From assembly GCF_011090385.1 (NCBI RefSeq), contig NZ_SEWW01000003.1, forward strand, positions 248,001 to 312,000: DNA of 64,000 bases. The letters are read 5' to 3'. Of this stretch, positions 1 to 64,000 are shown one piece after another (position 1 is the stretch's first letter; the number at the start of each line of letters is the position of its first letter). The DNA is from Aquirufa beregesia (GTDB lineage Bacteria > Bacteroidota > Bacteroidia > Cytophagales > Spirosomataceae). A model generated the notes under the pieces. It saw only the letters and a list, made by a program, of their open reading frames with translations, did not search any database and had not been told where the DNA came from. The translations under genes were made by a program, and so were the position numbers.

Positions 1-224
1 GCATGGAAATGCCCAATTGTAAAGAAATGCCACTCATGCTCATCGGCAATGTGGTGTAATATCATTTTTCCAGCATCGAATTTCTCTTCTTGCTGAGGAG
101 CATGTTCGGCGGCTTCTGCAGCAGCAGGCTCATTGGCCCATGCGGAGAAACTGAAAAGGGAAATGAATAATCCGAGGATTATATTTGAAAAATACACTTT
201 TTTGAAAATGGACTTACCCGACAT
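1..224 (-). CDS. atpB: F1Fo ATP synthase subunit a, N-terminal part (runs off the window)
   Basis: The first 74 or so residues are visible and the gene continues beyond base 1. It begins with a signal-like hydrophobic stretch ending near SFSAWA, then an Ala/Glu-rich linker, then FDAGKMILHHIADEHEWHFF. That extended N-terminus with a His-rich segment before the first helix is typical of Bacteroidota subunit a, the proton-channel component of the Fo sector. The start is the ATG whose first base is 224. A small membrane-protein gene lies just upstream on the same strand, as in many atp operons. The identification rests on recognised sequence character only, because the conserved C-terminal helices lie outside the window. 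Confidence 0.85.
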   Translation of the reverse strand, partial: MSGKSIFKKVYFSNIILGLFISLFSFSAWANEPAAAEAAEHAPQQEEKFDAGKMILHHIADEHEWHFFTIGHFH

Positions 225-326
225 CTTAATGCTCGCTTTTACTTTAATTTCTTTGATTAATAGAGCTAATTCATTGATTAGCTGGATGTAGAAAAGGATT
301 TTTGCGACTTTTGGTCTTGGCCTTTT

Positions 327-686
327 CTAAAAACGTCGCAAGTTACGAAGCAAACCAATTATTTCAAAATTTGTACTACATAAATAGAGTACAAAAAAAT
401 TCCCCACAAATAAGATCATTTCTGGAGTCCCTATATAGCCAAAAACGCCGATAAAAATGAGGCTGGCAATGAAGCGGATGGCCAAGGAAGCCATATGGAA
501 AGGAATGAATTTTTCACGATCATTTTTCCAACCTATTTGATGTAAGGCATGACTTAAATAGGCTAGAAAGAAAAAGAAGGCCCAGATGAACTTGGCATCT
601 GGATGTAACCAAGAAGATAAACTACTTTGATGAAGCCCCCAAAGTACCAATCCCAAACCTCCATAAAAGCTGATTAATTTAATCAT
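327..686 (-). CDS. small membrane protein upstream of atpB
   Basis: This 119-residue protein has about four hydrophobic segments (LISFYGGLGLVLWGL, FIWAFFFFLAYLSHAL, FIASLIFIGVFGYI and MILFVGNFFVLYLC) separated by short polar loops. It ends in a basic tail, LLRNLRRF. An upstream TTG would add 15 polar residues, but the ATG at 686 directly precedes the first membrane segment, so I choose it. It lies about 100 bases upstream of atpB in the same direction, which suggests an AtpI/assembly-type accessory protein of the ATP synthase. That role is inferred from position only, since I do not recognise the family. Confidence 0.75.
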   Translation of the reverse strand: MIKLISFYGGLGLVLWGLHQSSLSSWLHPDAKFIWAFFFFLAYLSHALHQIGWKNDREKFIPFHMASLAIRFIASLIFIGVFGYIGTPEMILFVGNFFVLYLCSTNFEIIGLLRNLRRF

Positions 687-834
687 GGTGCAAATATCTG
701 AATTATGTGTAATAATGTCATCCCTAGCCAAACTAAATTATTCTTTTGCCAATATCTAGATAATAATTATCAAGTATAAAATTAAATGTGCGGAATACTG
801 GATTTAGCTTTGTGAACTTATGAATTGCCAACTT

Positions 835-867
835 AGATTTGTCAACTTTTCAAAAGTTGACAAATCT
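835..867. repeat. 33-bp near-perfect palindrome (16-bp arms, 1-bp centre)
   Basis: The left arm starts AGATTTGTCAAC and the right arm is its exact reverse complement, meeting at base 851. No T-tract follows on either strand, so it is not an obvious intrinsic terminator. It lies between the divergent atp-linked membrane gene and the metX riboswitch. A further 6-bp pair, GAATTG (822-827) and CAATTC (881-886), flanks it. It could be an operator, a cruciform site or the remnant of a small mobile repeat. Confidence 0.8.
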
Positions 868-895
868 ATTCGGTTCGACTCAATTCAGCGATAAT

Positions 896-927
896 TTTGG
901 AATTCTTCCATTTCATCCTTTACTTTG
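896..927 (+). promoter_or_regulatory. predicted promoter for riboswitch-metX
   Basis: TTTG at 896-899 is followed after 20 bases by TTACTTTG at 920-927. This fits the Bacteroidota primary-sigma pattern TTTG-N19/21-TAnnTTTG with one mismatch. Transcription would begin near 932-934, about 30 bases before the SAM riboswitch. Confidence 0.5.
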
Positions 928-960
928 CAATCCGAAGTCAATCGCACAAGCAGCATTGAT

Positions 961-1067
961 TTATAAAGAAGAAGGGAGAGACTAGGCTCAATGAACTTCT
1001 GGCAACCAGTTGAAAAACTAAGGTGCTAATTCCTACCCCAGGCAAATGCCTGTTTAGGGAAATATAA
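961..1067 (+). promoter_or_regulatory. SAM-I (S-box) riboswitch
   Basis: The segment carries the S-box core: GAGAGACTAGGCTCAATGAA, CTGGCAACCAG and AAGGTGCTAATTCCTACC, followed by a P4-like hairpin (AGGCAAATGCCT). The closing helix P1 can form between TTATA (961-965) and TATAA (1063-1067). SAM-I aptamers bind S-adenosylmethionine and repress methionine-synthesis genes, which fits metX immediately downstream. Only 11 bases separate P1 from the metX ATG and no terminator hairpin is visible there. Control is therefore probably at translation initiation. Confidence 0.93.
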
Positions 1068-1078
1068 ACTATTTGTAC

Positions 1079-2173
1079 ATGCAAGCTGAGTTTAACCAAT
1101 TTCATTCTTCATCCTCTTTTGCCCTAGAAATGGGCAGTGTTCTTCCTTCCATTCAATTGGCCTATGAAACCATGGGTAAATTAAATGCCCAAAAAGATAA
1201 TGTCGTTTGGATTTGTCACGCTTTTACAGGAAGTCATGAAGTGTCGGATTGGTGGCAAGGGCTTGTAGGATCAGGTAAACTGTTTAATCCCGAAAACCAT
1301 TTTATTGTTTGTTGCAATATCTTGGGATCCCACTATGGATCTACTGGTCCGCTTTCTACCAACCCATTGACGGGAGAGCCGTATTACCATAGCTTTCCAA
1401 CCGTTACCATTCGGGATGTAGTCAATAGCTTTGAATTACTCAGAAAGAATTTAGGGATAGACCGCATCAAAACCTGTATTGGAGGGTCATTGGGTGGTCA
1501 GCAAGCCTTAGAGTGGTCCATCATCCAACCTGATTTAATCGAGAACCTCATATTAATTGCTACTAATGCTGTTCACTCCCCATGGGGTATCGCATTTAAT
1601 GAATCTCAAAGGATGTCCATCGAGGTAGATCCTACCTGGAAAGAATCTCAACCTAGAGCGGGTATTGAAGGAATGAAAGCAGCTCGTGCTACCGCATTAA
1701 TTTCCTACCGTAATTACGAAACCTATCAAATTACACAAGCTCGACAAGAGAACACCACGGGGGAATCGTTGCGAGCGATATCGTATCAACGGTATCAAGG
1801 TGAAAAATTGGCTAGCAGATTTAATGCCTATTCCTATTATATTTTGTCAAAAATGATGGATTCGCAAGATGTGGGTAGAAATAGAGGGGGTGTGGTTAAA
1901 GCTTTGAAATCCGTGAAGTCCAAAACCTTAGTCATTGGTATCAAGTCGGATGCTTTGTTCCCTATTGTGGAACAAGAATATTTGGCCAAGCACATTCCTG
2001 GGGCATCATTTCAAGTGATAGATTCCCTTTATGGTCACGATGGTTTTTTAATCGAAAGTGGTTTGATGACCAAGGCAATTCGTCTATGGCAAAAACTACT
2101 TCGTTTGGAAGTGAATCCTATGGCCGATTTTTTCAAAGAATTAGAAATTAGACATATTTCTTACGCTTCTTAA
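1079..2173 (+). CDS. metX: homoserine O-acetyltransferase
   Basis: This 364-residue alpha/beta-hydrolase-fold enzyme should transfer acetyl (or succinyl) from CoA to homoserine in the cytoplasm, the committed step to methionine. The nucleophile elbow GGSLGG places Ser137, and the acid and base of the triad are Asp291 (KSDALFP) and His320 (YGHDGFL). The conserved segment NILGSHYGSTGP near residue 80 is also present. A TTG six bases upstream is possible, but the ATG at 1079 is preferred. The SAM riboswitch upstream supports the methionine role. Acetyl versus succinyl specificity cannot be settled by eye. An SDR gene follows after two bases. Confidence 0.95.
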   Translation: MQAEFNQFHSSSSFALEMGSVLPSIQLAYETMGKLNAQKDNVVWICHAFTGSHEVSDWWQGLVGSGKLFNPENHFIVCCNILGSHYGSTGPLSTNPLTGEPYYHSFPTVTIRDVVNSFELLRKNLGIDRIKTCIGGSLGGQQALEWSIIQPDLIENLILIATNAVHSPWGIAFNESQRMSIEVDPTWKESQPRAGIEGMKAARATALISYRNYETYQITQARQENTTGESLRAISYQRYQGEKLASRFNAYSYYILSKMMDSQDVGRNRGGVVKALKSVKSKTLVIGIKSDALFPIVEQEYLAKHIPGASFQVIDSLYGHDGFLIESGLMTKAIRLWQKLLRLEVNPMADFFKELEIRHISYAS

Positions 2174-2175
2174 TC

Positions 2176-2973
2176 ATGAAATTTACCAATCAAGTTGTTT
2201 GGATCACAGGTGCTTCCTCTGGCATTGGTGAAGCTTTAGCGCAGGCCTTTGCTCAAGAAGGGGCTCATCTGATTTTATCGGCTCGTCGAGAAGCGGAATT
2301 ACAGCGAGTAGCGAGTCTTTGCCAAGCTTATGGTCATTCCGTGCTGGTTTTGCCTTTTGATATGACGCAGTTGGATCAACATGATTTGATGCTAGAAAAG
2401 GTCTTGTCTACCTATGGACGTATCGATATCATGGTGTTGAATGCGGGAGTTAGTCAACGGTCCTTTGTGGAGGATACGCATTTGGAAGTATATCGGAAAC
2501 TGTTTGAGATTAACTTCTTTTCTATTGTAGCATTGACTCAGAAGTTATTGCCTGTATTTAAACAACAAAAGTCGGGGACATTTGTTCCTATAGCTTCGGT
2601 GGCTGGCAGAATTAGCACTCCCAGAAGAGGAGCCTATGGAGCATCAAAGCATGCATTAATTGGATTTTTTGATTCAGTACGTGCAGAAACGTATGACCAA
2701 GGAATCCACGTTTGTACCATATTGCCAGGTTATATCAAAACGAATATCTCCTTACATGCTATGAATGAACATGGAGAAGCTTACGGAAAAATGGATCCCA
2801 ATCAAGCAAAAGGGCTAGATCCAAACTTGACAGCCCAGAGAATTGTTCAGGCAGTTTTTGCTAAAAAGAAAGAATACTTTATCGGAGGAAAACTGGAGGC
2901 GCTCGGTTTATTAATCAAGCGCCTCAGTCCATCCTTATTATTTTGGATGATGAGAAAAATCAAAAATACTTAA
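2176..2973 (+). CDS. SDR family NAD(P)-dependent oxidoreductase
   Basis: This 265-residue classical short-chain dehydrogenase has a nucleotide-binding TGASSGIG (residues 11-18), the NAG motif (89-91) and the catalytic set Ser141, Tyr154 and Lys158 (YGASK). A C-terminal hydrophobic stretch with basic residues (SPSLLFWMMRKIK) resembles membrane-associated DHRS7-type enzymes. The substrate is unknown. It is co-directional with metX, two bases apart, so it is probably co-transcribed under the SAM riboswitch, although no methionine role is evident. Its stop codon overlaps that of the convergent MFS gene (TTAA at 2970-2973). Confidence 0.9.
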   Translation: MKFTNQVVWITGASSGIGEALAQAFAQEGAHLILSARREAELQRVASLCQAYGHSVLVLPFDMTQLDQHDLMLEKVLSTYGRIDIMVLNAGVSQRSFVEDTHLEVYRKLFEINFFSIVALTQKLLPVFKQQKSGTFVPIASVAGRISTPRRGAYGASKHALIGFFDSVRAETYDQGIHVCTILPGYIKTNISLHAMNEHGEAYGKMDPNQAKGLDPNLTAQRIVQAVFAKKKEYFIGGKLEALGLLIKRLSPSLLFWMMRKIKNT

Positions 2974-4160
2974 TTCGCAATTTCTTTTTTCTCACTGAAA
3001 AATAGAATAAACAAGACTAATACCAAGCCGGCAATTGCTGCTGGAACCATCCATACGGCTTGCCAATCATGTACTCCATTAACGGTATAATGGTCTAAAA
3101 CGATTCCTGATAATTTGGAACCAATCCCCATTCCTACTCCATAAGTTGCTAAGGTAATTAATCCTTGCGCAGCATTCTTAACCTTCTCACCTGCTTTTTG
3201 ATCGGTGTAAATTTGACCCGTTACAAAGAAAAAATCATAGCATACTCCGTGTAGGATAATACCGATGAATAAAATCCATTCCGAACTGATTCCATCTCCG
3301 TAACCAAAGCACAAGAAGCGGATTACCCAGGCCACCAAGCCCACAATTAACATTTTTTTAACTCCCAAACGCGTAAAGGCCAATGGAATCAATAACATGA
3401 AAATAACTTCGGAAGCCTGACCAAAGGACATTTTGTTTTCTACATTTTGCATGTGCGAATCCGTCAGAGAGGGATTGGCCATGGCATAGTAAAATGATAA
3501 GGGGATGCAGATTAAAATGGAGGAAACAAAGAAGATTAAGAAGGAGCGATCTTTAAATAATTTCAAGGCATCCAGACCTATGATTTGTGCTATCGATGAG
3601 TTTTTGTCCGCTTTAGGAGGCGTGTCTGGAAGGAAGAAGGCGTAAATGCCTAAGATAAATGAACTAATCATGGAGATTTGGAATATAGCCACTTGATCTC
3701 CTAAAGCTAAAAATCCGATGATATTAGTGACCACAATCCAAGCAATTGTTCCTGTCACCCGAATACTAGGGAATTCTTTTTCCGGATTATTCATTTGGTT
3801 CATGGCTATAGAATTAGACAAGGCTAAGTTGGGAGCGAAGCAAAGCGTATAGGCCAGGATATACCAAAAGAAAGTTTCAGGGTCTTTATTTTGACTTAAG
3901 AAAAACAAAATAATACCACCCAAAATATTTAAAACGCCCATTACTTTTTGGGCAGAAAAAAAACGATCAGCGATTAATCCAACAAAAAAGGGTGCCGCAA
4001 TGCAGGCTATCGAAAAAGTGGTATATGCATTACCAACCTGATCACCAGTGGCGTGTAAAGTGGTTAAAAGGTATTTACTCATTTGACCATACCATGATCC
4101 CCAAGAAAAGAACATTAGGAACATCATGGTCATCAACTGAATTCGAGTGCTGTTTTTCAT
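2970..4160 (-). CDS. MFS transporter, nucleoside:H+ symporter type (NupG/XapB-like)
   Basis: This 396-residue inner-membrane protein has about twelve hydrophobic segments. The N-terminal segment MMFLMFFSWGSWYGQMSKYL, the GLIADRFFSAQK loop after helix 2 and the FPSIRVTGTIAWI stretch are characteristic of the nucleoside:proton symporter branch of the major facilitator superfamily. It probably imports nucleosides, but the exact substrate is unproven. An upstream TTG at 4184 lies inside a predicted promoter -7 element, so the ATG at 4160 is the better start. No salvage gene is adjacent. Confidence 0.85.
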   Translation of the reverse strand: MKNSTRIQLMTMMFLMFFSWGSWYGQMSKYLLTTLHATGDQVGNAYTTFSIACIAAPFFVGLIADRFFSAQKVMGVLNILGGIILFFLSQNKDPETFFWYILAYTLCFAPNLALSNSIAMNQMNNPEKEFPSIRVTGTIAWIVVTNIIGFLALGDQVAIFQISMISSFILGIYAFFLPDTPPKADKNSSIAQIIGLDALKLFKDRSFLIFFVSSILICIPLSFYYAMANPSLTDSHMQNVENKMSFGQASEVIFMLLIPLAFTRLGVKKMLIVGLVAWVIRFLCFGYGDGISSEWILFIGIILHGVCYDFFFVTGQIYTDQKAGEKVKNAAQGLITLATYGVGMGIGSKLSGIVLDHYTVNGVHDWQAVWMVPAAIAGLVLVLFILFFSEKKEIAN

Positions 4161-4181
4161 TTTAGCGTATTTTGAGTGAAC

Positions 4182-4189
4182 CAAAAATA
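4182..4189 (-). promoter_or_regulatory. predicted -7 element for the MFS gene
   Basis: Read on the minus strand this is TATTTTTG, an exact TAnnTTTG match about 21 bases before the ATG at 4160. That leaves a short leader of about 15 bases. No TTTG lies 19-21 bases upstream, so the -33 element is weak or absent. Confidence 0.4.
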
Positions 4190-4465
4190 CAAATTTGAAT
4201 GAATTTTACTTCTTTTAGAAAATATTTTTTAGACTCATTCGGTGATTAATTTGAACTCTATAATTACCGTTTTTACTTTTTTTTGATTTCATCACCGAAA
4301 TTTTAAACCTGAAAAATAGAAATGCATCAAAATATATCAAAAATCAGCCCAAATGGGATTATGCTCCTTTCGGTGCCTATGGCTTAAGTATTTGATTTTC
4401 AGTGATATTTGTTGTTAGTTTGGCCAAAATTCAGGGTTTAAATTACCTTTTTGATTAATATTCAC
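4190..4465. promoter_or_regulatory. intergenic region with inverted TTCGGTGAT sites
   Basis: This divergent intergenic region contains TTCGGTGAT at 4238-4246 and its exact inverted copy ATCACCGAA at 4291-4299, 44 bases apart. A shorter copy, TTCGGTG, lies at 4369-4375. The spacing suggests binding sites for a dimeric regulator or a looped operator rather than a hairpin terminator. A TTTG at 4420 region followed after 21 bases by TACCTTTT could be a weak plus-strand promoter for the next gene. Nothing else is evident. Confidence 0.3.
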
Positions 4466-4936
4466 ATGGAATTGAATTTCATTTTTTTGATTTCAGCTAG
4501 GCCGACAGGCAATTTTCAGGGCTCAACGGCTTTGTTTATGACCCTATTTGCTATCATTGCCTTAGTGCTTTTAGGAGTAGGAGGAAGGTTATATCAAAAA
4601 CGTAAAGCTTGGATAGAACATAGTAAATTAACTTACGGTAAGGTGGTAGAGATTTCTCGTCGCTATGCCCGCGGAGATCACGCTGGCCGTTTTCCTATCT
4701 ATTTTCCTATCGTATCTTATCATGTTAATGGTCTGGAATTTCGTCGAGAAGCAGAAAGAGGATTGATGAAAAATTATGAGATTGGTCAGGAAATTCCGGT
4801 ACGTTATTTATCTGAAAAACCCTATGAGGCCTCTTTGAATGAGCAATCTGTGCCTGTTTTGAGTCCTAATGTATTTTTTATCCTCGGAATACTGATGTTA
4901 ATCAGTGCGATTATTTTATCAGTTATACACCCCTAA
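4466..4936 (+). CDS. DUF3592-type membrane protein
   Basis: The protein has 156 residues with one membrane segment near residues 23-43 (LFMTLFAIIALVLLGVGG) and another at the C-terminus (VFFILGILMLISAIILSVI). Between them lies a soluble beta-rich segment with YFPIVSYHVNGLEFR and IGQEIPVRYLSEKPYEASL. That segment is the pattern of DUF3592 proteins (length, two flanking helices, 'VxYxxxxP' core). The function is unknown. I choose the ATG at 4466 over a TTG five codons upstream. It is followed 55 bases later by myo-inositol oxygenase in the same direction. Confidence 0.75.
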   Translation: MELNFIFLISARPTGNFQGSTALFMTLFAIIALVLLGVGGRLYQKRKAWIEHSKLTYGKVVEISRRYARGDHAGRFPIYFPIVSYHVNGLEFRREAERGLMKNYEIGQEIPVRYLSEKPYEASLNEQSVPVLSPNVFFILGILMLISAIILSVIHP

Positions 4937-4991
4937 TTTTTATTTTTAAAATCTTAGTTAGTAATTTGTATAGCAAATTATTTAGATCACC

Positions 4992-5822
4992 ATGGAAACT
5001 ACTATTGCCAAGGATAAAAGTGAATTTAGAAATTACGAGCAGGGAGATATTACTGCTGCCGTAAAAGAGCATTATAGAAAGATGCGTTCGCGCCAAACCT
5101 ATGATTATGTTCAGAAGATGAAGAAAAAGTATTTGACTTTTGAACGTCCAATGGATTTATGGGAAATGATGGAGCGTTTAAATGCCTTAGTGGACGTTAG
5201 TGATCCAGATTTAAATCTTCCCAATGTGATACATTTATTGCAAACAGCCGAAGGTCTTCGTGCTGAGGGTCGTCCGGATTGGATGCAATTAGTAGGATTG
5301 ATTCATGACTTGGGTAAAGCCATGTATTTATTCGGTAGTGATGAAGATGGTACTTCTCAATCAGAGCAATGGGGACTAGTAGGAGATGTTTTTGCAGTAG
5401 GCTGTAAATTCCCAGATTCTTGTGTATATCCCGAGTTCAATGCCTTGAATCCTGATTCATTGGTAGATTTATACAATACAGATTTAGGTGTTTATGCTCC
5501 AGGCTGCGGATTAGATAATTTGGAATTAGCTTGGGGGCATGATGAATACCTTTACCAAGTGTTAAAAAACCATAAAGACAATAAAATCCCTCATGCAGGT
5601 ATGGTGATGATTCGTTATCACTCATTCTATCCTTGGCATACGGGTGGTGCTTATAAGCAGTTTATGAATGCTGAGGATGAGAAATACTTAGACTGGATTA
5701 AGGATTTCAATAAATATGATTTGTATACCAAATCACCTAAAGTGCCTGATTACAATGAGTTGAAGCCATATTATGAGCCGATTGTTGAGAAGTACTTAGG
5801 TAAGGGACCTATCTATTGGTAG
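4992..5822 (+). CDS. inositol oxygenase (MIOX)
   Basis: This 276-residue HD-domain diiron oxygenase should convert myo-inositol plus O2 to D-glucuronate in the cytoplasm. All six iron ligands of the animal enzyme have counterparts: His81 (NVIHLLQTAE), His105-Asp106 (IHDLGK), His183 (WGHDEYL), His210 (IRYHSFYPWH) and Asp243 (KYDLYTK). The length matches the family (about 280). No glucuronate- or inositol-catabolism gene is adjacent, so the pathway must be completed elsewhere or the enzyme feeds a different use. A strong terminator follows 21 bases after the stop. Confidence 0.93.
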   Translation: METTIAKDKSEFRNYEQGDITAAVKEHYRKMRSRQTYDYVQKMKKKYLTFERPMDLWEMMERLNALVDVSDPDLNLPNVIHLLQTAEGLRAEGRPDWMQLVGLIHDLGKAMYLFGSDEDGTSQSEQWGLVGDVFAVGCKFPDSCVYPEFNALNPDSLVDLYNTDLGVYAPGCGLDNLELAWGHDEYLYQVLKNHKDNKIPHAGMVMIRYHSFYPWHTGGAYKQFMNAEDEKYLDWIKDFNKYDLYTKSPKVPDYNELKPYYEPIVEKYLGKGPIYW

Positions 5823-5842
5823 ATTCTACGTTGATACAAATA

Positions 5843-5874
5843 AAAAAAGGTCTGAATTTTTTCAGACCTTTTTT
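5843..5874. terminator. bidirectional intrinsic terminator
   Basis: A 14-bp perfect stem has arms at 5843-5856 and 5861-5874 with a TTTT loop. A-rich and T-rich flanks on both sides let it serve the convergent MIOX gene and the minus-strand NTF2-like gene. Confidence 0.92.
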
Positions 5875-5890
5875 ATGGAGTAAAATTAGT

Positions 5891-6403
5891 TTACCAGCCA
5901 TCATCCTTTTTCGGCTTAACCACTTTCTTGTTGGTAGTAGCGGGAGTTTTGGCGGCAGCTATTCCCGCTGATCCTTTTAGTTGTACGCCATTATCTACCC
6001 GACTGAATACACGGCATACAATTTTCCATTCATCATTAACTTTCAATAAACTCAATAAATCGATGTATTTGAAATCTTGGAATTCTAATTCAACCGTGGC
6101 TGTAGCTGAAATGCCTGCATAGGAATAGGCCACTAATTTTGTCGTAGCTTTAGCTCCACCAGCGGGAGTATTCCGGATGAAGTTTCTTACGGGAAAATCT
6201 TGGATTTTACCTGTGCTAGCATTGAAAGTTCGTAAAATGGCTGTTGGGTGAAATGCTTTACCTAATAAAGCCGTATCTCCTTTGGTTATGCCATCTAAAT
6301 AGGCATTGACTGTGCTTTTAATGGCATCATCGTCTTGTGCCCAGGCCAACGTACTGAAACATAGGAAGGCTAGACAAGTGATTAAAGTAGTTTTGATTTT
6401 CAT
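5891..6403 (-). CDS. secreted NTF2-like (lumazine-binding type) protein
   Basis: This 170-residue protein has a signal peptide (hydrophobic residues 5-21, cleavage after AWAQ). The cone-shaped NTF2/SnoaL-like pattern follows: IKSTVNAYLDGITKGDTALL, a FHPTAILR strand, then ELEFQDFKYIDLLSLLKVN and EWKIVCRVFSRV. A Lys/Pro-rich tail ends KKDDGW. Such proteins are often annotated as putative lumazine-binding and rarely have a proven function. No catalytic residue can be assigned. It lies 17 bases downstream of the serine hydrolase gene on the same strand, so the two are probably co-transcribed. Confidence 0.8.
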   Translation of the reverse strand: MKIKTTLITCLAFLCFSTLAWAQDDDAIKSTVNAYLDGITKGDTALLGKAFHPTAILRTFNASTGKIQDFPVRNFIRNTPAGGAKATTKLVAYSYAGISATATVELEFQDFKYIDLLSLLKVNDEWKIVCRVFSRVDNGVQLKGSAGIAAAKTPATTNKKVVKPKKDDGW

Positions 6404-6420
6404 GATTTTGTCGAATTTAA

Positions 6421-7650
6421 TTATATGCCCCCTGTAAATTCCATGGGAAGAGCCTCGCCTTTCATAAACAAAGCTGTTTTTTCAGGATATAGAATCGATT
6501 GAACGATGTTTACTTTCCCCAAAGAATGGTTGGCCATATTACCTAAAATGATGATGGCAGAATTGTCTTTGGCATTGTGTAAATAATAATTTTTAAAACC
6601 ATGCCACCAGCCTGTATGGTAGGTAAGCCATTCTCCATTATCTAATTGAGTTAATCTCCAACCGAATCCATAGTTTTTAGGTAGTATATTGGGCGTACGG
6701 TGTTGCGGAGAAAAAGCTTCTTCCAAGGTACTTAATTTAACGAGGGACTCCTCATTTAAAGCCATATCCCAGTGATGCATATCATCCACTGTCGAATAAA
6801 TTCCTTTATCTCCCACTACGCCATCTAGGTGGTCAAATCCGACCACAGCAGGTTGGCCTCTTCTGGGGGAATATCCAGTAGCAGCCGTTTTTAACATTTC
6901 TGGATGCATGGGGTCATACACAAAGCTATTATGCATCCCTGCAGGTTCAAAAATATGTTTCTTCAAATATCCCCGGAAATCCTCCCCGCTTAAACGCTCC
7001 ACGATATACGCTAGTAATAAGTAATTGGTATTGTTGTAGCTAAATTTCGCATTCGGGCGATAGTCGATTCTGGGTTTTAAGCGAATCATCATGTCGACAA
7101 CCATTTTATTGGTCAGTGGACTTTTTTTATCGTAAAATTTATCTAGGCAATAGGCATAATTGGGTAAACCAGAGCGGTGAGTTAATAAACTACGGATGGT
7201 TAAGCTGGAATCATAGGGAAAACCAGGGACATGCTTGTAGATAGGATCGTCGTAATTAAGTTGGTTTTTTTCCTTCAATTGCATGATGGCCACTGCAGTA
7301 AACTGCTTGGAAACGGAGGCCAACTGAAAATGAGTTTGGGTGGTTAGCGGGTTTTTGGTGAAGTAATTGGCGAAGCCAAATGCTTTTTTGTATATGATTT
7401 TACCGTATTGCGATACGAGTACCACCCCATTGAAACCTGTTTTGGAATGAAGTTTTTGAAAAAAGGTATCTAGTTTAACGGCCTTCTGCTTAGCTACCGA
7501 TGGATTATATAAGGACGCAATGCTATCATTTCTTTTTTCCGAGGCAGAACTGAACTCAAAAAGGTGTTCTGGCTGATGAGAACAAGACAGAATCCCAATA
7601 AATGCACTTAGTGAGAATAAAAAGATGGATTTGGGGAGATTCAATTTCAT
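6421..7650 (-). CDS. serine hydrolase lipoprotein, class C beta-lactamase-like
   Basis: The 409-residue protein begins with a lipoprotein signal (lipobox GILSC, Cys23). It carries the active-site motifs of the penicillin-binding/class C beta-lactamase fold: SVSK (Ser112-Lys115), YNN (Tyr205-Asn207) and a C-terminal HTG in TYHTGWWHG. Members act as D-amino peptidases, esterases or beta-lactamases. Nothing here separates these, and resistance should not be assumed. A GTG start nine codons upstream is possible, but the ATG at 7650 gives a cleaner signal peptide. It is probably anchored in the periplasm or outer membrane and shares a transcript with the NTF2-like gene. Confidence 0.87.
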   Translation of the reverse strand: MKLNLPKSIFLFSLSAFIGILSCSHQPEHLFEFSSASEKRNDSIASLYNPSVAKQKAVKLDTFFQKLHSKTGFNGVVLVSQYGKIIYKKAFGFANYFTKNPLTTQTHFQLASVSKQFTAVAIMQLKEKNQLNYDDPIYKHVPGFPYDSSLTIRSLLTHRSGLPNYAYCLDKFYDKKSPLTNKMVVDMMIRLKPRIDYRPNAKFSYNNTNYLLLAYIVERLSGEDFRGYLKKHIFEPAGMHNSFVYDPMHPEMLKTAATGYSPRRGQPAVVGFDHLDGVVGDKGIYSTVDDMHHWDMALNEESLVKLSTLEEAFSPQHRTPNILPKNYGFGWRLTQLDNGEWLTYHTGWWHGFKNYYLHNAKDNSAIIILGNMANHSLGKVNIVQSILYPEKTALFMKGEALPMEFTGGI

Positions 7651-7771
7651 GAACGTATGGGTCTTTTTATGCTTCACAATATAGTAGAAATGTATAGTTA
7701 ATTCAACTCAAATGCGGTAAAAACCAATAAAATTGATTAAAAAGACTTATTTTGGGAAATCATTGATCAAA

Positions 7772-8008
7772 ATGGGAATTATTTCGAACCTCATACGCCA
7801 TTTCATGTTATTGCTCCTTCGACTTTACCAAGGAATGATTTCTCCCTTTTTGCCCAATGCTTGTCGTTATACTCCCACTTGTTCTGAATATGCTAAACAA
7901 GCATTAATTAAACACGGAATTTGGAAAGGAAGTAAATTGGCGGCCAAGCGCATAGCCCGTTGTCATCCCTGGGGCGGAAGTGGTTATGATCCAGTGCCAG
8001 AGGATTAA
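7772..8008 (+). CDS. yidD: membrane protein insertion efficiency factor YidD
   Basis: This short protein (78 residues from the ATG at 7772) has the YidD signature: an amphipathic helix, [29 protein letters not shown] with conserved cysteines, and the C-terminal GGSGYDPVP. YidD assists YidC-dependent insertion of inner-membrane proteins. A TTG thirteen codons upstream would add a basic extension, but the ATG gives the usual family length of 70-85. It stands alone here, divergent from the serine hydrolase gene. Confidence 0.93.
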
Positions 8009-8465
8009 AATTCTCCATCATATAGTATATACCGAAAGTAATTTAGGGCTTGCTGATCTATTAAAAGGACGAAATCTAAGAGTCTTTTTAGTCATTTTTT
8101 TTAAATGAGTATAAATAAATAGCATAGGTCTTTTAGGGCATTTGGCGTTTTATTTTCACTATGGCCAGCCATGAAATGTTCAAAATAGGCTTAGTATACC
8201 CATTTTTTAGAGGGTGTTAATTTCTTCTTAAAGGCCGAAGGCTATTTTTATTATCCTATTTTTTTGTCGAATTATTCTACCTTTTACCGTTTAATCATTT
8301 TTTTTCTCATTTATTCTTAGTTTTTTTGTAATAATTTAGAAACAACACGAACCATTATTGCCAGCTTACCCCGGGTGTTCAAACATTCCAAAACAAATCC
8401 AATAATCTGAAGGTTGTTCTAGGTTACAGAATCATTTATCATTTTAAACCCTTAATTATTCACCT
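8009..8465. other. 457-bp gene-free region upstream of susC
   Basis: This is AT-rich, with long T-runs between 8260 and 8330. TAATTTAG at 8332-8339 resembles a Bacteroidota -7 element, but no -33 TTTG is correctly placed. If it is used, the susC leader would be about 120 bases. I see no open reading frame, tRNA or strong hairpin. Confidence 0.4.
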
Positions 8466-11465
8466 ATGATGCATTCTTACAAAAGAGTGGGTCGCCTAGT
8501 GCGATCAGGTGCATGCAAGCTTAGCCTTTTACAGGTTTTTGGTGTTGCATTTGCACTATTAATGTCCTTGAGTTCTTACGCTCAAGATGCAGTTTCAGGG
8601 AAAGTAACTGATGCCAGTGATGGCTCAGGAATTCCCGGCGTGTCTGTTTTGATTAAAGGTACCACCAAAGGTGCTCAAACAGATGTTAATGGTAACTTCA
8701 AAATTAATGCTGCGTCCAATGCGACTTTGGTATTTTCTTTTGTAGGTTATTCTGCAAAAGAGGTTCCTGTTGCAGGAAAGTCAGTATTGGAGGTAAAGCT
8801 TTCTCAAGAAGCTAGATCCTTGGAGGAGGTAGTTGTAGTAGGTTACGGTACTCAAAAAAGAAAAGAAATTTCTGGAACAGTTACTAGTTTAGGAGCTAGA
8901 GATTTTAATGCGGGGGTTGTAACGAACCCTTTAGCAGCTGCTCAAGGTAAGGTGGCAGGTTTGGTGATTACTCAATCTAGTGGTGATCCTAATGCTCGGC
9001 CAACAGTACGTTTGAGAGGTACAGGTTCATTGAACGCAGGTTCTGAGCCTTTATATGTGATTGACGGTGTGATTGGTGCACCTATTGAAAACATTGCTCC
9101 AGAAGATATCGCTTCGATGGACGTGTTACGTGATGCATCTGCGGCGGCTATTTATGGTTCTCGTGGAGCTAACGGTGTTATCTTGATCAATACAAAACGT
9201 GGTAAATCAGGTATTCCTACAGTTGATTATTCTACCTACGTAGGTAGCGAATCGATTTCTCAGCGTCCACAGTTGTTGAACGGGGCTGAATTCCGTGCTG
9301 CTGCTAAGAAATACAATCAAAATTTTGATGATCGTGGAGCTAATACAGATTGGTTAGAAGTAATCACTCGTAATTCAGTTTCTCAAAACCATAACTTAGG
9401 TGTTTCTGGTGGATCAGAAAATTTAGCGTATCGTGCTTCTTTAGGTTATTTAGACCAAATCGGTACCTTGATTGGATCAGGTAAAAAACGTTTAACGGGT
9501 CGTTTGAACTTAGATGCAAAAGCCATTGACGGAAAATTGAACATGAAGTTCAATATGTCTGCTTCTCAAACGGATGGTCAATTTACAGACAACCGTGCTG
9601 TTGGTTTTGCGATGAACATGCGTCCAACAGATCCAGTGTACAATCCAGATGGCACTTATTTTCAGATTCCTGGAACATTTGCCAACTTCAACCCATTGGC
9701 TACCTTGGAAAACAGATCGAACAAGCAACGTTTGCATGACTTTTTATTCAATGCACAAGCAGCTTATACCATTACTCCAGGTTTAGTATTCAACGTGTCG
9801 GGTACATTACGTACTCAAACAGCTGATAACTCTGCATTTGCTCGTTCTACTCCAGGTAACTTATTGTTAACTGTGGGAGGAAACTCAGCTCAAAGATTCT
9901 TGAACTCTGTTACTGATCAGCAATTCGAAGCTACTTTGAACTACACCAAGAAATTGAATGATGTATCTAACTTGGTTGTTTTAGCTGGTTATACGTATCA
10001 AGATGTAGTTAATGATGGTTTTGGTGCATCTAACAATAATTTCTTAACAGATGCATTTGAAGCGAACAATTTGGGAGCAGGTTTAGGTATTCGTTCCAAC
10101 CCGAACTTATTAGGTTCTTACAAGAATGAGTACAAATTGGTTTCTTTTTTAGCTCGTGCTCAATATAGCTTAATGAATAAGTATTTCGCGACGGTGAATA
10201 TGCGTCGTGATGGTTCTACTAAATTCGGAGATAACAATAAATGGGGACTTTTCCCATCTGTATCTGTGGGTTGGGCTGTCAGTGAGGAAGATTTCTTGAA
10301 AGGTTCATCTACGTTGGATAACATGAAGATTCGTGCTAGCTGGGGTAGAACGGGTAACTCAGAGGGTATTCGCCCATTGTTATCTAAATCATTCTACGGA
10401 GCTTCTGGTTCTTACTATGACGGAGCAGCGGATGACTTCTTGCCAGCTTATGCGATTCAATCTAACCCAAATCCAAACTTGAAATGGGAGGTGAACGAAA
10501 ACTATGGAGCAGGTATTGACTTCTCTATTTACAAAGGAAAGTTAACGGGTTCATTGGACTGGTATACGCGTCAAACAAAAGACATGTTATACACCGTAAA
10601 CGTACCACAAGAGCAAGGATATGTATATCCATCTATGTTAGCAAACATCGGAACGATGCAAAACCGTGGTGTTGAGTTAACCTTAACTTATCAGTGGATT
10701 GACAAAGGAGAATGGTCTATTTACTCGACTTTGGCAGGTTCATTCAATCAGAATGAAATTGTTAGCTTAAGAAATGATCAGTTTGCGGCACCAGACCAAG
10801 TATTCTTATCTACTTCTTTGGGTAGCTTTATCCGTGGTACATCAGCGGTTAACTTCTCTGTTTTACAAGCTGGTCACCCAGTGGGAGAGTTTTATGGAGC
10901 TAAGGTAGCTAAGATTGAAAATGGTAAATACGTATTCCAAGACTTAAATGGCGACGGTGTGGTAGATCCAAACGCAAAAGATAGAACGTATTTAGGAAAT
11001 CCTAACCCTACTTTTGTGGGAGGTATCACAACGAACGTTCGTTACAAAGCATTTGACTTCCAGTTCCAAGTAACCAGTCAACTAGGTGCGAAAATCGTTA
11101 ATACCAATGCCTTGTTATTAGGTCGTCAAGATGGACGTATCGCTGAATCAGGTGCTTTGAAAACCGCTTTAACTTCGGTAATCAATGATGAGCGTACTAT
11201 CCCAATGGACTATTATGTAGAGTCAGGTGATTTCTTCCGTATTAACAATGCTTCTTTAGGTTATACTTTACCCGTGAAAGGAGTATTTAAAAGAGCCCGT
11301 ATTTATATAGCAGGTAATAATTTAGCTGTATTCACTAGTTATACTGGTGTAGATCCTGAGGTTAGTCAAGCATTATCTATTGGTTCTGCTGCTCCAGGAA
11401 TTGATGTTCGTGAGACGTATTACAAAACTCGTGCCTTAACTGCGGGTATTAATCTTACGTTCTAG
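8466..11465 (+). CDS. SusC/RagA family TonB-linked outer-membrane transporter
   Basis: The 999-residue protein has a signal peptide ending near SSYAQ. A carboxypeptidase-regulatory-like beta domain follows (about 40-115, SGKVTDASDGSGIPGVSVLI), then the RagA signature SLEEVVVVGYGTQKRKE. The plug carries PLYVIDGV and the DVLRDASAAAIYGSRGANGVI motif, and a 22-strand barrel ends with ALTAGINLTF. SusC proteins form the outer-membrane channel that pairs with a SusD lid to import oligosaccharides or peptides using TonB energy. Codon use is strongly biased (GGT, CGT, TCT, TTA), suggesting high expression. The partner susD follows after 46 bases. The substrate is unknown. Confidence 0.95.
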   Translation: MMHSYKRVGRLVRSGACKLSLLQVFGVAFALLMSLSSYAQDAVSGKVTDASDGSGIPGVSVLIKGTTKGAQTDVNGNFKINAASNATLVFSFVGYSAKEVPVAGKSVLEVKLSQEARSLEEVVVVGYGTQKRKEISGTVTSLGARDFNAGVVTNPLAAAQGKVAGLVITQSSGDPNARPTVRLRGTGSLNAGSEPLYVIDGVIGAPIENIAPEDIASMDVLRDASAAAIYGSRGANGVILINTKRGKSGIPTVDYSTYVGSESISQRPQLLNGAEFRAAAKKYNQNFDDRGANTDWLEVITRNSVSQNHNLGVSGGSENLAYRASLGYLDQIGTLIGSGKKRLTGRLNLDAKAIDGKLNMKFNMSASQTDGQFTDNRAVGFAMNMRPTDPVYNPDGTYFQIPGTFANFNPLATLENRSNKQRLHDFLFNAQAAYTITPGLVFNVSGTLRTQTADNSAFARSTPGNLLLTVGGNSAQRFLNSVTDQQFEATLNYTKKLNDVSNLVVLAGYTYQDVVNDGFGASNNNFLTDAFEANNLGAGLGIRSNPNLLGSYKNEYKLVSFLARAQYSLMNKYFATVNMRRDGSTKFGDNNKWGLFPSVSVGWAVSEEDFLKGSSTLDNMKIRASWGRTGNSEGIRPLLSKSFYGASGSYYDGAADDFLPAYAIQSNPNPNLKWEVNENYGAGIDFSIYKGKLTGSLDWYTRQTKDMLYTVNVPQEQGYVYPSMLANIGTMQNRGVELTLTYQWIDKGEWSIYSTLAGSFNQNEIVSLRNDQFAAPDQVFLSTSLGSFIRGTSAVNFSVLQAGHPVGEFYGAKVAKIENGKYVFQDLNGDGVVDPNAKDRTYLGNPNPTFVGGITTNVRYKAFDFQFQVTSQLGAKIVNTNALLLGRQDGRIAESGALKTALTSVINDERTIPMDYYVESGDFFRINNASLGYTLPVKGVFKRARIYIAGNNLAVFTSYTGVDPEVSQALSIGSAAPGIDVRETYYKTRALTAGINLTF

Positions 11466-11511
11466 ACATACATATAGATTAGTTATAGACATTAATTAAT
11501 ATCATTGAAAT

Positions 11512-12981
11512 ATGAAAAAATACATATATAAAGTACTTTCAGTAGGTGTGATTTCATCGTTAGCCCTATCGTCTTGTACAGATTTAACTGAGCCAGTGTA
11601 TGATGCTATTCCGGCAGATCAATTCTTGAAAACGGATGCACAGATTGCGGCGGCACTTGGACCTGCTTATGGGGGTTTGAGAGGTATTACTTGGGATTGG
11701 TTCAACCCAAGTGAAGCGTCTTCAGATGAGTTAATTGTACCAACCCGTGGTGGTGACTGGTACGATGGTGGAGACTGGTTAGCTTATTCTCGTCATACTT
11801 GGACTCCTCAACATGGTCCTATCAACGGTATGTGGGGATTCATTTTTGGTAACATTTCTCAAGTAAATCAATTGATTCCAGTAGTAAAAACAAACCAGAA
11901 AGCGGTGGATGAGCTTCGTGCTATCCGTGCTTTCTATTACTTCATGGCTATTGATGCATTTGGTAATGTGCCTATCATCACGGATCCTACTTCGAAAAGT
12001 GATACCAAGCCACGTGCTCAAGTTTATGCTTTCATCAAATCAGAGTTAGAATCATCGATTCCTAACTTAGTAGCTGGTAAGGCATATTCACGTATGACGA
12101 AAGATGCAGCTACCATGTTATTAGCTAAGTTGAAGTTGAACGCTGCTGTTTATTCAGGAACGGCAGACTGGCAAGGTGCTTACAATGCAGCTGATGCAGT
12201 AATCAAATCTTCCAATAACTTCAGCTTGTCTTCTTCTACGGTGTCTAACTTCATCGTTCAGAACCAAGGTTCAGGAGAGAATATTTGGACTATTCCTTTC
12301 GATAGTTTCAAAGCAGGTGGTATGAACTTCCAAATGAGAACCTTACACTATGCTAATCAGCAGACATATGGCTTAGGTAACTCACCTTGGAATGGTTTCT
12401 GTACCTTAGCTGATTTTTATAACTCTTTTGAATCCAAGGATTTACGTCAATCGATGTGGATCAAAGGTCAGCAATTTGCTGCATCTGGAGCTCCTTTAAC
12501 AGACGCTAAAGGTAATCCATTGGCTTTCGTTGCTGATTTCCAAAAAGATCAAATGACAGATGCTGATCCTGAATTCCAAATTGCGGGTATTCGTTCTCAG
12601 AAATATGAGATTCAACGTAACAACCCGAATGGAGACCAGTCGAATGACTACGTAGTTTTCCGTTTGGCAGATGCTATCATGATGCGCGCTGAAGCAGCTT
12701 TCCGTTTAGGAAATACCGCTCAAGCATTAGCGGATGTGAATACCATCAGAACTCGTTCTGGGGTGGATCCATTAAAAGCGATTACAGCAGAAGATATTTT
12801 AGCTGAGCGTGGACGAGAGTTTGCTTGGGAAGGATGGAGACGTAACGATATGATTCGTTTCGGGACTTTCTCCCAAGTACGTAAATTCATGAAAGTAACG
12901 GATAAATCGCGTGAATTATTCCCAATACCTCAACCACGTATTGACGCGAACCCATTGTTGAAACAAAACCCTGGGTATTAA
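11512..12981 (+). CDS. SusD/RagB family nutrient-binding lipoprotein
   Basis: This 489-residue surface lipoprotein (lipobox ALSSC, Cys22) should form the binding lid over the preceding SusC channel. The SusD fold is visible in the helical TPR-like half (ELRAIRAFYYFMAIDAFG, AATMLLAKLKLNAAVY). The conserved C-terminal region is also present (RLADAIMMRAEAAFRLGN, VNTIRTRSG, LAERGREFAWEGWRRNDMIRFG, LFPIPQPRIDANP). No polysaccharide-degrading enzyme is adjacent, so the cargo may be something other than a glycan. A terminator follows. Confidence 0.95.
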   Translation: MKKYIYKVLSVGVISSLALSSCTDLTEPVYDAIPADQFLKTDAQIAAALGPAYGGLRGITWDWFNPSEASSDELIVPTRGGDWYDGGDWLAYSRHTWTPQHGPINGMWGFIFGNISQVNQLIPVVKTNQKAVDELRAIRAFYYFMAIDAFGNVPIITDPTSKSDTKPRAQVYAFIKSELESSIPNLVAGKAYSRMTKDAATMLLAKLKLNAAVYSGTADWQGAYNAADAVIKSSNNFSLSSSTVSNFIVQNQGSGENIWTIPFDSFKAGGMNFQMRTLHYANQQTYGLGNSPWNGFCTLADFYNSFESKDLRQSMWIKGQQFAASGAPLTDAKGNPLAFVADFQKDQMTDADPEFQIAGIRSQKYEIQRNNPNGDQSNDYVVFRLADAIMMRAEAAFRLGNTAQALADVNTIRTRSGVDPLKAITAEDILAERGREFAWEGWRRNDMIRFGTFSQVRKFMKVTDKSRELFPIPQPRIDANPLLKQNPGY

Positions 12982-12997
12982 TTGATTATTTGATGAT

Positions 12998-13030
12998 AAA
13001 AAGGCAGAGCCCCTGGTTCTGCCTTTTTAT
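12998..13030 (+). terminator. intrinsic terminator after susC-susD
   Basis: The stem pairs 12998-13011 with 13015-13028 (14 bp including one G-T pair) around a CCT loop. The 3' arm ends in TTTTT. It separates susCD from the downstream FG-GAP operon, although partial read-through is possible. Confidence 0.88.
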
Positions 13031-13084
13031 TTTATTCTGTCTATTCCCTTTGTAATTTGCAGCCCTAATTAGAAATCCTTAAGC

Positions 13085-16000
13085 ATGAAGCAGTTTTTCC
13101 TGGTTTTTTCTTTATTAATCGTCCTGTTTTCTTGTTCTACAAAAGAAGACACGCTTTTCGAAGAACTACCTGCTTCCGAAACCGGGATAGATTTTGTCAA
13201 TCGAAGTTTGGATAGAAAAGACTTCAATATCTTTAACTATCGAAATTTTTATAATGGTGGAGGCGTTGCCATTGGGGATGTCAACAACGATGGATTGTCT
13301 GATGTATTTGTGACATCCAATTTTGAGGAGAATAAATTGTACCTCAACAAAGGCCATATGCATTTTGAGGATATTTCTCAGAAAGCAGGAATTACCGGAA
13401 AGAAATTTTGGTCCACAGGTGTCACATTTGCTGATATCAATGGCGATGGCCTGATGGATATTTATGTGTGTAATTCAGGCTCACGCGATCAACGTGGGAA
13501 TCAGCTTTATCTCAACCAAGGCATTAAAGCGGGGATTCCTCAGTACAAGGAAATAGCCAAAGAGGCAGGATTGGAAGATGGTGGGTTTTCTACCCATGCG
13601 GCATTTTTTGATTATGACCGCGATGGAGATTTAGACATGTATTTGCTCAACAATAGCTTTACCCCTATTGGTAAATTAGGGTATATGAATTTGCGTGAAC
13701 AACGCGATAAATTAGGAGGAGATAAACTATTCAGAAATGATAGTGAGGGTCAGATCAAATTCACCGATGTTTCAGAAGAAGCTGGAATTTACGGAAGTTT
13801 GATTGGTTTTGGATTAGGAATCACGATCGGCGATGTCAACAATGACAATTGGCCAGATATTTATATTTCTAATGACTTCTATGAAAGGGATTATTTATAT
13901 ATCAATCAACATGATGGTACTTTCAAAGAAGAATTGGAGAAGTCGATGCCCCACATTAGCTTAAGCTCCATGGGGGCTGATATTGCTGATATCAATGACG
14001 ATGGTAACCTGGATATTTTCGTTACTGATATGTTGCCTGGGGATGATCGACGCTTAAAAACTACCAGTATTTTTGAAGGCTATAACCTCATGGAATTGAA
14101 GCTGAAGCAAGGTTTTTGGCATCAATACATGCGGAATAACCTGCATTTAAATAATGGGGATGGCACTTTCAGTGAAATAGGACAACTGGCTGGAATCCAT
14201 GCCACGGATTGGAGCTGGGGAGCTTTGATTTTTGATATGGACAATGATGGTAAAAAAGATATTTTTGTGGCTAATGGAATTGCCAAAGATTTAACTGATC
14301 AAGATTTTGTCGACTTTTTGGGAGACCGAAATACCATGCAACAAATGCTGAATGGGAAGAAATTTGATTATAAAGAATTTACCGATAAGATTTCTTCGGT
14401 TCCCATTCCCAATTATGCCTACCAAAATCAAGGTGATCTGAAATTCACCAACCAAGTGAAATCCTGGGGCCTTGAAGGACCTGGCTTTTCCAATGGCTCT
14501 GCCTACGGGGATTTGGATAATGATGGGGATTTGGATTTGGTGGTGAATAATGTCAATGCCCCTTTATCTGTTTACAAAAATAAGTCGACCGAAAAGCTGA
14601 AGCATCATTTTTTACGTGTTGCCCTAAAAGGGAAAGCAAAAAATTTAAATGGAATTGGTTCTACTGTGACAGTTTACCAGCAAGGCCAAACCAAAATTTT
14701 GCAGCAAATGCCAAACCGAGGCTTTCAGTCGTCCTGTGATCATCAAATGGTGTTTGGTTTAGGCGATCAAGCAAAAATTGATTCCCTGAAAATAGTTTGG
14801 CCCGATGATTCATATCAAGTGATCAAACAAGTGAAAGTAGATCAATTAATCGTTTTGAATCAATCCGCAGCGAAGAATAAGTGGTCTATGAAGGCGAGTC
14901 ATAGACACATGCTTTTTGCTGATGTGACTTCCGGAAAACTAAATTACGTACATCAAGAAAGTATTTTCAACGATTACGATCGAGATGTTTTATTGAAGCA
15001 AAAATTTTCTACCATGGGGCCAGCCATGGCAGTGGGTGATGTGAACGGTGATGGATTGGATGATCTATATTTAGGTGGAGCGGCCGGACAAGATAAAAAA
15101 CTATTTATCCAACAAGCTTCTGGTACTTTTAAAGAGTCTTCACAAGCAGATTTTGCTTTTGACCGAACCACGGAAAATACGGATGCTCTATTTTTTGATG
15201 CCGATAAGGATGGCGACTTAGACTTGTTTGTGGTAACAGGTAGTAATGAATTTGAGATCAATGCTCCTGAATTGCATGATTTATTGTATTTAAACGACGG
15301 TAAAGGACAGTTTAAACGAGATACTCGCTTTCCAGCGATTTATGAAAATGGGTCATCTGTGGCTGCTGGAGATTTTGACCAAGATGGAGACCTCGATTTA
15401 TTTGTAGGTTCTCGCATGCTTTCCACTAAATATGGCTTGAATCCTGTGAGTAATTTGTATGTCAATGATGGCACAGGGGGATTTAAAAATCAAAGTAAGC
15501 GTTATATGCCAAATGTATCTGCGCTGGGTATGGTTACCGATGCCGAATGGGTGGACGTTAATGGAGATCATTATTTGGACTTAGTGGTTGCTCAAGATTG
15601 GGGTGCCATTAAAGTATTTAAAAATGAACGAGGAAGACAGCTTACCTTGATGGAAGATGTGAAAGGCTCTGAAGGTTTATGGAGTTCCATGAAGTCCGCG
15701 GATATTGATGGCGATGGAGATATGGATTTAATCGTAGGGAATTTGGGATTGAACTCTAAGATTAAAGCCACAGTAGAGAAACCAGCCTTTTTGCATGTAA
15801 ATGATTTTGACAAAAACGGGAGCTATGAACAAATCATTTCTTGTATCACAGAAGATGGGAATACTTATCCCATGGTGCTTAAAGGGGAGATTCAGCGCGC
15901 CTTACCGATGATTAAAAAGAAGTTTATCAAGTATAAAGATTTTGCCAATAAGACCATAGAAGAATTGTTTGATGAAGATCAGCGACAAGGTATGGTGACC

Positions 16001-16387
16001 AAACAAATTACCACCACCTCATCTTCTTTTATGATCAACGATGGGAAAGGCCATTTTACGCTTGTTGCTATGCCTGTGGAAGCCCAGTTTTCACCCATCA
16101 AGGCCATTGAAACAGGCGACTTTAATCAAGATGGGAAATTGGACATCCTCTTAGCCGGAAACTTTTTTGATACACTTCCCGAGTGGGGGAGGTTTGATGC
16201 TAACTATGGCCTTTTACTAGCAGGAAAAGGTCAAGGTAAATTCGATGTGCTTACATCCAAAGATTCTGGATTTAGGACCATAGGTCAGGTTCGGAATATG
16301 GCCAAAATTAAATCGGCAAAACAAGGAACCTTACTGGTTTTAGCCAAAAACAATGAAGCAGCTCAGTTGTTTCAATGGAATAAATGA
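13085..16387 (+). CDS. FG-GAP/VCBS repeat lipoprotein with ASPIC/UnbV domain (copy 1)
   Basis: This 1100-residue lipoprotein has lipobox LFSC (Cys17), followed by STKED, an acidic-basic stretch resembling Bacteroidota surface-export signals. It is built from many beta-propeller-type repeats with calcium loops (GDVNNDGLSDVF, ADINGDGLMDIY, GDLDNDGDLDLVV, GDVNGDGLDDLYLGG). An ASPIC/UnbV segment lies near residues 520-590 (IGSTVTVYQQGQ, LQQMPNRGFQSS, FGLGDQAKIDSLKIVWP). It is probably a surface adhesion or binding protein, and ligand and enzymatic role are unknown. The next gene overlaps it by an ATGA and encodes a paralogue of nearly the same length, so the pair looks like a tandem duplication. 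Confidence 0.88.
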   Translation: MKQFFLVFSLLIVLFSCSTKEDTLFEELPASETGIDFVNRSLDRKDFNIFNYRNFYNGGGVAIGDVNNDGLSDVFVTSNFEENKLYLNKGHMHFEDISQKAGITGKKFWSTGVTFADINGDGLMDIYVCNSGSRDQRGNQLYLNQGIKAGIPQYKEIAKEAGLEDGGFSTHAAFFDYDRDGDLDMYLLNNSFTPIGKLGYMNLREQRDKLGGDKLFRNDSEGQIKFTDVSEEAGIYGSLIGFGLGITIGDVNNDNWPDIYISNDFYERDYLYINQHDGTFKEELEKSMPHISLSSMGADIADINDDGNLDIFVTDMLPGDDRRLKTTSIFEGYNLMELKLKQGFWHQYMRNNLHLNNGDGTFSEIGQLAGIHATDWSWGALIFDMDNDGKKDIFVANGIAKDLTDQDFVDFLGDRNTMQQMLNGKKFDYKEFTDKISSVPIPNYAYQNQGDLKFTNQVKSWGLEGPGFSNGSAYGDLDNDGDLDLVVNNVNAPLSVYKNKSTEKLKHHFLRVALKGKAKNLNGIGSTVTVYQQGQTKILQQMPNRGFQSSCDHQMVFGLGDQAKIDSLKIVWPDDSYQVIKQVKVDQLIVLNQSAAKNKWSMKASHRHMLFADVTSGKLNYVHQESIFNDYDRDVLLKQKFSTMGPAMAVGDVNGDGLDDLYLGGAAGQDKKLFIQQASGTFKESSQADFAFDRTTENTDALFFDADKDGDLDLFVVTGSNEFEINAPELHDLLYLNDGKGQFKRDTRFPAIYENGSSVAAGDFDQDGDLDLFVGSRMLSTKYGLNPVSNLYVNDGTGGFKNQSKRYMPNVSALGMVTDAEWVDVNGDHYLDLVVAQDWGAIKVFKNERGRQLTLMEDVKGSEGLWSSMKSADIDGDGDMDLIVGNLGLNSKIKATVEKPAFLHVNDFDKNGSYEQIISCITEDGNTYPMVLKGEIQRALPMIKKKFIKYKDFANKTIEELFDEDQRQGMVTKQITTTSSSFMINDGKGHFTLVAMPVEAQFSPIKAIETGDFNQDGKLDILLAGNFFDTLPEWGRFDANYGLLLAGKGQGKFDVLTSKDSGFRTIGQVRNMAKIKSAKQGTLLVLAKNNEAAQLFQWNK

Positions 16388-16401
16388 TCTGTTTTTTTTA
16401 C

Positions 16402-19400
16402 ATGAAAGTAGTGAATAAAGCCCTAGTAGCCCTTTTTTTATCATGTATCTTGTTTGCTTGTCGGACGAATGACTCCGATGTTGTGCTGTTTGAGAAATTA
16501 GATGCTCAACAAACGAAAATCGATTTCATCAATCAAATTACTGAAACCAAAGATTTTAATATTTTAGACTACCTCTATTTTTATAATGGGGGTGGGGTGT
16601 CATCTGGCGACATCAATAATGATGGTTTGGTTGACCTGTTTTTTGTTTCAAATCAAGGGAAAAACAAATTGTATTTGAACAAAGGCAACATGCAGTTTGA
16701 GGATATCTCTCAAAAGGCAGGCATTGAAGGATTCTCCGATTGGAAAACGGGTGTAACCATGGCCGATGTCAATGGAGATGGTTTGTTGGATATATATGTC
16801 TGTGCCGTAGGTAATTTCAAAGGAATGGAAGGTTCCAATGAATTATACATCAATAACGGGGATTTAACATTTACGGAAAAGGCTAGTCAGGTTGGTTTGG
16901 ATTTTACTGGATTTTCTACCCAAGCGGCCTTTTTTGACTACGATAAAGACGGCGATTTAGATTGTTATTTGTTGAACCATGCCGTGCATAATACCCGCTC
17001 CTATGACCGTGTCAATACCCGTATGTTGAAAGACAATGAAGCGGGGGATTACCTATACAGAAACGATGGTGGGCGTTTTGTGGATGTGTCCAAAGAAGCG
17101 GGAATTTACCAAGCAGCCATGGGCTATGGTTTGGGAATATCGGTAGCTGATTTGAACAATGATGGTTGGATGGATATATATGTGAGTAATGATTTTCATG
17201 AAGATGATTATTACTACATCAACCAGAAAAATGGCACATTTCATGAGGGCATTAAAGAGCATTTTAAGCACTTGAGTCGCTTTTCTATGGGTTCAGATAT
17301 TGCAGATATCAATAACGACGGATACCAAGATATTATGACCTTGGATATGTACCCAGAAGATGAAAAGGTAGAAAAATCTTCCGTAGGAGAAGATCCTCTG
17401 GATATCTATTTATACAAATTGCAGTTTGGCTATTTTAATCAGTACAGTCGCAACTGCTTGCAACTGAACATGGGTGGAGAGAAATTTAGTGATGTAGCTG
17501 TATCTTCAGGGGTGGCAGCTACCGACTGGTCTTGGAGTACTTTGATGGCCGATTACGATGGGGATGGGATCAAAGACATCTTTGTTTCCAATGGTATTTT
17601 ACGTCGACCAAATGACTTAGATTACTTGAAGTTTGTCATAGGGGATTCCTTGCATTACGGTTTACCCACTTCTCATCAGTTGGATCAAAAGGCCATTGAT
17701 TTAATGCCCAGCGGAAAGTGGCATAATTATCTTTTCCAAGGTTCCAAAGATTTACGTTTTAAGGATAAATCCCAAGCTTGGGGATTTGAGGCCGCAGGTA
17801 TTTCCAATGGTAGTTCCTATGCGGATTTGGATAATGATGGAGACTTAGATTTAATCACCAATAATCTCAATGAAGCAGCGGGGATCTACCAAAATAATGC
17901 CCGTCAGTTATTGAAGCATAATTACATCAAAATTAAATTCAAAGGTTCAGATAAAAATACCTTTGGGATAGGAGCTAAAGTTATTCTAAAAACGAAGGAT
18001 GGGCAGCAATTACAACAATTAGTGGCCACTCGAGGATTCATGAGTTCGGTGGAGCCTAGTTTGTTATTTGGAATAGGAAAACAAACCCAGATTGACTCCG
18101 TTTTGGTGATTTGGGAGAACGAAAAGATGCAAATCTTGACGAAACCAAGCATTAATGCGACCTTGACAGTCGAACAAAAAAATGCGACTACCTGGGTAAA
18201 AGATTTTTCATTTGTGACCAAGGCCAAGCCCCTTTTTGAAGAGCTGAGTAAGGTTATGAATATTCCTTACAAGCATCAAGAAAATACCTATTTCGACTTT
18301 AACCGTGAATTATTAATTCCTTTCAAAGTGTCCATCGAGGGACCTAAATTAGCACTTGGTGATGTCAATGGAGATGGATTAGAAGACTTTTATGTGGGAG
18401 GAGCAAAATACCAAGCTGGGCAATTATACCTTCAAAAAAGTACCGGATTTGTGTTATCAAAACAAACAGCATTTTTAGCAGATTCTTTGCAAGAGGATGT
18501 GGATGCTTTGTTTTTTGATGCTGATGGCGACAAAGATCAAGATTTGTACGTGGTCAGTGGAGGAAATGAGTTTTATGACAACATGCCAGAGCAATTTGAT
18601 CGCTTGTACATCAATGACGGGAAAGGAAACTTCACGCATAATTTGGCGGCTTTACCACCCATGTTTGATAATAAATCAGTAGTTCGACCTATCGACTATG
18701 ACCGTGATGGGGATACGGATTTGTTTGTAGGAGGCAGAGTATTGGCTTATCAGTATGGACTTTCTCCCAAATCTTATTTATTGATTAATGATGGTAAAGG
18801 TAAATTTACAGACAAAACACAGTTCCTAGCGCCTGAGCTTAGGGAGGCGGGTATGATTAGCGATGCTGTTTGGGTAGACTTAGACAATGATCGGGATCAG
18901 GATTTGGTAGTCATTGGAGATTGGATGCCCATCAAAATGTTCTATAAAGACAAAGGAAAATTGAATTTGGCAGAAAATGAATTATCAGAATTGACGGGTT
19001 TTTGGGGAGGTTTAAGCATAGGGGATTTTGACAAAGATGGAGATATGGATTTAGTGGTGGGTAATTTGGGAACAAATACCAAGCTAAGGAGAGATCCGGG
19101 CGGTGAGCTGAAAATGTTAATCAAGGATATTGACCATAATGATACCAAAGAACATATTGTAGCTTATAACCGAGCAGGGAAAGATACTTGGTATCCCATC
19201 AATAGTAAAGATGAATTGGGAAAACAGATTCCAAGTATTATCAATAAACGCTTTACTGATTACAAGAAATTTGCTGGTTTACCTATTGATAAACTATTTG
19301 AAAAGGAGGAATTGGAAGGCGCCCTAGAAAAACGAATCAATACTTTTGAATCCATTTACGTGGAAAATCTAGGTGGAGGTAAATTTAAAAGAAAGGATTT

Positions 19401-19713
19401 ACCTAGCTTGGCACAAGTATCCAAAATCATGGTACTAAAGACGGAGGACGTCAATCAGGATGGAAATTTAGACGTAATTATTGGAGGAAATTTTAATGGA
19501 GCCTCGATGTATCAAGCTCGATATGATGCTTTCTTTGGACTTATTTTAGCAGGAAATGGTCATGGAGACTTTAGCCCGTTAATTCCCACCAATACAGGAT
19601 TACTCTTAGAAGGAGACATACGAGATATCAAGCAAATCAAAATGGCCAAGGGGATTTTATATTTGGTTAGTCGGAATAACGATCAATTACAAGTATTTAA
19701 AAAGCTAAAATAA
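16402..19713 (+). CDS. FG-GAP/VCBS repeat lipoprotein with ASPIC/UnbV domain (copy 2)
   Basis: This paralogue of the preceding gene runs collinear with it throughout. It has lipobox LFAC (Cys20), YFYNGGGVSSGDINNDGLVD, repeated DxDxDGxxD loops, and an ASPIC/UnbV segment near residue 535 (IGAKVILKTKDGQ, QLVATRGFMSSVEPSLLFGIG). The tail contains a KRFTDYKKFA motif also found in copy 1 (KKFIKYKDFA). An ATG at 16384 overlaps the upstream stop (ATGA) and would add six residues. I prefer 16402 because it starts a standard lipoprotein signal. The length is 1103 residues. The role is probably surface binding together with the neighbouring SusC/SusD system, and this is inferred from context. Confidence 0.87.
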   Translation: MKVVNKALVALFLSCILFACRTNDSDVVLFEKLDAQQTKIDFINQITETKDFNILDYLYFYNGGGVSSGDINNDGLVDLFFVSNQGKNKLYLNKGNMQFEDISQKAGIEGFSDWKTGVTMADVNGDGLLDIYVCAVGNFKGMEGSNELYINNGDLTFTEKASQVGLDFTGFSTQAAFFDYDKDGDLDCYLLNHAVHNTRSYDRVNTRMLKDNEAGDYLYRNDGGRFVDVSKEAGIYQAAMGYGLGISVADLNNDGWMDIYVSNDFHEDDYYYINQKNGTFHEGIKEHFKHLSRFSMGSDIADINNDGYQDIMTLDMYPEDEKVEKSSVGEDPLDIYLYKLQFGYFNQYSRNCLQLNMGGEKFSDVAVSSGVAATDWSWSTLMADYDGDGIKDIFVSNGILRRPNDLDYLKFVIGDSLHYGLPTSHQLDQKAIDLMPSGKWHNYLFQGSKDLRFKDKSQAWGFEAAGISNGSSYADLDNDGDLDLITNNLNEAAGIYQNNARQLLKHNYIKIKFKGSDKNTFGIGAKVILKTKDGQQLQQLVATRGFMSSVEPSLLFGIGKQTQIDSVLVIWENEKMQILTKPSINATLTVEQKNATTWVKDFSFVTKAKPLFEELSKVMNIPYKHQENTYFDFNRELLIPFKVSIEGPKLALGDVNGDGLEDFYVGGAKYQAGQLYLQKSTGFVLSKQTAFLADSLQEDVDALFFDADGDKDQDLYVVSGGNEFYDNMPEQFDRLYINDGKGNFTHNLAALPPMFDNKSVVRPIDYDRDGDTDLFVGGRVLAYQYGLSPKSYLLINDGKGKFTDKTQFLAPELREAGMISDAVWVDLDNDRDQDLVVIGDWMPIKMFYKDKGKLNLAENELSELTGFWGGLSIGDFDKDGDMDLVVGNLGTNTKLRRDPGGELKMLIKDIDHNDTKEHIVAYNRAGKDTWYPINSKDELGKQIPSIINKRFTDYKKFAGLPIDKLFEKEELEGALEKRINTFESIYVENLGGGKFKRKDLPSLAQVSKIMVLKTEDVNQDGNLDVIIGGNFNGASMYQARYDAFFGLILAGNGHGDFSPLIPTNTGLLLEGDIRDIKQIKMAKGILYLVSRNNDQLQVFKKLK

Positions 19714-19716
19714 ACC

Positions 19717-21270
19717 ATGGAGCTAAACCAAGAGAAGCTTCATATTTCCAGTTATTTGCCCCTAGGCTTAGCTGTCTTGCTATGGCTGTCTATAGCCAGT
19801 ATTTCACTTTTTACTTGGAGTTGCCAAGATACTCAAGTGGCCGAAGGAAAGGCCTTGGCACAGCAGCATTGTGCTACTTGCCACGCTTTACCAAGCCCGG
19901 GTATATTGCCTAACAATGTTTGGAAATACAGCACATTGCCCTACATGGGGACGCTTATGGGGGTTCAGAAAGAAATTGATCAATTGCAGAAACCTTTATC
20001 GGATTATGCCATATTGAAATCTCCTCAAGCACTCATTTCCGACGATGATTGGGACAAGATTAAAGCCTATTATTTAGCAGAATCACCTGCTAAATTTCCT
20101 GAAACGAAGACTAGCCCCATAGCGCCGTTAGAAAACTTGTTTAGCGTGGAGGATTTGCCTGTGAAATTGGATGGAGGCACTTTTCCTAATTTCACGGCCA
20201 TTAAAATAGATGAGGCAAGTCGACAGATCATTGCCGGAGATCAGTCGAATCGGATCATTTGGTTATTGGACAAACAAGGGAAAGCCATTCAGCAATGGAA
20301 AGACCAAAATGCCTTAACCCATGTAGAGGGCAGTCGAGGAAAATACCGTTTTACTTACATCGGAACTACCACTCAGGCTAATCCAGAAGTGAATGGTGTT
20401 AGCCATTCGGTGACATTGACGTCGACCAACACGCAAATGAATCAGCAGGATTTGAAAAATTTGAATCGTCCATTGCAAGTGATTTCCGCCAATATGGATG
20501 AAGATTCTGGTCAGGAGTTGGTTTCTTGTGAATTTGGCTTTCAAGTGGGAGGCTTATCCATTTGGAAAAAAGGTAAAGCAGGAACTTGGGTACAACAAGT
20601 GGTGGAGGCGCAGACAGGGGCTACCCGTGTTATCGTGAAGGATTTTAACCAAGATGGAAAACAGGATATGTTGGCCTTGTTTGCTCAAGGAGATGAGCGG
20701 ATTATCCTGTATTTGAACCAAGGCAAACTACAGTTTAGTCGTAAAATTCTTTTGCGTTTTCCTCCCATTTACGGTACTAGTTCATTTGATATAGCGGATT
20801 TAGATCAAGATGGGGATTGGGATATTGTATGTACAGCAGGAGATAATGCCGATTTTTCTACGATTTTGAAACCTTATCATGGCATTTATGTATTCACCAA
20901 TCAAGGAAACTTTCAGTTTAAACAGCGCGCTTTTTATCCTCAAAATGGCGCCACGAAAGTATTGGCAGCTGATTTTGATATGGATGGAGATCAAGACTTC
21001 GTTTCTATTGCCCTTTTTCCGGATGTTCAGAAACGTGGTGAAGAAGGATTTCTATATTGGGAAAATTCAGGTACCACTTGGCAGGCTAAGAGTTTACCCA
21101 TTCAGCATCTTGGCCGCTGGTCGGTGATGGATATGGGCGATCTAGATGGCGATGGCGATGTGGATATTGCCTTGGGCAGTCATGCCGTAGCTAAATTCCC
21201 TGAAGGTAGTTTTGATCCTGCCTGGAAGCAGGCAAAAGGAGTTTTAATTTTACGCAATCAGAAACGATGA
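19717..21270 (+). CDS. heme c motif plus FG-GAP repeat lipoprotein
   Basis: This 517-residue protein has an uncleaved-looking N-terminus of about 20 residues, a hydrophobic stretch and a likely lipobox (FTWSC, Cys36). Sixteen residues later it has a covalent-heme motif CATCH (52-56) followed by ALPSPGILPNNVWKY and LPYMGTLMG, whose Met residues could be the axial ligand. The remainder is FG-GAP type: DFNQDGKQDMLALF, ADLDQDGDWDIVCTAG, ADFDMDGDQDFVSIA and GDLDGDGDVDIALGS. A single heme c fused to an FG-GAP domain implies a surface or periplasmic redox role. The partner is unknown. It lies three bases after copy 2 and overlaps the TonB receptor gene by ATGA, so it belongs to one operon. Confidence 0.82.
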   Translation: MELNQEKLHISSYLPLGLAVLLWLSIASISLFTWSCQDTQVAEGKALAQQHCATCHALPSPGILPNNVWKYSTLPYMGTLMGVQKEIDQLQKPLSDYAILKSPQALISDDDWDKIKAYYLAESPAKFPETKTSPIAPLENLFSVEDLPVKLDGGTFPNFTAIKIDEASRQIIAGDQSNRIIWLLDKQGKAIQQWKDQNALTHVEGSRGKYRFTYIGTTTQANPEVNGVSHSVTLTSTNTQMNQQDLKNLNRPLQVISANMDEDSGQELVSCEFGFQVGGLSIWKKGKAGTWVQQVVEAQTGATRVIVKDFNQDGKQDMLALFAQGDERIILYLNQGKLQFSRKILLRFPPIYGTSSFDIADLDQDGDWDIVCTAGDNADFSTILKPYHGIYVFTNQGNFQFKQRAFYPQNGATKVLAADFDMDGDQDFVSIALFPDVQKRGEEGFLYWENSGTTWQAKSLPIQHLGRWSVMDMGDLDGDGDVDIALGSHAVAKFPEGSFDPAWKQAKGVLILRNQKR

Positions 21271-23756
21271 AACAGGTCTTGCTTGTGTATTGTTTCCTAT
21301 TGTCCTTCGCCACCTTGGGTCAAAAAAAAGGTTATTTTATTTTTTCCGGAACTATCCAAGATATCGAAACGAAGACTCCTTTAGAAGGAGCTTCTGTCCT
21401 GTTTTCGGGTCTTACAATTGGTACAAAAACGGATTCTTCCGGGTATTTTTCACTCACACTGCCCGCCCGTTCCTACCAAGCGGTTTTTCGCAGCCTTGGG
21501 TATAAATTTAAATCGGGTAAAATTGACTTAAAAGAAAATGTCCGTATATCGGTTTATTTAGAGAAGTCGGAACAAATGTTAGATGAAGTGGTCATATCGG
21601 AGGAGAAGTCAGATGCCAATGTGAGCAGAACCTTGATGGGGGTGGAAAAGATGACGAGTAAGACGCTGAAAAAATTGCCCAATTTGATGGGAGAGGCAGA
21701 TGTGATTCGAAGCATCATGTTGCTTCCCGGTGTCTCAACCGTGGGAGAGGGGGCTTCCGGCTTTAATGTGCGAGGTGGTAACGTGGACCAAAATTTGGTC
21801 TTGCTAGATGGAGTGCCGCTGTTTAATACTTCCCATTTATTTGGTTTTTTTACGAGTTTTAATGCCGACATGGTGCAAGATTTGAGTTTGTACAAAGGAG
21901 GAATTCCAAGTAAGTATGGAGGTCGTGCTTCATCCGTGTTAGATGTGCGCATGAAGGAAGGTGATTTTGAAAAATGGCAAATTCAAGGGGGAATTAGTCC
22001 CATTTCCAGTCGACTGTTAGTAGATGGGCCATTGAGTAAGGGGAAAACGTCCTTGATTTTGGGTGCCCGAGGGTCGCTGTCAGATTTTTATTTGGGTTAT
22101 TTTCCCAATCCAGCACTTCAAAAAAGTAAAGCCAATTTTTACGATGTTAATGTCAAATTGACGCACCGCATTGGTAGAAACCAGCGTTTGTCCTTATCTG
22201 CTTATGTTAGTAATGACGGTTTCAAATTTGCGGCAGATACTTTGTATGCTTGGCAAACCAAGACCTTAAGCTTTCAACATGTTGCCTTATGGCGAAATTG
22301 GTCACATCATTTCACTGCCTTTGCGAGTGAATATGCTTATGGTATTGAGGGATTGAAATCAGGCTATGAGTTTATTTGGCGACCGTCGATTGCTCAAAAG
22401 ACCCTGCGGGAAGATCTAAGCCTTGATTTGAAAAAGTGGGGACGGGGTGATCTTGGAGTAGAATTTACAGCTTACCGGAATGATGCCGGAACTTTTCAGC
22501 CTAGTACAAACAATTCTGTTGTGAATACTTTTCCCATGCAAGCGGAATATTCGCGTGAAATGTCTGTATACCTTGGGCATAACCTGCAGATTAATAAGCG
22601 GTTCAGTCTGGATGTTGGCTTAAGGTATGCTTATTATCAATTACGCGGTCCGCAGCAGTTTTATCGCTATAAACCAGGTTTACCCCGTGCCATAAACGCA
22701 ATTACAGACACTTTAGGCTTTCTGTCAAACGATGTAATACAATCTTACGGAGGCTTTGAACCGCGATTGTCATTCGCCATAAAATTGGACACCAATACGT
22801 CCATTAAAATGGGTTTTAACCGCATGCAGCAGTTTATGCATTTGTTGTCCAATACCATGGCAGTATCACCCGTGGATATTTGGAAGAATTCAAATCCTTA
22901 TTTGCCCCAACAAGTAGCCGATCAATATTCGATCGGGATTTTTAGGAATTTTAGCAATGCACAAAACGCAGTTTTCGAGGCATCGGCAGAAGTATATTAC
23001 AAGCGTTTATCTCATGTTATTGATTACATCGATGGGGCCGCTATTTATTTGAATCCAACGGTGGAGACAGAGTTATTAGTAGGGGAAGGCCGTGCCTATG
23101 GGGCTGAGTTTTTCTTGAAAAAGGCGCGGGGAAAACGTTTGACAGGTTGGATTTCCTATACCTATGCGCGCTCGTTTCGGTTGATTGAAGCCAACGAAAA
23201 TCAATTGGCGGCCAATTTCGGGAAGGAGTTTCCGGCCAACTTTGACATGCCGCACAATTTTAAATTTGTGTTGAATAATCGTTTATCCAAACGAATCTCT
23301 TTTAATGCGAATTTTACCTATACTTTCGGCCGGCCGATAACCTATCCAAATGCCCGCTATAAGGTATATGCGTTCAATGATTTATTTGATTATGGATATG
23401 CAAGTGGAATTTTTCCTCGGCCAGGCTTGGTTCCATCCTCCAATGGTAATTCCTATTTGACGAATACAACCATTCAGCCCTTGTTGGACGGATATTCGAG
23501 TCCCAGTTTCACATTGCGTAACCAAGAGCGGATACCTTATTACATGCGCTTGGATATTGGGTTCACAATTGAACCGAAGGAAGCTAAACGATGGCAGGGT
23601 AGTTGGAATTTTTCCATCTACAACCTTTTAGCCCGAGAAAACGCCTATTCGATTTTTTTTAGGTCATCAACTGGTTTGATTAACCAAGCGCGCACCTATC
23701 AATTATCCGTGTTGGGAGCAGCAATTCCGTCCGTGACGTATAATTTTAAATTCTAA
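21267..23756 (+). CDS. TonB-dependent receptor with carboxypeptidase-like N-terminal domain
   Basis: This 829-residue outer-membrane protein has a signal peptide (ending near ATLGQ) and a carboxypeptidase-regulatory-like domain (about 26-105). The plug contains LPNLMGEADVIRSIMLLPGVS, GFNVRGGNVDQNLVLLDGVPLFN and GGIPSKYGGRASSVLDV, and a beta-barrel ends in VTYNFKF. It is not of the SusC type. Receptors of this subclass are commonly paired with a DUF4249 lipoprotein, as here (the genes overlap by one base). Its start overlaps the heme c gene by four bases. The substrate is unknown. By eye the codon use of this gene and the next is less biased and slightly more GC-rich than in susCD. Confidence 0.92.
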   Translation: MKQVLLVYCFLLSFATLGQKKGYFIFSGTIQDIETKTPLEGASVLFSGLTIGTKTDSSGYFSLTLPARSYQAVFRSLGYKFKSGKIDLKENVRISVYLEKSEQMLDEVVISEEKSDANVSRTLMGVEKMTSKTLKKLPNLMGEADVIRSIMLLPGVSTVGEGASGFNVRGGNVDQNLVLLDGVPLFNTSHLFGFFTSFNADMVQDLSLYKGGIPSKYGGRASSVLDVRMKEGDFEKWQIQGGISPISSRLLVDGPLSKGKTSLILGARGSLSDFYLGYFPNPALQKSKANFYDVNVKLTHRIGRNQRLSLSAYVSNDGFKFAADTLYAWQTKTLSFQHVALWRNWSHHFTAFASEYAYGIEGLKSGYEFIWRPSIAQKTLREDLSLDLKKWGRGDLGVEFTAYRNDAGTFQPSTNNSVVNTFPMQAEYSREMSVYLGHNLQINKRFSLDVGLRYAYYQLRGPQQFYRYKPGLPRAINAITDTLGFLSNDVIQSYGGFEPRLSFAIKLDTNTSIKMGFNRMQQFMHLLSNTMAVSPVDIWKNSNPYLPQQVADQYSIGIFRNFSNAQNAVFEASAEVYYKRLSHVIDYIDGAAIYLNPTVETELLVGEGRAYGAEFFLKKARGKRLTGWISYTYARSFRLIEANENQLAANFGKEFPANFDMPHNFKFVLNNRLSKRISFNANFTYTFGRPITYPNARYKVYAFNDLFDYGYASGIFPRPGLVPSSNGNSYLTNTTIQPLLDGYSSPSFTLRNQERIPYYMRLDIGFTIEPKEAKRWQGSWNFSIYNLLARENAYSIFFRSSTGLINQARTYQLSVLGAAIPSVTYNFKF

Positions 23757-24814
23757 TGAAGAAATTATTGGTATTGGTCGGTTTATTAGGTTTGTTCTCT
23801 TGTGAGACGGAAATAACGGATTTTAAGACGGAAAACTTGAGTGACGCGCTTGTTGTATATGGTGAGATGTCAAATTTGGCTGGTCCTTACACAGTTCGTT
23901 TAAACTATACGTCAGGTTACTCACCATTTGATCCCACACAATTCCAAGGGCAGCCGATTCCTGGGGCGGCTATACGGATCGTGGATGAAACCGGGTCGAT
24001 CACTGCATTAAAGGAGATGCAAAAAGGAATGTATCAAGCGCCTGCGACATTTCTGGGTCAGGTAGGAAAAAAATACCGGTTGGAAATTAGGACAGCCGAC
24101 GGACTCGAAATTGCATCGGATTGGCAGCAACTATCACTACCTGTTGGGCTGAAGTCATTTACTTCCACTTATAAGAATGCAGATAAGGTAGAGGATATGT
24201 ATTTTAAATTGCAGGCCAGTGTACAAGATACCCGCGGAACCGAGGATTATTATTTTGTTAAACGCCAAGATTTCATTCAGTTTTTGACAACTTGTCCTAA
24301 CCCTCCACCGCCACCGGCTCCGGTACCCGTTTGTTACAATAAGTGTTGGCAGGCAACCCCAAATACGCAGCCAATATTAACGGAAGATACCTTTTTGGAT
24401 GGACGGGAAATTGCTTTACCCCTGGTACCGATCCCCTATGATGATTTTACGGAATGGTTTGTACAGCTGGAGGTCTACCATGTAGATAAAGCGACTTATC
24501 TGTACTGGAAACGCCAGGAAGACCAGCGGATCTTGGACGGGGGGATTTTTGATAAGGTACCCGCACAAATCATCGGGAATTTGACCTGTTTGAACAGACC
24601 AGACCGGCAGGTATTAGGATATTTTATGGTCGCTGGAAAATCGAAAGAACGCAGGTTAGTGGATAGGTATCAGGGGATTCCCGCTACATCTTATCAAAAG
24701 CTTGTTAGTTATATCGATTTTAACAAATTGAGACATCAAAATTCCCCCTTGTGGGATTGCCGTTTAGCTGCTTGGATTCCGTACAATGTGGGATTGGCCT
24801 TACCCGTGTACTGA
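23756..24814 (+). CDS. DUF4249 lipoprotein, partner of the TonB receptor
   Basis: This 352-residue lipoprotein has lipobox LFSC (Cys16). The DUF4249 pattern follows: DALVVYGEMSNLAGPYTVRL, IPGAAIRIVDETG, GQVGKKYRLEIRTADG and a C-terminal domain with VEVYHVDKATYLYWKRQE-like residues. A Pro-rich loop with paired cysteines (CPNPPPPPAPVPVCYNKC) lies near residue 180 and may be disulfide-bonded. DUF4249 proteins occur next to TonB receptors and probably act as extracellular lids or co-receptors, but the function is unproven. The start overlaps the receptor stop (TAATG). It is the last gene of the operon. Confidence 0.9.
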   Translation: MKKLLVLVGLLGLFSCETEITDFKTENLSDALVVYGEMSNLAGPYTVRLNYTSGYSPFDPTQFQGQPIPGAAIRIVDETGSITALKEMQKGMYQAPATFLGQVGKKYRLEIRTADGLEIASDWQQLSLPVGLKSFTSTYKNADKVEDMYFKLQASVQDTRGTEDYYFVKRQDFIQFLTTCPNPPPPPAPVPVCYNKCWQATPNTQPILTEDTFLDGREIALPLVPIPYDDFTEWFVQLEVYHVDKATYLYWKRQEDQRILDGGIFDKVPAQIIGNLTCLNRPDRQVLGYFMVAGKSKERRLVDRYQGIPATSYQKLVSYIDFNKLRHQNSPLWDCRLAAWIPYNVGLALPVY

Positions 24815-24958
24815 TAATTAACCGTTTTTTTTTATTCATTTTTCCCTTTATTTCGGCAATCCTTACAGGTCTGTAGAATCAGCCCGGTGAAACACAAACT
24901 AGTATGCTTGCATAATATATTTTTTTTCTGCATTTTTGGATTTCTAATGTGTAGCTAT

Positions 24959-26740
24959 ATGGCAAAAGAATATGACCGTCGGAATCTCGACTTTATTTTA
25001 AAAGAAGTTTTGGACTTCGGTTCCTTGTGTTCCCACCCTTATTTTGCGGATTATACACCTGATATGTTTGATATGGTGTTAGATTCTGCGGAATCTATCG
25101 CTGAACGTTATTTACGCCCTCATTTTGTAGATACAGATAGACATCCCGCGGAATTGATTGATGGAACGGTACATGTGCATCCATCCACGGAGGCATATGT
25201 CAAAGAAATGGGTGAATCGGGTATGATAGGGTCCACTTTTTCGTATGAAAAAGGAGGTCAGCAATTACCCAGCACAGTAGGAGGAGCTCATGAGTTTATC
25301 CGTGGAGCAGCTAGTAATTCCATAGTTATGTTTACGGGATTGACCAATGGAGCAGCCCACTTAATTGCCTCATTTGGTTCTGAAGCTTTAAAGGCAGAAT
25401 ATGTGCCCAATATGTTGAATGGACGCTGGACAGGAACCATGTGTTTGACGGAACCGCAGGCAGGTAGCTCGCTCAATGATGTGTCTACCCAAGCTAAGGA
25501 TTTAGGTAATGGGACTTATGCCATTAAAGGACAAAAGATTTTTATATCAGGAGGAGATAATCAATTCTCAGAAAATATTATTCACCTCGTTTTAGCTCGT
25601 TTGGAAGGGGCACCGAAAGGCACCAAAGGGATTTCTTTATTTGTGGTTTCTAAGCGTAGAAAAGAAAATGGAACGTGGGTTTCCAATGAAGTGACTTCAT
25701 TAGGTTTATACCATAAAATGGGTCAAAAAGGCACACCGGCTTTGCATTTATCCTTTGGGGATAAAGGTGATTCCATAGGTTATTTAGTAGGTGAGCCGAA
25801 CAAGGGACTAAGCTACATGTTTCAGATGATGAATGAAGCTCGTTTGGGAGTAGGTATGGGAGGCGCTTACATCGCTTCTGCGGCCTATCATTTCTCCAAA
25901 CAATACGCCAATGAACGCTCTCAAGGACGTAAATTGAGTAATAAAGACCCAGAAACACCTCCAACTTTGATTAAAAACCATCCGGATGTTCAGCGTATGT
26001 TGTATTTCCAAAAGGCCATTGTAGAAGGAGCCATGGGATTGTTGTTCCAAAGTTTTATGTGGGAAGACTATTCCAAATGTTTGACGGGAGAGGAAGCTGA
26101 AAACTACCATACTTTATTGAATTTAATGACTCCAGTGGCTAAGACTTATCCTGCCGAAATGGGCTTACAGGCAGTTAATCAGGGAGTTCAAGTATTGGGC
26201 GGTTATGGATATACCGAAGATTTTCCTTTGGAGCAAATGGCCCGCGATGTGCGGATTATGTCCATTTACGAAGGAACTACCGGCATACATGGTTTAACCT
26301 TATTGGGCAGAGAAATTCCAGCGAATCAAGGTAAGGCGTTAAAATTATTGGTGAACCTAATTCAAAAGGACATAGAGGAGGCTAAAAAGCAAACAACTAT
26401 CCAAGCTTATGCGGAAGAATTGGAGAAAGAAGTGGCCAAATTAGGTCAAGTGACCATGCATAAACTGAAAATTGCAGCTGAAGGAAAACCAGAACTGTTT
26501 TTAGCGGATTCTACTTTATACATGGAATTGTTTGGACTCATTGTGGTGGCATGGCAGTGGTTAAAGCAAGGAACTGTGGCCAGTAAAGCTTTAGCAGAAA
26601 GCCCGTCTGTCCTAGATAAAGAGTTTTATCAGGATAAATTACATACCATGAAATTCTTCTATCACTATGAAGTGCCTAAGGCTTTGGGATTAAATAAACG
26701 ATTAATGGATACGGAAAATTTAACCGTATTTGAATCTTAA
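24959..26740 (+). CDS. acyl-CoA dehydrogenase with extra C-terminal domain
   Basis: This 593-residue cytoplasmic flavoenzyme belongs to the large (about 600-residue) acyl-CoA dehydrogenase subgroup with a C-terminal DmdC-like domain. Visible motifs are the FAD/substrate segment GTMCLTEPQAGSSLNDV, IFISGGDN and the catalytic Glu438 in IYEGTTGIHGL. It should oxidise an acyl-CoA to the enoyl-CoA, with chain length and acyl type unknown. A GTG 24 codons upstream would add a hydrophobic stretch unlike this soluble family, so I choose the ATG at 24959 (MAKEYDRR). The M1 peptidase gene follows within 15 bases. Confidence 0.93.
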   Translation: MAKEYDRRNLDFILKEVLDFGSLCSHPYFADYTPDMFDMVLDSAESIAERYLRPHFVDTDRHPAELIDGTVHVHPSTEAYVKEMGESGMIGSTFSYEKGGQQLPSTVGGAHEFIRGAASNSIVMFTGLTNGAAHLIASFGSEALKAEYVPNMLNGRWTGTMCLTEPQAGSSLNDVSTQAKDLGNGTYAIKGQKIFISGGDNQFSENIIHLVLARLEGAPKGTKGISLFVVSKRRKENGTWVSNEVTSLGLYHKMGQKGTPALHLSFGDKGDSIGYLVGEPNKGLSYMFQMMNEARLGVGMGGAYIASAAYHFSKQYANERSQGRKLSNKDPETPPTLIKNHPDVQRMLYFQKAIVEGAMGLLFQSFMWEDYSKCLTGEEAENYHTLLNLMTPVAKTYPAEMGLQAVNQGVQVLGGYGYTEDFPLEQMARDVRIMSIYEGTTGIHGLTLLGREIPANQGKALKLLVNLIQKDIEEAKKQTTIQAYAEELEKEVAKLGQVTMHKLKIAAEGKPELFLADSTLYMELFGLIVVAWQWLKQGTVASKALAESPSVLDKEFYQDKLHTMKFFYHYEVPKALGLNKRLMDTENLTVFES

Positions 26741-26755
26741 ACTAGTATGATTTTT

Positions 26756-28714
26756 ATGAAAAGAATATTGGCTTACGCTTGCCTATTGTTGACCTGTACT
26801 TTGACAGTAAATGCTCAAACGAAGTCGGCATATAGTGCATACGACTTATTTCATCCTTTATGGAATTATCAATCCAATTCACCCTATCGTTCAGGTGCAG
26901 GTATCCCAGGTCCATCTTATTGGCAAAACTCCGCCGATTATAAAATTCAGGTGAGTTTGGATGAGGAGGCTAGGAAAATATCTGGGGATGTGGAGATTAC
27001 GTATAAAAATAATTCTCCAGACAAATTGACTTTTCTTTGGTTGCAATTGGATCAAAATTCCTTTAATACACAATCTCGGGGTGGTAAAACTACACCTATT
27101 TCAGGAGGACGTTTTGGAAATGTGGGTTTTGATGGAGGCTATAAAATCGAAAGCGTATTGGTGGATGGAAAAGTGACTCCATTTATCGTGGAAGATACCC
27201 GCATGCAAATTCGTTTGGTACAACCTTTGGCAGAAAAACTAGGACAGGCTAAAATCAAGATTGTTTATTCATTTACTTCTCCTCAAAATGCATCTGATCG
27301 CATGGGCTTGCAAGAGACCAAAAATGGCATGATTTTTCAAGTAGCTCAGTGGTTTCCGCGCATGTGTGTATACGATGATATTGAGGGTTGGAATGTGCTT
27401 CCTTATTTAGGTGCAGGAGAATTTTATTTAGAATATGGCAATTTCGAATATGCCATCAATGTGCCAGCCTCCCATTTAGTGGTGGGTTCGGGGGAATTAC
27501 TCAATCCTTCCGAAGTATTGACTGCGGAGCAGTTAAAGCGTTGGAATGCCGCGGCAAATTCTGAAACTACAGTTATCATTCGTGGTGAGGATGAAGTGAA
27601 AAATCCTGCTTCTCGACCAGCGAAAGACCGTTTGACATGGAAATTTAAATGTCAAAATGCCCGAGATGTGGCTTTTGCTACTTCGAAATCATTCATCATG
27701 GATGCTGCTCGAATCAATTTACCCAGTGGAAAAAAATCTTTGGCGATATCGGTTTATCCAGAAGAGTCCAATGGTAAAAATGCCTGGGGAAGATCTACGG
27801 AATATGTGAAGGCATCCATTGAGTATTACTCGAAGTGGTTGTATGAGTATAGTTATCCAACAGCTACTAACGTGGCGGGTATCGTGTCAGGCATGGAATA
27901 TCCAGGAATTATTTTCTGTGGATTCCGTGATCAAACAGCGGCCTTATGGGGAGTAACAGATCATGAATTTGGACACAACTGGTTCCCGATGATCGTAGGC
28001 ACCAATGAGCGCAAGTTTCCTTGGATGGATGAAGGATTCAATACCTTCATCAATTTTTATTCCACGGATGCTTTCAACGATGGGGAATACAAGAACCGCA
28101 AATTTGATATGCATCAAATTGCTAAACCCATGTTTAGAGAAAATGCCGATCCTATCATGTCGATTCCCGATGTGGTTCAGCCAAGAAATTTAGGATGGGA
28201 AGCTTACAACAAACCGGGTTTTGGATTGAAGATTTTGCGTGAACAAATCTTAGGTGCTGACCGATTTGACTATGCATTCAAGAATTATATTAAAAACTGG
28301 GCATTTAAGCACCCTACTCCTTATGATTTTTTTCATGCCATGGAAGATGGAGCAGGAGAGGATTTAACTTGGTTTTGGAGACAATGGTTTTTTGAATTAT
28401 GGAAGCTAGATCAAAGTGTGAGTGATGTGGTGTATGTGGAGCAAAATCCTACCAATGGTGCCATTATTACCATCAAGAATTTGGATAAAATGATCATGCC
28501 GGGAATCGTTGAGGTAGAATTATCGGACGGGAAAAAAGAGCGATATACTTTCCCCGTGGAGATCTGGCAGCGTGGTGGCAGTTGGGAGTTTAAGGCCAAT
28601 ACTACTTTGCCCATTAAATCAGTAACCATAGATCCAGATCATGTTTTTCCTGATTTGAATCCTCAAAATAATACCTGGAAACCTTATTCTTATCGAGTAC
28701 CTAAGGCCAATTAA
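26756..28714 (+). CDS. secreted M1 family metallopeptidase
   Basis: This 652-residue zinc aminopeptidase-like protein has a signal peptide (ending VNAQ). It carries the gluzincin motif HEFGH (His403-Glu404-His407) with the third ligand Glu426 in WMDEGFNTF. The upstream substrate-site motif appears as GMEYPG instead of the canonical GAMEN, which is common in bacterial M1-like proteins. It probably trims peptides in the periplasm or outside the cell. An ATG three codons upstream (26747) is also possible. It is probably read together with the acyl-CoA dehydrogenase gene, although the functions are unrelated. Confidence 0.92.
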
Positions 28715-28741
28715 CAGGAATTTGTGAAATTCAAATCCTGT
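28714..28741 (+). terminator. possible terminator after the M1 peptidase gene
   Basis: ACAGGAATTTG pairs with CAAATCCTGT across a short loop, with one bulged base. The following tract (GTTCTATTT) is only moderately T-rich. Confidence 0.5.
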
Positions 28742-28792
28742 GTTCTATTTATTAATACTTTTGTTTTATGCTTTCATCAGCACAACTAAAAT

Positions 28793-28820
28793 GCTCCAGA
28801 CATCGCAAGAAGTCTGGAGC
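28793..28820. terminator. terminator between convergent genes
   Basis: GCTCCAGAC (28793-28801) and GTCTGGAGC (28812-28820) form a perfect 9-bp stem. It is followed by TTATATTTTATTT on the plus strand and a short T-tract on the minus strand. It sits seven bases after the tyrA stop and can end that minus-strand operon. Confidence 0.8.
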
Positions 28821-28827
28821 TTATATT

Positions 28828-29691
28828 TTATTTACGGTTTAGAATCCGACCAATGTCATTTGCCTTGGCTAATTCTTCCTTGAGTTTTTCATAGCTGCCA
28901 GAAAGCATCAATCCTTTATATTTCAAAAGTGTGTTGATGTATTCATCCAACACGTCCATCAAGTTTTCTTGATTTTGGTGAAAAATCTGAATCCATGTTT
29001 CTGGGGACGACTTGGCCAAACGAACGGTTGATTCAAAACCAGTAGATGCGAGTTCGAAAATACGTTTCTCGTCTTTTTCCTTTTCCAAAACGGTATTAGC
29101 CAAGGCGAAAGAACAAATGTGGGAAATGTGGGAAATATATGCCGTATGGACATCATGACTGATGGAATCCATATAGATCAGGTTCATGTGTAAACCGTCT
29201 TGGTATAAACTCTCTATTGTTTTTTCGGCATCCGGGTCACTTAGTTCCTGATCACAAATCACGCAGCGTTTACCTTCAAAAAGTCCATCGATAGCCGCTT
29301 CTGGACCAGAGAATTCCGTACCCGCCATGGGGTGAGTTGAGACGAATTGCTTTCTTCTAGGATGATTTTTTAGGGCTTCATAAATGGGACTTTTGGTAGA
29401 ACCCACTTCTATGACGATTTGTTTTTCATGGAACTGATCCAAAATTTTGGGTAATTGTTCCACCAAATTATCCACAGGAGTAGCTATGATGAGGACATCA
29501 ATTACTTGTAGCGCTTCATCCAAAGGTAATAGACGATCAATCAACCCTAATTCCAAAGCTCTTTTTTGGTTTGGGCGATTGGTATCGATACCGATACACT
29601 CTTTGGCCCATCCACTTTTACGTAAACCCAGCGCCATGGAACCACCAATTAATCCAATACCTAAAATTCCAACGACTTTATTTGATTCCAT
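28828..29691 (-). CDS. tyrA: prephenate dehydrogenase
   Basis: This 287-residue cytoplasmic enzyme should convert prephenate to 4-hydroxyphenylpyruvate with NAD(P)+, the tyrosine branch of aromatic synthesis. An N-terminal Rossmann motif VGILGIGLIGGSMA (residues 7-20), ATPVDN, VGSTKSPI and HPMAGTEFSGPEAA (the catalytic His region) are present. The helical dimerisation domain with DVHTAYISHISHICSFALA follows. There is no fused chorismate mutase or ACT domain. It overlaps the upstream aminotransferase gene by 14 bases, so the two form one translation-coupled unit under the tyrosine-rich leader described here. Confidence 0.95.
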   Translation of the reverse strand: MESNKVVGILGIGLIGGSMALGLRKSGWAKECIGIDTNRPNQKRALELGLIDRLLPLDEALQVIDVLIIATPVDNLVEQLPKILDQFHEKQIVIEVGSTKSPIYEALKNHPRRKQFVSTHPMAGTEFSGPEAAIDGLFEGKRCVICDQELSDPDAEKTIESLYQDGLHMNLIYMDSISHDVHTAYISHISHICSFALANTVLEKEKDEKRIFELASTGFESTVRLAKSSPETWIQIFHQNQENLMDVLDEYINTLLKYKGLMLSGSYEKLKEELAKANDIGRILNRK

Positions 29692-30856
29692 TCGACTGTG
29701 TTTTTATGCGCTTACTAGCTGTTTCAAAAAGGGAAATGGGGGCACATAAAGATGTGCGGATGTAGTCATTTCCTTGACTACCAAAAATGCCTCCGGGTGT
29801 GATGAAGACGGCATTTTCTGTTAAAATTTTGTCGGAAAGCTCATAACCATTGGCATATTCAGCTGGGACTTTGGCCCAAACAAACATACCACTTTGTTTT
29901 GGGTCATAGCTGCAGTTCAGTAAGTCCATTAACTGAAACACTACTTTTTGACGAGCGGAATAAATCTCATTTTGTTGTTTAAACCAGGCAGAATCTGCTT
30001 GCAAGGCTTCCACAGCAGCTTCTTGTAGCGGTAAAAACATACCTGAGTCCATATTGGATTTAAAGGTCAAAATGGGGGCTAAGAACTCCTGTTTTCCCAT
30101 GACTGCACCAATTCTCCATCCGGCCATGTTATGGGACTTGGATAGAGAGTTTAATTCTAAGGCCACTTCCTTCATTCCAGGAATACTTAACATACTAATG
30201 GGCTCATCATTTAAGATGAAGCTATAAGGGTTATCGTTGACCAATAATATAGAATGTGCAAGAGCAAAATCACGCAGTTTTTCAAAAAATGCCTTGTCGG
30301 CCTTCGCACCTGTGGGCATATGAGGATAATTCACCCACATGATTTTCACTTTGGATAAATCACGTTTTGCCAATGCATCTAAATCTGGCAACCAGCCATT
30401 GGCTTCAGACAACTCATAACTCTGTACTTCAGCACCTGTTAAGGCACAAGCGGCTTGGTAGGTAGGGTACCCAGGATTGGGAATAAGAGTGATATCTCCT
30501 TTTTCCAAATAGGCCATAGCAATGTGCATGATGCCTTCTTTGGAACCCATCAGAGGCAATATTTCGGAATTAGGGTCAAGAGCTACTTGATATTGTTTAT
30601 CGTAAAATTGAGCAAAAGCTTCACGCAATTGGGGAATGCCTTGGTAACCTTGGTAGGCATGGTTTTCTTTTTTCTGGGCACTAATAATCAACGCCTGAAT
30701 GGTGGCATCTGAGGGTGCTAGGTCAGGACTACCTATACCGAGATTCAGCACAGGTATACCTGATGCTTTCAAGGCTGCAATCTGCTTTAGCTTGGTAGAA
30801 AAGTAGTATTCTTGTACGACTTGTAACCGAGAAGCTGGAGAAATGGTGAAGCTCAT
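29678..30856 (-). CDS. class I/II aminotransferase, probably aromatic amino acid transaminase
   Basis: This 392-residue PLP enzyme of fold type I has the Schiff-base lysine Lys240 in SLSKSHNMAGWR and the carboxylate-binding Arg248. VLNLGIGSPDLAPSD, HAYQGYQGIPQLREA, NPGYPTYQAA and VNDNPYSF are also present. The sequence resembles LL-diaminopimelate/alanine-type aminotransferases. Its coupling with tyrA and the Tyr-rich leader upstream indicate that it makes tyrosine and/or phenylalanine from the keto acids. That specificity is inferred from context. The ATG lies five bases after the T-tract of the attenuator. No Shine-Dalgarno sequence is seen. Confidence 0.9.
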   Translation of the reverse strand: MSFTISPASRLQVVQEYYFSTKLKQIAALKASGIPVLNLGIGSPDLAPSDATIQALIISAQKKENHAYQGYQGIPQLREAFAQFYDKQYQVALDPNSEILPLMGSKEGIMHIAMAYLEKGDITLIPNPGYPTYQAACALTGAEVQSYELSEANGWLPDLDALAKRDLSKVKIMWVNYPHMPTGAKADKAFFEKLRDFALAHSILLVNDNPYSFILNDEPISMLSIPGMKEVALELNSLSKSHNMAGWRIGAVMGKQEFLAPILTFKSNMDSGMFLPLQEAAVEALQADSAWFKQQNEIYSARQKVVFQLMDLLNCSYDPKQSGMFVWAKVPAEYANGYELSDKILTENAVFITPGGIFGSQGNDYIRTSLCAPISLFETASKRIKTQSNGIK

Positions 30857-30861
30857 AAAAC

Positions 30862-30885
30862 AAAAAAACCGACTTGGGGCCGGCT
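30862..30885 (-). terminator. attenuator terminator before aminotransferase-tyrA
   Basis: On the minus strand AGCCGGC (30885-30879) pairs with GTCGGTT (30873-30867) around the loop CCCAA. The 7-bp stem includes two G-U pairs. A run of at least five U follows directly. It lies downstream of the leader peptide and ends only five bases before the aminotransferase ATG. It can therefore only act as a regulated terminator of this operon. Confidence 0.82.
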
Positions 30886-30922
30886 CATAATAAGTTTAAA
30901 TTAAATCTATACCTACAATAGC

Positions 30923-30988
30923 CTATTGGCAGGATGGGAATCCTGCGTAATAATAAGCGTAATAATAAGTAGTTGAATGCATAATCAT
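30923..30988 (-). CDS. tyrosine-rich leader peptide of the aminotransferase-tyrA operon
   Basis: This is a 21-codon ORF on the minus strand, from the ATG at 30988 to a TAG at 30923-30925. Its centre reads HSTTYYYAYYYAGF: six Tyr codons (four TAT, two TAC) in seven positions, plus one Phe. A second in-frame ATG at 30982 could also be used. A perfect 7-bp hairpin overlaps its last codons and an intrinsic terminator lies between it and the first structural gene. This is the classic layout of amino-acid attenuators. Scarce charged tRNA-Tyr would stall the ribosome on the Tyr codons and change downstream folding. The function is inferred from sequence and context. Confidence 0.85.
   Translation of the reverse strand: MIMHSTTYYYAYYYAGFPSCQ
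30929..30946 (-). promoter_or_regulatory. leader hairpin (pause or anti-antiterminator)
   Basis: GCAGGAT and ATCCTGC form a perfect 7-bp stem with a 4-base loop, beginning one base after the last Tyr codon. A ribosome stalled on the Tyr codons would cover its 5' arm and keep it open. A second small stem, CAATA/TATTG, follows at 30916-30928. I do not see an unambiguous long antiterminator pairing with the terminator arm. Confidence 0.65.
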
Positions 30989-30992
30989 GTGC

Positions 30993-31023
30993 CAAAGGTA
31001 TAAAAAAAATGTTTTTATGCAAA
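30993..31023 (-). promoter_or_regulatory. promoter of the tyrosine leader operon
   Basis: On the minus strand TTTG (31023-31020) is followed after exactly 19 bases by TACCTTTG (31000-30993). This is a perfect match to the Bacteroidota consensus TTTG-N19-TAnnTTTG. The expected start point is at about 30986-30989, essentially at the leader ATG (30988), so the leader peptide may be translated from a leaderless or near-leaderless message. Confidence 0.75.
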
Positions 31024-31134
31024 CCGCAGTTTAGGGTTGCCACAAAGAGACATTCCAAATTGAGAACAAATCTTCTTGGAATAAAATTGGAAACCTTGGG
31101 CTGATTGTATAGATTAGCATCGCCTAATGGCAAT

Positions 31135-31290
31135 CTAACCACTAAAATATATATCATGTGTTCTATTATTAGCCAAGAATTGGCGCATCTCCCCGTATTT
31201 TTTTTGAAGATTTCTTCTAAAGCTTTTCCAAGCTTTTTGCATCATTCTTTTCGTTTGGATGAATTTCAAGCGAATGGCTTGATACGACAT
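31135..31290 (-). CDS. possible small basic protein
   Basis: This 51-residue ORF starts at the ATG at 31290. It is rich in Lys, Arg and Gln (RLKFIQTKRMMQKAWKSFRR, then NLQKKYGEMRQF) and could form an amphipathic basic helix. I do not recognise it. The opposite strand holds an overlapping ORF with a much less protein-like composition. If real, it sits upstream of the tyrosine leader promoter on the same strand. Confidence 0.3.
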   Translation of the reverse strand: MSYQAIRLKFIQTKRMMQKAWKSFRRNLQKKYGEMRQFLANNRTHDIYFSG

Positions 31291-31402
31291 TCGGACTATT
31301 CTATTTCCGAATTTACCATGCTGTCTTTGGGTATTGTCTGAATTAGACAAGCTCCCTTTTGATTCCTTGATCTACCTGAAAAATCTTGATTTTTTTAGGC
31401 TC

Positions 31403-31478
31403 TATCGATTCGATATATAGGTCAAAATCTAAGGAATTTCAAATGGAATGGTTGTCGTCTTGACATCCATTCGAAATT
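31403..31478 (+). promoter_or_regulatory. palindrome and inverted repeat in the leader of the giant gene
   Basis: TATCGATTCGATA at 31403-31415 is a perfect odd palindrome. Further on, AATTTCAAATGG (31435-31446) and CCATTCGAAATT (31467-31478) form a 12-bp stem with one mismatch around a 20-base loop, ending 10 bases before the ATG at 31489. The first could be an operator and the second a 5'-UTR hairpin affecting translation. Both assignments are tentative. Confidence 0.4.
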
Positions 31479-31488
31479 ATCCAAGCAC

Positions 31489-34400
31489 ATGATGTTTCAA
31501 AGAAATAGCAATAAATCCATTGATTTATTCATTAAAACGATGGTTGCATTTATCCTTAAAGGGCTTGCTTTTCCCTTATTGATATGGGGGAGTCCATTAG
31601 TTGTTGCCAAAGCGGATTTACATTCTACGAATCCATTTATTGGACAAGCGATTAAATACAAAATTACTATCTCATCTTCTACCGACTTTTTGGCTGGCGA
31701 TGTTAAAACAATTGTGGTACGAGCTGTGGACTCGCAAGGGAATGTGATTACTTCGTATGAAGGACCGAAATCATTGGTTTTTTCTGGTGCCAACCCTTCC
31801 AGAATGGGGCAAAGTCCTATGGTAAATGGGGTAAAATTAGGGGAGAAATTACAGGTGAATTTTACGAAGGGTTTATTCGCATTTGGTCTTCAGCTATTTA
31901 AACAAGAAATGGCGGCTATATCAGTTAAAGGGGATGATTTGGCAAGCTTTGAAAATGAAAAGTTACTAATCCAAGTAAAGCCAAGTAAAAACACCCGTTT
32001 GTTGGCAGATTTAGTGGCTCAACAAGCAAGAGAGCAATCCATTCGCGGGACACTGGCCCTTGTCGATATGTATGGAAATTTATTGGCTGATTTTGATCCA
32101 TCCAAAGATCCGATAACGGTGACGGCTAGTACAGGAGGAGTAATTCATGGATTGGGATCTTCTCAAAATAACGTCTTAAATCAAGCGAGTGACGCACAGG
32201 CTGGCCTCATTGATTTTGCCACATTGGGGATGAAATATACAGGAAAAGCGGGTAAAGTTATTTTTCAATTTACGTCTAGTAAGTATAATGCAAGTGATAC
32301 AGTTGGTTTTGATTTAGGTAAAGAACGATCTTATTTATTGAAATCTGCCAATCAAAATCAATTGGTAGGAACTGAAAAAACGTTAAATATCTATATCCAA
32401 GACCGTTATGGCAATTTGGATACATCATTTACTGGAATTAAAAAATTATTGTTTTCTGGAGCTAGTCCTTCTTTAAAGCAGGGTATTCTACCTTCCATAA
32501 ATAAAGTGCCTTTTGGAAGTAAAGTAAGTATCAGCTTTATTCAAGGTGTTGCCAATGTAGGAATTTCTTTATTTAAAGCCGAAAAGGCGATGATTTCAGT
32601 AAAAGATGATGAGTTTTCATCCTTGGAGGAAGAGAAATTAGAAATAGAAGTTTTGCCTTTACTTGGGAATGCATTAAAACTTAAGATTTCGGAAACCCAG
32701 AAAGTGGGAGAACCTATTTCAGGTTTTATTCAAATAACAGATAGTTATGGAAATGAAGTCAGTGATTTTAATGCATCCAAAAATCCCATTACCGTGACCA
32801 ATAGTATGGGCGGAATAATCAGTGGATTAGGCTCAGCTAAAAATAATGTCATCAATCAATCCACAGATATAATCTTGGGGAAGGCGGACTTGAGTGCCTT
32901 AAAGATGATTTATACTGGGAAAATTGGTGAAGTCGATTTGACCTTTTCCTTAAAATCGGGGTATTCGGAAATCGTTAAAAACAGGGTGTTTTATCCCGGT
33001 TTATCTTATTATAATCGAATAAAAGTAGAGGGCCTAACTACTCAATTGGCGGGAGTGCCACAAACCATTACGCTCAGGTTATTGGATTCTTCGAATAACA
33101 CCCTCCATAATTTCAACGGAGTTAAGGATTTGCTGTTTCAAGGAGCATCTGTGGCAAAATCTGTTGGGAAGGCCCCTACTGCATTAAATAGTTTATCCGT
33201 ACCCATCAATTTTGGCTCTGTTACCACCATTCAATTTGTTAATGGAATAGCTAGCACTCAAGTTGTGTTATATCAGTCAGAAAAAGTGTCTTTAGGAGTT
33301 TCCGAGTTTTTAGGAGCTGAAAGTTTGGTAGAGAACCATTTATCCATCAATGTTAAGGCTTCTAGTTTTCACCATTTGGATATAAGTTTAACAAGTCCAC
33401 AAGTAAATGGGCAAGTCTTCCAAGGTATCAATACCCTCAAGGCATTGGATGAGTATGGTAATGTATGTAGCGATTTTAATGCCCAACAAAACCCTATCCG
33501 TGTCGAAACCCCAAATACGGGAATTTGGGGATTTAAAAGTCTTGGGAATACTTTCATGCTAAATCGATCTTCGGATTTTGTTCAAGGTGAACTTAATTTA
33601 GCAGAAAAAGGCTTTTTTTACCAAGGTGCAGCTAGTACTTCATTTAGATTTGTAGCACAAAATGGAATCGAAACCACTAGTAGTACCATTCAATTCGTCA
33701 ATTCCAATCAGTCGGCTAAGCTGTATATCTCTGGAAATTTGACGCAATTGGCAGGTGATTCCCAACTATTGATCATTAGTGCTTTAAATTCCGTTGGTGA
33801 TACGATTCTTAGTTATCAAGGAAATAAAATGCTGGTTTTTACTGGTGCAGGTAATATCCCCAATTCAATCTTTCAGGCAAAGGTTCAAAATAATAGCGCG
33901 GCTACTGAATCTCCATTAGGGAAAGCTATTTCTATACAATTCATCAACGGAAGAGCTCAGGTTCCTATTTATTTATATTTGGCAGAAAATGCTTTGCTTT
34001 CTGTTCGTGAGACCAATGTTTTTGGAGCCATGGCTGGAAACGATTTTTTGATCCAAGTTAAAGCCAATAGCCCTAAGCAATTAGCGGCTAGCATTAGTAG
34101 TCCTCAAACACGTGGGAAGCCATTTGTTGGAAATAATAGCTTAACCGTTAAAGATACTTTTGGTAATATTTGTCTTGACTTTAATGCAAGTATACAACCT
34201 GTCAGCATTCAGGTTAGTTCGGGGCTTGGTCATGTTAGCGGCCTTGGCAGTGCTCAAAATAATGTGTTAAATCAAGCTTCGGATTTTAAAAATGGTGTAG
34301 CCAATCTAACAGCATTGGGTTTCATTTATCAACCTGCTGCATCTACATTAAACCGTAAAACCTTATTATCAAAAAAGTTGATTCTCTCCACTGAGAGTAA

Positions 34401-37400
34401 TACGTTAGATGTATTTTCCTCAAATTTCATATTTTCCTTATCGGATGAATCAAGTTTAATCAGTACTCAGTCTGATGGAATCGTTATTTCAGATACGGAG
34501 GAGCGCTTATCTATTACGGGTTCTGCTATTCAGTTTACTGGGAAAAGTCAATTTATCAAATTGGAGGCTAAAGATGCCCAAGGTGTTTTAGTGCGGACCT
34601 ATTCCGGAGTTAAAAATTTGATATTTTCGGAATCTGTTATACCTAATTCATCTCAGATGATTGCTACCGCCTTAGGTATTCCTTTCGGTCAATCTACCGC
34701 TGTGGAGTTTTTTGAAGGAACAGCTACTCTTGAATTAATTTTGAAAACAGTCGTTAATCAAGATACCATTCGAGTAAAGGATGGGGCTTTAGCGAGCCAA
34801 TTACCTGGAGACTATCTTGTCGCCAAGGTGGTATTAGGCAATGTAACTAGTTCATCAGGTAATCAATATGGCCTGACGGATGATGTGTATTTTTCTTTTG
34901 ACCGTCGACAAATTCCTGTTTGGTCCATTCAAGGAAGAAATGCCGTAATTAGGATAGATAAATCGATCATTAACAATGATCAATTAACCGATGCGGGTAC
35001 TCTGGCGAAATTAGTTGAAAGAACGGATGCCTTATATGATTTTTATAAAAACTCCTTAGGCTATGAACCTCCAGGAGGGAACCCTGATTTTGGGTATAAA
35101 ACTAGCGTATTTTTTGGCATTCCATCATGTGGATCTGGATGTGGTTTAGTGGGAGCAAAAGGTATTGAAGTGAGTGGATTTGACAATATCTATTTTAACC
35201 TGAAAAATAATACCAATGTAAATAGGGATGTCATTTTAGCCTATGAATTTGGTCGAAATTTCTTTGACTTTAGTTCAAAAGTCCTTTTCCCATATAACCC
35301 CAACAGCCAAGAAAAAAATGGAGGAATGGCAGAAGCATTTGCTAGTTTATTTACAGCTTATGCATTCAATGATTTATTGACAGATCCCCAACAAAGAAAG
35401 TTTAATGAGACCTTATTGAATATCTCCTGGTTTAGAGAAAATTTTATAGGGTATATCAATGATTTGGATGCCAATCCTTATAATGTTTGGGCTAAATGGG
35501 ACCGAATAGGTTATAATGATTATAACCGAGGTACAGGAACGAATACGGATGATGAGCCAGCTTGGAAGCCAGTAGGGCTCTTGGAAGGCATCATTAGCAC
35601 CTTTGGGAAATCCACCATTTTTCCTAAGTTTTTCCAGGAATTACGGAAAATGCCGAAAGTCAATACCATTGAAGATGCATTAAGTAATATCGCTCAAGTT
35701 GCAGCTAATTGTACGCAGACTAATCTAGTCCCATTTTTTAAACATGTCGTTAAGTTTAATTTAAATTTAGCTACTGAAGCGGCCATTAGTGCATTGTCCC
35801 CTCATCCTGATAAATTAATTCAGTATGAAAATTTACTCTGGTATATCTCCCCATTTCATACAGTCCGGATCAATATTCGAAGTATTAATTATTTGAATAA
35901 TCAAAATTGGTATGTAATTAAAAAAGGCAATAAGATTATATCCTCAAGTCAGCATGGTAATAATGAAATCCCCTACAGTATTTTGGGAAATCAACATGAG
36001 GTTGACCTGACAATTGAAATGCAGGATGCTAATCATCAAGTACTCGATGCTTATACAATCAAATTAAAAAAACGACATAACATTAATTTTTTTGATTATT
36101 CCGATGATTTGTATGCCTTTTATTTGGCCAATAGATCGACCAAAATATATCAAGAATCGGGGAATGTGGTCATAGAAAATGTTAGTCCAACGTTGTTTGA
36201 CCATGGGCTCTTGCGTAAATCTTTCAGAATTGCTAAAGATCGTACGATGCGCCTGTCGAGTGTCGTGAGAAGAATTGGCCCCAATTTTCAAACCAATGTA
36301 GTGAATAATTATGCTGCTGTAGTCACAGGAGGGACATTTTATGGATCAGGGTCTTTACGATTAGGCTTTGATATTGGTCAAAATAATATCACCAGTAATT
36401 TTACATTAAACCAATTCATCTATTCAAAAAAATTATTAAAACCTGAGGCAAATTTGAGTGTGGTTACCATTGGTTTGGAATCGGTGGGGAATCAACAAAA
36501 GTCCTATTTCTCGAATTTGCTTTATCGTGATGAAACGGATACAGATGGTGATGGGCTTGTTGACTTTGAAGATAATTGTCCTTCAACCTATAACCCCAAT
36601 CAACTAGATACAGATAGGGATGGTTTGGGAGATGCTTGTGATGATGATTTTGACGATGATGGAAATATCAATTCCACAGATCCTAATCCCATGGTTCCCA
36701 TAGCTCAAAATGATGTAATCCAGCAGGCATTTAGTCAAGGGACAATACATTGGCAAATTTTAAAAAATGATGATTTTTTGCCTGGAGCTTCTATCAGTTT
36801 ACGCCGGGTTTCAGGGACCGATACGGGGATACTTAATTTAAATTCCTTGACAGGTTTTATGACCTATTCACCTACTGAATCAGAGGAAGATTCGGTATCG
36901 TTTATTTATGAAGTATGTAATACCTTGACAGGTGTATGTGCCACGGCCCAAGTAAAAATTTTAGATATTAATCAAGCTTCAAAATTCATTTTAACCGGGA
37001 GTTCAACTCAAATTGCAGGATCAAGTCAAACTGTCCGAATACAAGCCACAAATAGAAGGGGAATTCCCATTCCCACTTATTCTGGAACTAAAGTACTTCA
37101 ATTTTCAGGAACGAATTCCTCCTTGGCTACTACCTTCAAATCCCGAGCAAATGGCCTTGATTTTGGATTAAATACACCCGTGAATTTTAGTAATGGTGAG
37201 GCACAAATAGATGTGATTTTATATAAATCTGGTTTGGATTCCCTGAGTGCCACGGAAAGTATTATCAAAACTTCAGGTTTGGACAAATTAGCAATACATG
37301 TTTCAGAGAAAGCATTTCAAAAATTAAGTGTCCAATTACAAAACCCACAAGTCAATCAAAAGCCTTTTTATGGGCTTAATTCATTAATTGCCCAGGATGA

Positions 37401-40400
37401 ATATGGGAATCCTGTTTTGGCCTTTAATGCAGCTATAAATCCAATTACCGTAAGTGCTAGTCAAGGAGGAGTAATCTCTGGATTATCAGGAGGATATCGT
37501 CTGACAAGTTCAAGCGACTTTAACCAAGGTATGGCAAATTTGACACAGCTAGGGATGACTTATTCAGGTGTAAACGGCCTTGATGTCTTGACATTTAGCC
37601 CTACAATTGGATTGAGTACACAAAGTGAAATTCTCATTCAATCGGATTTAATAAAACCTACTCAACTTCTAATTTCTGGAGATTCGGTTCAAGTGGCAGG
37701 AAATGCAAACATGATCACTATTCGAGTTTTGAACGATTTGGGGGAATTGATGGATACCTATTCCGGAACCAAGACTCTATTGTTTAGTGGGGCCAAGAAC
37801 TCTATAAATCCAGTTGTTTTTCCTCAAGTAATAGATAACCTGTCGCAAATTAGAAATTTTGGTTCAGCCACCAGTATTGATTTTGTGGGTGGGATAGCTC
37901 AGATTTCCATGAAGTTATTCCATGCTTTTTTGGCGCAAATTCAAGTTCAAATTTTGGAAGATACACTCACATCTAGTATTCTCCCTGTTTTGGTGAAAGC
38001 GGGACCTTTGGCCAAGTTTAATTTACAAATGACAAGCCCTCAGACCACAGAAACACCATTTGTGGGAGTTAATACATTGAGTGCCTTGGATGCCTTTGGA
38101 AATCTCATTCTTGATTTTAATGCAGGTTTAAGCCCCATTAAGGTAACAAGCACGTTGCCTGGCTTTATCTCGGGACTATCTGGTGGAGATCAATTAATTA
38201 ATTCCGGAGATTTTGTACAGGGAATAGCGAATTTGAGTGCGTTGGGGATGCTATACTTTGGTACTGAAGGAAAAGGATTTTTTACATTCAAAAGCAGTTC
38301 CGGTATTCAAATTACCAGTAATCTGATTGAAATCCTGATGGCAGATTTTGATGGTGATGGAATCCCCAATTCCATGGAATGTTATCAAACTTATACACTT
38401 CGGGGGAATTGTCAAGATTTTGATGGAGACGGATTAGTGAATTCTATGGATACGGATTCAGATGGAGATGGGATACCCGATGAGCGAGAAAAGAATCGAG
38501 ATTCAGATGGCGACCGGCATGCAGATTACCTAGACCTCGATTCGGATAATGATGGGATATTGGATTCCATCGAAGGGGAATTTGACCCAGATGGGGATGG
38601 AATACCGAATTACCTGGATTTGGATTCAGACAATGATGGAATTTTGGACGTCTGGGAAGCCAGCAATACGGTACGAGGTAATTTAGATGACAACTACGAC
38701 GGTCGGGTGGACATGAAAGGTCTATTACCAGATGCCAATGGTAATGGTTTGGCCGATTTTCTAGAAATAGGCTTTGGAGGAAGTCCAGCCCCTATTCCAG
38801 ATACGGATCATGATGGCAAGCCAGATTATGTAGATCTAGATTCGGACAACGACGGAATTGTAGATGCTATCGAAGGGACCAAGGATATAGATGGAGATAG
38901 TTTTCCCAATTACCGTGATTTAGATTCAGATGGGGATTGGCTAGGTGATCAGGATGAAAGGAATGTAGATAATGATATGGATGGGATCCCCAATTACTTG
39001 GATTCGGATTCAGATGATGATGGTATACCTGATGCTTGGGAGGGGAAAAATAAGTGTGCCACGTGTCAACAAATGAAAGACGATTTAGATGATGGATGGG
39101 ATGACCGTGGACAGTATATCAAGGTCATTGATACCGATTCAGATGGTACTTCTGATTTTTTAGACCTAGATTCAGATAATGATTGCATCCCTGATCGAAT
39201 TGAATTGGGAGCCGATGGAGATGGGGATGAAATCCCAAATTTTCGAGATTTGGATTCTGATAATGACGGGATGTTGGATAGCCAAGAGGCAGGAGATTGC
39301 CTGTATCCTAGAGATAGCGATTCGGACGGATTGTATGACTTTGAAGACTCTGATGCGGATAATGATACCATTCCGGATAGCGTAGAAGTTGGCCCAAATC
39401 CGACTAATCCAGTGGATACCGATAAGGACGGAACCCTCGATTATTTGGATGTGGATTCGGATGGTGATGGAATACCAGACTCAGTGGAGGCTGGTTCAAA
39501 TCCTAGCAAACCTGTGGATACGGATGGAGATGGGAAAGCTGATTATCAAGATGTAGATTCAGATAATGACACGATACCAGATTTCAAAGAGGCAGGTTCG
39601 AATCCCCTTACACCTGTGGATACAGACTCAGATGGAATGGCTGATTACCTAGATTTGGATTCAGACCAAGATGGCATGCCAGATGAAGTGGAGGCAGGAT
39701 TAGATCCCAATAAACCCATTGATGGTGACCTAGATGGGCAGGAAGACTTTCGAGATCTTGATTCAGATAACGATAGCATTTTAGATGCCGTCGAAGCCGG
39801 GGATTTCTTACATCCTGTGGACACCGATGCCGACGGAAAAGCGGATTATTGTGATGCGGACTCAGATAATGATGGCATCTTAGATAAGATAGAAGTGGGT
39901 CTTGATCCAAGTAATCCTCTGGATACCGATGAGGATGGTCGAGCAGATTTTCGAGATATCGATTCTGACAACGATGGTATGCTGGATGGATTAGAAGCCG
40001 GGTTAGATGCAACAAAGCCTGTGGATAGTGATTCAGATGGAATGCCCGATTACCGTGATTCGGATTCAGATAATGATGGCATCCTTGATGTAATAGAGGC
40101 TGGATCAGATCCCTCTAAACCTTTGGATACTGACAGAGATGGTCTTGAAGATTTTAGGGATTTGGATTCAGACAATGACACTATTCTAGATGCTGTGGAA
40201 GTAGGAAATGACCCACAAATCCCGATAGATACGGATCAAGATGGCTTAGCCAATTACCGAGATATGGATTCTGACGAAGATAGTATTCCTGATCAGGTAG
40301 AGGCAGGTTCTAATCCATTAAATCCTGTAGATACCGATGGTGATAGCTACCCAGACTATTTGGATCTTGACTCAGATAATGATACGATTCCCGATAAGTT

Positions 40401-41082
40401 GGAAGTGGGTCCAGATGTGAATCACCCTTGGGATACGGACTTAGATGGGAAAGAAGATTTTCGTGATAAGGATTCCGATAATGATGGCATCCCCGATCAA
40501 TTGGAAGTAGGGCCTAATGTGTTAATTCCGATAGATTCAGATCAGGATACGCTTCCTGATTACCGAGATGTGGACTCTGACAATAATGGATTAACGGATA
40601 CTGTGGAGGTAGGACCAGATCCTTTACAACCTTTGGATACTGATGCTGATGGAATAGCCAATTATCGAGATATAGATGATGATCAGGATGGAATAATCGA
40701 TGCTTATGAAAATGACGTCAATTATGGAGGATTGCCGGATTGTGATCAAGATGGGATAGACAACCGAGTAGATGCTGATATGTGTGAGATTTTTTCACCT
40801 CAAGCTATTTCACCCAATCAAGATGGAATGAATGATGTTTTGGTCATCCCCGGAATATTTAGAATGCAACCCAATCGAATGGTTATTGTCAATAGATGGG
40901 GGGATGTGGTCTATGAAACCAACAATTATCAAAATAATTGGGGAGGTTTGACAAATAAGACCATTGGTCTATTGACTAGCAATGGGAATTTGCCTGATGG
41001 GACTTATTATTACTATGTTGATTTTTTCGGGAAGTATCCGAATATCCGAACATTCGTGTACATCAATCGACTAGCGAAATAG
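31489..41082 (+). CDS. giant secreted multidomain protein with T9SS type B sorting domain
   Basis: The protein has 3197 residues. A long signal peptide occupies about residues 1-42. Five Ig-like module pairs follow to about residue 1115: module A has TQLAGxxQTI and YxGxKxLxFSGA, and module B has PFxGxNxL, DxYGNxxxDFNA, NPIxV and GGxISGLGS. Residues about 1130-1440 resemble a gluzincin peptidase but carry YEFGR (1252-1256) where HExxH is expected. A linker, a TSP3-like segment (about 1684-1730) and a cadherin-like domain (about 1745-1820) come next. Two more A/B pairs follow to about 2280, then an Asp-rich calcium-type region (about 2285-3095). The last 95 residues are the gliding-motility-associated type B sorting domain (FSPQAISPNQDGMNDVL, VNRWGDVVYE, LPDGTYYYYVDF). 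It is probably a T9SS-exported adhesin or matrix protein. Confidence 0.9.
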   Translation: MMFQRNSNKSIDLFIKTMVAFILKGLAFPLLIWGSPLVVAKADLHSTNPFIGQAIKYKITISSSTDFLAGDVKTIVVRAVDSQGNVITSYEGPKSLVFSGANPSRMGQSPMVNGVKLGEKLQVNFTKGLFAFGLQLFKQEMAAISVKGDDLASFENEKLLIQVKPSKNTRLLADLVAQQAREQSIRGTLALVDMYGNLLADFDPSKDPITVTASTGGVIHGLGSSQNNVLNQASDAQAGLIDFATLGMKYTGKAGKVIFQFTSSKYNASDTVGFDLGKERSYLLKSANQNQLVGTEKTLNIYIQDRYGNLDTSFTGIKKLLFSGASPSLKQGILPSINKVPFGSKVSISFIQGVANVGISLFKAEKAMISVKDDEFSSLEEEKLEIEVLPLLGNALKLKISETQKVGEPISGFIQITDSYGNEVSDFNASKNPITVTNSMGGIISGLGSAKNNVINQSTDIILGKADLSALKMIYTGKIGEVDLTFSLKSGYSEIVKNRVFYPGLSYYNRIKVEGLTTQLAGVPQTITLRLLDSSNNTLHNFNGVKDLLFQGASVAKSVGKAPTALNSLSVPINFGSVTTIQFVNGIASTQVVLYQSEKVSLGVSEFLGAESLVENHLSINVKASSFHHLDISLTSPQVNGQVFQGINTLKALDEYGNVCSDFNAQQNPIRVETPNTGIWGFKSLGNTFMLNRSSDFVQGELNLAEKGFFYQGAASTSFRFVAQNGIETTSSTIQFVNSNQSAKLYISGNLTQLAGDSQLLIISALNSVGDTILSYQGNKMLVFTGAGNIPNSIFQAKVQNNSAATESPLGKAISIQFINGRAQVPIYLYLAENALLSVRETNVFGAMAGNDFLIQVKANSPKQLAASISSPQTRGKPFVGNNSLTVKDTFGNICLDFNASIQPVSIQVSSGLGHVSGLGSAQNNVLNQASDFKNGVANLTALGFIYQPAASTLNRKTLLSKKLILSTESNTLDVFSSNFIFSLSDESSLISTQSDGIVISDTEERLSITGSAIQFTGKSQFIKLEAKDAQGVLVRTYSGVKNLIFSESVIPNSSQMIATALGIPFGQSTAVEFFEGTATLELILKTVVNQDTIRVKDGALASQLPGDYLVAKVVLGNVTSSSGNQYGLTDDVYFSFDRRQIPVWSIQGRNAVIRIDKSIINNDQLTDAGTLAKLVERTDALYDFYKNSLGYEPPGGNPDFGYKTSVFFGIPSCGSGCGLVGAKGIEVSGFDNIYFNLKNNTNVNRDVILAYEFGRNFFDFSSKVLFPYNPNSQEKNGGMAEAFASLFTAYAFNDLLTDPQQRKFNETLLNISWFRENFIGYINDLDANPYNVWAKWDRIGYNDYNRGTGTNTDDEPAWKPVGLLEGIISTFGKSTIFPKFFQELRKMPKVNTIEDALSNIAQVAANCTQTNLVPFFKHVVKFNLNLATEAAISALSPHPDKLIQYENLLWYISPFHTVRINIRSINYLNNQNWYVIKKGNKIISSSQHGNNEIPYSILGNQHEVDLTIEMQDANHQVLDAYTIKLKKRHNINFFDYSDDLYAFYLANRSTKIYQESGNVVIENVSPTLFDHGLLRKSFRIAKDRTMRLSSVVRRIGPNFQTNVVNNYAAVVTGGTFYGSGSLRLGFDIGQNNITSNFTLNQFIYSKKLLKPEANLSVVTIGLESVGNQQKSYFSNLLYRDETDTDGDGLVDFEDNCPSTYNPNQLDTDRDGLGDACDDDFDDDGNINSTDPNPMVPIAQNDVIQQAFSQGTIHWQILKNDDFLPGASISLRRVSGTDTGILNLNSLTGFMTYSPTESEEDSVSFIYEVCNTLTGVCATAQVKILDINQASKFILTGSSTQIAGSSQTVRIQATNRRGIPIPTYSGTKVLQFSGTNSSLATTFKSRANGLDFGLNTPVNFSNGEAQIDVILYKSGLDSLSATESIIKTSGLDKLAIHVSEKAFQKLSVQLQNPQVNQKPFYGLNSLIAQDEYGNPVLAFNAAINPITVSASQGGVISGLSGGYRLTSSSDFNQGMANLTQLGMTYSGVNGLDVLTFSPTIGLSTQSEILIQSDLIKPTQLLISGDSVQVAGNANMITIRVLNDLGELMDTYSGTKTLLFSGAKNSINPVVFPQVIDNLSQIRNFGSATSIDFVGGIAQISMKLFHAFLAQIQVQILEDTLTSSILPVLVKAGPLAKFNLQMTSPQTTETPFVGVNTLSALDAFGNLILDFNAGLSPIKVTSTLPGFISGLSGGDQLINSGDFVQGIANLSALGMLYFGTEGKGFFTFKSSSGIQITSNLIEILMADFDGDGIPNSMECYQTYTLRGNCQDFDGDGLVNSMDTDSDGDGIPDEREKNRDSDGDRHADYLDLDSDNDGILDSIEGEFDPDGDGIPNYLDLDSDNDGILDVWEASNTVRGNLDDNYDGRVDMKGLLPDANGNGLADFLEIGFGGSPAPIPDTDHDGKPDYVDLDSDNDGIVDAIEGTKDIDGDSFPNYRDLDSDGDWLGDQDERNVDNDMDGIPNYLDSDSDDDGIPDAWEGKNKCATCQQMKDDLDDGWDDRGQYIKVIDTDSDGTSDFLDLDSDNDCIPDRIELGADGDGDEIPNFRDLDSDNDGMLDSQEAGDCLYPRDSDSDGLYDFEDSDADNDTIPDSVEVGPNPTNPVDTDKDGTLDYLDVDSDGDGIPDSVEAGSNPSKPVDTDGDGKADYQDVDSDNDTIPDFKEAGSNPLTPVDTDSDGMADYLDLDSDQDGMPDEVEAGLDPNKPIDGDLDGQEDFRDLDSDNDSILDAVEAGDFLHPVDTDADGKADYCDADSDNDGILDKIEVGLDPSNPLDTDEDGRADFRDIDSDNDGMLDGLEAGLDATKPVDSDSDGMPDYRDSDSDNDGILDVIEAGSDPSKPLDTDRDGLEDFRDLDSDNDTILDAVEVGNDPQIPIDTDQDGLANYRDMDSDEDSIPDQVEAGSNPLNPVDTDGDSYPDYLDLDSDNDTIPDKLEVGPDVNHPWDTDLDGKEDFRDKDSDNDGIPDQLEVGPNVLIPIDSDQDTLPDYRDVDSDNNGLTDTVEVGPDPLQPLDTDADGIANYRDIDDDQDGIIDAYENDVNYGGLPDCDQDGIDNRVDADMCEIFSPQAISPNQDGMNDVLVIPGIFRMQPNRMVIVNRWGDVVYETNNYQNNWGGLTNKTIGLLTSNGNLPDGTYYYYVDFFGKYPNIRTFVYINRLAK
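39391..40713 (+). repeat. 13 tandem units of about 102 bp (calcium-type Asp-rich repeat)
   Basis: Each unit encodes about 34 residues of the form NPxxPVDTDxDGxxDY then xDxDSDNDxIPDxxEAG. The DxDxDGxxD loops resemble thrombospondin type 3 calcium sites. Copies are diverged at the DNA level, though the protein spacing is kept almost exactly, so the array is old and under selection. Less regular repeats of the same kind extend upstream to about 38341. The array joins the Ig-like modules to the sorting domain, probably as a calcium-stiffened stalk. Confidence 0.88.
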
Positions 41083-41102
41083 TGAAAAAGAATTTGAGCG
41101 TT

Positions 41103-41552
41103 TTATCTAAACTGTTGGATATACAAGGAAATTAAGTCTGACTCAAATCCTTTTCTCATGGCATATTGGTAGCACTTTTGTTTTTTGGTCCAATCATTGA
41201 CATCTTTTACTTGATTAAATTTGTCTATCAGTATCGATTCCAAAGTGGCTTCGTAGGGAAGTTCCTTTAGCTCTTCTAAGGCACTTTGGATCAACGTGTC
41301 TTTAATCTGTAATCGTGTAAGCTCAAATTTGATTTTATTTCTACCCCAAGATTTTTGGTTGAATTTGGATCGAACAAAAAGTTTTGCAAATCGCTCTTGA
41401 TTGAGGTAATTGTTGTCTTCTAGCCAATCCAGATAAGCGGCTTGTTCTTCTGGTAATACGGAAAAGGACTCCAGTTTGACTTGTATTTCCCAAACACAGC
41501 GCTCCTGATAGGCACAGTAGCGAGCCAGTTTCTGTAAAATTTCCGATTTCAT
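41103..41552 (-). CDS. recX: regulatory protein RecX
   Basis: This 149-residue helical protein has three RecX-type repeats: LARYCAYQERCVWEIQVKL, LDWLEDNNYLNQERFAKLFVRSKFNQKSWGRNKIKFEL, and YAMRKGFESDLI. RecX binds RecA filaments and limits recombinase activity. The gene lies six bases downstream of hemA on the same strand, so the two are probably co-transcribed. RecA is not in this window. The C-terminus converges on the giant gene with only about 20 bases between the stops. Confidence 0.9.
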   Translation of the reverse strand: MKSEILQKLARYCAYQERCVWEIQVKLESFSVLPEEQAAYLDWLEDNNYLNQERFAKLFVRSKFNQKSWGRNKIKFELTRLQIKDTLIQSALEELKELPYEATLESILIDKFNQVKDVNDWTKKQKCYQYAMRKGFESDLISLYIQQFR

Positions 41553-41558
41553 GGGAAT

Positions 41559-42845
41559 TTAAGGGTTAGGAGAGCTAGAATCGACCTCCTCATAAGCTTC
41601 CAAATTGAATAAATCATTCAAAGCATCGACCATACTATCTGACTCACCTCGTTTGCAGGCCGCCTTCAAATGGATAATAGGTTGTTTGATGATTTTTTGA
41701 ACCAAGCTAGCCGTAATTTTTTCCAATTTTTCAGCCTCTTGAGGATTGAGTCCTTTCAAATGGCGATTGATTTCTTCTTTACGGATTTGCTCTAGCGCAT
41801 TTTTCAATTTATGGATGGTCGGAGAAACTTCCATTTCTTTAGACCAATCATTGAAACTAATGACAGATTCATCGATGATTCTACGAACATCTGGCACGGA
41901 CGCCATCCGAATACGCAAGGCTTCATCGGCCCGTTCTTTCAATGAATCAATGTTATACAGTAATACTCCTGATATCTTTTCAATACCCTCTTCAATACTT
42001 CTTGGAACCGATAGGTCTATAAAATATTTAAAAGTCAATATGGATAATTTCTTTAATTCTGCTTGGGTGATGATCGGGTCTTGATTGCGTACAGAGGAGA
42101 TAATGATATCTGCCTGAGCAATTTCCTTCCACAAATCTTCAATAGGTGCCACACGGAATGATTTATCATGGGCTATTTTTTCCGCCTTTTCTATGGTACG
42201 GTTCATGATGGTGATTTCAGCGAAATCTTTATCCTCCATGTTTTTACACACGTCCAAACCAATTTCCCCTAAACCAAGAATCAACACCTTCGGTTGGGCA
42301 ATGGCCTGAGATAATTCTTCTGCCAAAGCGACCGTCGCATAAGAAACAGAAGCGGCTCCATCACGGAAAGAGGTCTCCTGCGCTACTCGTTTATTGGCAT
42401 AAAAGATGGTATGCATTAAACGGTGCAAATACGGACCCGCTAAATTTAAATCGGCCGATTGCTGATAGGCCTTTTTGATTTGATTCGGAATCTGTAAATC
42501 CCCTACCACTTTAGATTGTAAACCCGTAGCCACTTCAAATAAGTGCCTTAAAGAGGCCTCCGCGTCAGATTCATGATGAAAGTAAGGCGTGTACTCTTGC
42601 GTTTGATGCAAGCCTTTTTCAATCAATAAACTCTTCACTAAATTGTGGGAAATATCTTCTGGAGTAGTATAATACACCTCTGTACGATTGCAGGTAGATA
42701 CAATCAACATTTCTTGTAATCCAAAAAGGTCTTTACATTTAATAGCAAAGGCTCTACTTTCTTCCTCATTTAATGCTACTTGCTCACGAATCGTGAGAGG
42801 AGCGGAGCGATGAGATATACTTATAGACTTAAACGGAATTGACAT
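41559..42845 (-). CDS. hemA: glutamyl-tRNA reductase
   Basis: This 428-residue enzyme reduces glutamyl-tRNA(Glu) to glutamate-1-semialdehyde, the first committed step of C5-pathway tetrapyrrole synthesis. The catalytic Cys52 lies in VSTCNRTEVY. SISHRSAPLTIRE, LFEVATGLQSKVVGDLQI, the NADPH motif LILGLGEIGLDV and the C-terminal dimerisation helices (LKNALEQIRKEEINR) are present. The ATG at 42845 is preferred to a TTG nine codons upstream. A promoter -7 element lies just upstream. Heme made here could serve the c-type heme protein at 19.7 kb, but that is only a general link. Confidence 0.95.
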   Translation of the reverse strand: MSIPFKSISISHRSAPLTIREQVALNEEESRAFAIKCKDLFGLQEMLIVSTCNRTEVYYTTPEDISHNLVKSLLIEKGLHQTQEYTPYFHHESDAEASLRHLFEVATGLQSKVVGDLQIPNQIKKAYQQSADLNLAGPYLHRLMHTIFYANKRVAQETSFRDGAASVSYATVALAEELSQAIAQPKVLILGLGEIGLDVCKNMEDKDFAEITIMNRTIEKAEKIAHDKSFRVAPIEDLWKEIAQADIIISSVRNQDPIITQAELKKLSILTFKYFIDLSVPRSIEEGIEKISGVLLYNIDSLKERADEALRIRMASVPDVRRIIDESVISFNDWSKEMEVSPTIHKLKNALEQIRKEEINRHLKGLNPQEAEKLEKITASLVQKIIKQPIIHLKAACKRGESDSMVDALNDLFNLEAYEEVDSSSPNP

Positions 42846-42869
42846 TCGGTGGTTTTGAAAAATAATTAA

Positions 42870-42877
42870 CAAAAGTA
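42870..42877 (-). promoter_or_regulatory. predicted -7 element for hemA-recX
   Basis: On the minus strand this reads TACTTTTG, an exact TAnnTTTG, 24 bases before the hemA ATG. No correctly spaced TTTG is visible for the -33 element. Confidence 0.4.
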
Positions 42878-42949
42878 CGAACCAAAATTTATTTTATGTA
42901 CTGTCTTGACAAGAAAATAGTAAATTAGACAAAGTTTAAATAACACAAG

Positions 42950-43774
42950 ATGGACTTCAGCAACAAGACAGTTTTTATTACCGGTGCGTCTAGAGGTATC
43001 GGATTTGAAATTGCTAAAAAAATGGCCTCAGTAGGTGCAAACGTGGTTATTGCTGCCAAAACTGCCACACCTCATCCTAAATTGCCGGGAACTGTTTTTT
43101 CTGCGGCCGAGGAAATTGAGCGTTTGGGTGGCCGTGCCTTACCTTTAGTCTTGGATATTCGTGATGAAAATCATGTTTTTGAAGCCGTAGAAAAAGTGGT
43201 GGAGACCTTCGGAGGGATTGATATCTTAGTGAATAATGCCTCCGCCATTTCTTTGACTGGGACCCTATGGACCGATATGAAAAAGTATGACTTGATGCAT
43301 CAAGTGAATGCCCGTGGTACTTTTTTAACTTCCAAAGCTTGCTTGCCTCATTTATTGAAGTCGAAAAACCCGCATGTATTAACACTTTCTCCACCTTTAA
43401 ATCTAGAAGCCCGCTGGTTTGAAAACCATGTGGCTTATTCCATGGCTAAATTTGGGATGTCACTTTGTACTTTAGGTATGGCGGCTGAGTTCAAAAATAA
43501 AGTGGCATTCAATTCCCTTTGGCCTAAAACCATCATAGCCACAGCGGCTATTGAATTTGCTGTGGGGAATTCAGATATGCTGGATCGGGCAAGAAAACCG
43601 AGTATCATGGCTGATGCCGCTTACGAGATATTTAAACAAGACCATGTAAGTACCACAGGTCAGTTTTTTATTGATGAAGAAGTCTTGCGCGCGGCCAATT
43701 ACACGGATTTTGATGTCTATAAAGTCAATCCAAGTTTGGGTGATCACGAATTAATTCCTGACTTTTTTATTTAA
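42950..43774 (+). CDS. SDR oxidoreductase, HSDL2-like
   Basis: This 274-residue short-chain dehydrogenase has TGASRGIG (residues 11-18) and NNAS (95-98). The catalytic residues are Ser147, Tyr163 and Lys167 (YSMAK). The segment AAKTATPHPKLPGTVFSAAEE and the ending ADAAYEIFKQ...TTGQFFIDEEVL closely follow the N-terminal domain of hydroxysteroid dehydrogenase-like protein 2. A role in fatty-acid or related lipid metabolism is inferred from that similarity. No sterol-carrier domain is attached. It heads a seven-gene co-directional cluster reaching 50184, and the next gene starts four bases after its stop. Confidence 0.9.
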   Translation: MDFSNKTVFITGASRGIGFEIAKKMASVGANVVIAAKTATPHPKLPGTVFSAAEEIERLGGRALPLVLDIRDENHVFEAVEKVVETFGGIDILVNNASAISLTGTLWTDMKKYDLMHQVNARGTFLTSKACLPHLLKSKNPHVLTLSPPLNLEARWFENHVAYSMAKFGMSLCTLGMAAEFKNKVAFNSLWPKTIIATAAIEFAVGNSDMLDRARKPSIMADAAYEIFKQDHVSTTGQFFIDEEVLRAANYTDFDVYKVNPSLGDHELIPDFFI

Positions 43775-43778
43775 CGCC

Positions 43779-44774
43779 TTGCCTTTAATTCAATCAGCAC
43801 CAAGCTATCAGCCACCCTTTTGGTTACCAGAGGGTCATACACAAAGTATGTACACGGCTTTATTTCGAAAAATCCCCCATTTGACTCCACGGAGGGAAAG
43901 ATTGATTTTAAGCGATCAGGACTTTGTGGATTTGGATTGGTATGTTGACGCCCCTTTGTCTGATAAACCTTTGCTCATCATTTCTCACGGTTTAGAAGGA
44001 AGTAGTCAAGCGCAATACGTGAGAGGACTAGTAAAAACCATGATAGCTCAGGGATTCAATGCCTTGGCTTGGAACTTTCGGTCTTGTTCTGGAGTGATGA
44101 ATAATAAGTTGCGTTTTTATCATAGTGGTGCCACGGAGGATCTGGAGGAAGTGATTCAAACATGTGTTGACCGTGGGGCTAATTGCATTTATTTGGCCGG
44201 TTTTAGTTTGGGTGGGAATCTTACCTTAAAATGGTTAGGTGAACAAGGGCAAAATCATCCAAATTTGATTCGAAAAGCTGTGGCATTTTCCGTACCTTTG
44301 CACCTTTCAAGTAGTAGCCGAAAGTTGGCACGACGAGAAAATGGACTCTACACTCATCGATTTTTACAAACTCTTCTATCTAAAGCAAAAGAAAAAGCTG
44401 TGTTATTTCCCACGGCTGTCGATGTGGCTATTCTGCAAAGAATCAAAACATTGAGGGAGTTTGATGATGTGATTACGGGTCCATTACACGGTTTTAAAGA
44501 TGCGGAAGACTATTACGAACAAAATAGTGCGCTGTATTTTTTAGATAAAATTCAGGTTCCTACTCTGGTAGTGAATGCCCAAAATGATCCATTTTTATCG
44601 CCCGAATGCCTACCGGCATCTCTGGCTTCCACTTGGAAAAATGTCTTTTTGGAATTGCCTACTCAAGGTGGGCATTGTGGATTCTATCCTTCAGATTATC
44701 GAGGAACCTTGTGGTCGGAACAACGGGCAATGAATTGGTTTTTGAATAAAGAAACGATTAATTATGTCGAATAA
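43779..44774 (+). CDS. alpha/beta hydrolase, YheT family
   Basis: This 331-residue protein has the YheT pattern: PFWLPEGHTQSMYTALFR, DFVDLDWY, LLIISHGLEGSSQAQYVRG, NFRSCSG and the nucleophile elbow GFSLGGN. The acid in NAQNDPFL and the late GGHCGF histidine complete the triad. Substrates are unknown, though related proteins are esterases or lipases. No ATG occurs before residue 24, so the start is a TTG at 43779. That start is supported by conserved N-terminal sequence and the four-base gap to the SDR stop. It overlaps the next gene by 11 bases. Confidence 0.88.
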   Translation: MPLIQSAPSYQPPFWLPEGHTQSMYTALFRKIPHLTPRRERLILSDQDFVDLDWYVDAPLSDKPLLIISHGLEGSSQAQYVRGLVKTMIAQGFNALAWNFRSCSGVMNNKLRFYHSGATEDLEEVIQTCVDRGANCIYLAGFSLGGNLTLKWLGEQGQNHPNLIRKAVAFSVPLHLSSSSRKLARRENGLYTHRFLQTLLSKAKEKAVLFPTAVDVAILQRIKTLREFDDVITGPLHGFKDAEDYYEQNSALYFLDKIQVPTLVVNAQNDPFLSPECLPASLASTWKNVFLELPTQGGHCGFYPSDYRGTLWSEQRAMNWFLNKETINYVE

Positions 44775-46674
44775 ACAGTTGGAGCCATTGCACATTGTGA
44801 TTGATTTTGATAGCACTTTTACCAAAGTAGAAGGGCTAGATGAGTTGGCGAATATCGCCTTACAAGGAAACTCGAAACAGAAGGAGATTGTCTCCAAGAT
44901 TCGAGAAATTACGGAAAAAGGGATGACAGGTTCCTATTCTTTTGCTGATTCATTACGGGATCGTGTGGCGCTTTTGTCGGCCAACCGTAGCCATGTCGAT
45001 CAATTGATAGCGTTCTTGAAAGGTAAAATTTCCGATTCTTTCAATCGAAATAAAGAGTTTATCCAAGAGCATGCAGAGCAAATTCTGATTGTTTCTAGCG
45101 GTTTTAAGGACTTTATTGTTCCTGTGGTGCAAGAATTAGGCATCCCAGCAGAAAATGTATTTGCGAATACCTTTAACTACGATGCCGAAGGTAATATCAC
45201 AGGCTATGATCACGATAATTTATTGTCGAAAGACCGCGGTAAAGTAAGCCTTTTACAATCCTTGCAATTAGAAGGGGAAGTATATGTTATTGGCGATGGA
45301 TATACTGATTATGAATTGCGTGAGGCGGGTTTAGCCAATAAGTTTTTTGCCTTTACTGAAAACGTATCTCGCAAGGTGGTGGTGGAGAAAGCAGACCACG
45401 TAGTACCCTCTTTAGACGAGTTTTTATATATCAATGGACTGAGTCGTGCTCAGTCTTATCCTAAATCTAGGATCAAAGTTCTATTGTTGGAAAACGTTCA
45501 TCCTCATGCTGTTCAAGCATTTAAGAAAGAAGGATTCCAAGTTGAATTGTTAAAAGGAGCTTTAGATGAGGCCGAATTGATTGAAAAAATCAAAGACGTT
45601 TCTATTCTTGGTTTACGTTCTAAAACCAATTTGACAAAAAAAGTATTAGAACATCCCAATGCCGCTCGTTTAATGTGCGTGGGGGCCTTCTGTATTGGAA
45701 CCAATCAAATCGATTTAGCTGAATGTGAAAATCGGGGTATTGCTGTTTTCAATGCACCTTATTCCAACACGCGTTCTGTAGTGGAATTATCCATAGGATT
45801 GATGGTTATGCTCACTCGTAATATCTTCGAGAAGTCGACCCGTATGCATGCCGGTGTTTGGGATAAATCTGCTACGAATTCTTACGAGATCCGTGGAAAA
45901 AAACTAGGCTTAGTGGGATATGGAAATATTGGAACCCAAATTTCCGTGATTGCCGAAGCTTTGGGTATGGAAGTGTATTTCTATGATACTGTCGATAAGT
46001 TGGCCTTAGGTAATGCCAAAAAATGTGCTAGCCTGAAAGAGCTGTTAAACTTGGCTGATTTTGTGAGTTTGCACGTGGATGGAAGAAAGGTGAACAGCAA
46101 CATCATCGGTAAGCAAGAGTTTTCTTGGATGAAAGACAATGTGATTTTCTTGAATCTTTCCAGAGGTCATGTCGTAGAAATTCCCGCTTTAGTAGAAGCC
46201 ATTAAATCGGGTAAAGTTTGGGGAGCTGCGGTCGACGTATTTCCGTTTGAGCCAAAGACCAACGATGAAGAATTCATCAATGAGTTGCGAGGATTACCCA
46301 ATGTCATTTTAACTCCGCATATTGGAGGATCCACCGAAGAGGCCCAAGCCAATATTGGGGAGTTTGTTCCAGCTAAATTATTGCAGTTTATGAACAATGG
46401 TAGTACTTATGGGTCGGTTAACTTCCCTGAACTACAATTACCTCCATTGGAAAATGCACATCGACTCTTGCATATCCACCATAATATGCCGGGAATTTTG
46501 GCTCAAATAAACAATGTGTTTGCCAAGTATCAGGTAAACATCATTGGTCAATACCTGAAAACAACCGAGAAAACAGGGTATGTCATCACGGATGTTGCCA
46601 AAGAATATTCCGAAGAAATAGTCAATGAATTGAAATTGATTGAGAATACCATTAAGTTTAGAATGCTTTATTAA
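44764..46674 (+). CDS. phosphoserine phosphatase-phosphoglycerate dehydrogenase fusion
   Basis: The protein has 636 residues. The first 225 or so form a HAD-type phosphoserine phosphatase (nucleophile Asp14 in IDFDST, later GDGYTDYELREA). Residues about 235-550 form D-3-phosphoglycerate dehydrogenase: LGLRSKTNLT, the NAD motif GLVGYGNIGTQI, FLNLSRGHVVE, AVDVFPFEP and TPHIGGSTEEAQ. Residues about 565-636 are an ACT domain (HHNMPGILAQINNVFAKYQVN) that usually senses serine. One polypeptide thus holds the first and third steps of the phosphorylated serine pathway (SerA and SerB). The SerC gene follows six bases later. It overlaps the YheT gene by 11 bases. Confidence 0.94.
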   Translation: MSNKQLEPLHIVIDFDSTFTKVEGLDELANIALQGNSKQKEIVSKIREITEKGMTGSYSFADSLRDRVALLSANRSHVDQLIAFLKGKISDSFNRNKEFIQEHAEQILIVSSGFKDFIVPVVQELGIPAENVFANTFNYDAEGNITGYDHDNLLSKDRGKVSLLQSLQLEGEVYVIGDGYTDYELREAGLANKFFAFTENVSRKVVVEKADHVVPSLDEFLYINGLSRAQSYPKSRIKVLLLENVHPHAVQAFKKEGFQVELLKGALDEAELIEKIKDVSILGLRSKTNLTKKVLEHPNAARLMCVGAFCIGTNQIDLAECENRGIAVFNAPYSNTRSVVELSIGLMVMLTRNIFEKSTRMHAGVWDKSATNSYEIRGKKLGLVGYGNIGTQISVIAEALGMEVYFYDTVDKLALGNAKKCASLKELLNLADFVSLHVDGRKVNSNIIGKQEFSWMKDNVIFLNLSRGHVVEIPALVEAIKSGKVWGAAVDVFPFEPKTNDEEFINELRGLPNVILTPHIGGSTEEAQANIGEFVPAKLLQFMNNGSTYGSVNFPELQLPPLENAHRLLHIHHNMPGILAQINNVFAKYQVNIIGQYLKTTEKTGYVITDVAKEYSEEIVNELKLIENTIKFRMLY

Positions 46675-46679
46675 TATTT

Positions 46680-47765
46680 ATGATGCAGCCCGTATTTTTT
46701 ACCCCTGGCCCAGCGGCACTTTATCCTACTGTTCAAGGACATTATGAGGAGGCTTTTCGCTTGTCCATCGGTTCCATTTCGCATCGTTCGGCTCAGTTTA
46801 GGAAAATTTACCAACATGCCGATGAGCAATTGAGGCAGTTGTTTAATTTACCTAAGCAAAACAATGCCATCCTTTTTACGGGTTCTGCCACTGAAATTTG
46901 GGAACGTATCATCATGAATATGGTGGAGCATGAGTGTTTTCACTTAGTGAATGGCTCATTTTCTAAAAAGTTTTTTGATTTTGCCCTAGACCTTCATAAA
47001 TATGCGCATGCGGCTCATAAGCCGTTCGGTGAGGGTTTCGATGCTTCTGATGTGCAAGTGCCCGAGTACGCTGAACTGATTTGTGCTACGGCTAATGAAA
47101 CCAGCTCAGGGGTGCAAATGCGCGCTCAAGAAATTCATAAACTGAAAAAAGCCAATAAGGATAAGTTCTTAGCGGTGGATATGGTTTCTTCGGCGCCTTA
47201 TACCAACTTAGATTTTAATATAGTAGATACGGCCTTTTTCTCTGTTCAAAAAGCCTTTGGCATGCCAGCAGGTTTGGGTGTTTGGATTGCCAATGAAGCC
47301 ATGCTTGAGAAAGCAGAAAGAATGAAAAAGCACGAAGGGGTGATTGGTACCTACCATTCATTACCTAGTCTTTGGGAAAATTATAAAAAGTTTGAAACAC
47401 CAGAGACTCCCAATGTGATGGGAATCTATGTATTAGGTAAAGTGGCGGAAGATTTTAACCGAATAGGTGTGGACCAAATCCGCAAAGAAACCGACCGCAA
47501 AGCGAAGGCACTATATGATTTTGCTAAGAAGTCAGATCGTTTTGAGGCCTTTGTTGAGAATGAATCCCATCGTTCGCAAACAGTAGTCGTATTGAATTGC
47601 CAAGAAGCAGCGGGTAGCGTCATTAAAAAAGTGAAAGATGCCTCGGGCATGATTGTGGGATCTGGATATGGCAAAATGAAAGAAACTCAAATAAGAATTG
47701 CTAATTTCCCTGCCGTTTCAAGTGAACAGGTGGAGGCATTGATACAAACCTTGAACGCTATTTAA
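46680..47765 (+). CDS. serC: phosphoserine aminotransferase
   Basis: This 361-residue class V PLP aminotransferase has FTPGPAALYP at the N-terminus, GSISHRSAQF and TGSATEIWE. The Schiff-base lysine Lys191 lies in FFSVQKAFGMPAGLG. It should transaminate 3-phosphohydroxypyruvate with glutamate. The position six bases after the SerB-SerA fusion completes the three-step route to serine in two genes and argues against an alanine-glyoxylate role, which the family also includes. Confidence 0.9.
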   Translation: MMQPVFFTPGPAALYPTVQGHYEEAFRLSIGSISHRSAQFRKIYQHADEQLRQLFNLPKQNNAILFTGSATEIWERIIMNMVEHECFHLVNGSFSKKFFDFALDLHKYAHAAHKPFGEGFDASDVQVPEYAELICATANETSSGVQMRAQEIHKLKKANKDKFLAVDMVSSAPYTNLDFNIVDTAFFSVQKAFGMPAGLGVWIANEAMLEKAERMKKHEGVIGTYHSLPSLWENYKKFETPETPNVMGIYVLGKVAEDFNRIGVDQIRKETDRKAKALYDFAKKSDRFEAFVENESHRSQTVVVLNCQEAAGSVIKKVKDASGMIVGSGYGKMKETQIRIANFPAVSSEQVEALIQTLNAI

Positions 47766-47774
47766 TAGAAGAAA

Positions 47775-48767
47775 ATGATTAATCCTGGAAATTCCATCCG
47801 TTGGGGGATACTCGCCTGCGGAAAAATCGCGCGCAAATTTGCTGATGATTTAGCTTTTGTGACGGATGCCCAACTGACAGCTGTGGCCTCTAGAGATATT
47901 CATCGCGCTGAAGAATTCGCTTCTCATTATCCTGGTTCTACCGCATTTGGCTCTTATGAAGAAATGCTTTCTAGCGGTTTGATCGATGTGGTTTATGTGG
48001 CTTCTCCTCATGGTTTACATCATGCTCATACTTTATTGTGTCTGGAGGCTGGAATACCCGTTTTATGCGAAAAAGCATTTGCAGTGAATGGCCGACAAGT
48101 TGCTGAAATGATTCAAAAAGCACAGGAAAAGAACTTGTTTTTAATGGAGGCATTATGGACAAGGTTTCACCCATCTGTGGCAAAAGTTTTGGACATCATT
48201 GAGTCAGGAAAGATTGGTCAAATCCGACATGTAGCAGCTGATTTTGGATTCAAAGCTGAATACGATGTGGAAAGTCGTTTATTCAACCCCGTATTAACCG
48301 GAGGGTCCTTGATGGACATAGGGATCTACCCTTTATTTATTGCTAAGTTGTTGTTAGGTCAACCCAAAACCTTGTTGGCCACAGGAACAATGGCCCCCAC
48401 TGGAGTAGATATGAATTGTTCTATCGCAACGAGCTATGAAAGCGGCGCAACAGCTACCTTATTTTCAACTTTGGCGGCTCAAACTGACACTACGTGTGCC
48501 ATTTATGGTAGTCAAGGTAAAATTTTGATGCATTCCCGTTTTCATGAGACTTTTGGTATTACTTTGACTTTAGAAAATGGAGATGTAGAAGAATTTGAAT
48601 GTGAACGCAAAGGCTGGGGTTATTCCTATGAGGCAGAAGCGGTACAAGCAGATTTACGGGCGGGTCAACTAGAAAATAAATGGATGACACATCAGTTTAG
48701 TCAAGAGTTAATGGGATTATTAGATGAAATAAGAAAACAGATAGGTTTAGTCTATCCAAACGAATAA
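47775..48767 (+). CDS. Gfo/Idh/MocA family oxidoreductase
   Basis: This 330-residue NAD(P)-dependent dehydrogenase has an N-terminal Rossmann fold (WGILACGKIARKF). The catalytic-family motif is CEKAF (Glu99-Lys100), followed by MEALWTRFHP and a C-terminal domain with GGSLMDIGIYPL. These features match the branch containing dihydrodiol dehydrogenase and glucose-fructose oxidoreductase-like enzymes. The substrate is probably a sugar or diol but is not determined. It lies nine bases after serC in the same operon with no evident pathway link. Confidence 0.9.
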   Translation: MINPGNSIRWGILACGKIARKFADDLAFVTDAQLTAVASRDIHRAEEFASHYPGSTAFGSYEEMLSSGLIDVVYVASPHGLHHAHTLLCLEAGIPVLCEKAFAVNGRQVAEMIQKAQEKNLFLMEALWTRFHPSVAKVLDIIESGKIGQIRHVAADFGFKAEYDVESRLFNPVLTGGSLMDIGIYPLFIAKLLLGQPKTLLATGTMAPTGVDMNCSIATSYESGATATLFSTLAAQTDTTCAIYGSQGKILMHSRFHETFGITLTLENGDVEEFECERKGWGYSYEAEAVQADLRAGQLENKWMTHQFSQELMGLLDEIRKQIGLVYPNE

Positions 48768-48769
48768 GC

Positions 48770-49426
48770 ATGAAAAAACACCTATTGCTCGGCTGCTTGT
48801 TACTCATAAGCACCAGCATTTTTGCACAAATCAACAAATTTGAAAAAGAAATTAAGGCTTATGAATCGCAAGATTCATTGGCTATGCCAGCCAAGAAACT
48901 TCGCTTGTTTTTGGGGAGTTCTAGCTTTAGACTTTGGAAAAATTTTGACCGAGATATGGCAGCTTATCCTTCCATCAACCGAGGGTTCGGGGGATCTACT
49001 TTAGAAGAAGCTTTGTATTATTTTGACCGTATGGTGCTAAAGTACCAACCTGCCTGGGTGTTTATGTATGAAGGAGATAATGATTTAGCCAAAGGCCAAA
49101 GTCCCGAGTTTATCGCTCAGGAGTTTGTGGAGTTTTCTAAGCGCTTGAAAGAAAAATTGCCTAAAACGAAATTGGTATTTATTGCGGCTAGACCTAGCTT
49201 AGCTCGTTTAAGCATGTTGGATAAACAAAAAGAGTTAAATACCCGAATTCAACAGATTGTTTCGAAAGAAAAAGGTCGTTTTTATATCGATATGCAAAGC
49301 CCCTTTTTTCGTGTTGATGGCAGTTTGATGGATGATATATTTGTTGCGGATCGCTTGCATTTGAATGAAAAGGGATACCAACTATTCGTGAAGCAAATTC
49401 ATGAATTTATTCAAAAGCATCCCTAA
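48770..49426 (+). CDS. secreted SGNH/GDSL hydrolase
   Basis: This 218-residue protein has a signal peptide (ending SIFAQ). The SGNH blocks are LFLGSSSFRLW (nucleophile Ser), NRGFGGSTLEEAL (Gly), YEGDNDLAKG (Asn) and ADRLHLNEKGYQLF (Asp-His). The family includes acetyl-esterases of carbohydrates and lipases, and the substrate is unknown. It starts two bases after the preceding gene, so it is translationally close to the Gfo/Idh/MocA enzyme. A sugar-deacetylation role would fit but is not shown. Confidence 0.9.
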   Translation: MKKHLLLGCLLLISTSIFAQINKFEKEIKAYESQDSLAMPAKKLRLFLGSSSFRLWKNFDRDMAAYPSINRGFGGSTLEEALYYFDRMVLKYQPAWVFMYEGDNDLAKGQSPEFIAQEFVEFSKRLKEKLPKTKLVFIAARPSLARLSMLDKQKELNTRIQQIVSKEKGRFYIDMQSPFFRVDGSLMDDIFVADRLHLNEKGYQLFVKQIHEFIQKHP

Positions 49427-49437
49427 ATTTTACGTTT

Positions 49438-50184
49438 ATGGTGAAAGAATATTCAGGAGTGGATTGGTTACCTCATATTTCGGTGGATTGTGTGATTTTC
49501 GGATTTCATGAAAACCAGCTGAAAGTGCTTCTTTTGAAATTTAAGAATACCGATGTTTGGTCTGTTTCTGGCGGATTTGTGAAAACCAATGAAGACATAG
49601 ATCAAGCCGCTAGTCGGGTATTGTTTGAAAGAACAGGCTTAAAAGATATTTATCTGGAACAGTTTTATACTTTCGGAGATGTAAAAAGAAATCAAGATGC
49701 CATCCAACAACACGCAAAAATTCAAGAGAAAATCGGCGAAGCGGGTGTAGATACTTCCTTTCTGTCTGATCGCTACGTTTCCATTGGCTATTATGCCTTG
49801 GTCGACTTTTCTAAAGTAAATGTCAATTTGGGTCAAATGTCCGATGTGTTTTCCTGGAATGATATTTATGATATTCCTACCATGTTTTTGGATCACCGAG
49901 CCATCATAGATAAAGCATTGGAGAGGTTACGCTGGTCTTTAGATCAAAAACTTTTGGCCTTTAATCTATTGGCGGAGACCTTTACCATGTCCGAATTGCA
50001 GCAGGTCTACGAAACCATTTTGGGTAAGAAATTAGTACGTACCAATTTCCAAAGAAAGATTTTAAGCATGGATATTTTGGTTAGGCTGGAAAAGCGTTAC
50101 CTGGGTGGAGCCCATAAAGCACCATATTTATACCGATTTGATGCTAAGAAAGCAAAAGCCTATCTTTCCGAGGCAGAATATTAA
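49438..50184 (+). CDS. Nudix-domain transcriptional regulator (NrtR/AraR-like)
   Basis: This 248-residue protein has an N-terminal Nudix fold and a C-terminal winged helix (TMSELQQVYETILGKKLVRTNFQRKIL...LEKRY). The Nudix box is degenerate: GGFVKTNEDIDQAASRVLFERTGL lacks the first and last Glu of the REUXEEXG core. Hydrolysis is therefore probably lost and the domain may only bind a ligand. Bacteroidota sugar regulators such as the arabinose regulator AraR have this architecture. It is the last gene of the operon and may regulate it or a sugar locus elsewhere. Confidence 0.85.
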   Translation: MVKEYSGVDWLPHISVDCVIFGFHENQLKVLLLKFKNTDVWSVSGGFVKTNEDIDQAASRVLFERTGLKDIYLEQFYTFGDVKRNQDAIQQHAKIQEKIGEAGVDTSFLSDRYVSIGYYALVDFSKVNVNLGQMSDVFSWNDIYDIPTMFLDHRAIIDKALERLRWSLDQKLLAFNLLAETFTMSELQQVYETILGKKLVRTNFQRKILSMDILVRLEKRYLGGAHKAPYLYRFDAKKAKAYLSEAEY

Positions 50185-50201
50185 TATAGAAGGTTATCTA
50201 A

Positions 50202-51143
50202 TTATTTAAATTTGCCATTCCATTGTTCTTGCTCCATCAGGTTGATGCCATGTTGCGTAGCTTCATCATAGTTTTTTTGTGTGCTATTCATCCAGCGATA
50301 GGCGTCTAAAAACCACCATTGCAGCTCGCTTTCATACCAAAGAGGTCTTAATTTTTGTTGTTTGATTTGGTCTTTGAATTGATTAGCAGCTTGCTGAGTA
50401 ATCTTAAAATGGGTTGACTCATGATCTAATGCTCTATCAGGAAGATTCTCTTTTTTCCATGAAAAAGAACGAAGCATATATACTTTTACTTGAATGGGGA
50501 GATAGAGAATCCCTCGTTCAATTCGAGGTATAGCATGGTACTCAAAATTGCTAAAAATTTGCGCAGCAAAACGTGAACCTGGATAAGGCTTAGCCTTAAA
50601 GTCGGTCCAATCCAATTTTTTTTGTCCAAAGAATACCGTGTCCTCATCCACCGACTTAGGAGCATAATCTGGTAAAAATTCCACCCGAACTTCTTGGATT
50701 AATTTGGGGTCTTTGTCCCAATTGTTCTTCCACCAAATGGCAAATTGTGACTTTAAACTTTGAGAACTTAATTTTGCCATTTCTTCCCAATGACCCGATT
50801 TCGTTTTAAATCCTTGGGTTTTAAAATGGCTTTTATACGTATATAGTAATTGTGGACCTAAAATAGAATCTCGATCCACATAAATCTCTGCTTGGAATTT
50901 GAATGAATCCTTCGACGGGAAGTCGAATGTTTTCAGCTGAACTTGTAGGTTAAAATCAGCGGCTATTTGATGGCCAAAAAGATGTTTTTGAATATAGGGA
51001 TGAGCGGTGGGGTTAACTCCGCTTAAGGTCTGAAATTGATAAGTAGGGATCTGTCCCAGCAAGCTGAAAGTGGATAAAAAATAAAAAGCACCTAGCCATA
51101 GGTGCTTTTTATGGCTTGATTTAGCCCATATTGTGGTAAACAT
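50202..51143 (-). CDS. DUF922-like secreted protein with HExxH motif
   Basis: This protein of about 313 residues has a signal peptide (KKHLWLGAFYFLSTFSLLGQ). A C-terminal half carries LDWTDFKAKPYPGSRFAAQIF and ALDHESTHFKITQQAANQF, where HESTH is an HExxH zinc motif. The pattern resembles the DUF922 family, suspected secreted zinc proteases. Activity is unproven. The start is uncertain: ATGs at 51143, 51152, 51155, 51158 and 51176 all lie inside the 3' end of yebC. I choose 51143 as the nearest to the signal sequence. The yebC terminator hairpin (51081-51112) lies inside its signal-peptide codons. Confidence 0.7.
   Translation of the reverse strand: MFTTIWAKSSHKKHLWLGAFYFLSTFSLLGQIPTYQFQTLSGVNPTAHPYIQKHLFGHQIAADFNLQVQLKTFDFPSKDSFKFQAEIYVDRDSILGPQLLYTYKSHFKTQGFKTKSGHWEEMAKLSSQSLKSQFAIWWKNNWDKDPKLIQEVRVEFLPDYAPKSVDEDTVFFGQKKLDWTDFKAKPYPGSRFAAQIFSNFEYHAIPRIERGILYLPIQVKVYMLRSFSWKKENLPDRALDHESTHFKITQQAANQFKDQIKQQKLRPLWYESELQWWFLDAYRWMNSTQKNYDEATQHGINLMEQEQWNGKFK
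51081..51112 (-). terminator. yebC terminator, overlapping the downstream signal-peptide codons
   Basis: A 14-bp perfect stem (51081-51094 with 51099-51112, loop of four) is followed on the minus strand by a U-rich run. It begins eight bases after the yebC stop. It also encodes residues of the signal peptide of the next gene, which is unusual. Confidence 0.88.
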
Positions 51144-51837
51144 TTTGAACATCATCATCTTCTTCCAGTCGTTCAATTAATTTTTCAACGTCCGCCACTT
51201 GTTCATCTGTTAGTTCTTTTGTCTCATTAGGGATACGTTCAAAATCCGCCCCTACTAATTCATATCCTTTTTCTTCTAGGTATTTTTGAATCGCCCCAAA
51301 AGCCGTAAACTCCCCGTAGATATTGATTTGGTTGGTTTCCGTATCTAAAAATACTTCATCCCCTCCTAAATCAATCAATTCAAATTCCAGCTCTTCCAAA
51401 TCAATCTCCGGCTTCGAAGCAATCTTGAAGGCAGATTTGCGGGTAAAGATAAAATCCAACATACCTTGAGTCCCTAAGCTTCCTCCACATTTAGTGAAGG
51501 ATGAGCGAATATTCGCTACAGTACGGTTGATATTATCGGTGGTGGTTTCTACTAAAATAGCGATACCATGTAGTGCGTATCCTTCATAAACAATTTCCTT
51601 GTAATCCTCCTGATCTTTTGAAATAGCTCTTTTGATGGCACGCTCCACATTGTCTTTCGGCATATTAACCGCCTTGGCATTCTGAATGATGGCTCTTAGA
51701 CGGGAGTTTCCTGTAGGATCAGCTCCTCCAGCTTTCACAGCAATAACAATGTCTTTACCGATTTTTGTAAACGTTTTGGCCATTTGACCCCAGCGTTTAA
51801 ACTTTCTTGCCTTTCTAAATTCAAAAGCTCTTCCCAT
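51121..51837 (-). CDS. YebC/PmpR family protein
   Basis: This 238-residue three-domain protein begins MGRAFEFRKARKFKRWGQMAKTFTKIGKDI, then ADPTGNSRLRAIIQNAKAVNMPKDNVERAIKRA and YEGYALHGIAILVETTTDNINRTVANIR. These are hallmarks of YebC. The family is described as a DNA-binding regulator and more recently as an aid to translation at proline stretches. Its cellular role here is not determined. It is monocistronic, with a strong terminator immediately downstream. Confidence 0.94.
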   Translation of the reverse strand: MGRAFEFRKARKFKRWGQMAKTFTKIGKDIVIAVKAGGADPTGNSRLRAIIQNAKAVNMPKDNVERAIKRAISKDQEDYKEIVYEGYALHGIAILVETTTDNINRTVANIRSSFTKCGGSLGTQGMLDFIFTRKSAFKIASKPEIDLEELEFELIDLGGDEVFLDTETNQINIYGEFTAFGAIQKYLEEKGYELVGADFERIPNETKELTDEQVADVEKLIERLEEDDDVQNVYHNMG

Positions 51838-52018
51838 AATTCGTTGCGATAATTAATACTGACTACAAAAATAAAACAAGCAAAAGGATTTTTGTTGATT
51901 GGATTAAAAAAACTCGAGAATTATTTCCATGTTCCTGCGGACATTGCCCTACAAGACCTACCTAGGCTTCCGTTTAATTTGGCTAAATTGCAGCTGATTG
52001 ATTTACGACAACCATATT

Positions 52019-54262
52019 ATGAAGCGACTTTTCCTCTTATTATTTACGCTTGCTACTTTTTCATCTCTAGCTCAAACAGCCAAACGAAACGAAATTTTTC
52101 AAATGCTCATCAAGCCAGCCAAAGGTTCCTTGAAAATGGATGGCAAGTTGGATGAGGCAGCTTGGTTAGAAGCCGCCAAAGTGAGTGATTTTGTTATGTG
52201 TAACCCTACAGACACTTTATGTTCCAATGTCCGTACCGATGTTCGCATGACTTATGATGATAAATACCTATACATCTCTGCTGAATGTTTTTTGAAAGAA
52301 CAATCGCGATACGTAGTTGAATCACTGAAACGTGATTTTAGTTTTGGGATCAATGATAATTTTTTAGTCTTTATCGATACATTTGATGATAAGACCACCG
52401 GCTTTTCTTTTGGAGCCAATGCCGCCGGAGCGCAGTGGGATGGTCAGATGTCGGAAGGAGCCAAAGTAAACCTTAACTGGGATAATAAATGGGAATCATC
52501 GACCTCCTACAATAAAGAATCTTGGATTTGGGAAGCTGCTATTCCTTTTAAGTCCATTCGTTACAAAAACAATAGCACACGCTGGGGAATCAATTTTAGT
52601 CGATTGGATTTACAAGCCAAAGAAAAATCAGCCTGGGCTCCTGTACCTAGACAATTCCCTACTGCTTCTTTAGCTTATTCTGGGGTTTTATTATGGGAAA
52701 CCCCTCCTCCAGCACCGAAGCAAAACATTTCAGTAATTCCTTATGTCTTATCGGGCGTGACGAGTAATTATGAAACCCAAGATCCCACCAGCTTTAGAAA
52801 ACAGATTGGGGGAGACGTCAAGGTGGCATTAAGTTCTAGTATGAACATGGACCTAACCATTAATCCAGATTTTTCACAAGTGGATGTGGACCGTCAGCAA
52901 ACTAATCTAGATCGATTTGAATTATTTTATCCTGAAAAGCGCCAGTTTTTTATTGAAAATTCTGATTTGTTTGATGGCTTTGGAACAGAAACCATTCGAC
53001 CATTTTTCTCTCGCCGGATTGGTTTAGCTTTAAATACCAGAACGGGAATTTATGAACAAACTCCCATTACCTACGGAGCTAGGGTGAGTGGTAAACTGAC
53101 GAATGATTGGAGAATAGGCTTATTGAATGTTCAATCTCAGCGGATAGATGATAAAGGTGTGCCAACGCAAAATTATTCGATGGTGGCTTTGCAAAGAAAA
53201 TTATTTGCCCGCTCGAACATCGGTATTTTCATGATCAATAAGCAATCGTTCATTGATACCGAATTGCAGCGTCAAAATGGTTTTGCCGAATTCAACCGAA
53301 ACATAGGAGTGGAGTATAATTTGGCCTCATCCAATAATTTCTGGACGGGAAAAATCTTCTATTACCAGTCCATCAGCCCAGATGCTAAAGCCAATAATTT
53401 TGCTCATGCAGCCTCTTTGGCATATAAAGACAATAACTGGATCATGAGTTGGAAGCACCAGTGGGTAGGGGACAGCTATAATCCAGAAGTAGGCTATGTA
53501 CCCCGTGTAAATTATACCAACATCAATCCTGAAGTAGGAAAAATCTTTTATCCAAAGAGTAAAACTAGTTCTTTGTTTTATGCGCAAATTCGCTTGAACA
53601 GCTTAAGTTTTTGGAATAATTCAGGAGGCTTAACAGATAATACGACCTACGTAGCTTTAGAAGGAAAAATGAAAGATCAGTCGAGCTTCTCAGCGTTTCA
53701 TGGCTATGATTATGTGCGTTTATTGTATGATTTTGACCCTACTCGTATGGGGAATATTCCAGAGAAAAAAGGTTCGGAGCACACTTGGAGATCTGTAGGT
53801 TTTGGCTACATATCTTCGCCAATCAAATTGTTTACCTATTCGGTGACTTCTCGTTTTGGAGGCTATTATGGTAATGGAAACAGAACAGGTATTACGGGAG
53901 AATTGGGATACCGTTTTCAGCCTCACGTAGGAATTTCGGTAGCCTTGGATTACAATGATATTTGGGGAGTAGAAGTGCCTGTAGCACAAGCTGATGGCAG
54001 CACTAAGAAAATTATTTCTGCATCAGAGTTTTGGATTGTAAGACCTAAAGTGGACATCACCTTTACCAATAAATTATTTTTTACCACCTTCTTTCAGTTG
54101 AACCAACAAACCAAGAATATGAACTTAAACGCTCGTTTACAATGGCGTTATAAACCAGCTTCTGACTTGTTTTTAGTGTATACGGATAACTATTTGCCAG
54201 AGAATTTTCATATAAGAAATCGTTCTATAGTGTTAAAATTGAATTATTGGCTTAATTTGTAA
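52019..54262 (+). CDS. DUF5916 outer-membrane protein with CBM9-like domain
   Basis: This 747-residue protein has a signal peptide (ending SSLAQ). An N-terminal carbohydrate-binding family 9-like domain covers about residues 35-215 (KMDGKLDEAAWLEA, DVRMTYDDKYLYISAECF, WEAAIPFKSIRY). The DUF5916 part follows, starting at INPDFSQVDVDRQQTNLDRFELFYPEKRQFFIEN, and a C-terminal series of beta-strands is consistent with an outer-membrane barrel ending VLKLNYWLNL. The function is unknown. The ATG at 52019 starts the signal peptide and is preferred to a TTG-like codon seven codons upstream. DUF2911 follows after 24 bases. Confidence 0.88.
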   Translation: MKRLFLLLFTLATFSSLAQTAKRNEIFQMLIKPAKGSLKMDGKLDEAAWLEAAKVSDFVMCNPTDTLCSNVRTDVRMTYDDKYLYISAECFLKEQSRYVVESLKRDFSFGINDNFLVFIDTFDDKTTGFSFGANAAGAQWDGQMSEGAKVNLNWDNKWESSTSYNKESWIWEAAIPFKSIRYKNNSTRWGINFSRLDLQAKEKSAWAPVPRQFPTASLAYSGVLLWETPPPAPKQNISVIPYVLSGVTSNYETQDPTSFRKQIGGDVKVALSSSMNMDLTINPDFSQVDVDRQQTNLDRFELFYPEKRQFFIENSDLFDGFGTETIRPFFSRRIGLALNTRTGIYEQTPITYGARVSGKLTNDWRIGLLNVQSQRIDDKGVPTQNYSMVALQRKLFARSNIGIFMINKQSFIDTELQRQNGFAEFNRNIGVEYNLASSNNFWTGKIFYYQSISPDAKANNFAHAASLAYKDNNWIMSWKHQWVGDSYNPEVGYVPRVNYTNINPEVGKIFYPKSKTSSLFYAQIRLNSLSFWNNSGGLTDNTTYVALEGKMKDQSSFSAFHGYDYVRLLYDFDPTRMGNIPEKKGSEHTWRSVGFGYISSPIKLFTYSVTSRFGGYYGNGNRTGITGELGYRFQPHVGISVALDYNDIWGVEVPVAQADGSTKKIISASEFWIVRPKVDITFTNKLFFTTFFQLNQQTKNMNLNARLQWRYKPASDLFLVYTDNYLPENFHIRNRSIVLKLNYWLNL

Positions 54263-54286
54263 GTCTAAAAATTAACAAACACAACC

Positions 54287-54793
54287 ATGAAAAAGCTTCT
54301 TGTTATTCTTTCTTGTATTTTAAGTTTTGGAGCCTTGGCACAAAGCCCTGCTTCTCCACCAGCTGTTGCTTCTCAGAAAGTGGGAAATGCCCAGGTTTTG
54401 ATTAAGTACGCTAAACCATCGGTCAAAGGACGTTTGGTATTTGGTACCAAAGAACAAAAAGCCTTGGTTCCTTATGGAGAGGTTTGGAGAACTGGAGCTA
54501 ATGAAGCTACTACCATAGAATTTTCTACGGATGTGCTGGTACAAGGCAAACCATTGGGCAAGGGAGTTTATTCTTTATTATCCATTCCTGGTCCTAGCGA
54601 GTGGACAATCATTTTCAATAAAGAGTCTAAAATGTGGGGTGCTTATACGTATAAAGCGGAACAAGATGCTTTACGTGTTACGGCTAAACCAAGTGAGCAT
54701 GCCATAACGGAGCAATTCAGCATTGCCGTTTCAGAAACTGGTCAGGTAACCTTGGATTGGGATAAAACATCCGTTTCTTTCTATGTGAAATAG
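54287..54793 (+). CDS. DUF2911 secreted protein
   Basis: This 168-residue protein has a signal peptide (ending GALAQ). The DUF2911 core follows: VLIKYAKPSVKGRLVFG, LVPYGEVWRTGANEATTIEFSTDV and KGVYSLLSIPGPSEWTIIFNK. Such proteins are widespread in Bacteroidota, and their function is not known. It is followed by a clear terminator and is probably co-transcribed with the DUF5916 gene. Confidence 0.9.
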   Translation: MKKLLVILSCILSFGALAQSPASPPAVASQKVGNAQVLIKYAKPSVKGRLVFGTKEQKALVPYGEVWRTGANEATTIEFSTDVLVQGKPLGKGVYSLLSIPGPSEWTIIFNKESKMWGAYTYKAEQDALRVTAKPSEHAITEQFSIAVSETGQVTLDWDKTSVSFYVK

Positions 54794-54813
54794 AGAAAAT
54801 GAATTAAAAATAG

Positions 54814-54840
54814 AGCGAACCAAACAGGTTCGCTTTTTTT
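54814..54840 (+). terminator. intrinsic terminator
   Basis: AGCGAACC (54814-54821) and GGTTCGCT (54827-54834) form an 8-bp stem with a 5-base loop and a run of seven T. Confidence 0.92.
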
Positions 54841-54854
54841 ATGTCAAAAATTCA

Positions 54855-54885
54855 TTTGAATTCCTCAATGCTTTGGTTATTTTTA
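54855..54885 (+). promoter_or_regulatory. predicted promoter of the response-regulator operon
   Basis: TTTG (54855-54858) is followed after 19 bases by TATTTTTA (54878-54885), one mismatch from TAnnTTTG. The leader to the ATG at 54933 would be about 40 bases. Confidence 0.5.
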
Positions 54886-54932
54886 CCCCATTATGGGCAT
54901 GTGTCCCTAAGCCATTTTAACAAGATTGTGTT

Positions 54933-55301
54933 ATGAAAAAAGTATTGATTGCAGAGGATAGTTCGGTCATTCAAAATTTAGCTAGAAAAATATTAGAGTT
55001 TCAAAACTTTGAAATTCATGCAGTTAAGAATGGACAACAAGTATTGGACGAATTAGCCAAAGCTGATTTTGATATCATTCTTTTGGATATTAACATGCCA
55101 GTAATGGATGGAATGGAATGTGCAAGAGCTGTTCGCGCTTTGGTAGATACGGCTAAATCCAACATCCCTATGATTGCCATCACAGGTAATGCTAGAAATT
55201 ACAGCATGGAAGATTTCAAGGAAGCTGGATTTAATGACTTTTTAGCTAAACCTTTGAATTTTGATGCGCTTGTATCTCAAGTTAAAGCATTAACAGAATA
55301 A
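54933..55301 (+). CDS. single-domain response regulator
   Basis: This 122-residue CheY-like receiver has no output domain. Acidic pocket residues lie in IAEDSS, and the phosphoacceptor is Asp52 (LLDINMPVMDG). Thr84 (AITGNAR) and Lys106 (AKPLNF) are in the expected places. It probably relays phosphate in a histidine-kinase pathway encoded elsewhere. It heads an operon with an MBL-fold hydrolase (4 bases on) and a HAD phosphatase. Confidence 0.93.
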   Translation: MKKVLIAEDSSVIQNLARKILEFQNFEIHAVKNGQQVLDELAKADFDIILLDINMPVMDGMECARAVRALVDTAKSNIPMIAITGNARNYSMEDFKEAGFNDFLAKPLNFDALVSQVKALTE

Positions 55302-55305
55302 CGGC

Positions 55306-56076
55306 ATGTCGCCGATCTCGGTAGAATTTCTCGGTACGGGTACCTCCCAAGGGATACCCATGATTGCATGTTCTTGTGAAGTCTGTACTTCCTCTGATCA
55401 ACATGATCAGCGTTTGCGGGTTTCCATGCACATTCAAACCCAAGGAAAAAGTTTTATCATTGATACTGGCCCCGACTTTCGCCAGCAAATGCTCCGTGCC
55501 CAGATTAAGCACGTGGATGCTGTAATTTATACCCATGAACATAAAGATCATACCGCAGGTATGGATGATTTACGCGGATTTAATTATGTTCAAAAATCCA
55601 GTATTCCCTTGTATGCTCAGGTGAATGTGATAGACCAGTTGAAAAGGGAATTTGCCTATGCCTTTGGAGAAAATAAATATCCAGGAGTTCCTGAAATTGA
55701 AACCATCCCCATCAGCCATGAGGCATTTGAAATTCAAGGCGTAAAGATTCAACCCATTTTGGTGCGTCATTACATGTTGGATGTGCTAGGTTTTCGTTTT
55801 GGAGATTTTACCTACATCACAGACGCCAATTATATTTCAGAAGAGGAATTGGAGAAAGTGAAAGGTTCGAAGATCCTGGTTATCAATGCCCTGAAAAAAA
55901 CCTCCCACATCTCTCACTTTACCTTGGATGAGGCCTTGGAAGTGATTGATAAAGTACAGCCTGAGCGAGCATATATTACACATATAAGCCATCAAATGGG
56001 CTTACATGCCGAAGTTCAAAAAGAATTACCTCCCCATGTTTTTTTGGCCTATGATGGCCTTCAACTAACTATATAA
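55306..56076 (+). CDS. MBL-fold metallo-hydrolase (PhnP-like)
   Basis: This 256-residue metallo-beta-lactamase-fold protein has the metal motif THEHKDH (His77, His79, Asp81, His82). LGTGTSQGIPMIACSCEVC at the N-terminus carries a Cys pair seen in PhnP/RNase Z-like phosphodiesterases, and the late motifs are VRHYMLDVLGFRFGDFTYITDAN and THISHQMG. It is probably a phosphodiesterase acting on small phosphate diesters, with the substrate unknown. The next gene begins two bases after its stop. Confidence 0.9.
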   Translation: MSPISVEFLGTGTSQGIPMIACSCEVCTSSDQHDQRLRVSMHIQTQGKSFIIDTGPDFRQQMLRAQIKHVDAVIYTHEHKDHTAGMDDLRGFNYVQKSSIPLYAQVNVIDQLKREFAYAFGENKYPGVPEIETIPISHEAFEIQGVKIQPILVRHYMLDVLGFRFGDFTYITDANYISEEELEKVKGSKILVINALKKTSHISHFTLDEALEVIDKVQPERAYITHISHQMGLHAEVQKELPPHVFLAYDGLQLTI

Positions 56077-56078
56077 AA

Positions 56079-56726
56079 ATGTCTATTGAAGCTGTTTTAT
56101 TGGATATGGACGGAGTCGTGGTGGATAATTTGCCTTACCACGTAGATGCCTGGTTGTTGTTTTGTCAGCAACACGGAATTCCTTTAACTCGGGAAGTATT
56201 TTATCAAGAGCTGAATGGGATGAATTCCAAAGATACCTTCGAATGGTTTTATGGTCGATCCATGTCTCAGGAGGAAATAGCGCATTTGGAGGAAAAGAAG
56301 GAAGCCATTTATAGGGACTTTTATGCGGCTCATCGGGTAGCAGCACCTGGTTTAATCACCTTTTTAGAAGGTTTACAAGAGGAGGGTATTGCCTGTGCTT
56401 TAGCCACTTCGGCAGGCCAGGGAAATATAGATTTTATCGTTGATGGACTAGGTATTCGTCATTTTTTCCAGGCCATCGTCGGTGGAGCGGAAGTGAAAAA
56501 AGGAAAACCAGATCCTGAAATTTATTTGAAAGCCGCTGATTTATTAGGAGTCCAATATGCCAACTGCTGGGTGGTGGAAGATTCCTTGCAAGGAATCCAA
56601 GCAGGCTTATCTGCTGGTATGCAAGTTGTTGGTATGACTACTTCTCATACCGCCACTGAATTAGTCCATACTCAAATTCAAGTTCCTAATTTCGAGGGAC
56701 TGCTTAGCTTACTACAAGCCAAATAA
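56079..56726 (+). CDS. HAD family hydrolase, beta-phosphoglucomutase-like
   Basis: This 215-residue cytoplasmic HAD protein has motif I LLDMDGVVVDN (Asp9, Asp11), motif II CALATSAGQGN and the motif III lysine in KKGKPDPEIYL. Motif IV is VVEDSLQGIQAG. The helical cap near residues 15-80 matches the subfamily containing beta-phosphoglucomutase and sugar-phosphate phosphatases. It is probably a sugar-phosphate phosphatase, and the substrate is not identified. Confidence 0.9.
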   Translation: MSIEAVLLDMDGVVVDNLPYHVDAWLLFCQQHGIPLTREVFYQELNGMNSKDTFEWFYGRSMSQEEIAHLEEKKEAIYRDFYAAHRVAAPGLITFLEGLQEEGIACALATSAGQGNIDFIVDGLGIRHFFQAIVGGAEVKKGKPDPEIYLKAADLLGVQYANCWVVEDSLQGIQAGLSAGMQVVGMTTSHTATELVHTQIQVPNFEGLLSLLQAK

Positions 56727-56738
56727 AAAATCTCTTAT

Positions 56739-56754
56739 TTTAGATTAATCTAAA
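56739..56754. promoter_or_regulatory. 16-bp perfect palindrome, probable operator
   Basis: TTTAGATTAATCTAAA is its own reverse complement. It lies five bases upstream of the -33 element of the predicted susC promoter, a typical activator or repressor position. The stem is too AT-rich to be a good terminator for the upstream HAD gene. Confidence 0.55.
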
Positions 56755-56759
56755 TTTTC

Positions 56760-56790
56760 TTTGGTAAAATTGGGATATTCCCTAATTTTC
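56760..56790 (+). promoter_or_regulatory. predicted promoter of the second susC-susD pair
   Basis: TTTG (56760-56763) is followed after exactly 19 bases by TAATTTTC (56783-56790), one mismatch from TAnnTTTG. The leader to the susC ATG would be about 70 bases. Confidence 0.55.
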
Positions 56791-56867
56791 AAAATCTTTA
56801 CGTGAGTAAGTGGTTAAATATTACTGTTCCTTATTTTTACTTTATTATTTCATCAAAAACGTACCTT

Positions 56868-59800
56868 ATGAAAAGAAAATTATTGTTCAGCCTTGGACTG
56901 ATGCTATTCTGGATAGTTCCAGTACTAGCCCAAGACCAAGTAATTTCTGGAAAAGTTAGCTCCTCAGAAGATGGAGCAGGTTTGCCAGGGGTGAGTGTTT
57001 CTATCAAAGGAAGCTCACGTGGTATCACTACCAGCAACGATGGTAGTTACCGTCTTTCCGTTCCCGGAAAGAATGCCGTTTTATCCTTCAGTTTTGTTGG
57101 TTTTGCCAAACAAGAAGTGTCTGTAGGGAATAAATCCGTCATTAATGTGTCTTTAGTCCCAGAATCGGCTAGTTTAGAGGAAGTAGTAGTTATCGGTTAT
57201 GGAACTGCAAAAAAGCAAAATTTAACAGGTGCTCAGGTCAATGTGACTTCCAAAGCTTTGGAAAATAAGCCTGTGGCAAGTTTTGAAAATTTGTTGCAAG
57301 GAAAAGCTGCGGGTGTCCAAGTAACGGCACAAAATGGTCGTCCGGGTGCTCCTGCGTTTATACGTATCCGTGGAGAAGGGACTTTGACCGCTGGTGCTCA
57401 GCCCTTGGTGGTGATTGATGGTGTTCCTATCGCCAATAGCGAAGGAGTTATCGGAAGTGTGAACGTACTTAGCTCTTTGAACCCGAATGACATTGAAGAT
57501 ATTTCCATATTGAAGGACGCCTCTTCAGCTGCTATTTACGGTTCTCGTGGAGCCAATGGGGTTATTTTAGTAACTACCAAAAAAGGAAAGAAAGGAAATG
57601 CCAAAGTAACCGTTTCGACTTCTTATGGTATCAACGAGAAGACTCCAGATAATTTCCAAATGATGAACCTTCGTCAAAAATTGGAATATGAAAGAGACTT
57701 GGATTATGCCAACGAATACGTTGATGCTGCTGGAATTACTAGTCCAGCAAGTGTTTCACAATCCGAATTGGATAAAGTGTGGGCTACTTTGGAGTCTAAA
57801 AAAACAGATTGGTTCAATACCTTATTACGTCGTGGTATGAATCAAGTCACTCGCGTAGGTGTGAGTGGAGCTAGTGATACTTTTACCTATAATTTATCTT
57901 TAGAAAATCAGATTAACGAAGGTATCTTCAAATTGGCTTCTGATTTATGGAGAAAGCAAGGTCGTGTCAATGTGGAATTCAAACCAAACAATTGGGCCAA
58001 AATTGGTACTAATGTGAATTTTTCTAATAATAGAACCAACGAAATTCGTGACCGTTACAATGCACAGAATCCAGCATTTGCGATTTATGCTTACAACCCT
58101 TACGAGCCTGAGCGTTTAGCTGATGGAACTTTTAACTTGACTCATCAAGGTTTCCCCATTTCAGAAGCCTTGGAAAACAATCCAGAGATCTTAACTACCA
58201 ATACCGGTATTTCTAGTGCCTATGTTTCTTTAACTCCCGTGAAAAACGTTGAGTTTAGATCACAAGCGGGGGTAACCTGGGTAGATTACTACCGTGAGTC
58301 TTACATCAAGCCGAACTCCATCTTGGATCAATACGTGGGTGACCCGGCAGCTCGTGGTTCTAAAACAGATAATGGATATCAGTCATTCAATTATGTGTTT
58401 TCTAACACCATCAATTATACCAATACCATTGCGGATAGTCACAACATCCGTGCCTTGGTGGGGGTTGAGTATACCAATGATAATTACCGCTCTTTCTCCT
58501 TTGGAACCAAAGGTTTTCCTAATGGAAAAGTTAGCACCCAAGATAATGCATCCACTCCGGTTTCAGCTACTTCCGCTAAGACAGATTGGTCTTTATTTTC
58601 ATTGTTCGGTCGTGTTGGGTATGATTTCAACCAACGTTATTTCTTAGATGCGTCTATTCGTCGTGATGGTTCTTCTCGTTTCGGAGTAGATAATCGTTAT
58701 GGTTTGTTTGGTTCCGTGAGTGCTGGTTGGGAAATTAGCAAAGAAGCTTTCATGGAAGATTTAACATTCATCAATCAATTGAAATTGCGCGCTAGTTATG
58801 GTACTACAGGTAATGACCGTATTGGTAACTATACTTCCTTAGGCTTGTATCGTTATTCCAGTTATGGAACTACCTCGGCCACTTTCCCATCTCAGTTGCC
58901 AAATTCAAGTTTAACTTGGGAAAAATCAGCTTCAGTTAACATCGGTATCGACTTTGCTTTGTTGAAGAACAAGTTGACTGGTTCGGTGGATTACTACCAA
59001 AAGAAGACGTCTAACTTATTATTTGATCGTCCTGTTTCTTCTACTACGGGTTTTTCTAGTCGTACTGAAAACGTTGGAGCCGTTGAAAATAACGGTTTGG
59101 AGTTGACATTAAATTACAAGATTATTCAAACCAAAGATTTGTATTGGGATATCTCAGCCAACTTTACCAACAACAATAACAAGGTGGTGGAGTTGACAGA
59201 AGACAACTTAAACCGTTCTGGTGGAGTTTCTAAGTTGAAGATTGGAGAGCCTATCGATGTATATTATCTAAACCGGTATGTAGGAGTTAACAAAGAAACG
59301 GGAGCGCCTATTTATTTAGATAAAAATGGAGCTACTACTGAAACTTGGAGCGCAGGTGATGCGGTTATTTTAAGTGGTAAATCTCGTCAAATAAAGTATT
59401 TTGGTGGTTTAGGAACTACGGTAACGTACAAAGGAGTTACTTTATCTGCCGATGCCGTTTATCAAGGAGGTCATTATGTAATGAACTATAGATGGCAAGA
59501 CTTGACATCAGATGGAGAGAATGTATATCAAAATCAGGCAGTGGATGCGTTGAATTATTGGAAAAAAGCAGGAGACGTGAATGTCTTGCCAGATCCACGT
59601 AATTTATATCAAACCTTTTCTTCTGATCGCTTCTTGCAAAAAGGAGATTATATCCGTTTACGTAACGTAACCTTAGCTTACAATTTACCTAGCAACTGGG
59701 TGAAGAAAGCCAAGATGCAGTCGGTACGTGTATATGCTCAAGCACAAAACTGGTTCTATTGGACTCCAGAGTTTAAAGGAGATCCAGAAGTTGGATTTGG

Positions 59801-59900
59801 TCAAGCGGAAAGTACAGGTGGAACTGTTCAAGGATTGTATGCGGCTTATTCATATCCGCAAACTAGAACAGTCAATGTAGGTTTAGATATCACATTTTAA
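56868..59900 (+). CDS. SusC/RagA family TonB-linked outer-membrane transporter (second pair)
   Basis: This 1010-residue protein has a signal peptide (ending PVLAQ). It has a carboxypeptidase-like domain (SGKVSSSEDGAGLPGVSVSI), SLEEVVVIGYGTAKKQN, and the plug motifs PLVVIDGVPIAN and DISILKDASSAAIYGSRGANGVI. The barrel ends TVNVGLDITF. The ATG at 56868 is chosen over a GTG-type start 22 codons upstream because it begins the signal peptide. It should form the transport channel with the following SusD. The substrate is unknown and no glycoside hydrolase is adjacent. Confidence 0.95.
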   Translation: MKRKLLFSLGLMLFWIVPVLAQDQVISGKVSSSEDGAGLPGVSVSIKGSSRGITTSNDGSYRLSVPGKNAVLSFSFVGFAKQEVSVGNKSVINVSLVPESASLEEVVVIGYGTAKKQNLTGAQVNVTSKALENKPVASFENLLQGKAAGVQVTAQNGRPGAPAFIRIRGEGTLTAGAQPLVVIDGVPIANSEGVIGSVNVLSSLNPNDIEDISILKDASSAAIYGSRGANGVILVTTKKGKKGNAKVTVSTSYGINEKTPDNFQMMNLRQKLEYERDLDYANEYVDAAGITSPASVSQSELDKVWATLESKKTDWFNTLLRRGMNQVTRVGVSGASDTFTYNLSLENQINEGIFKLASDLWRKQGRVNVEFKPNNWAKIGTNVNFSNNRTNEIRDRYNAQNPAFAIYAYNPYEPERLADGTFNLTHQGFPISEALENNPEILTTNTGISSAYVSLTPVKNVEFRSQAGVTWVDYYRESYIKPNSILDQYVGDPAARGSKTDNGYQSFNYVFSNTINYTNTIADSHNIRALVGVEYTNDNYRSFSFGTKGFPNGKVSTQDNASTPVSATSAKTDWSLFSLFGRVGYDFNQRYFLDASIRRDGSSRFGVDNRYGLFGSVSAGWEISKEAFMEDLTFINQLKLRASYGTTGNDRIGNYTSLGLYRYSSYGTTSATFPSQLPNSSLTWEKSASVNIGIDFALLKNKLTGSVDYYQKKTSNLLFDRPVSSTTGFSSRTENVGAVENNGLELTLNYKIIQTKDLYWDISANFTNNNNKVVELTEDNLNRSGGVSKLKIGEPIDVYYLNRYVGVNKETGAPIYLDKNGATTETWSAGDAVILSGKSRQIKYFGGLGTTVTYKGVTLSADAVYQGGHYVMNYRWQDLTSDGENVYQNQAVDALNYWKKAGDVNVLPDPRNLYQTFSSDRFLQKGDYIRLRNVTLAYNLPSNWVKKAKMQSVRVYAQAQNWFYWTPEFKGDPEVGFGQAESTGGTVQGLYAAYSYPQTRTVNVGLDITF

Positions 59901-59911
59901 TTAGTAGAGAC

Positions 59912-61336
59912 ATGAAAATGAAAAAATTCATTCTAGCGATATGCAGTGTTTGCCTAGTGGGACTAGGCTCTTGTGAAAAAGGATTGGAACTGGGACCATA
60001 TAACTCAGCGACCATCGCACAAGCCTTTGAATCAGATTCTGATTTTGCTAATGCAGTCAGAGGTATGTATGGATCAGCTTTAGGAGGCTCCTATTTTGGA
60101 GGTTCCATGATAAGCTTACCCGATATTTTGTCGGACAATATCTTAGTAGCGCGTACGGGTCGTTTATCTAACCTTTCTTTTCATGAGTGGCGGTATACGG
60201 CTGATGGAACATGGGGATTGTTTGCTACGGCCTATACCGGTATTCGTCGTGCCAATGCCGTTTTGGAAAACATCGATCGTTTACCTGCAGGAGCATCTAA
60301 AGAAAATTACAAAGCAGAGGCCCTTGCTTTCCGCGCTATGGCTCATTTTGATTTGGTCCGTTTGTATGGAAAAGCCTATACTCAAGCATCAGATACTGAT
60401 TTAGGGGTTCCTTATGTAACGTCTACAGATGCTACTTTGAAGCCAAGTCGTGAATCTGTAAAAACCAATTTTAGCAAAATTGAGACTGATTTGAAAGCTG
60501 CGGAGGCTGCCATCGGATCATCGAATGGTATTTATCGTTTCAATAAAGCAGCCGTTGCAGCCTTATTATCTCGTGTATATTTATACGAAGGTAAGTGGCA
60601 AGAATCAGCGGATGCTGCCACTCGTTCCTTGGCATTAAGTTCAAACCCTGGTGGTTTAGCAGATTATGCTAGAATTTGGACAGATGCCGTGAATACTGGT
60701 GTATTGTTGAAATTACAAATCGTAGATAAAGACCGTATTACTCCTGGTGTGGAATACAGCCAAAGTTCCGCTTCAGGTGTTCGTAATGAATATGTGGTTG
60801 ATCATTTATTCTTACAATCTTTCAAAGCCAATGATGTGAGAACTGCGGCATCGGTTCGTTTAACGACATTCAACGGTCAGCCCTATAATTCCATTGCTAA
60901 ATGGTTTGGAAGAGCTACGGGTAATGCCAACGTAACGGATTCTAAAGTGATTCGTGTAGCAGAAGTTTGGTTGAACTTGGCAGAATCTTTGGCCAATTTA
61001 GGTAAAAATGCAGAAGCCTTGACCGCATTGAATAATCTTCGTAAAAACCGTTATACGGATTTTGACGCAGGTAATTTTGCAGAAACAGGGAATGCATTAA
61101 AAACAGCTATCGACTTAGAGCGTCGCTTAGAATTTGCGTTTGAAGGGCATCGTTTGTTTGATTTGAAGCGCAAAGGAACAGGGATTTCTCGTTCTTCTCG
61201 TGGAGATAAAGCAGATGGAACAGGTACTCCGGCTCGTTTCTTGACTTTAGCTGCTACTGATTATCGTTTGCAATTACCATTACCAAGTAATGAATTGCGT
61301 GTTAACTCCAATATTCAACAAAATCCGAATTATTAA
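59912..61336 (+). CDS. SusD/RagB family nutrient-binding lipoprotein (second pair)
   Basis: This 474-residue lipoprotein has lipobox GLGSC (Cys21). SusD features include KAEALAFRAMAHFDLVRLYG, AAVAALLSRVYLYEGKWQESADAA, VIRVAEVWLNLAESLANLG, LNNLRKNRY and LERRLEFAFEGHRLFDLKRKG. It ends with the common LPLPSNELRVNSNIQQNPNY. It starts 11 bases after susC and should be its outer lid. A long terminator hairpin follows. Confidence 0.95.
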   Translation: MKMKKFILAICSVCLVGLGSCEKGLELGPYNSATIAQAFESDSDFANAVRGMYGSALGGSYFGGSMISLPDILSDNILVARTGRLSNLSFHEWRYTADGTWGLFATAYTGIRRANAVLENIDRLPAGASKENYKAEALAFRAMAHFDLVRLYGKAYTQASDTDLGVPYVTSTDATLKPSRESVKTNFSKIETDLKAAEAAIGSSNGIYRFNKAAVAALLSRVYLYEGKWQESADAATRSLALSSNPGGLADYARIWTDAVNTGVLLKLQIVDKDRITPGVEYSQSSASGVRNEYVVDHLFLQSFKANDVRTAASVRLTTFNGQPYNSIAKWFGRATGNANVTDSKVIRVAEVWLNLAESLANLGKNAEALTALNNLRKNRYTDFDAGNFAETGNALKTAIDLERRLEFAFEGHRLFDLKRKGTGISRSSRGDKADGTGTPARFLTLAATDYRLQLPLPSNELRVNSNIQQNPNY

Positions 61337-61353
61337 TCGACGTATTTTGTGTG

Positions 61354-61394
61354 TTAATCGAAAAAGTCCCCATTAGTGGGACTTTTTCGATTAA
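61354..61394. terminator. strong intrinsic terminator after the second susD
   Basis: A 17-bp perfect stem pairs 61354-61370 with 61378-61394 around a 7-base loop. The 3' side contains CTTTTTCG rather than a terminal pure T-run, and the AT-rich outer part of the stem may lie beyond the release point. Confidence 0.85.
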
Positions 61395-61437
61395 TATATT
61401 AGCAGAACATCTTTATATTTAGGGATAAATACCACTT

Positions 61438-64000
61438 ATGAAGAAATTTGTATACATCATACTAGGCGTGCTGGGTATCTGGCATTTGAGCTATTCCCAA
61501 GATCATAAAATGGAAATGATTCCAGGTAAGATGATTGAGGAATATACTCCTGAATTCACTAAAATAAAGCGTGAGCTTCCTGAAGGTTATACCCAAGAGA
61601 TGCAAGACTGGGTAAGAAAAAAAAATATTGAAAGTAAAAGTACCCAAAATAGAACCTCCGCTAGTGCTGCCAAGTTTACCTTAAGTTTTGAATCTCCACC
61701 TCCCACAGAAGTGAGAGCTGTTTTTGAAAAAGCAGCAGAATCGTGGGCCGCAGTATTAAATTCAGATGTGGAAGTTAAGATACTTTGTCGCTGGCGGACT
61801 TTAGCTACGAACGTTTTGGGAAGTGCTGGCGCTACGGCCAACGTACGTAATTTCCCCGGTGCCGCCAAAGTGAACACCTATTATCCCATTGCTTTAGCAG
61901 AAAAAATGGCACATAAAAACCTGAATGGGACGGATTTTGATATAGTAGCTAATTTTAATGCGGATTATGCCAACTGGTACAAAGGACTGGATGGAGTGCC
62001 TACTATCAACCAAATCGATTTATACTCAGTTGTATTGCACGAATTTGGACACGGCCTTGGATTTATTGGACAAGTGACGGTGGATAATTCTACAGCCTAT
62101 TACATTTATCCAGGAATTTTTGATCAGTTCATGGTGAATGGTGCAGGTACTAGCCTGACTGACACCCTATCCTTCAAAAATGATTCACCCGAGTTAAAAA
62201 CGCAATTGACCTCGGCCAATTTATTCCTTAGTACCACCAAGCTATTGGCTGTTAATAAAGAGAAAGCGAAATTGTACGCCCCAACTACCTATACCCAAGG
62301 TTCATCCATCTACCACGTAGATGCCTCTAAATACCGCCCTAAGGACCCCAATGCTTTGATGACACCCAGTATTGCCAAAGGAGAAATTACGCGGGAATTG
62401 GGGACTATCGTGCCAGCGGCATTCAATGATTTTGGATGGTATTCTTCCAGTGTGGTTCCTACCGGAGATTTATTTACAGATTCAGAAGATGTGACTAAGG
62501 ATTATGTGTTCACAGTCAAAGTATATTCAGACACCATTGTGAAGGATAATTCATTGAAATTGATGCTTTCTTCCGATGGAAATATCCAGAACGCGACCTC
62601 TCGGCCACTGACATTATCCGGAACGAGTTATTCCTATACCTTACCCAAAGACACGAAATTAAGAACCATTGCCTATTATTGGGTAGCGGAAGAAGCCAGT
62701 GGAAAGAAATTTACCACACCTGCTCAAGCACCATTAATTGCAGGAACCACCACCTCAAGTTATTATAAGTTTACGATCGGACAGGATACGGTGAAACCTG
62801 TCGCGATTTATTCCAATCCACTGAAATATGTTTTTTCTAATCAGACCAAAATAACCTTACCGACCTTATTGGCCAACGATAACATTGGTATAGATACCAT
62901 ATATATGGAATACAGTATTGGTTCTGGTGCTGTGGTCAAAACAGGATTTACCCATTCTACTACGGATGCTTTTAGCTATTCGGGGGTATTTAACTTTACG
63001 GCTGGCCAGATTAAGGCAGGTGATATCATTAAATATCGGGTGGTGGTCAAAGACAAAGCGAAGATTGCTAATTATGTCTATTTCCCTGCTACAGGTAACT
63101 ACGAGTTTGTAGTCTTAACCTCCATGGATGCGGTCAATAATTATAAAACGGATTTTGAAAGTAAGCCCACCGCTGATTTTTATTTGAAAGGCTTTGCCAT
63201 CAATCAACCCGCTAATTTTACATCATTTGGTTTGAATAGTGAGCATCCTTATGCGAATGGTTCAGAAGAATCTTACGATAATTCGGGTGGTTCAGATAAG
63301 TTTACCAACAGTGATGCAATTTTATTAAAGCCTATTATTGTGAGGGCTGATACCGCTAGAATCTTTTTTGATGAAGTGGTATTGGTAGAAACGGCGGAGA
63401 CTACAGGGACTTCCTTTTTAAATGCAGATGGAACGCAGAACCGCTCTTTTTATGATTATGTCATTGTACAAGGTTCAAAAGACGAGGGGTTAACTTGGTA
63501 TAATTTACGAGATGGATGGGATTCCAATGAGTATACCGAATGGCAAAAAGGGTGGGCTGGTACTAACGTGGATAAAAATGGGAATTCCATTTTGAAAGGC
63601 TCGGCTACCTTATACCAAAAAAGAGAAATTGATATATTGGGTTCGGGTAAATTTAACCCAGGAGATAAAGTATTATTACGTTTCCGCCTTCATTCCGACG
63701 TGGGGGCCTATGGTTGGGGCTGGGCGATTGATAATTTGAATATCCAAGGCGCGCAGGCTGTTACGCCACCTAAATTGGTCTTGGCCGTAGAAAATGGTAC
63801 AGAAGCTAGCGGTTTATTGATACGACCAAATCCTAGTCAAGGTTTATTTCGGGTGCAATTGCCTTTGGAACAAATGGGTCAAAGCGTGGAGCTTAACGTG
63901 ATTGATTTGCAAGGAAGAGTGCTTTATCAAGAAAATGTGACGGTGAGTGGGGCTATGTTGGATACCGAAATTCAGGCGGTAAATTGGCCAACAGGGACTT
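61438..64000 (+). CDS. secreted HExxH metalloprotease-like protein with T9SS type A sorting domain (runs off the window)
   Basis: The reading frame stays open for 854 codons to the window edge. A signal peptide ends near LSYSQ. A protease-like domain carries HEFGHGLGF (His201-Glu202-His205), resembling the zinc motif of metzincins, but the residue at the third-ligand position (211) is Gly. Later segments look beta-rich, including AWGWAIDNLNIQG, a common extracellular beta-sandwich ending. From about residue 792 the sequence IRPNPSQGLFRVQLP starts a type A T9SS sorting domain that is cut by the window end. It is probably an extracellular or surface-attached protease. Confidence 0.85.
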   Translation, partial: MKKFVYIILGVLGIWHLSYSQDHKMEMIPGKMIEEYTPEFTKIKRELPEGYTQEMQDWVRKKNIESKSTQNRTSASAAKFTLSFESPPPTEVRAVFEKAAESWAAVLNSDVEVKILCRWRTLATNVLGSAGATANVRNFPGAAKVNTYYPIALAEKMAHKNLNGTDFDIVANFNADYANWYKGLDGVPTINQIDLYSVVLHEFGHGLGFIGQVTVDNSTAYYIYPGIFDQFMVNGAGTSLTDTLSFKNDSPELKTQLTSANLFLSTTKLLAVNKEKAKLYAPTTYTQGSSIYHVDASKYRPKDPNALMTPSIAKGEITRELGTIVPAAFNDFGWYSSSVVPTGDLFTDSEDVTKDYVFTVKVYSDTIVKDNSLKLMLSSDGNIQNATSRPLTLSGTSYSYTLPKDTKLRTIAYYWVAEEASGKKFTTPAQAPLIAGTTTSSYYKFTIGQDTVKPVAIYSNPLKYVFSNQTKITLPTLLANDNIGIDTIYMEYSIGSGAVVKTGFTHSTTDAFSYSGVFNFTAGQIKAGDIIKYRVVVKDKAKIANYVYFPATGNYEFVVLTSMDAVNNYKTDFESKPTADFYLKGFAINQPANFTSFGLNSEHPYANGSEESYDNSGGSDKFTNSDAILLKPIIVRADTARIFFDEVVLVETAETTGTSFLNADGTQNRSFYDYVIVQGSKDEGLTWYNLRDGWDSNEYTEWQKGWAGTNVDKNGNSILKGSATLYQKREIDILGSGKFNPGDKVLLRFRLHSDVGAYGWGWAIDNLNIQGAQAVTPPKLVLAVENGTEASGLLIRPNPSQGLFRVQLPLEQMGQSVELNVIDLQGRVLYQENVTVSGAMLDTEIQAVNWPTGT

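Follow-up and report, generated by a model that had tools for sequence, protein, structure and literature searches.

Classical attenuation follows a logic of 1:2, 2:3 and 3:4 pairings in a leader RNA, and the amino acids that textbooks name as regulated by leader-peptide attenuation do not, to our knowledge, include tyrosine. The E. coli trpL and pheL systems combine a leader ORF rich in the regulated residue, alternative pairings, a terminator before the first gene and a matching biosynthetic operon, as does a locus in the 64,000-nt stretch of DNA analyzed here (the window), from the freshwater bacterium Aquirufa beregesia. Unlike trpL and pheL, the Aquirufa leader would sense Tyr alone, lies behind a Bacteroidota promoter, probably has a leaderless ORF start, and has an antiterminator arm that runs from the stop codon. 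Ribosome-mediated leader-peptide attenuators of amino-acid operons have been reviewed (PMC11802643). The C. glutamicum aroR leader of aroF likewise places aromatic codons (Phe-Tyr-Phe) before an aromatic operon, but it is described as responding to Phe limitation and not to Tyr availability (PMC11802643, PMC11525245). The uORFC-13-1 motif upstream of aroF in Acholeplasma is also a candidate uORF attenuator of the aromatic pathway, with Phe codons and in another phylum (PMC8632094).

The mechanism considered here is of a known kind, and leader-peptide attenuation in Bacteroidota is not new as such. In F. psychrophilum, of the same phylum, transcriptome and structure gave 'strong clues' for leader-peptide attenuation upstream of amino-acid operons, in a passage that names neither operon nor residue (PMC9723704); leader-like sORFs were reported in long 5′ UTRs of B. 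thetaiotaomicron (PMC7366714), and Bacteroid-trp has been tabulated as cis-regulatory (PMC2864571). A sequence-only reading of the window had called a Tyr-sensing leader on a Bacteroidota tyrosine operon 'not a standard described case'; this holds for the Tyr-only sensing, of which no case was found in the open-licence literature searched, where most subscription papers are missing; for leader-peptide attenuation as such, these reports are precedents in the phylum. Little on the control of aromatic synthesis in Bacteroidota was found in that same literature. A probably leaderless leader ORF and, in relatives, apparent tandem double attenuators are further unusual features.

Comparison with Rfam gave limited overlap. 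Among six Phe/Tyr loci given to the Phe_leader model (RF01859), four scored at their leaders (L119, 46.5 and 28.1 bits; L164, 34.8; L118, 27.8 and 26.1; L112, 25.4), all below the gathering threshold of 55 bits; background matches away from any leader, on the opposite strand, reached 33.0 and 26.3 bits, and L119 (E 9e-5) alone stands out from them. The model matched neither the window's own Tyr locus (L001) nor L038 up to E 5, and it reached gathering level nowhere in the window. Bacteroid-trp (RF01692, gathering 49 bits) was found neither in the window nor in any of 38 Aquirufa genomes (65 first-look candidates per genome scored), with a control match in 1/14 (Bacteroides ihuae). No T-box, riboswitch or other family described in Rfam matches at the leader. 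Elsewhere in the window, a SAM (S-box) riboswitch at 958-1070 on the plus strand (74.6 bits) is the sole Rfam match at gathering level.

The leader region and the genes behind it

The sequence-only reading had placed on the minus strand a Bacteroidota promoter, a 21-codon ORF with Tyr at six of seven successive codons, a 7-bp hairpin right after the last of these, a terminator ending five bases before an aminotransferase ATG and, as the gene after the aminotransferase, a prephenate dehydrogenase; all of these were recovered, the leader region base for base. The promoter, TTTG-N19-TACCTTTG (31023-30993), consists of the −33 element TTTG of the Bacteroidota housekeeping type (31020-31023), present in 36/36 Aquirufa loci, and the −7 box TACCTTTG (30993-31000; consensus TAnnTTTG), separated by a 19-nt spacer that is constant in the same 36 loci. 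The box lies 4 nt 5′ of the leader ATG. Because the TAnnTTTG box has been located at −12 to −5 relative to the start (PMC9723704), the predicted start site, given this gap, is the A of the leader ATG in 36/36 Aquirufa loci, and the leader ORF is thus probably translated from a leaderless 5′ end. In this phylum leaderless messages form a minority: they make up 5.5% in F. psychrophilum (PMC9723704), and 5′ UTRs below 10 nt about 3.7% in B. thetaiotaomicron (PMC7366714). Among 25 other loci of the family, the gap between box and ATG is 4-5 nt in 17 and 18-24 nt in seven, and no −7 box was found in one. The window holds one other TAnnTTTG-N4-ATG match, at 28756 (plus strand), between tyrA and a convergent gene ending at 28714.

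The leader ORF MIMHSTTYYYAYYYAGFPSCQ (30923-30988, minus strand; ATG at 30988) comprises 21 codons and a TAG stop. Its putative sensor is the run TAT TAT TAC GCT TAT TAT TAC (30947-30967; codons 8-14), in which Tyr occupies codons 8-10 and 12-14. Directly 3′ of the last Tyr codon, at 30946, begins the hairpin GCAGGAT-TCCC-ATCCTGC (30946-30929), which is bulged or shorter in several sister clades. An A/T-rich stretch then separates the leader stop codon from the intrinsic terminator GAGCCGGC-CCCAA-GTCGGTTT with its U-tract (30862-30886, minus strand), whose stem spans 30886-30866 and whose U-tract runs to 30862; the five bases GTTTT follow, and then the aminotransferase ATG at 30856.

The aminotransferase gene (29678-30856, minus strand) encodes a class I/II enzyme (PF00155), presumably an aromatic aminotransferase; the nearest NCBIfam models are LL-DAP aminotransferases, and its score is under all 25 cut-offs shown. 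Its end overlaps by 14 nt the prephenate dehydrogenase gene tyrA (28828-29691, minus strand; PF02153, PF20463), which scores 340 bits against NF006307 with a cut-off of 295. The aminotransferase is predicted to act in tyrosine synthesis and, in pheA operons, also in phenylalanine synthesis. The divergent neighbour of the leader is a 3197-residue ORF (31489-41082, plus strand) with long Asp-rich repeats, which we take to resemble thrombospondin type 3 repeats.

Within the 64 kb window, the Tyr leader is the single ORF having at least 4/8 identical residues and a terminator within 115 nt. In 20 dinucleotide shuffles of the window, the same rule gave 0.4 chance matches per shuffle and a 5/8 rule 0.05, none of them with Tyr at 5/8. 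The 128-nt leader RNA folds better than 199 of 200 shuffled versions (z −2.7). No second Tyr-run leader was found in the window's genome, where the YYYxYY pattern occurs twice, in this leader and inside a large ORF. By eye, the 180 nt around the DAHP synthase start of this genome hold no aromatic leader. As separate observations, its pheA (called by length and a look at the N-terminus) stands apart without an aromatic leader, and pheA and DAHP synthase (L069, G000:C10; L071, G000:C30) both seem to hold a chorismate mutase domain.

Conservation of the Tyr run and of the alternative pairings

A search of 99 genomes, the window's own among them, found an aminotransferase orthologue in 36 of 38 Aquirufa genomes; the two lacking it, G024 and G027, are both incomplete. 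A Tyr-rich leader ORF precedes it in all 36 cases, 20-21 codons long (one codon shorter in three), with 5-7 Tyr and lying 4 nt past the −7 box. Tyr is invariant at codons 8, 13 and 14, is present at codon 12 in the 33/33 leaders having that codon, at codon 9 in 28/36 and at codon 10 in 5/36, and codons 2-7 and 19-21 drift. The terminator stem is 6-8 bp in 33/33 distinct Aquirufa sequences. A wider search covered 222 genomes of the family, Spirosomataceae, 187 of which have an aminotransferase at E<=1e-100; 20 loci with an aminotransferase identity of at least about 62% were added to five earlier ones, and the resulting 25 loci of the same aminotransferase subtype, including Arcicella, Flectobacillus, Pseudarcicella and Siphonobacter, all have a Tyr-run leader.

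A scan for ORF plus terminator passed 58/61 family loci but no shuffled sequence and, on the reverse strand, 0/61; in the three loci missed (L074, L076, L087) the leader is present and, by eye, the terminator stem has a mismatch. Without the terminator condition (densest window of at least 5/8 Phe/Tyr), the leader was found in 61/61 loci, against 9/61 on the reverse strand and 6.8/61 in shuffles; the Tyr-group counts include the accidental-looking ORFs L037 and L081. The check in relatives that the sequence-only reading had proposed thus found both Tyr codons and terminator conserved, a conservation that argues for its interpretation as a Tyr-sensing attenuator.

Two elements not described in that reading are an antiterminator and an outer helix that pairs Tyr codons with the stop-codon region. 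In the minimum-energy structure, the outer 1:2 helix (30921-30958, minus strand) pairs GCTTATT (30958-30952) with AATAGGC (30927-30921), that is, the Ala-Tyr-Tyr codons with the stop codon and the antiterminator 5′ arm, and the 7-bp hairpin forms the top of this structure. It would sequester the antiterminator arm if no ribosome were on the Tyr codons. Among six of the 33 distinct sequences folded whole, L001, L005 and L007 had the outer helix at minimum energy, and L015, L018 and L020 showed it in partial or different form. The antiterminator (30882-30923, minus strand) pairs GGCT (30923-30920) with AGCC (30885-30882) and GTAGGT (30916-30911) with ACTTAT (30895-30890). It uses the terminator 5′ arm, so the two helices are mutually exclusive, and its own 5′ arm begins on the leader stop codon or immediately 3′ of it. 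Folding of 33/33 distinct Aquirufa sequences puts the antiterminator in the same place, its arm being 2-3 bases away from where the stop codon begins; over 36 distinct family ORFs, the median distance between its start and the first stop-codon base is 1 nt. The bases that follow the stop codon in Arcicella and Flectobacillus loci match the terminator 3′ arm; in L038, for instance, GTCGGTTGTGT pairs with ACACAaACCGAC, which includes the terminator 5′ arm.

The antiterminator pairing of the window has an energy of −14.0 kcal/mol compared with a shuffled mean of −9.4 (p 0.035). Over the 36 distinct family ORFs (one accidental; 200 shuffles of the stop-codon region each), the mean z was −2.46, with p<=0.05 in 26 and missed in 10, and outside the family it was −3.18, with p<=0.05 in 44 of 59 distinct ORFs (a few accidental). 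RNAalifold found zero pairs on the raw genus alignment A1, which we attribute to clades aligned out of register, and per-sequence folding, pairing tests and a family alignment, A2, served as structure evidence instead. A2 has 15 rows (14 distinct) from 19 references; it omits L041, L089 and L091, judged too divergent, and L081, the same stretch as L080, and the Siphonobacter-type loci (L040, L084-L088) lie outside it. In A2, 92.2% of antiterminator cells and 98.4% of terminator cells pair, compared with 28.5-41.6% and 21.4-54.0%, respectively, when slid. Covariation in the terminator is clear, with seven cells changed on both sides, which 0/500 shuffles reach. That in the antiterminator is thin: one pair is changed on both sides, which 39/500 shuffles reach, and this pair belongs to a three-way change in L082 (G-C-G to A-U-A) that keeps both exclusive helices. 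The antiterminator is thus supported by the pairing and shuffle tests and only thinly by covariation.

Proposed mechanism and competing explanations

The leader of the window carries a cluster of codons for the pathway end product, a terminator between the leader ORF and the first gene, and a conserved antiterminator exclusive with that terminator. On these grounds we consider it very probable that the locus acts in cis as a ribosome-mediated transcription attenuator, with charged tRNA-Tyr as its signal and the aminotransferase and tyrA as its targets. We infer that transcription would start at or within one base of the leader AUG, with the first ribosome loading on the 5′ end. When Tyr-tRNA is short, the ribosome would stall within the Tyr run and thereby open the helix that joins these codons to the stop region; the freed antiterminator 5′ arm could then pair with the terminator 5′ arm, and the polymerase would read on into the aminotransferase and tyrA. 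A ribosome reaching the stop codon would instead cover the antiterminator arm, and with no translation the 1:2 helix would hold this arm, termination being the predicted default. Masking the 5′ part of L001, the window's leader, to mimic a stalled ribosome left the terminator as the preferred equilibrium fold of the full-length RNA, and the antiterminator showed only in RNA without the terminator 3′ arm. Since the equilibrium in L001 favours the terminator, timing must decide in the modelled switch; the same folding gave the antiterminator in the masked full-length RNA of L005, L007, L015, L018 and L020.

Stalling on codons other than Tyr, in particular Phe at codons 3, 17 and 18, could make the leader a sensor of aromatic supply or of translation generally. 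Leaders elsewhere in the phylum do mix Phe and Tyr, AroR of C. glutamicum contains Phe-Tyr-Phe and yet is reported to be unaffected by Tyr availability (PMC11802643), and many Aquirufa leaders have Phe at codon 3 (22/36), codon 17 (3/36) or codon 18 (11/36). These Phe codons, however, always fall outside codons 8-14 in all 36 leaders, and in the modelled switch codon 3 would come too early and codons 17-18 would lie beyond the hairpin 5′ arm, which makes such general sensing unlikely. We regard as still less probable a translational control in which the hairpin by the aminotransferase start codon hides the ribosome site until a leader ribosome opens it. The spacing would suit it in Aquirufa, where the gap from the U-tract to the ATG is five bases, and in Siphonobacter-type loci (about 14-26), but in Arcicella, Flectobacillus and Pseudarcicella loci about 29-95 nt separate the end of the U-tract from the aminotransferase start, and there too a T-tract follows the hairpin.

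A functional small protein encoded by the ORF, or a terminated leader that works in trans as a small RNA, would make attenuation secondary; peTrpL of S. meliloti, which acts in trans, is a precedent (PMC7298713). Conservation is mainly confined to the Tyr run and the following Ala-Gly, however, the other residues varying, and such a role leaves the antiterminator unexplained, so that we give it an equally slight chance as translational control. A chance ORF next to a terminator belonging to another gene is what short ORFs, common in AT-rich DNA, could produce, and the loose leader test indeed succeeds in 9/61 loci on the reverse strand; nevertheless, conservation refutes this explanation, the shuffles also argue against it, and the upstream gene is divergent and needs no terminator here, leaving it a negligible probability. 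Sequence and comparison show the parts of the attenuator, their conservation, the mutually exclusive pairing and a leader make-up in step with operon content; the start site, stalling, read-through and the sensing of Tyr are predicted.

Aromatic leaders across Bacteroidota and a probable origin of the Tyr version

Named loci were taken as the best 80 of 591 and are thus biased toward close aminotransferases; 63 of them lie outside the family of Aquirufa. In 53 of these 63, pheA precedes the aminotransferase, and in 42 of the 63, pheA, tyrA and DAHP synthase all lie within the stretch examined. A mixed Phe/Tyr leader was found before pheA in 50/53 and in 0/10 without pheA. An even sample of the phylum gave a similar picture: 33/158 genomes have the aminotransferase at E<=1e-80, 32 besides the window's own; pheA precedes it in 30/32, a Phe/Tyr leader was found in 26 of these 30, and none in the two without pheA. 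Eight further order-level loci yielded one Phe/Tyr leader. Under the terminator-free rule, the reverse strand gave 4/53 and 1/30 and shuffles 1.1 and 1.0; with the terminator required, 45/63 named and 21/40 sampled loci passed, with 3 and 4 on the reverse strand. The accidental-looking ORFs L139, L156 and L218 are counted in these numbers. A group of 27 relatives scanned with about 1 kb upstream, too short to pass pheA, gave no match, and rescanning 11 of them with 1.8 kb (L199, L213, L225, L231-L238) found Phe/Tyr leaders in L199, L213 and L236.

In 18 loci, pheA is preceded by a pair of aromatic leaders, both followed by a terminator of their own: 11 of Chitinophaga (L119, L123, L125, L127, L128, L134, L135, L137, L138, L141, L145), four of Saprospiraceae (L107, L111, L112, L130), two of Lewinella (L118, L124) and one other (L133). 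In all 11 Chitinophaga loci, the first leader also has a Trp codon. The 60 nt preceding the first leader contain a −7 box in 17/18, and the stretch between the leaders has one in only 1/18, which suggests one transcript with two gates and points to two attenuators in series. The tandem attenuators of Salmonella mgtCBR are similar in having two short ORFs in one leader, but do not belong to an amino-acid biosynthetic operon (PMC3641672). Two leaders occur in 26/53 named loci, an upper bound in which accidental ORFs are counted, and the doubtful L116 and L156 are dropped from the set of 18. In Hymenobacter, 6/7 named loci have two leader ORFs, though under the strict scan no more than one terminator per locus passes.

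Leader make-up tracks operon content. In the densest window, Tyr:Phe is 197:11 for leaders before an aminotransferase without pheA and 190:266 for those before pheA; Phe occurs in this window in 69/69 (named) and 28/28 (phylum sample) distinct leaders before pheA, and in 4/40 distinct family ORFs, two of them accidental. In the family of Aquirufa, pheA is located elsewhere (28 loci examined), and by the 5/8 Phe/Tyr rule none of these 28 has a Phe leader before it; a 4/8 rule gave two stray ORFs (L180, L184) and a looser rule three (L174, L180, L184), with no run common to species.

Within the family, the leader appears to follow the aminotransferase and not tyrA: none was found within 420 nt (311 nt in one) before tyrA at 18 tyrA loci, linked and unlinked. 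The two genes are on different contigs in 7/8 Arcicella-group genomes, and since the aminotransferase contig continues for at least 2.4 kb in four of these (G099, G101, G102, G106), the split is not due to fragmentation alone. In the Arcicella group (L099, L102; tyrA loci L241-L243, L245, L246, L249, L257), a Tyr leader accompanies the aminotransferase and none the unlinked tyrA. In other genera of the family (L055-L067; tyrA loci L250-L256), the aminotransferase is more distant and, in several, adjacent to tyrA, and no leader was seen within 1 kb.

An aminotransferase tree, made by a quick method and weak in parts, placed 19/19 Tyr-leader rows in one group, together with the leaderless L042 and L043. 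Sister to this group (support 87) are six rows from Saprospiraceae, Lewinella and a Chitinophagales MAG, all with Phe/Tyr leaders. Taken with the match between leader make-up and operon content, this suggests that a Phe/Tyr attenuator probably became a Tyr attenuator, once, when pheA left, the tree alone not fixing the direction; the shift of leader make-up along with operon content is probably a single event.

On balance, we favour the view that an aromatic attenuator is widespread on the pheA-aminotransferase-tyrA-DAHP synthase operon of Bacteroidota and is doubled in Chitinophaga, Saprospiraceae and Lewinella. After the operon was split in the Aquirufa, Arcicella, Flectobacillus and Siphonobacter lineage, the attenuator would have stayed with the aminotransferase and its run would have lost Phe, giving the first known Tyr-only attenuator, with a leaderless start in most of these genera. 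If true, amino-acid specificity would have been re-tuned naturally through codon change, and with related genes standing behind Phe/Tyr, Tyr-only and tandem leaders, codon content could be tied to the signal that is sensed.
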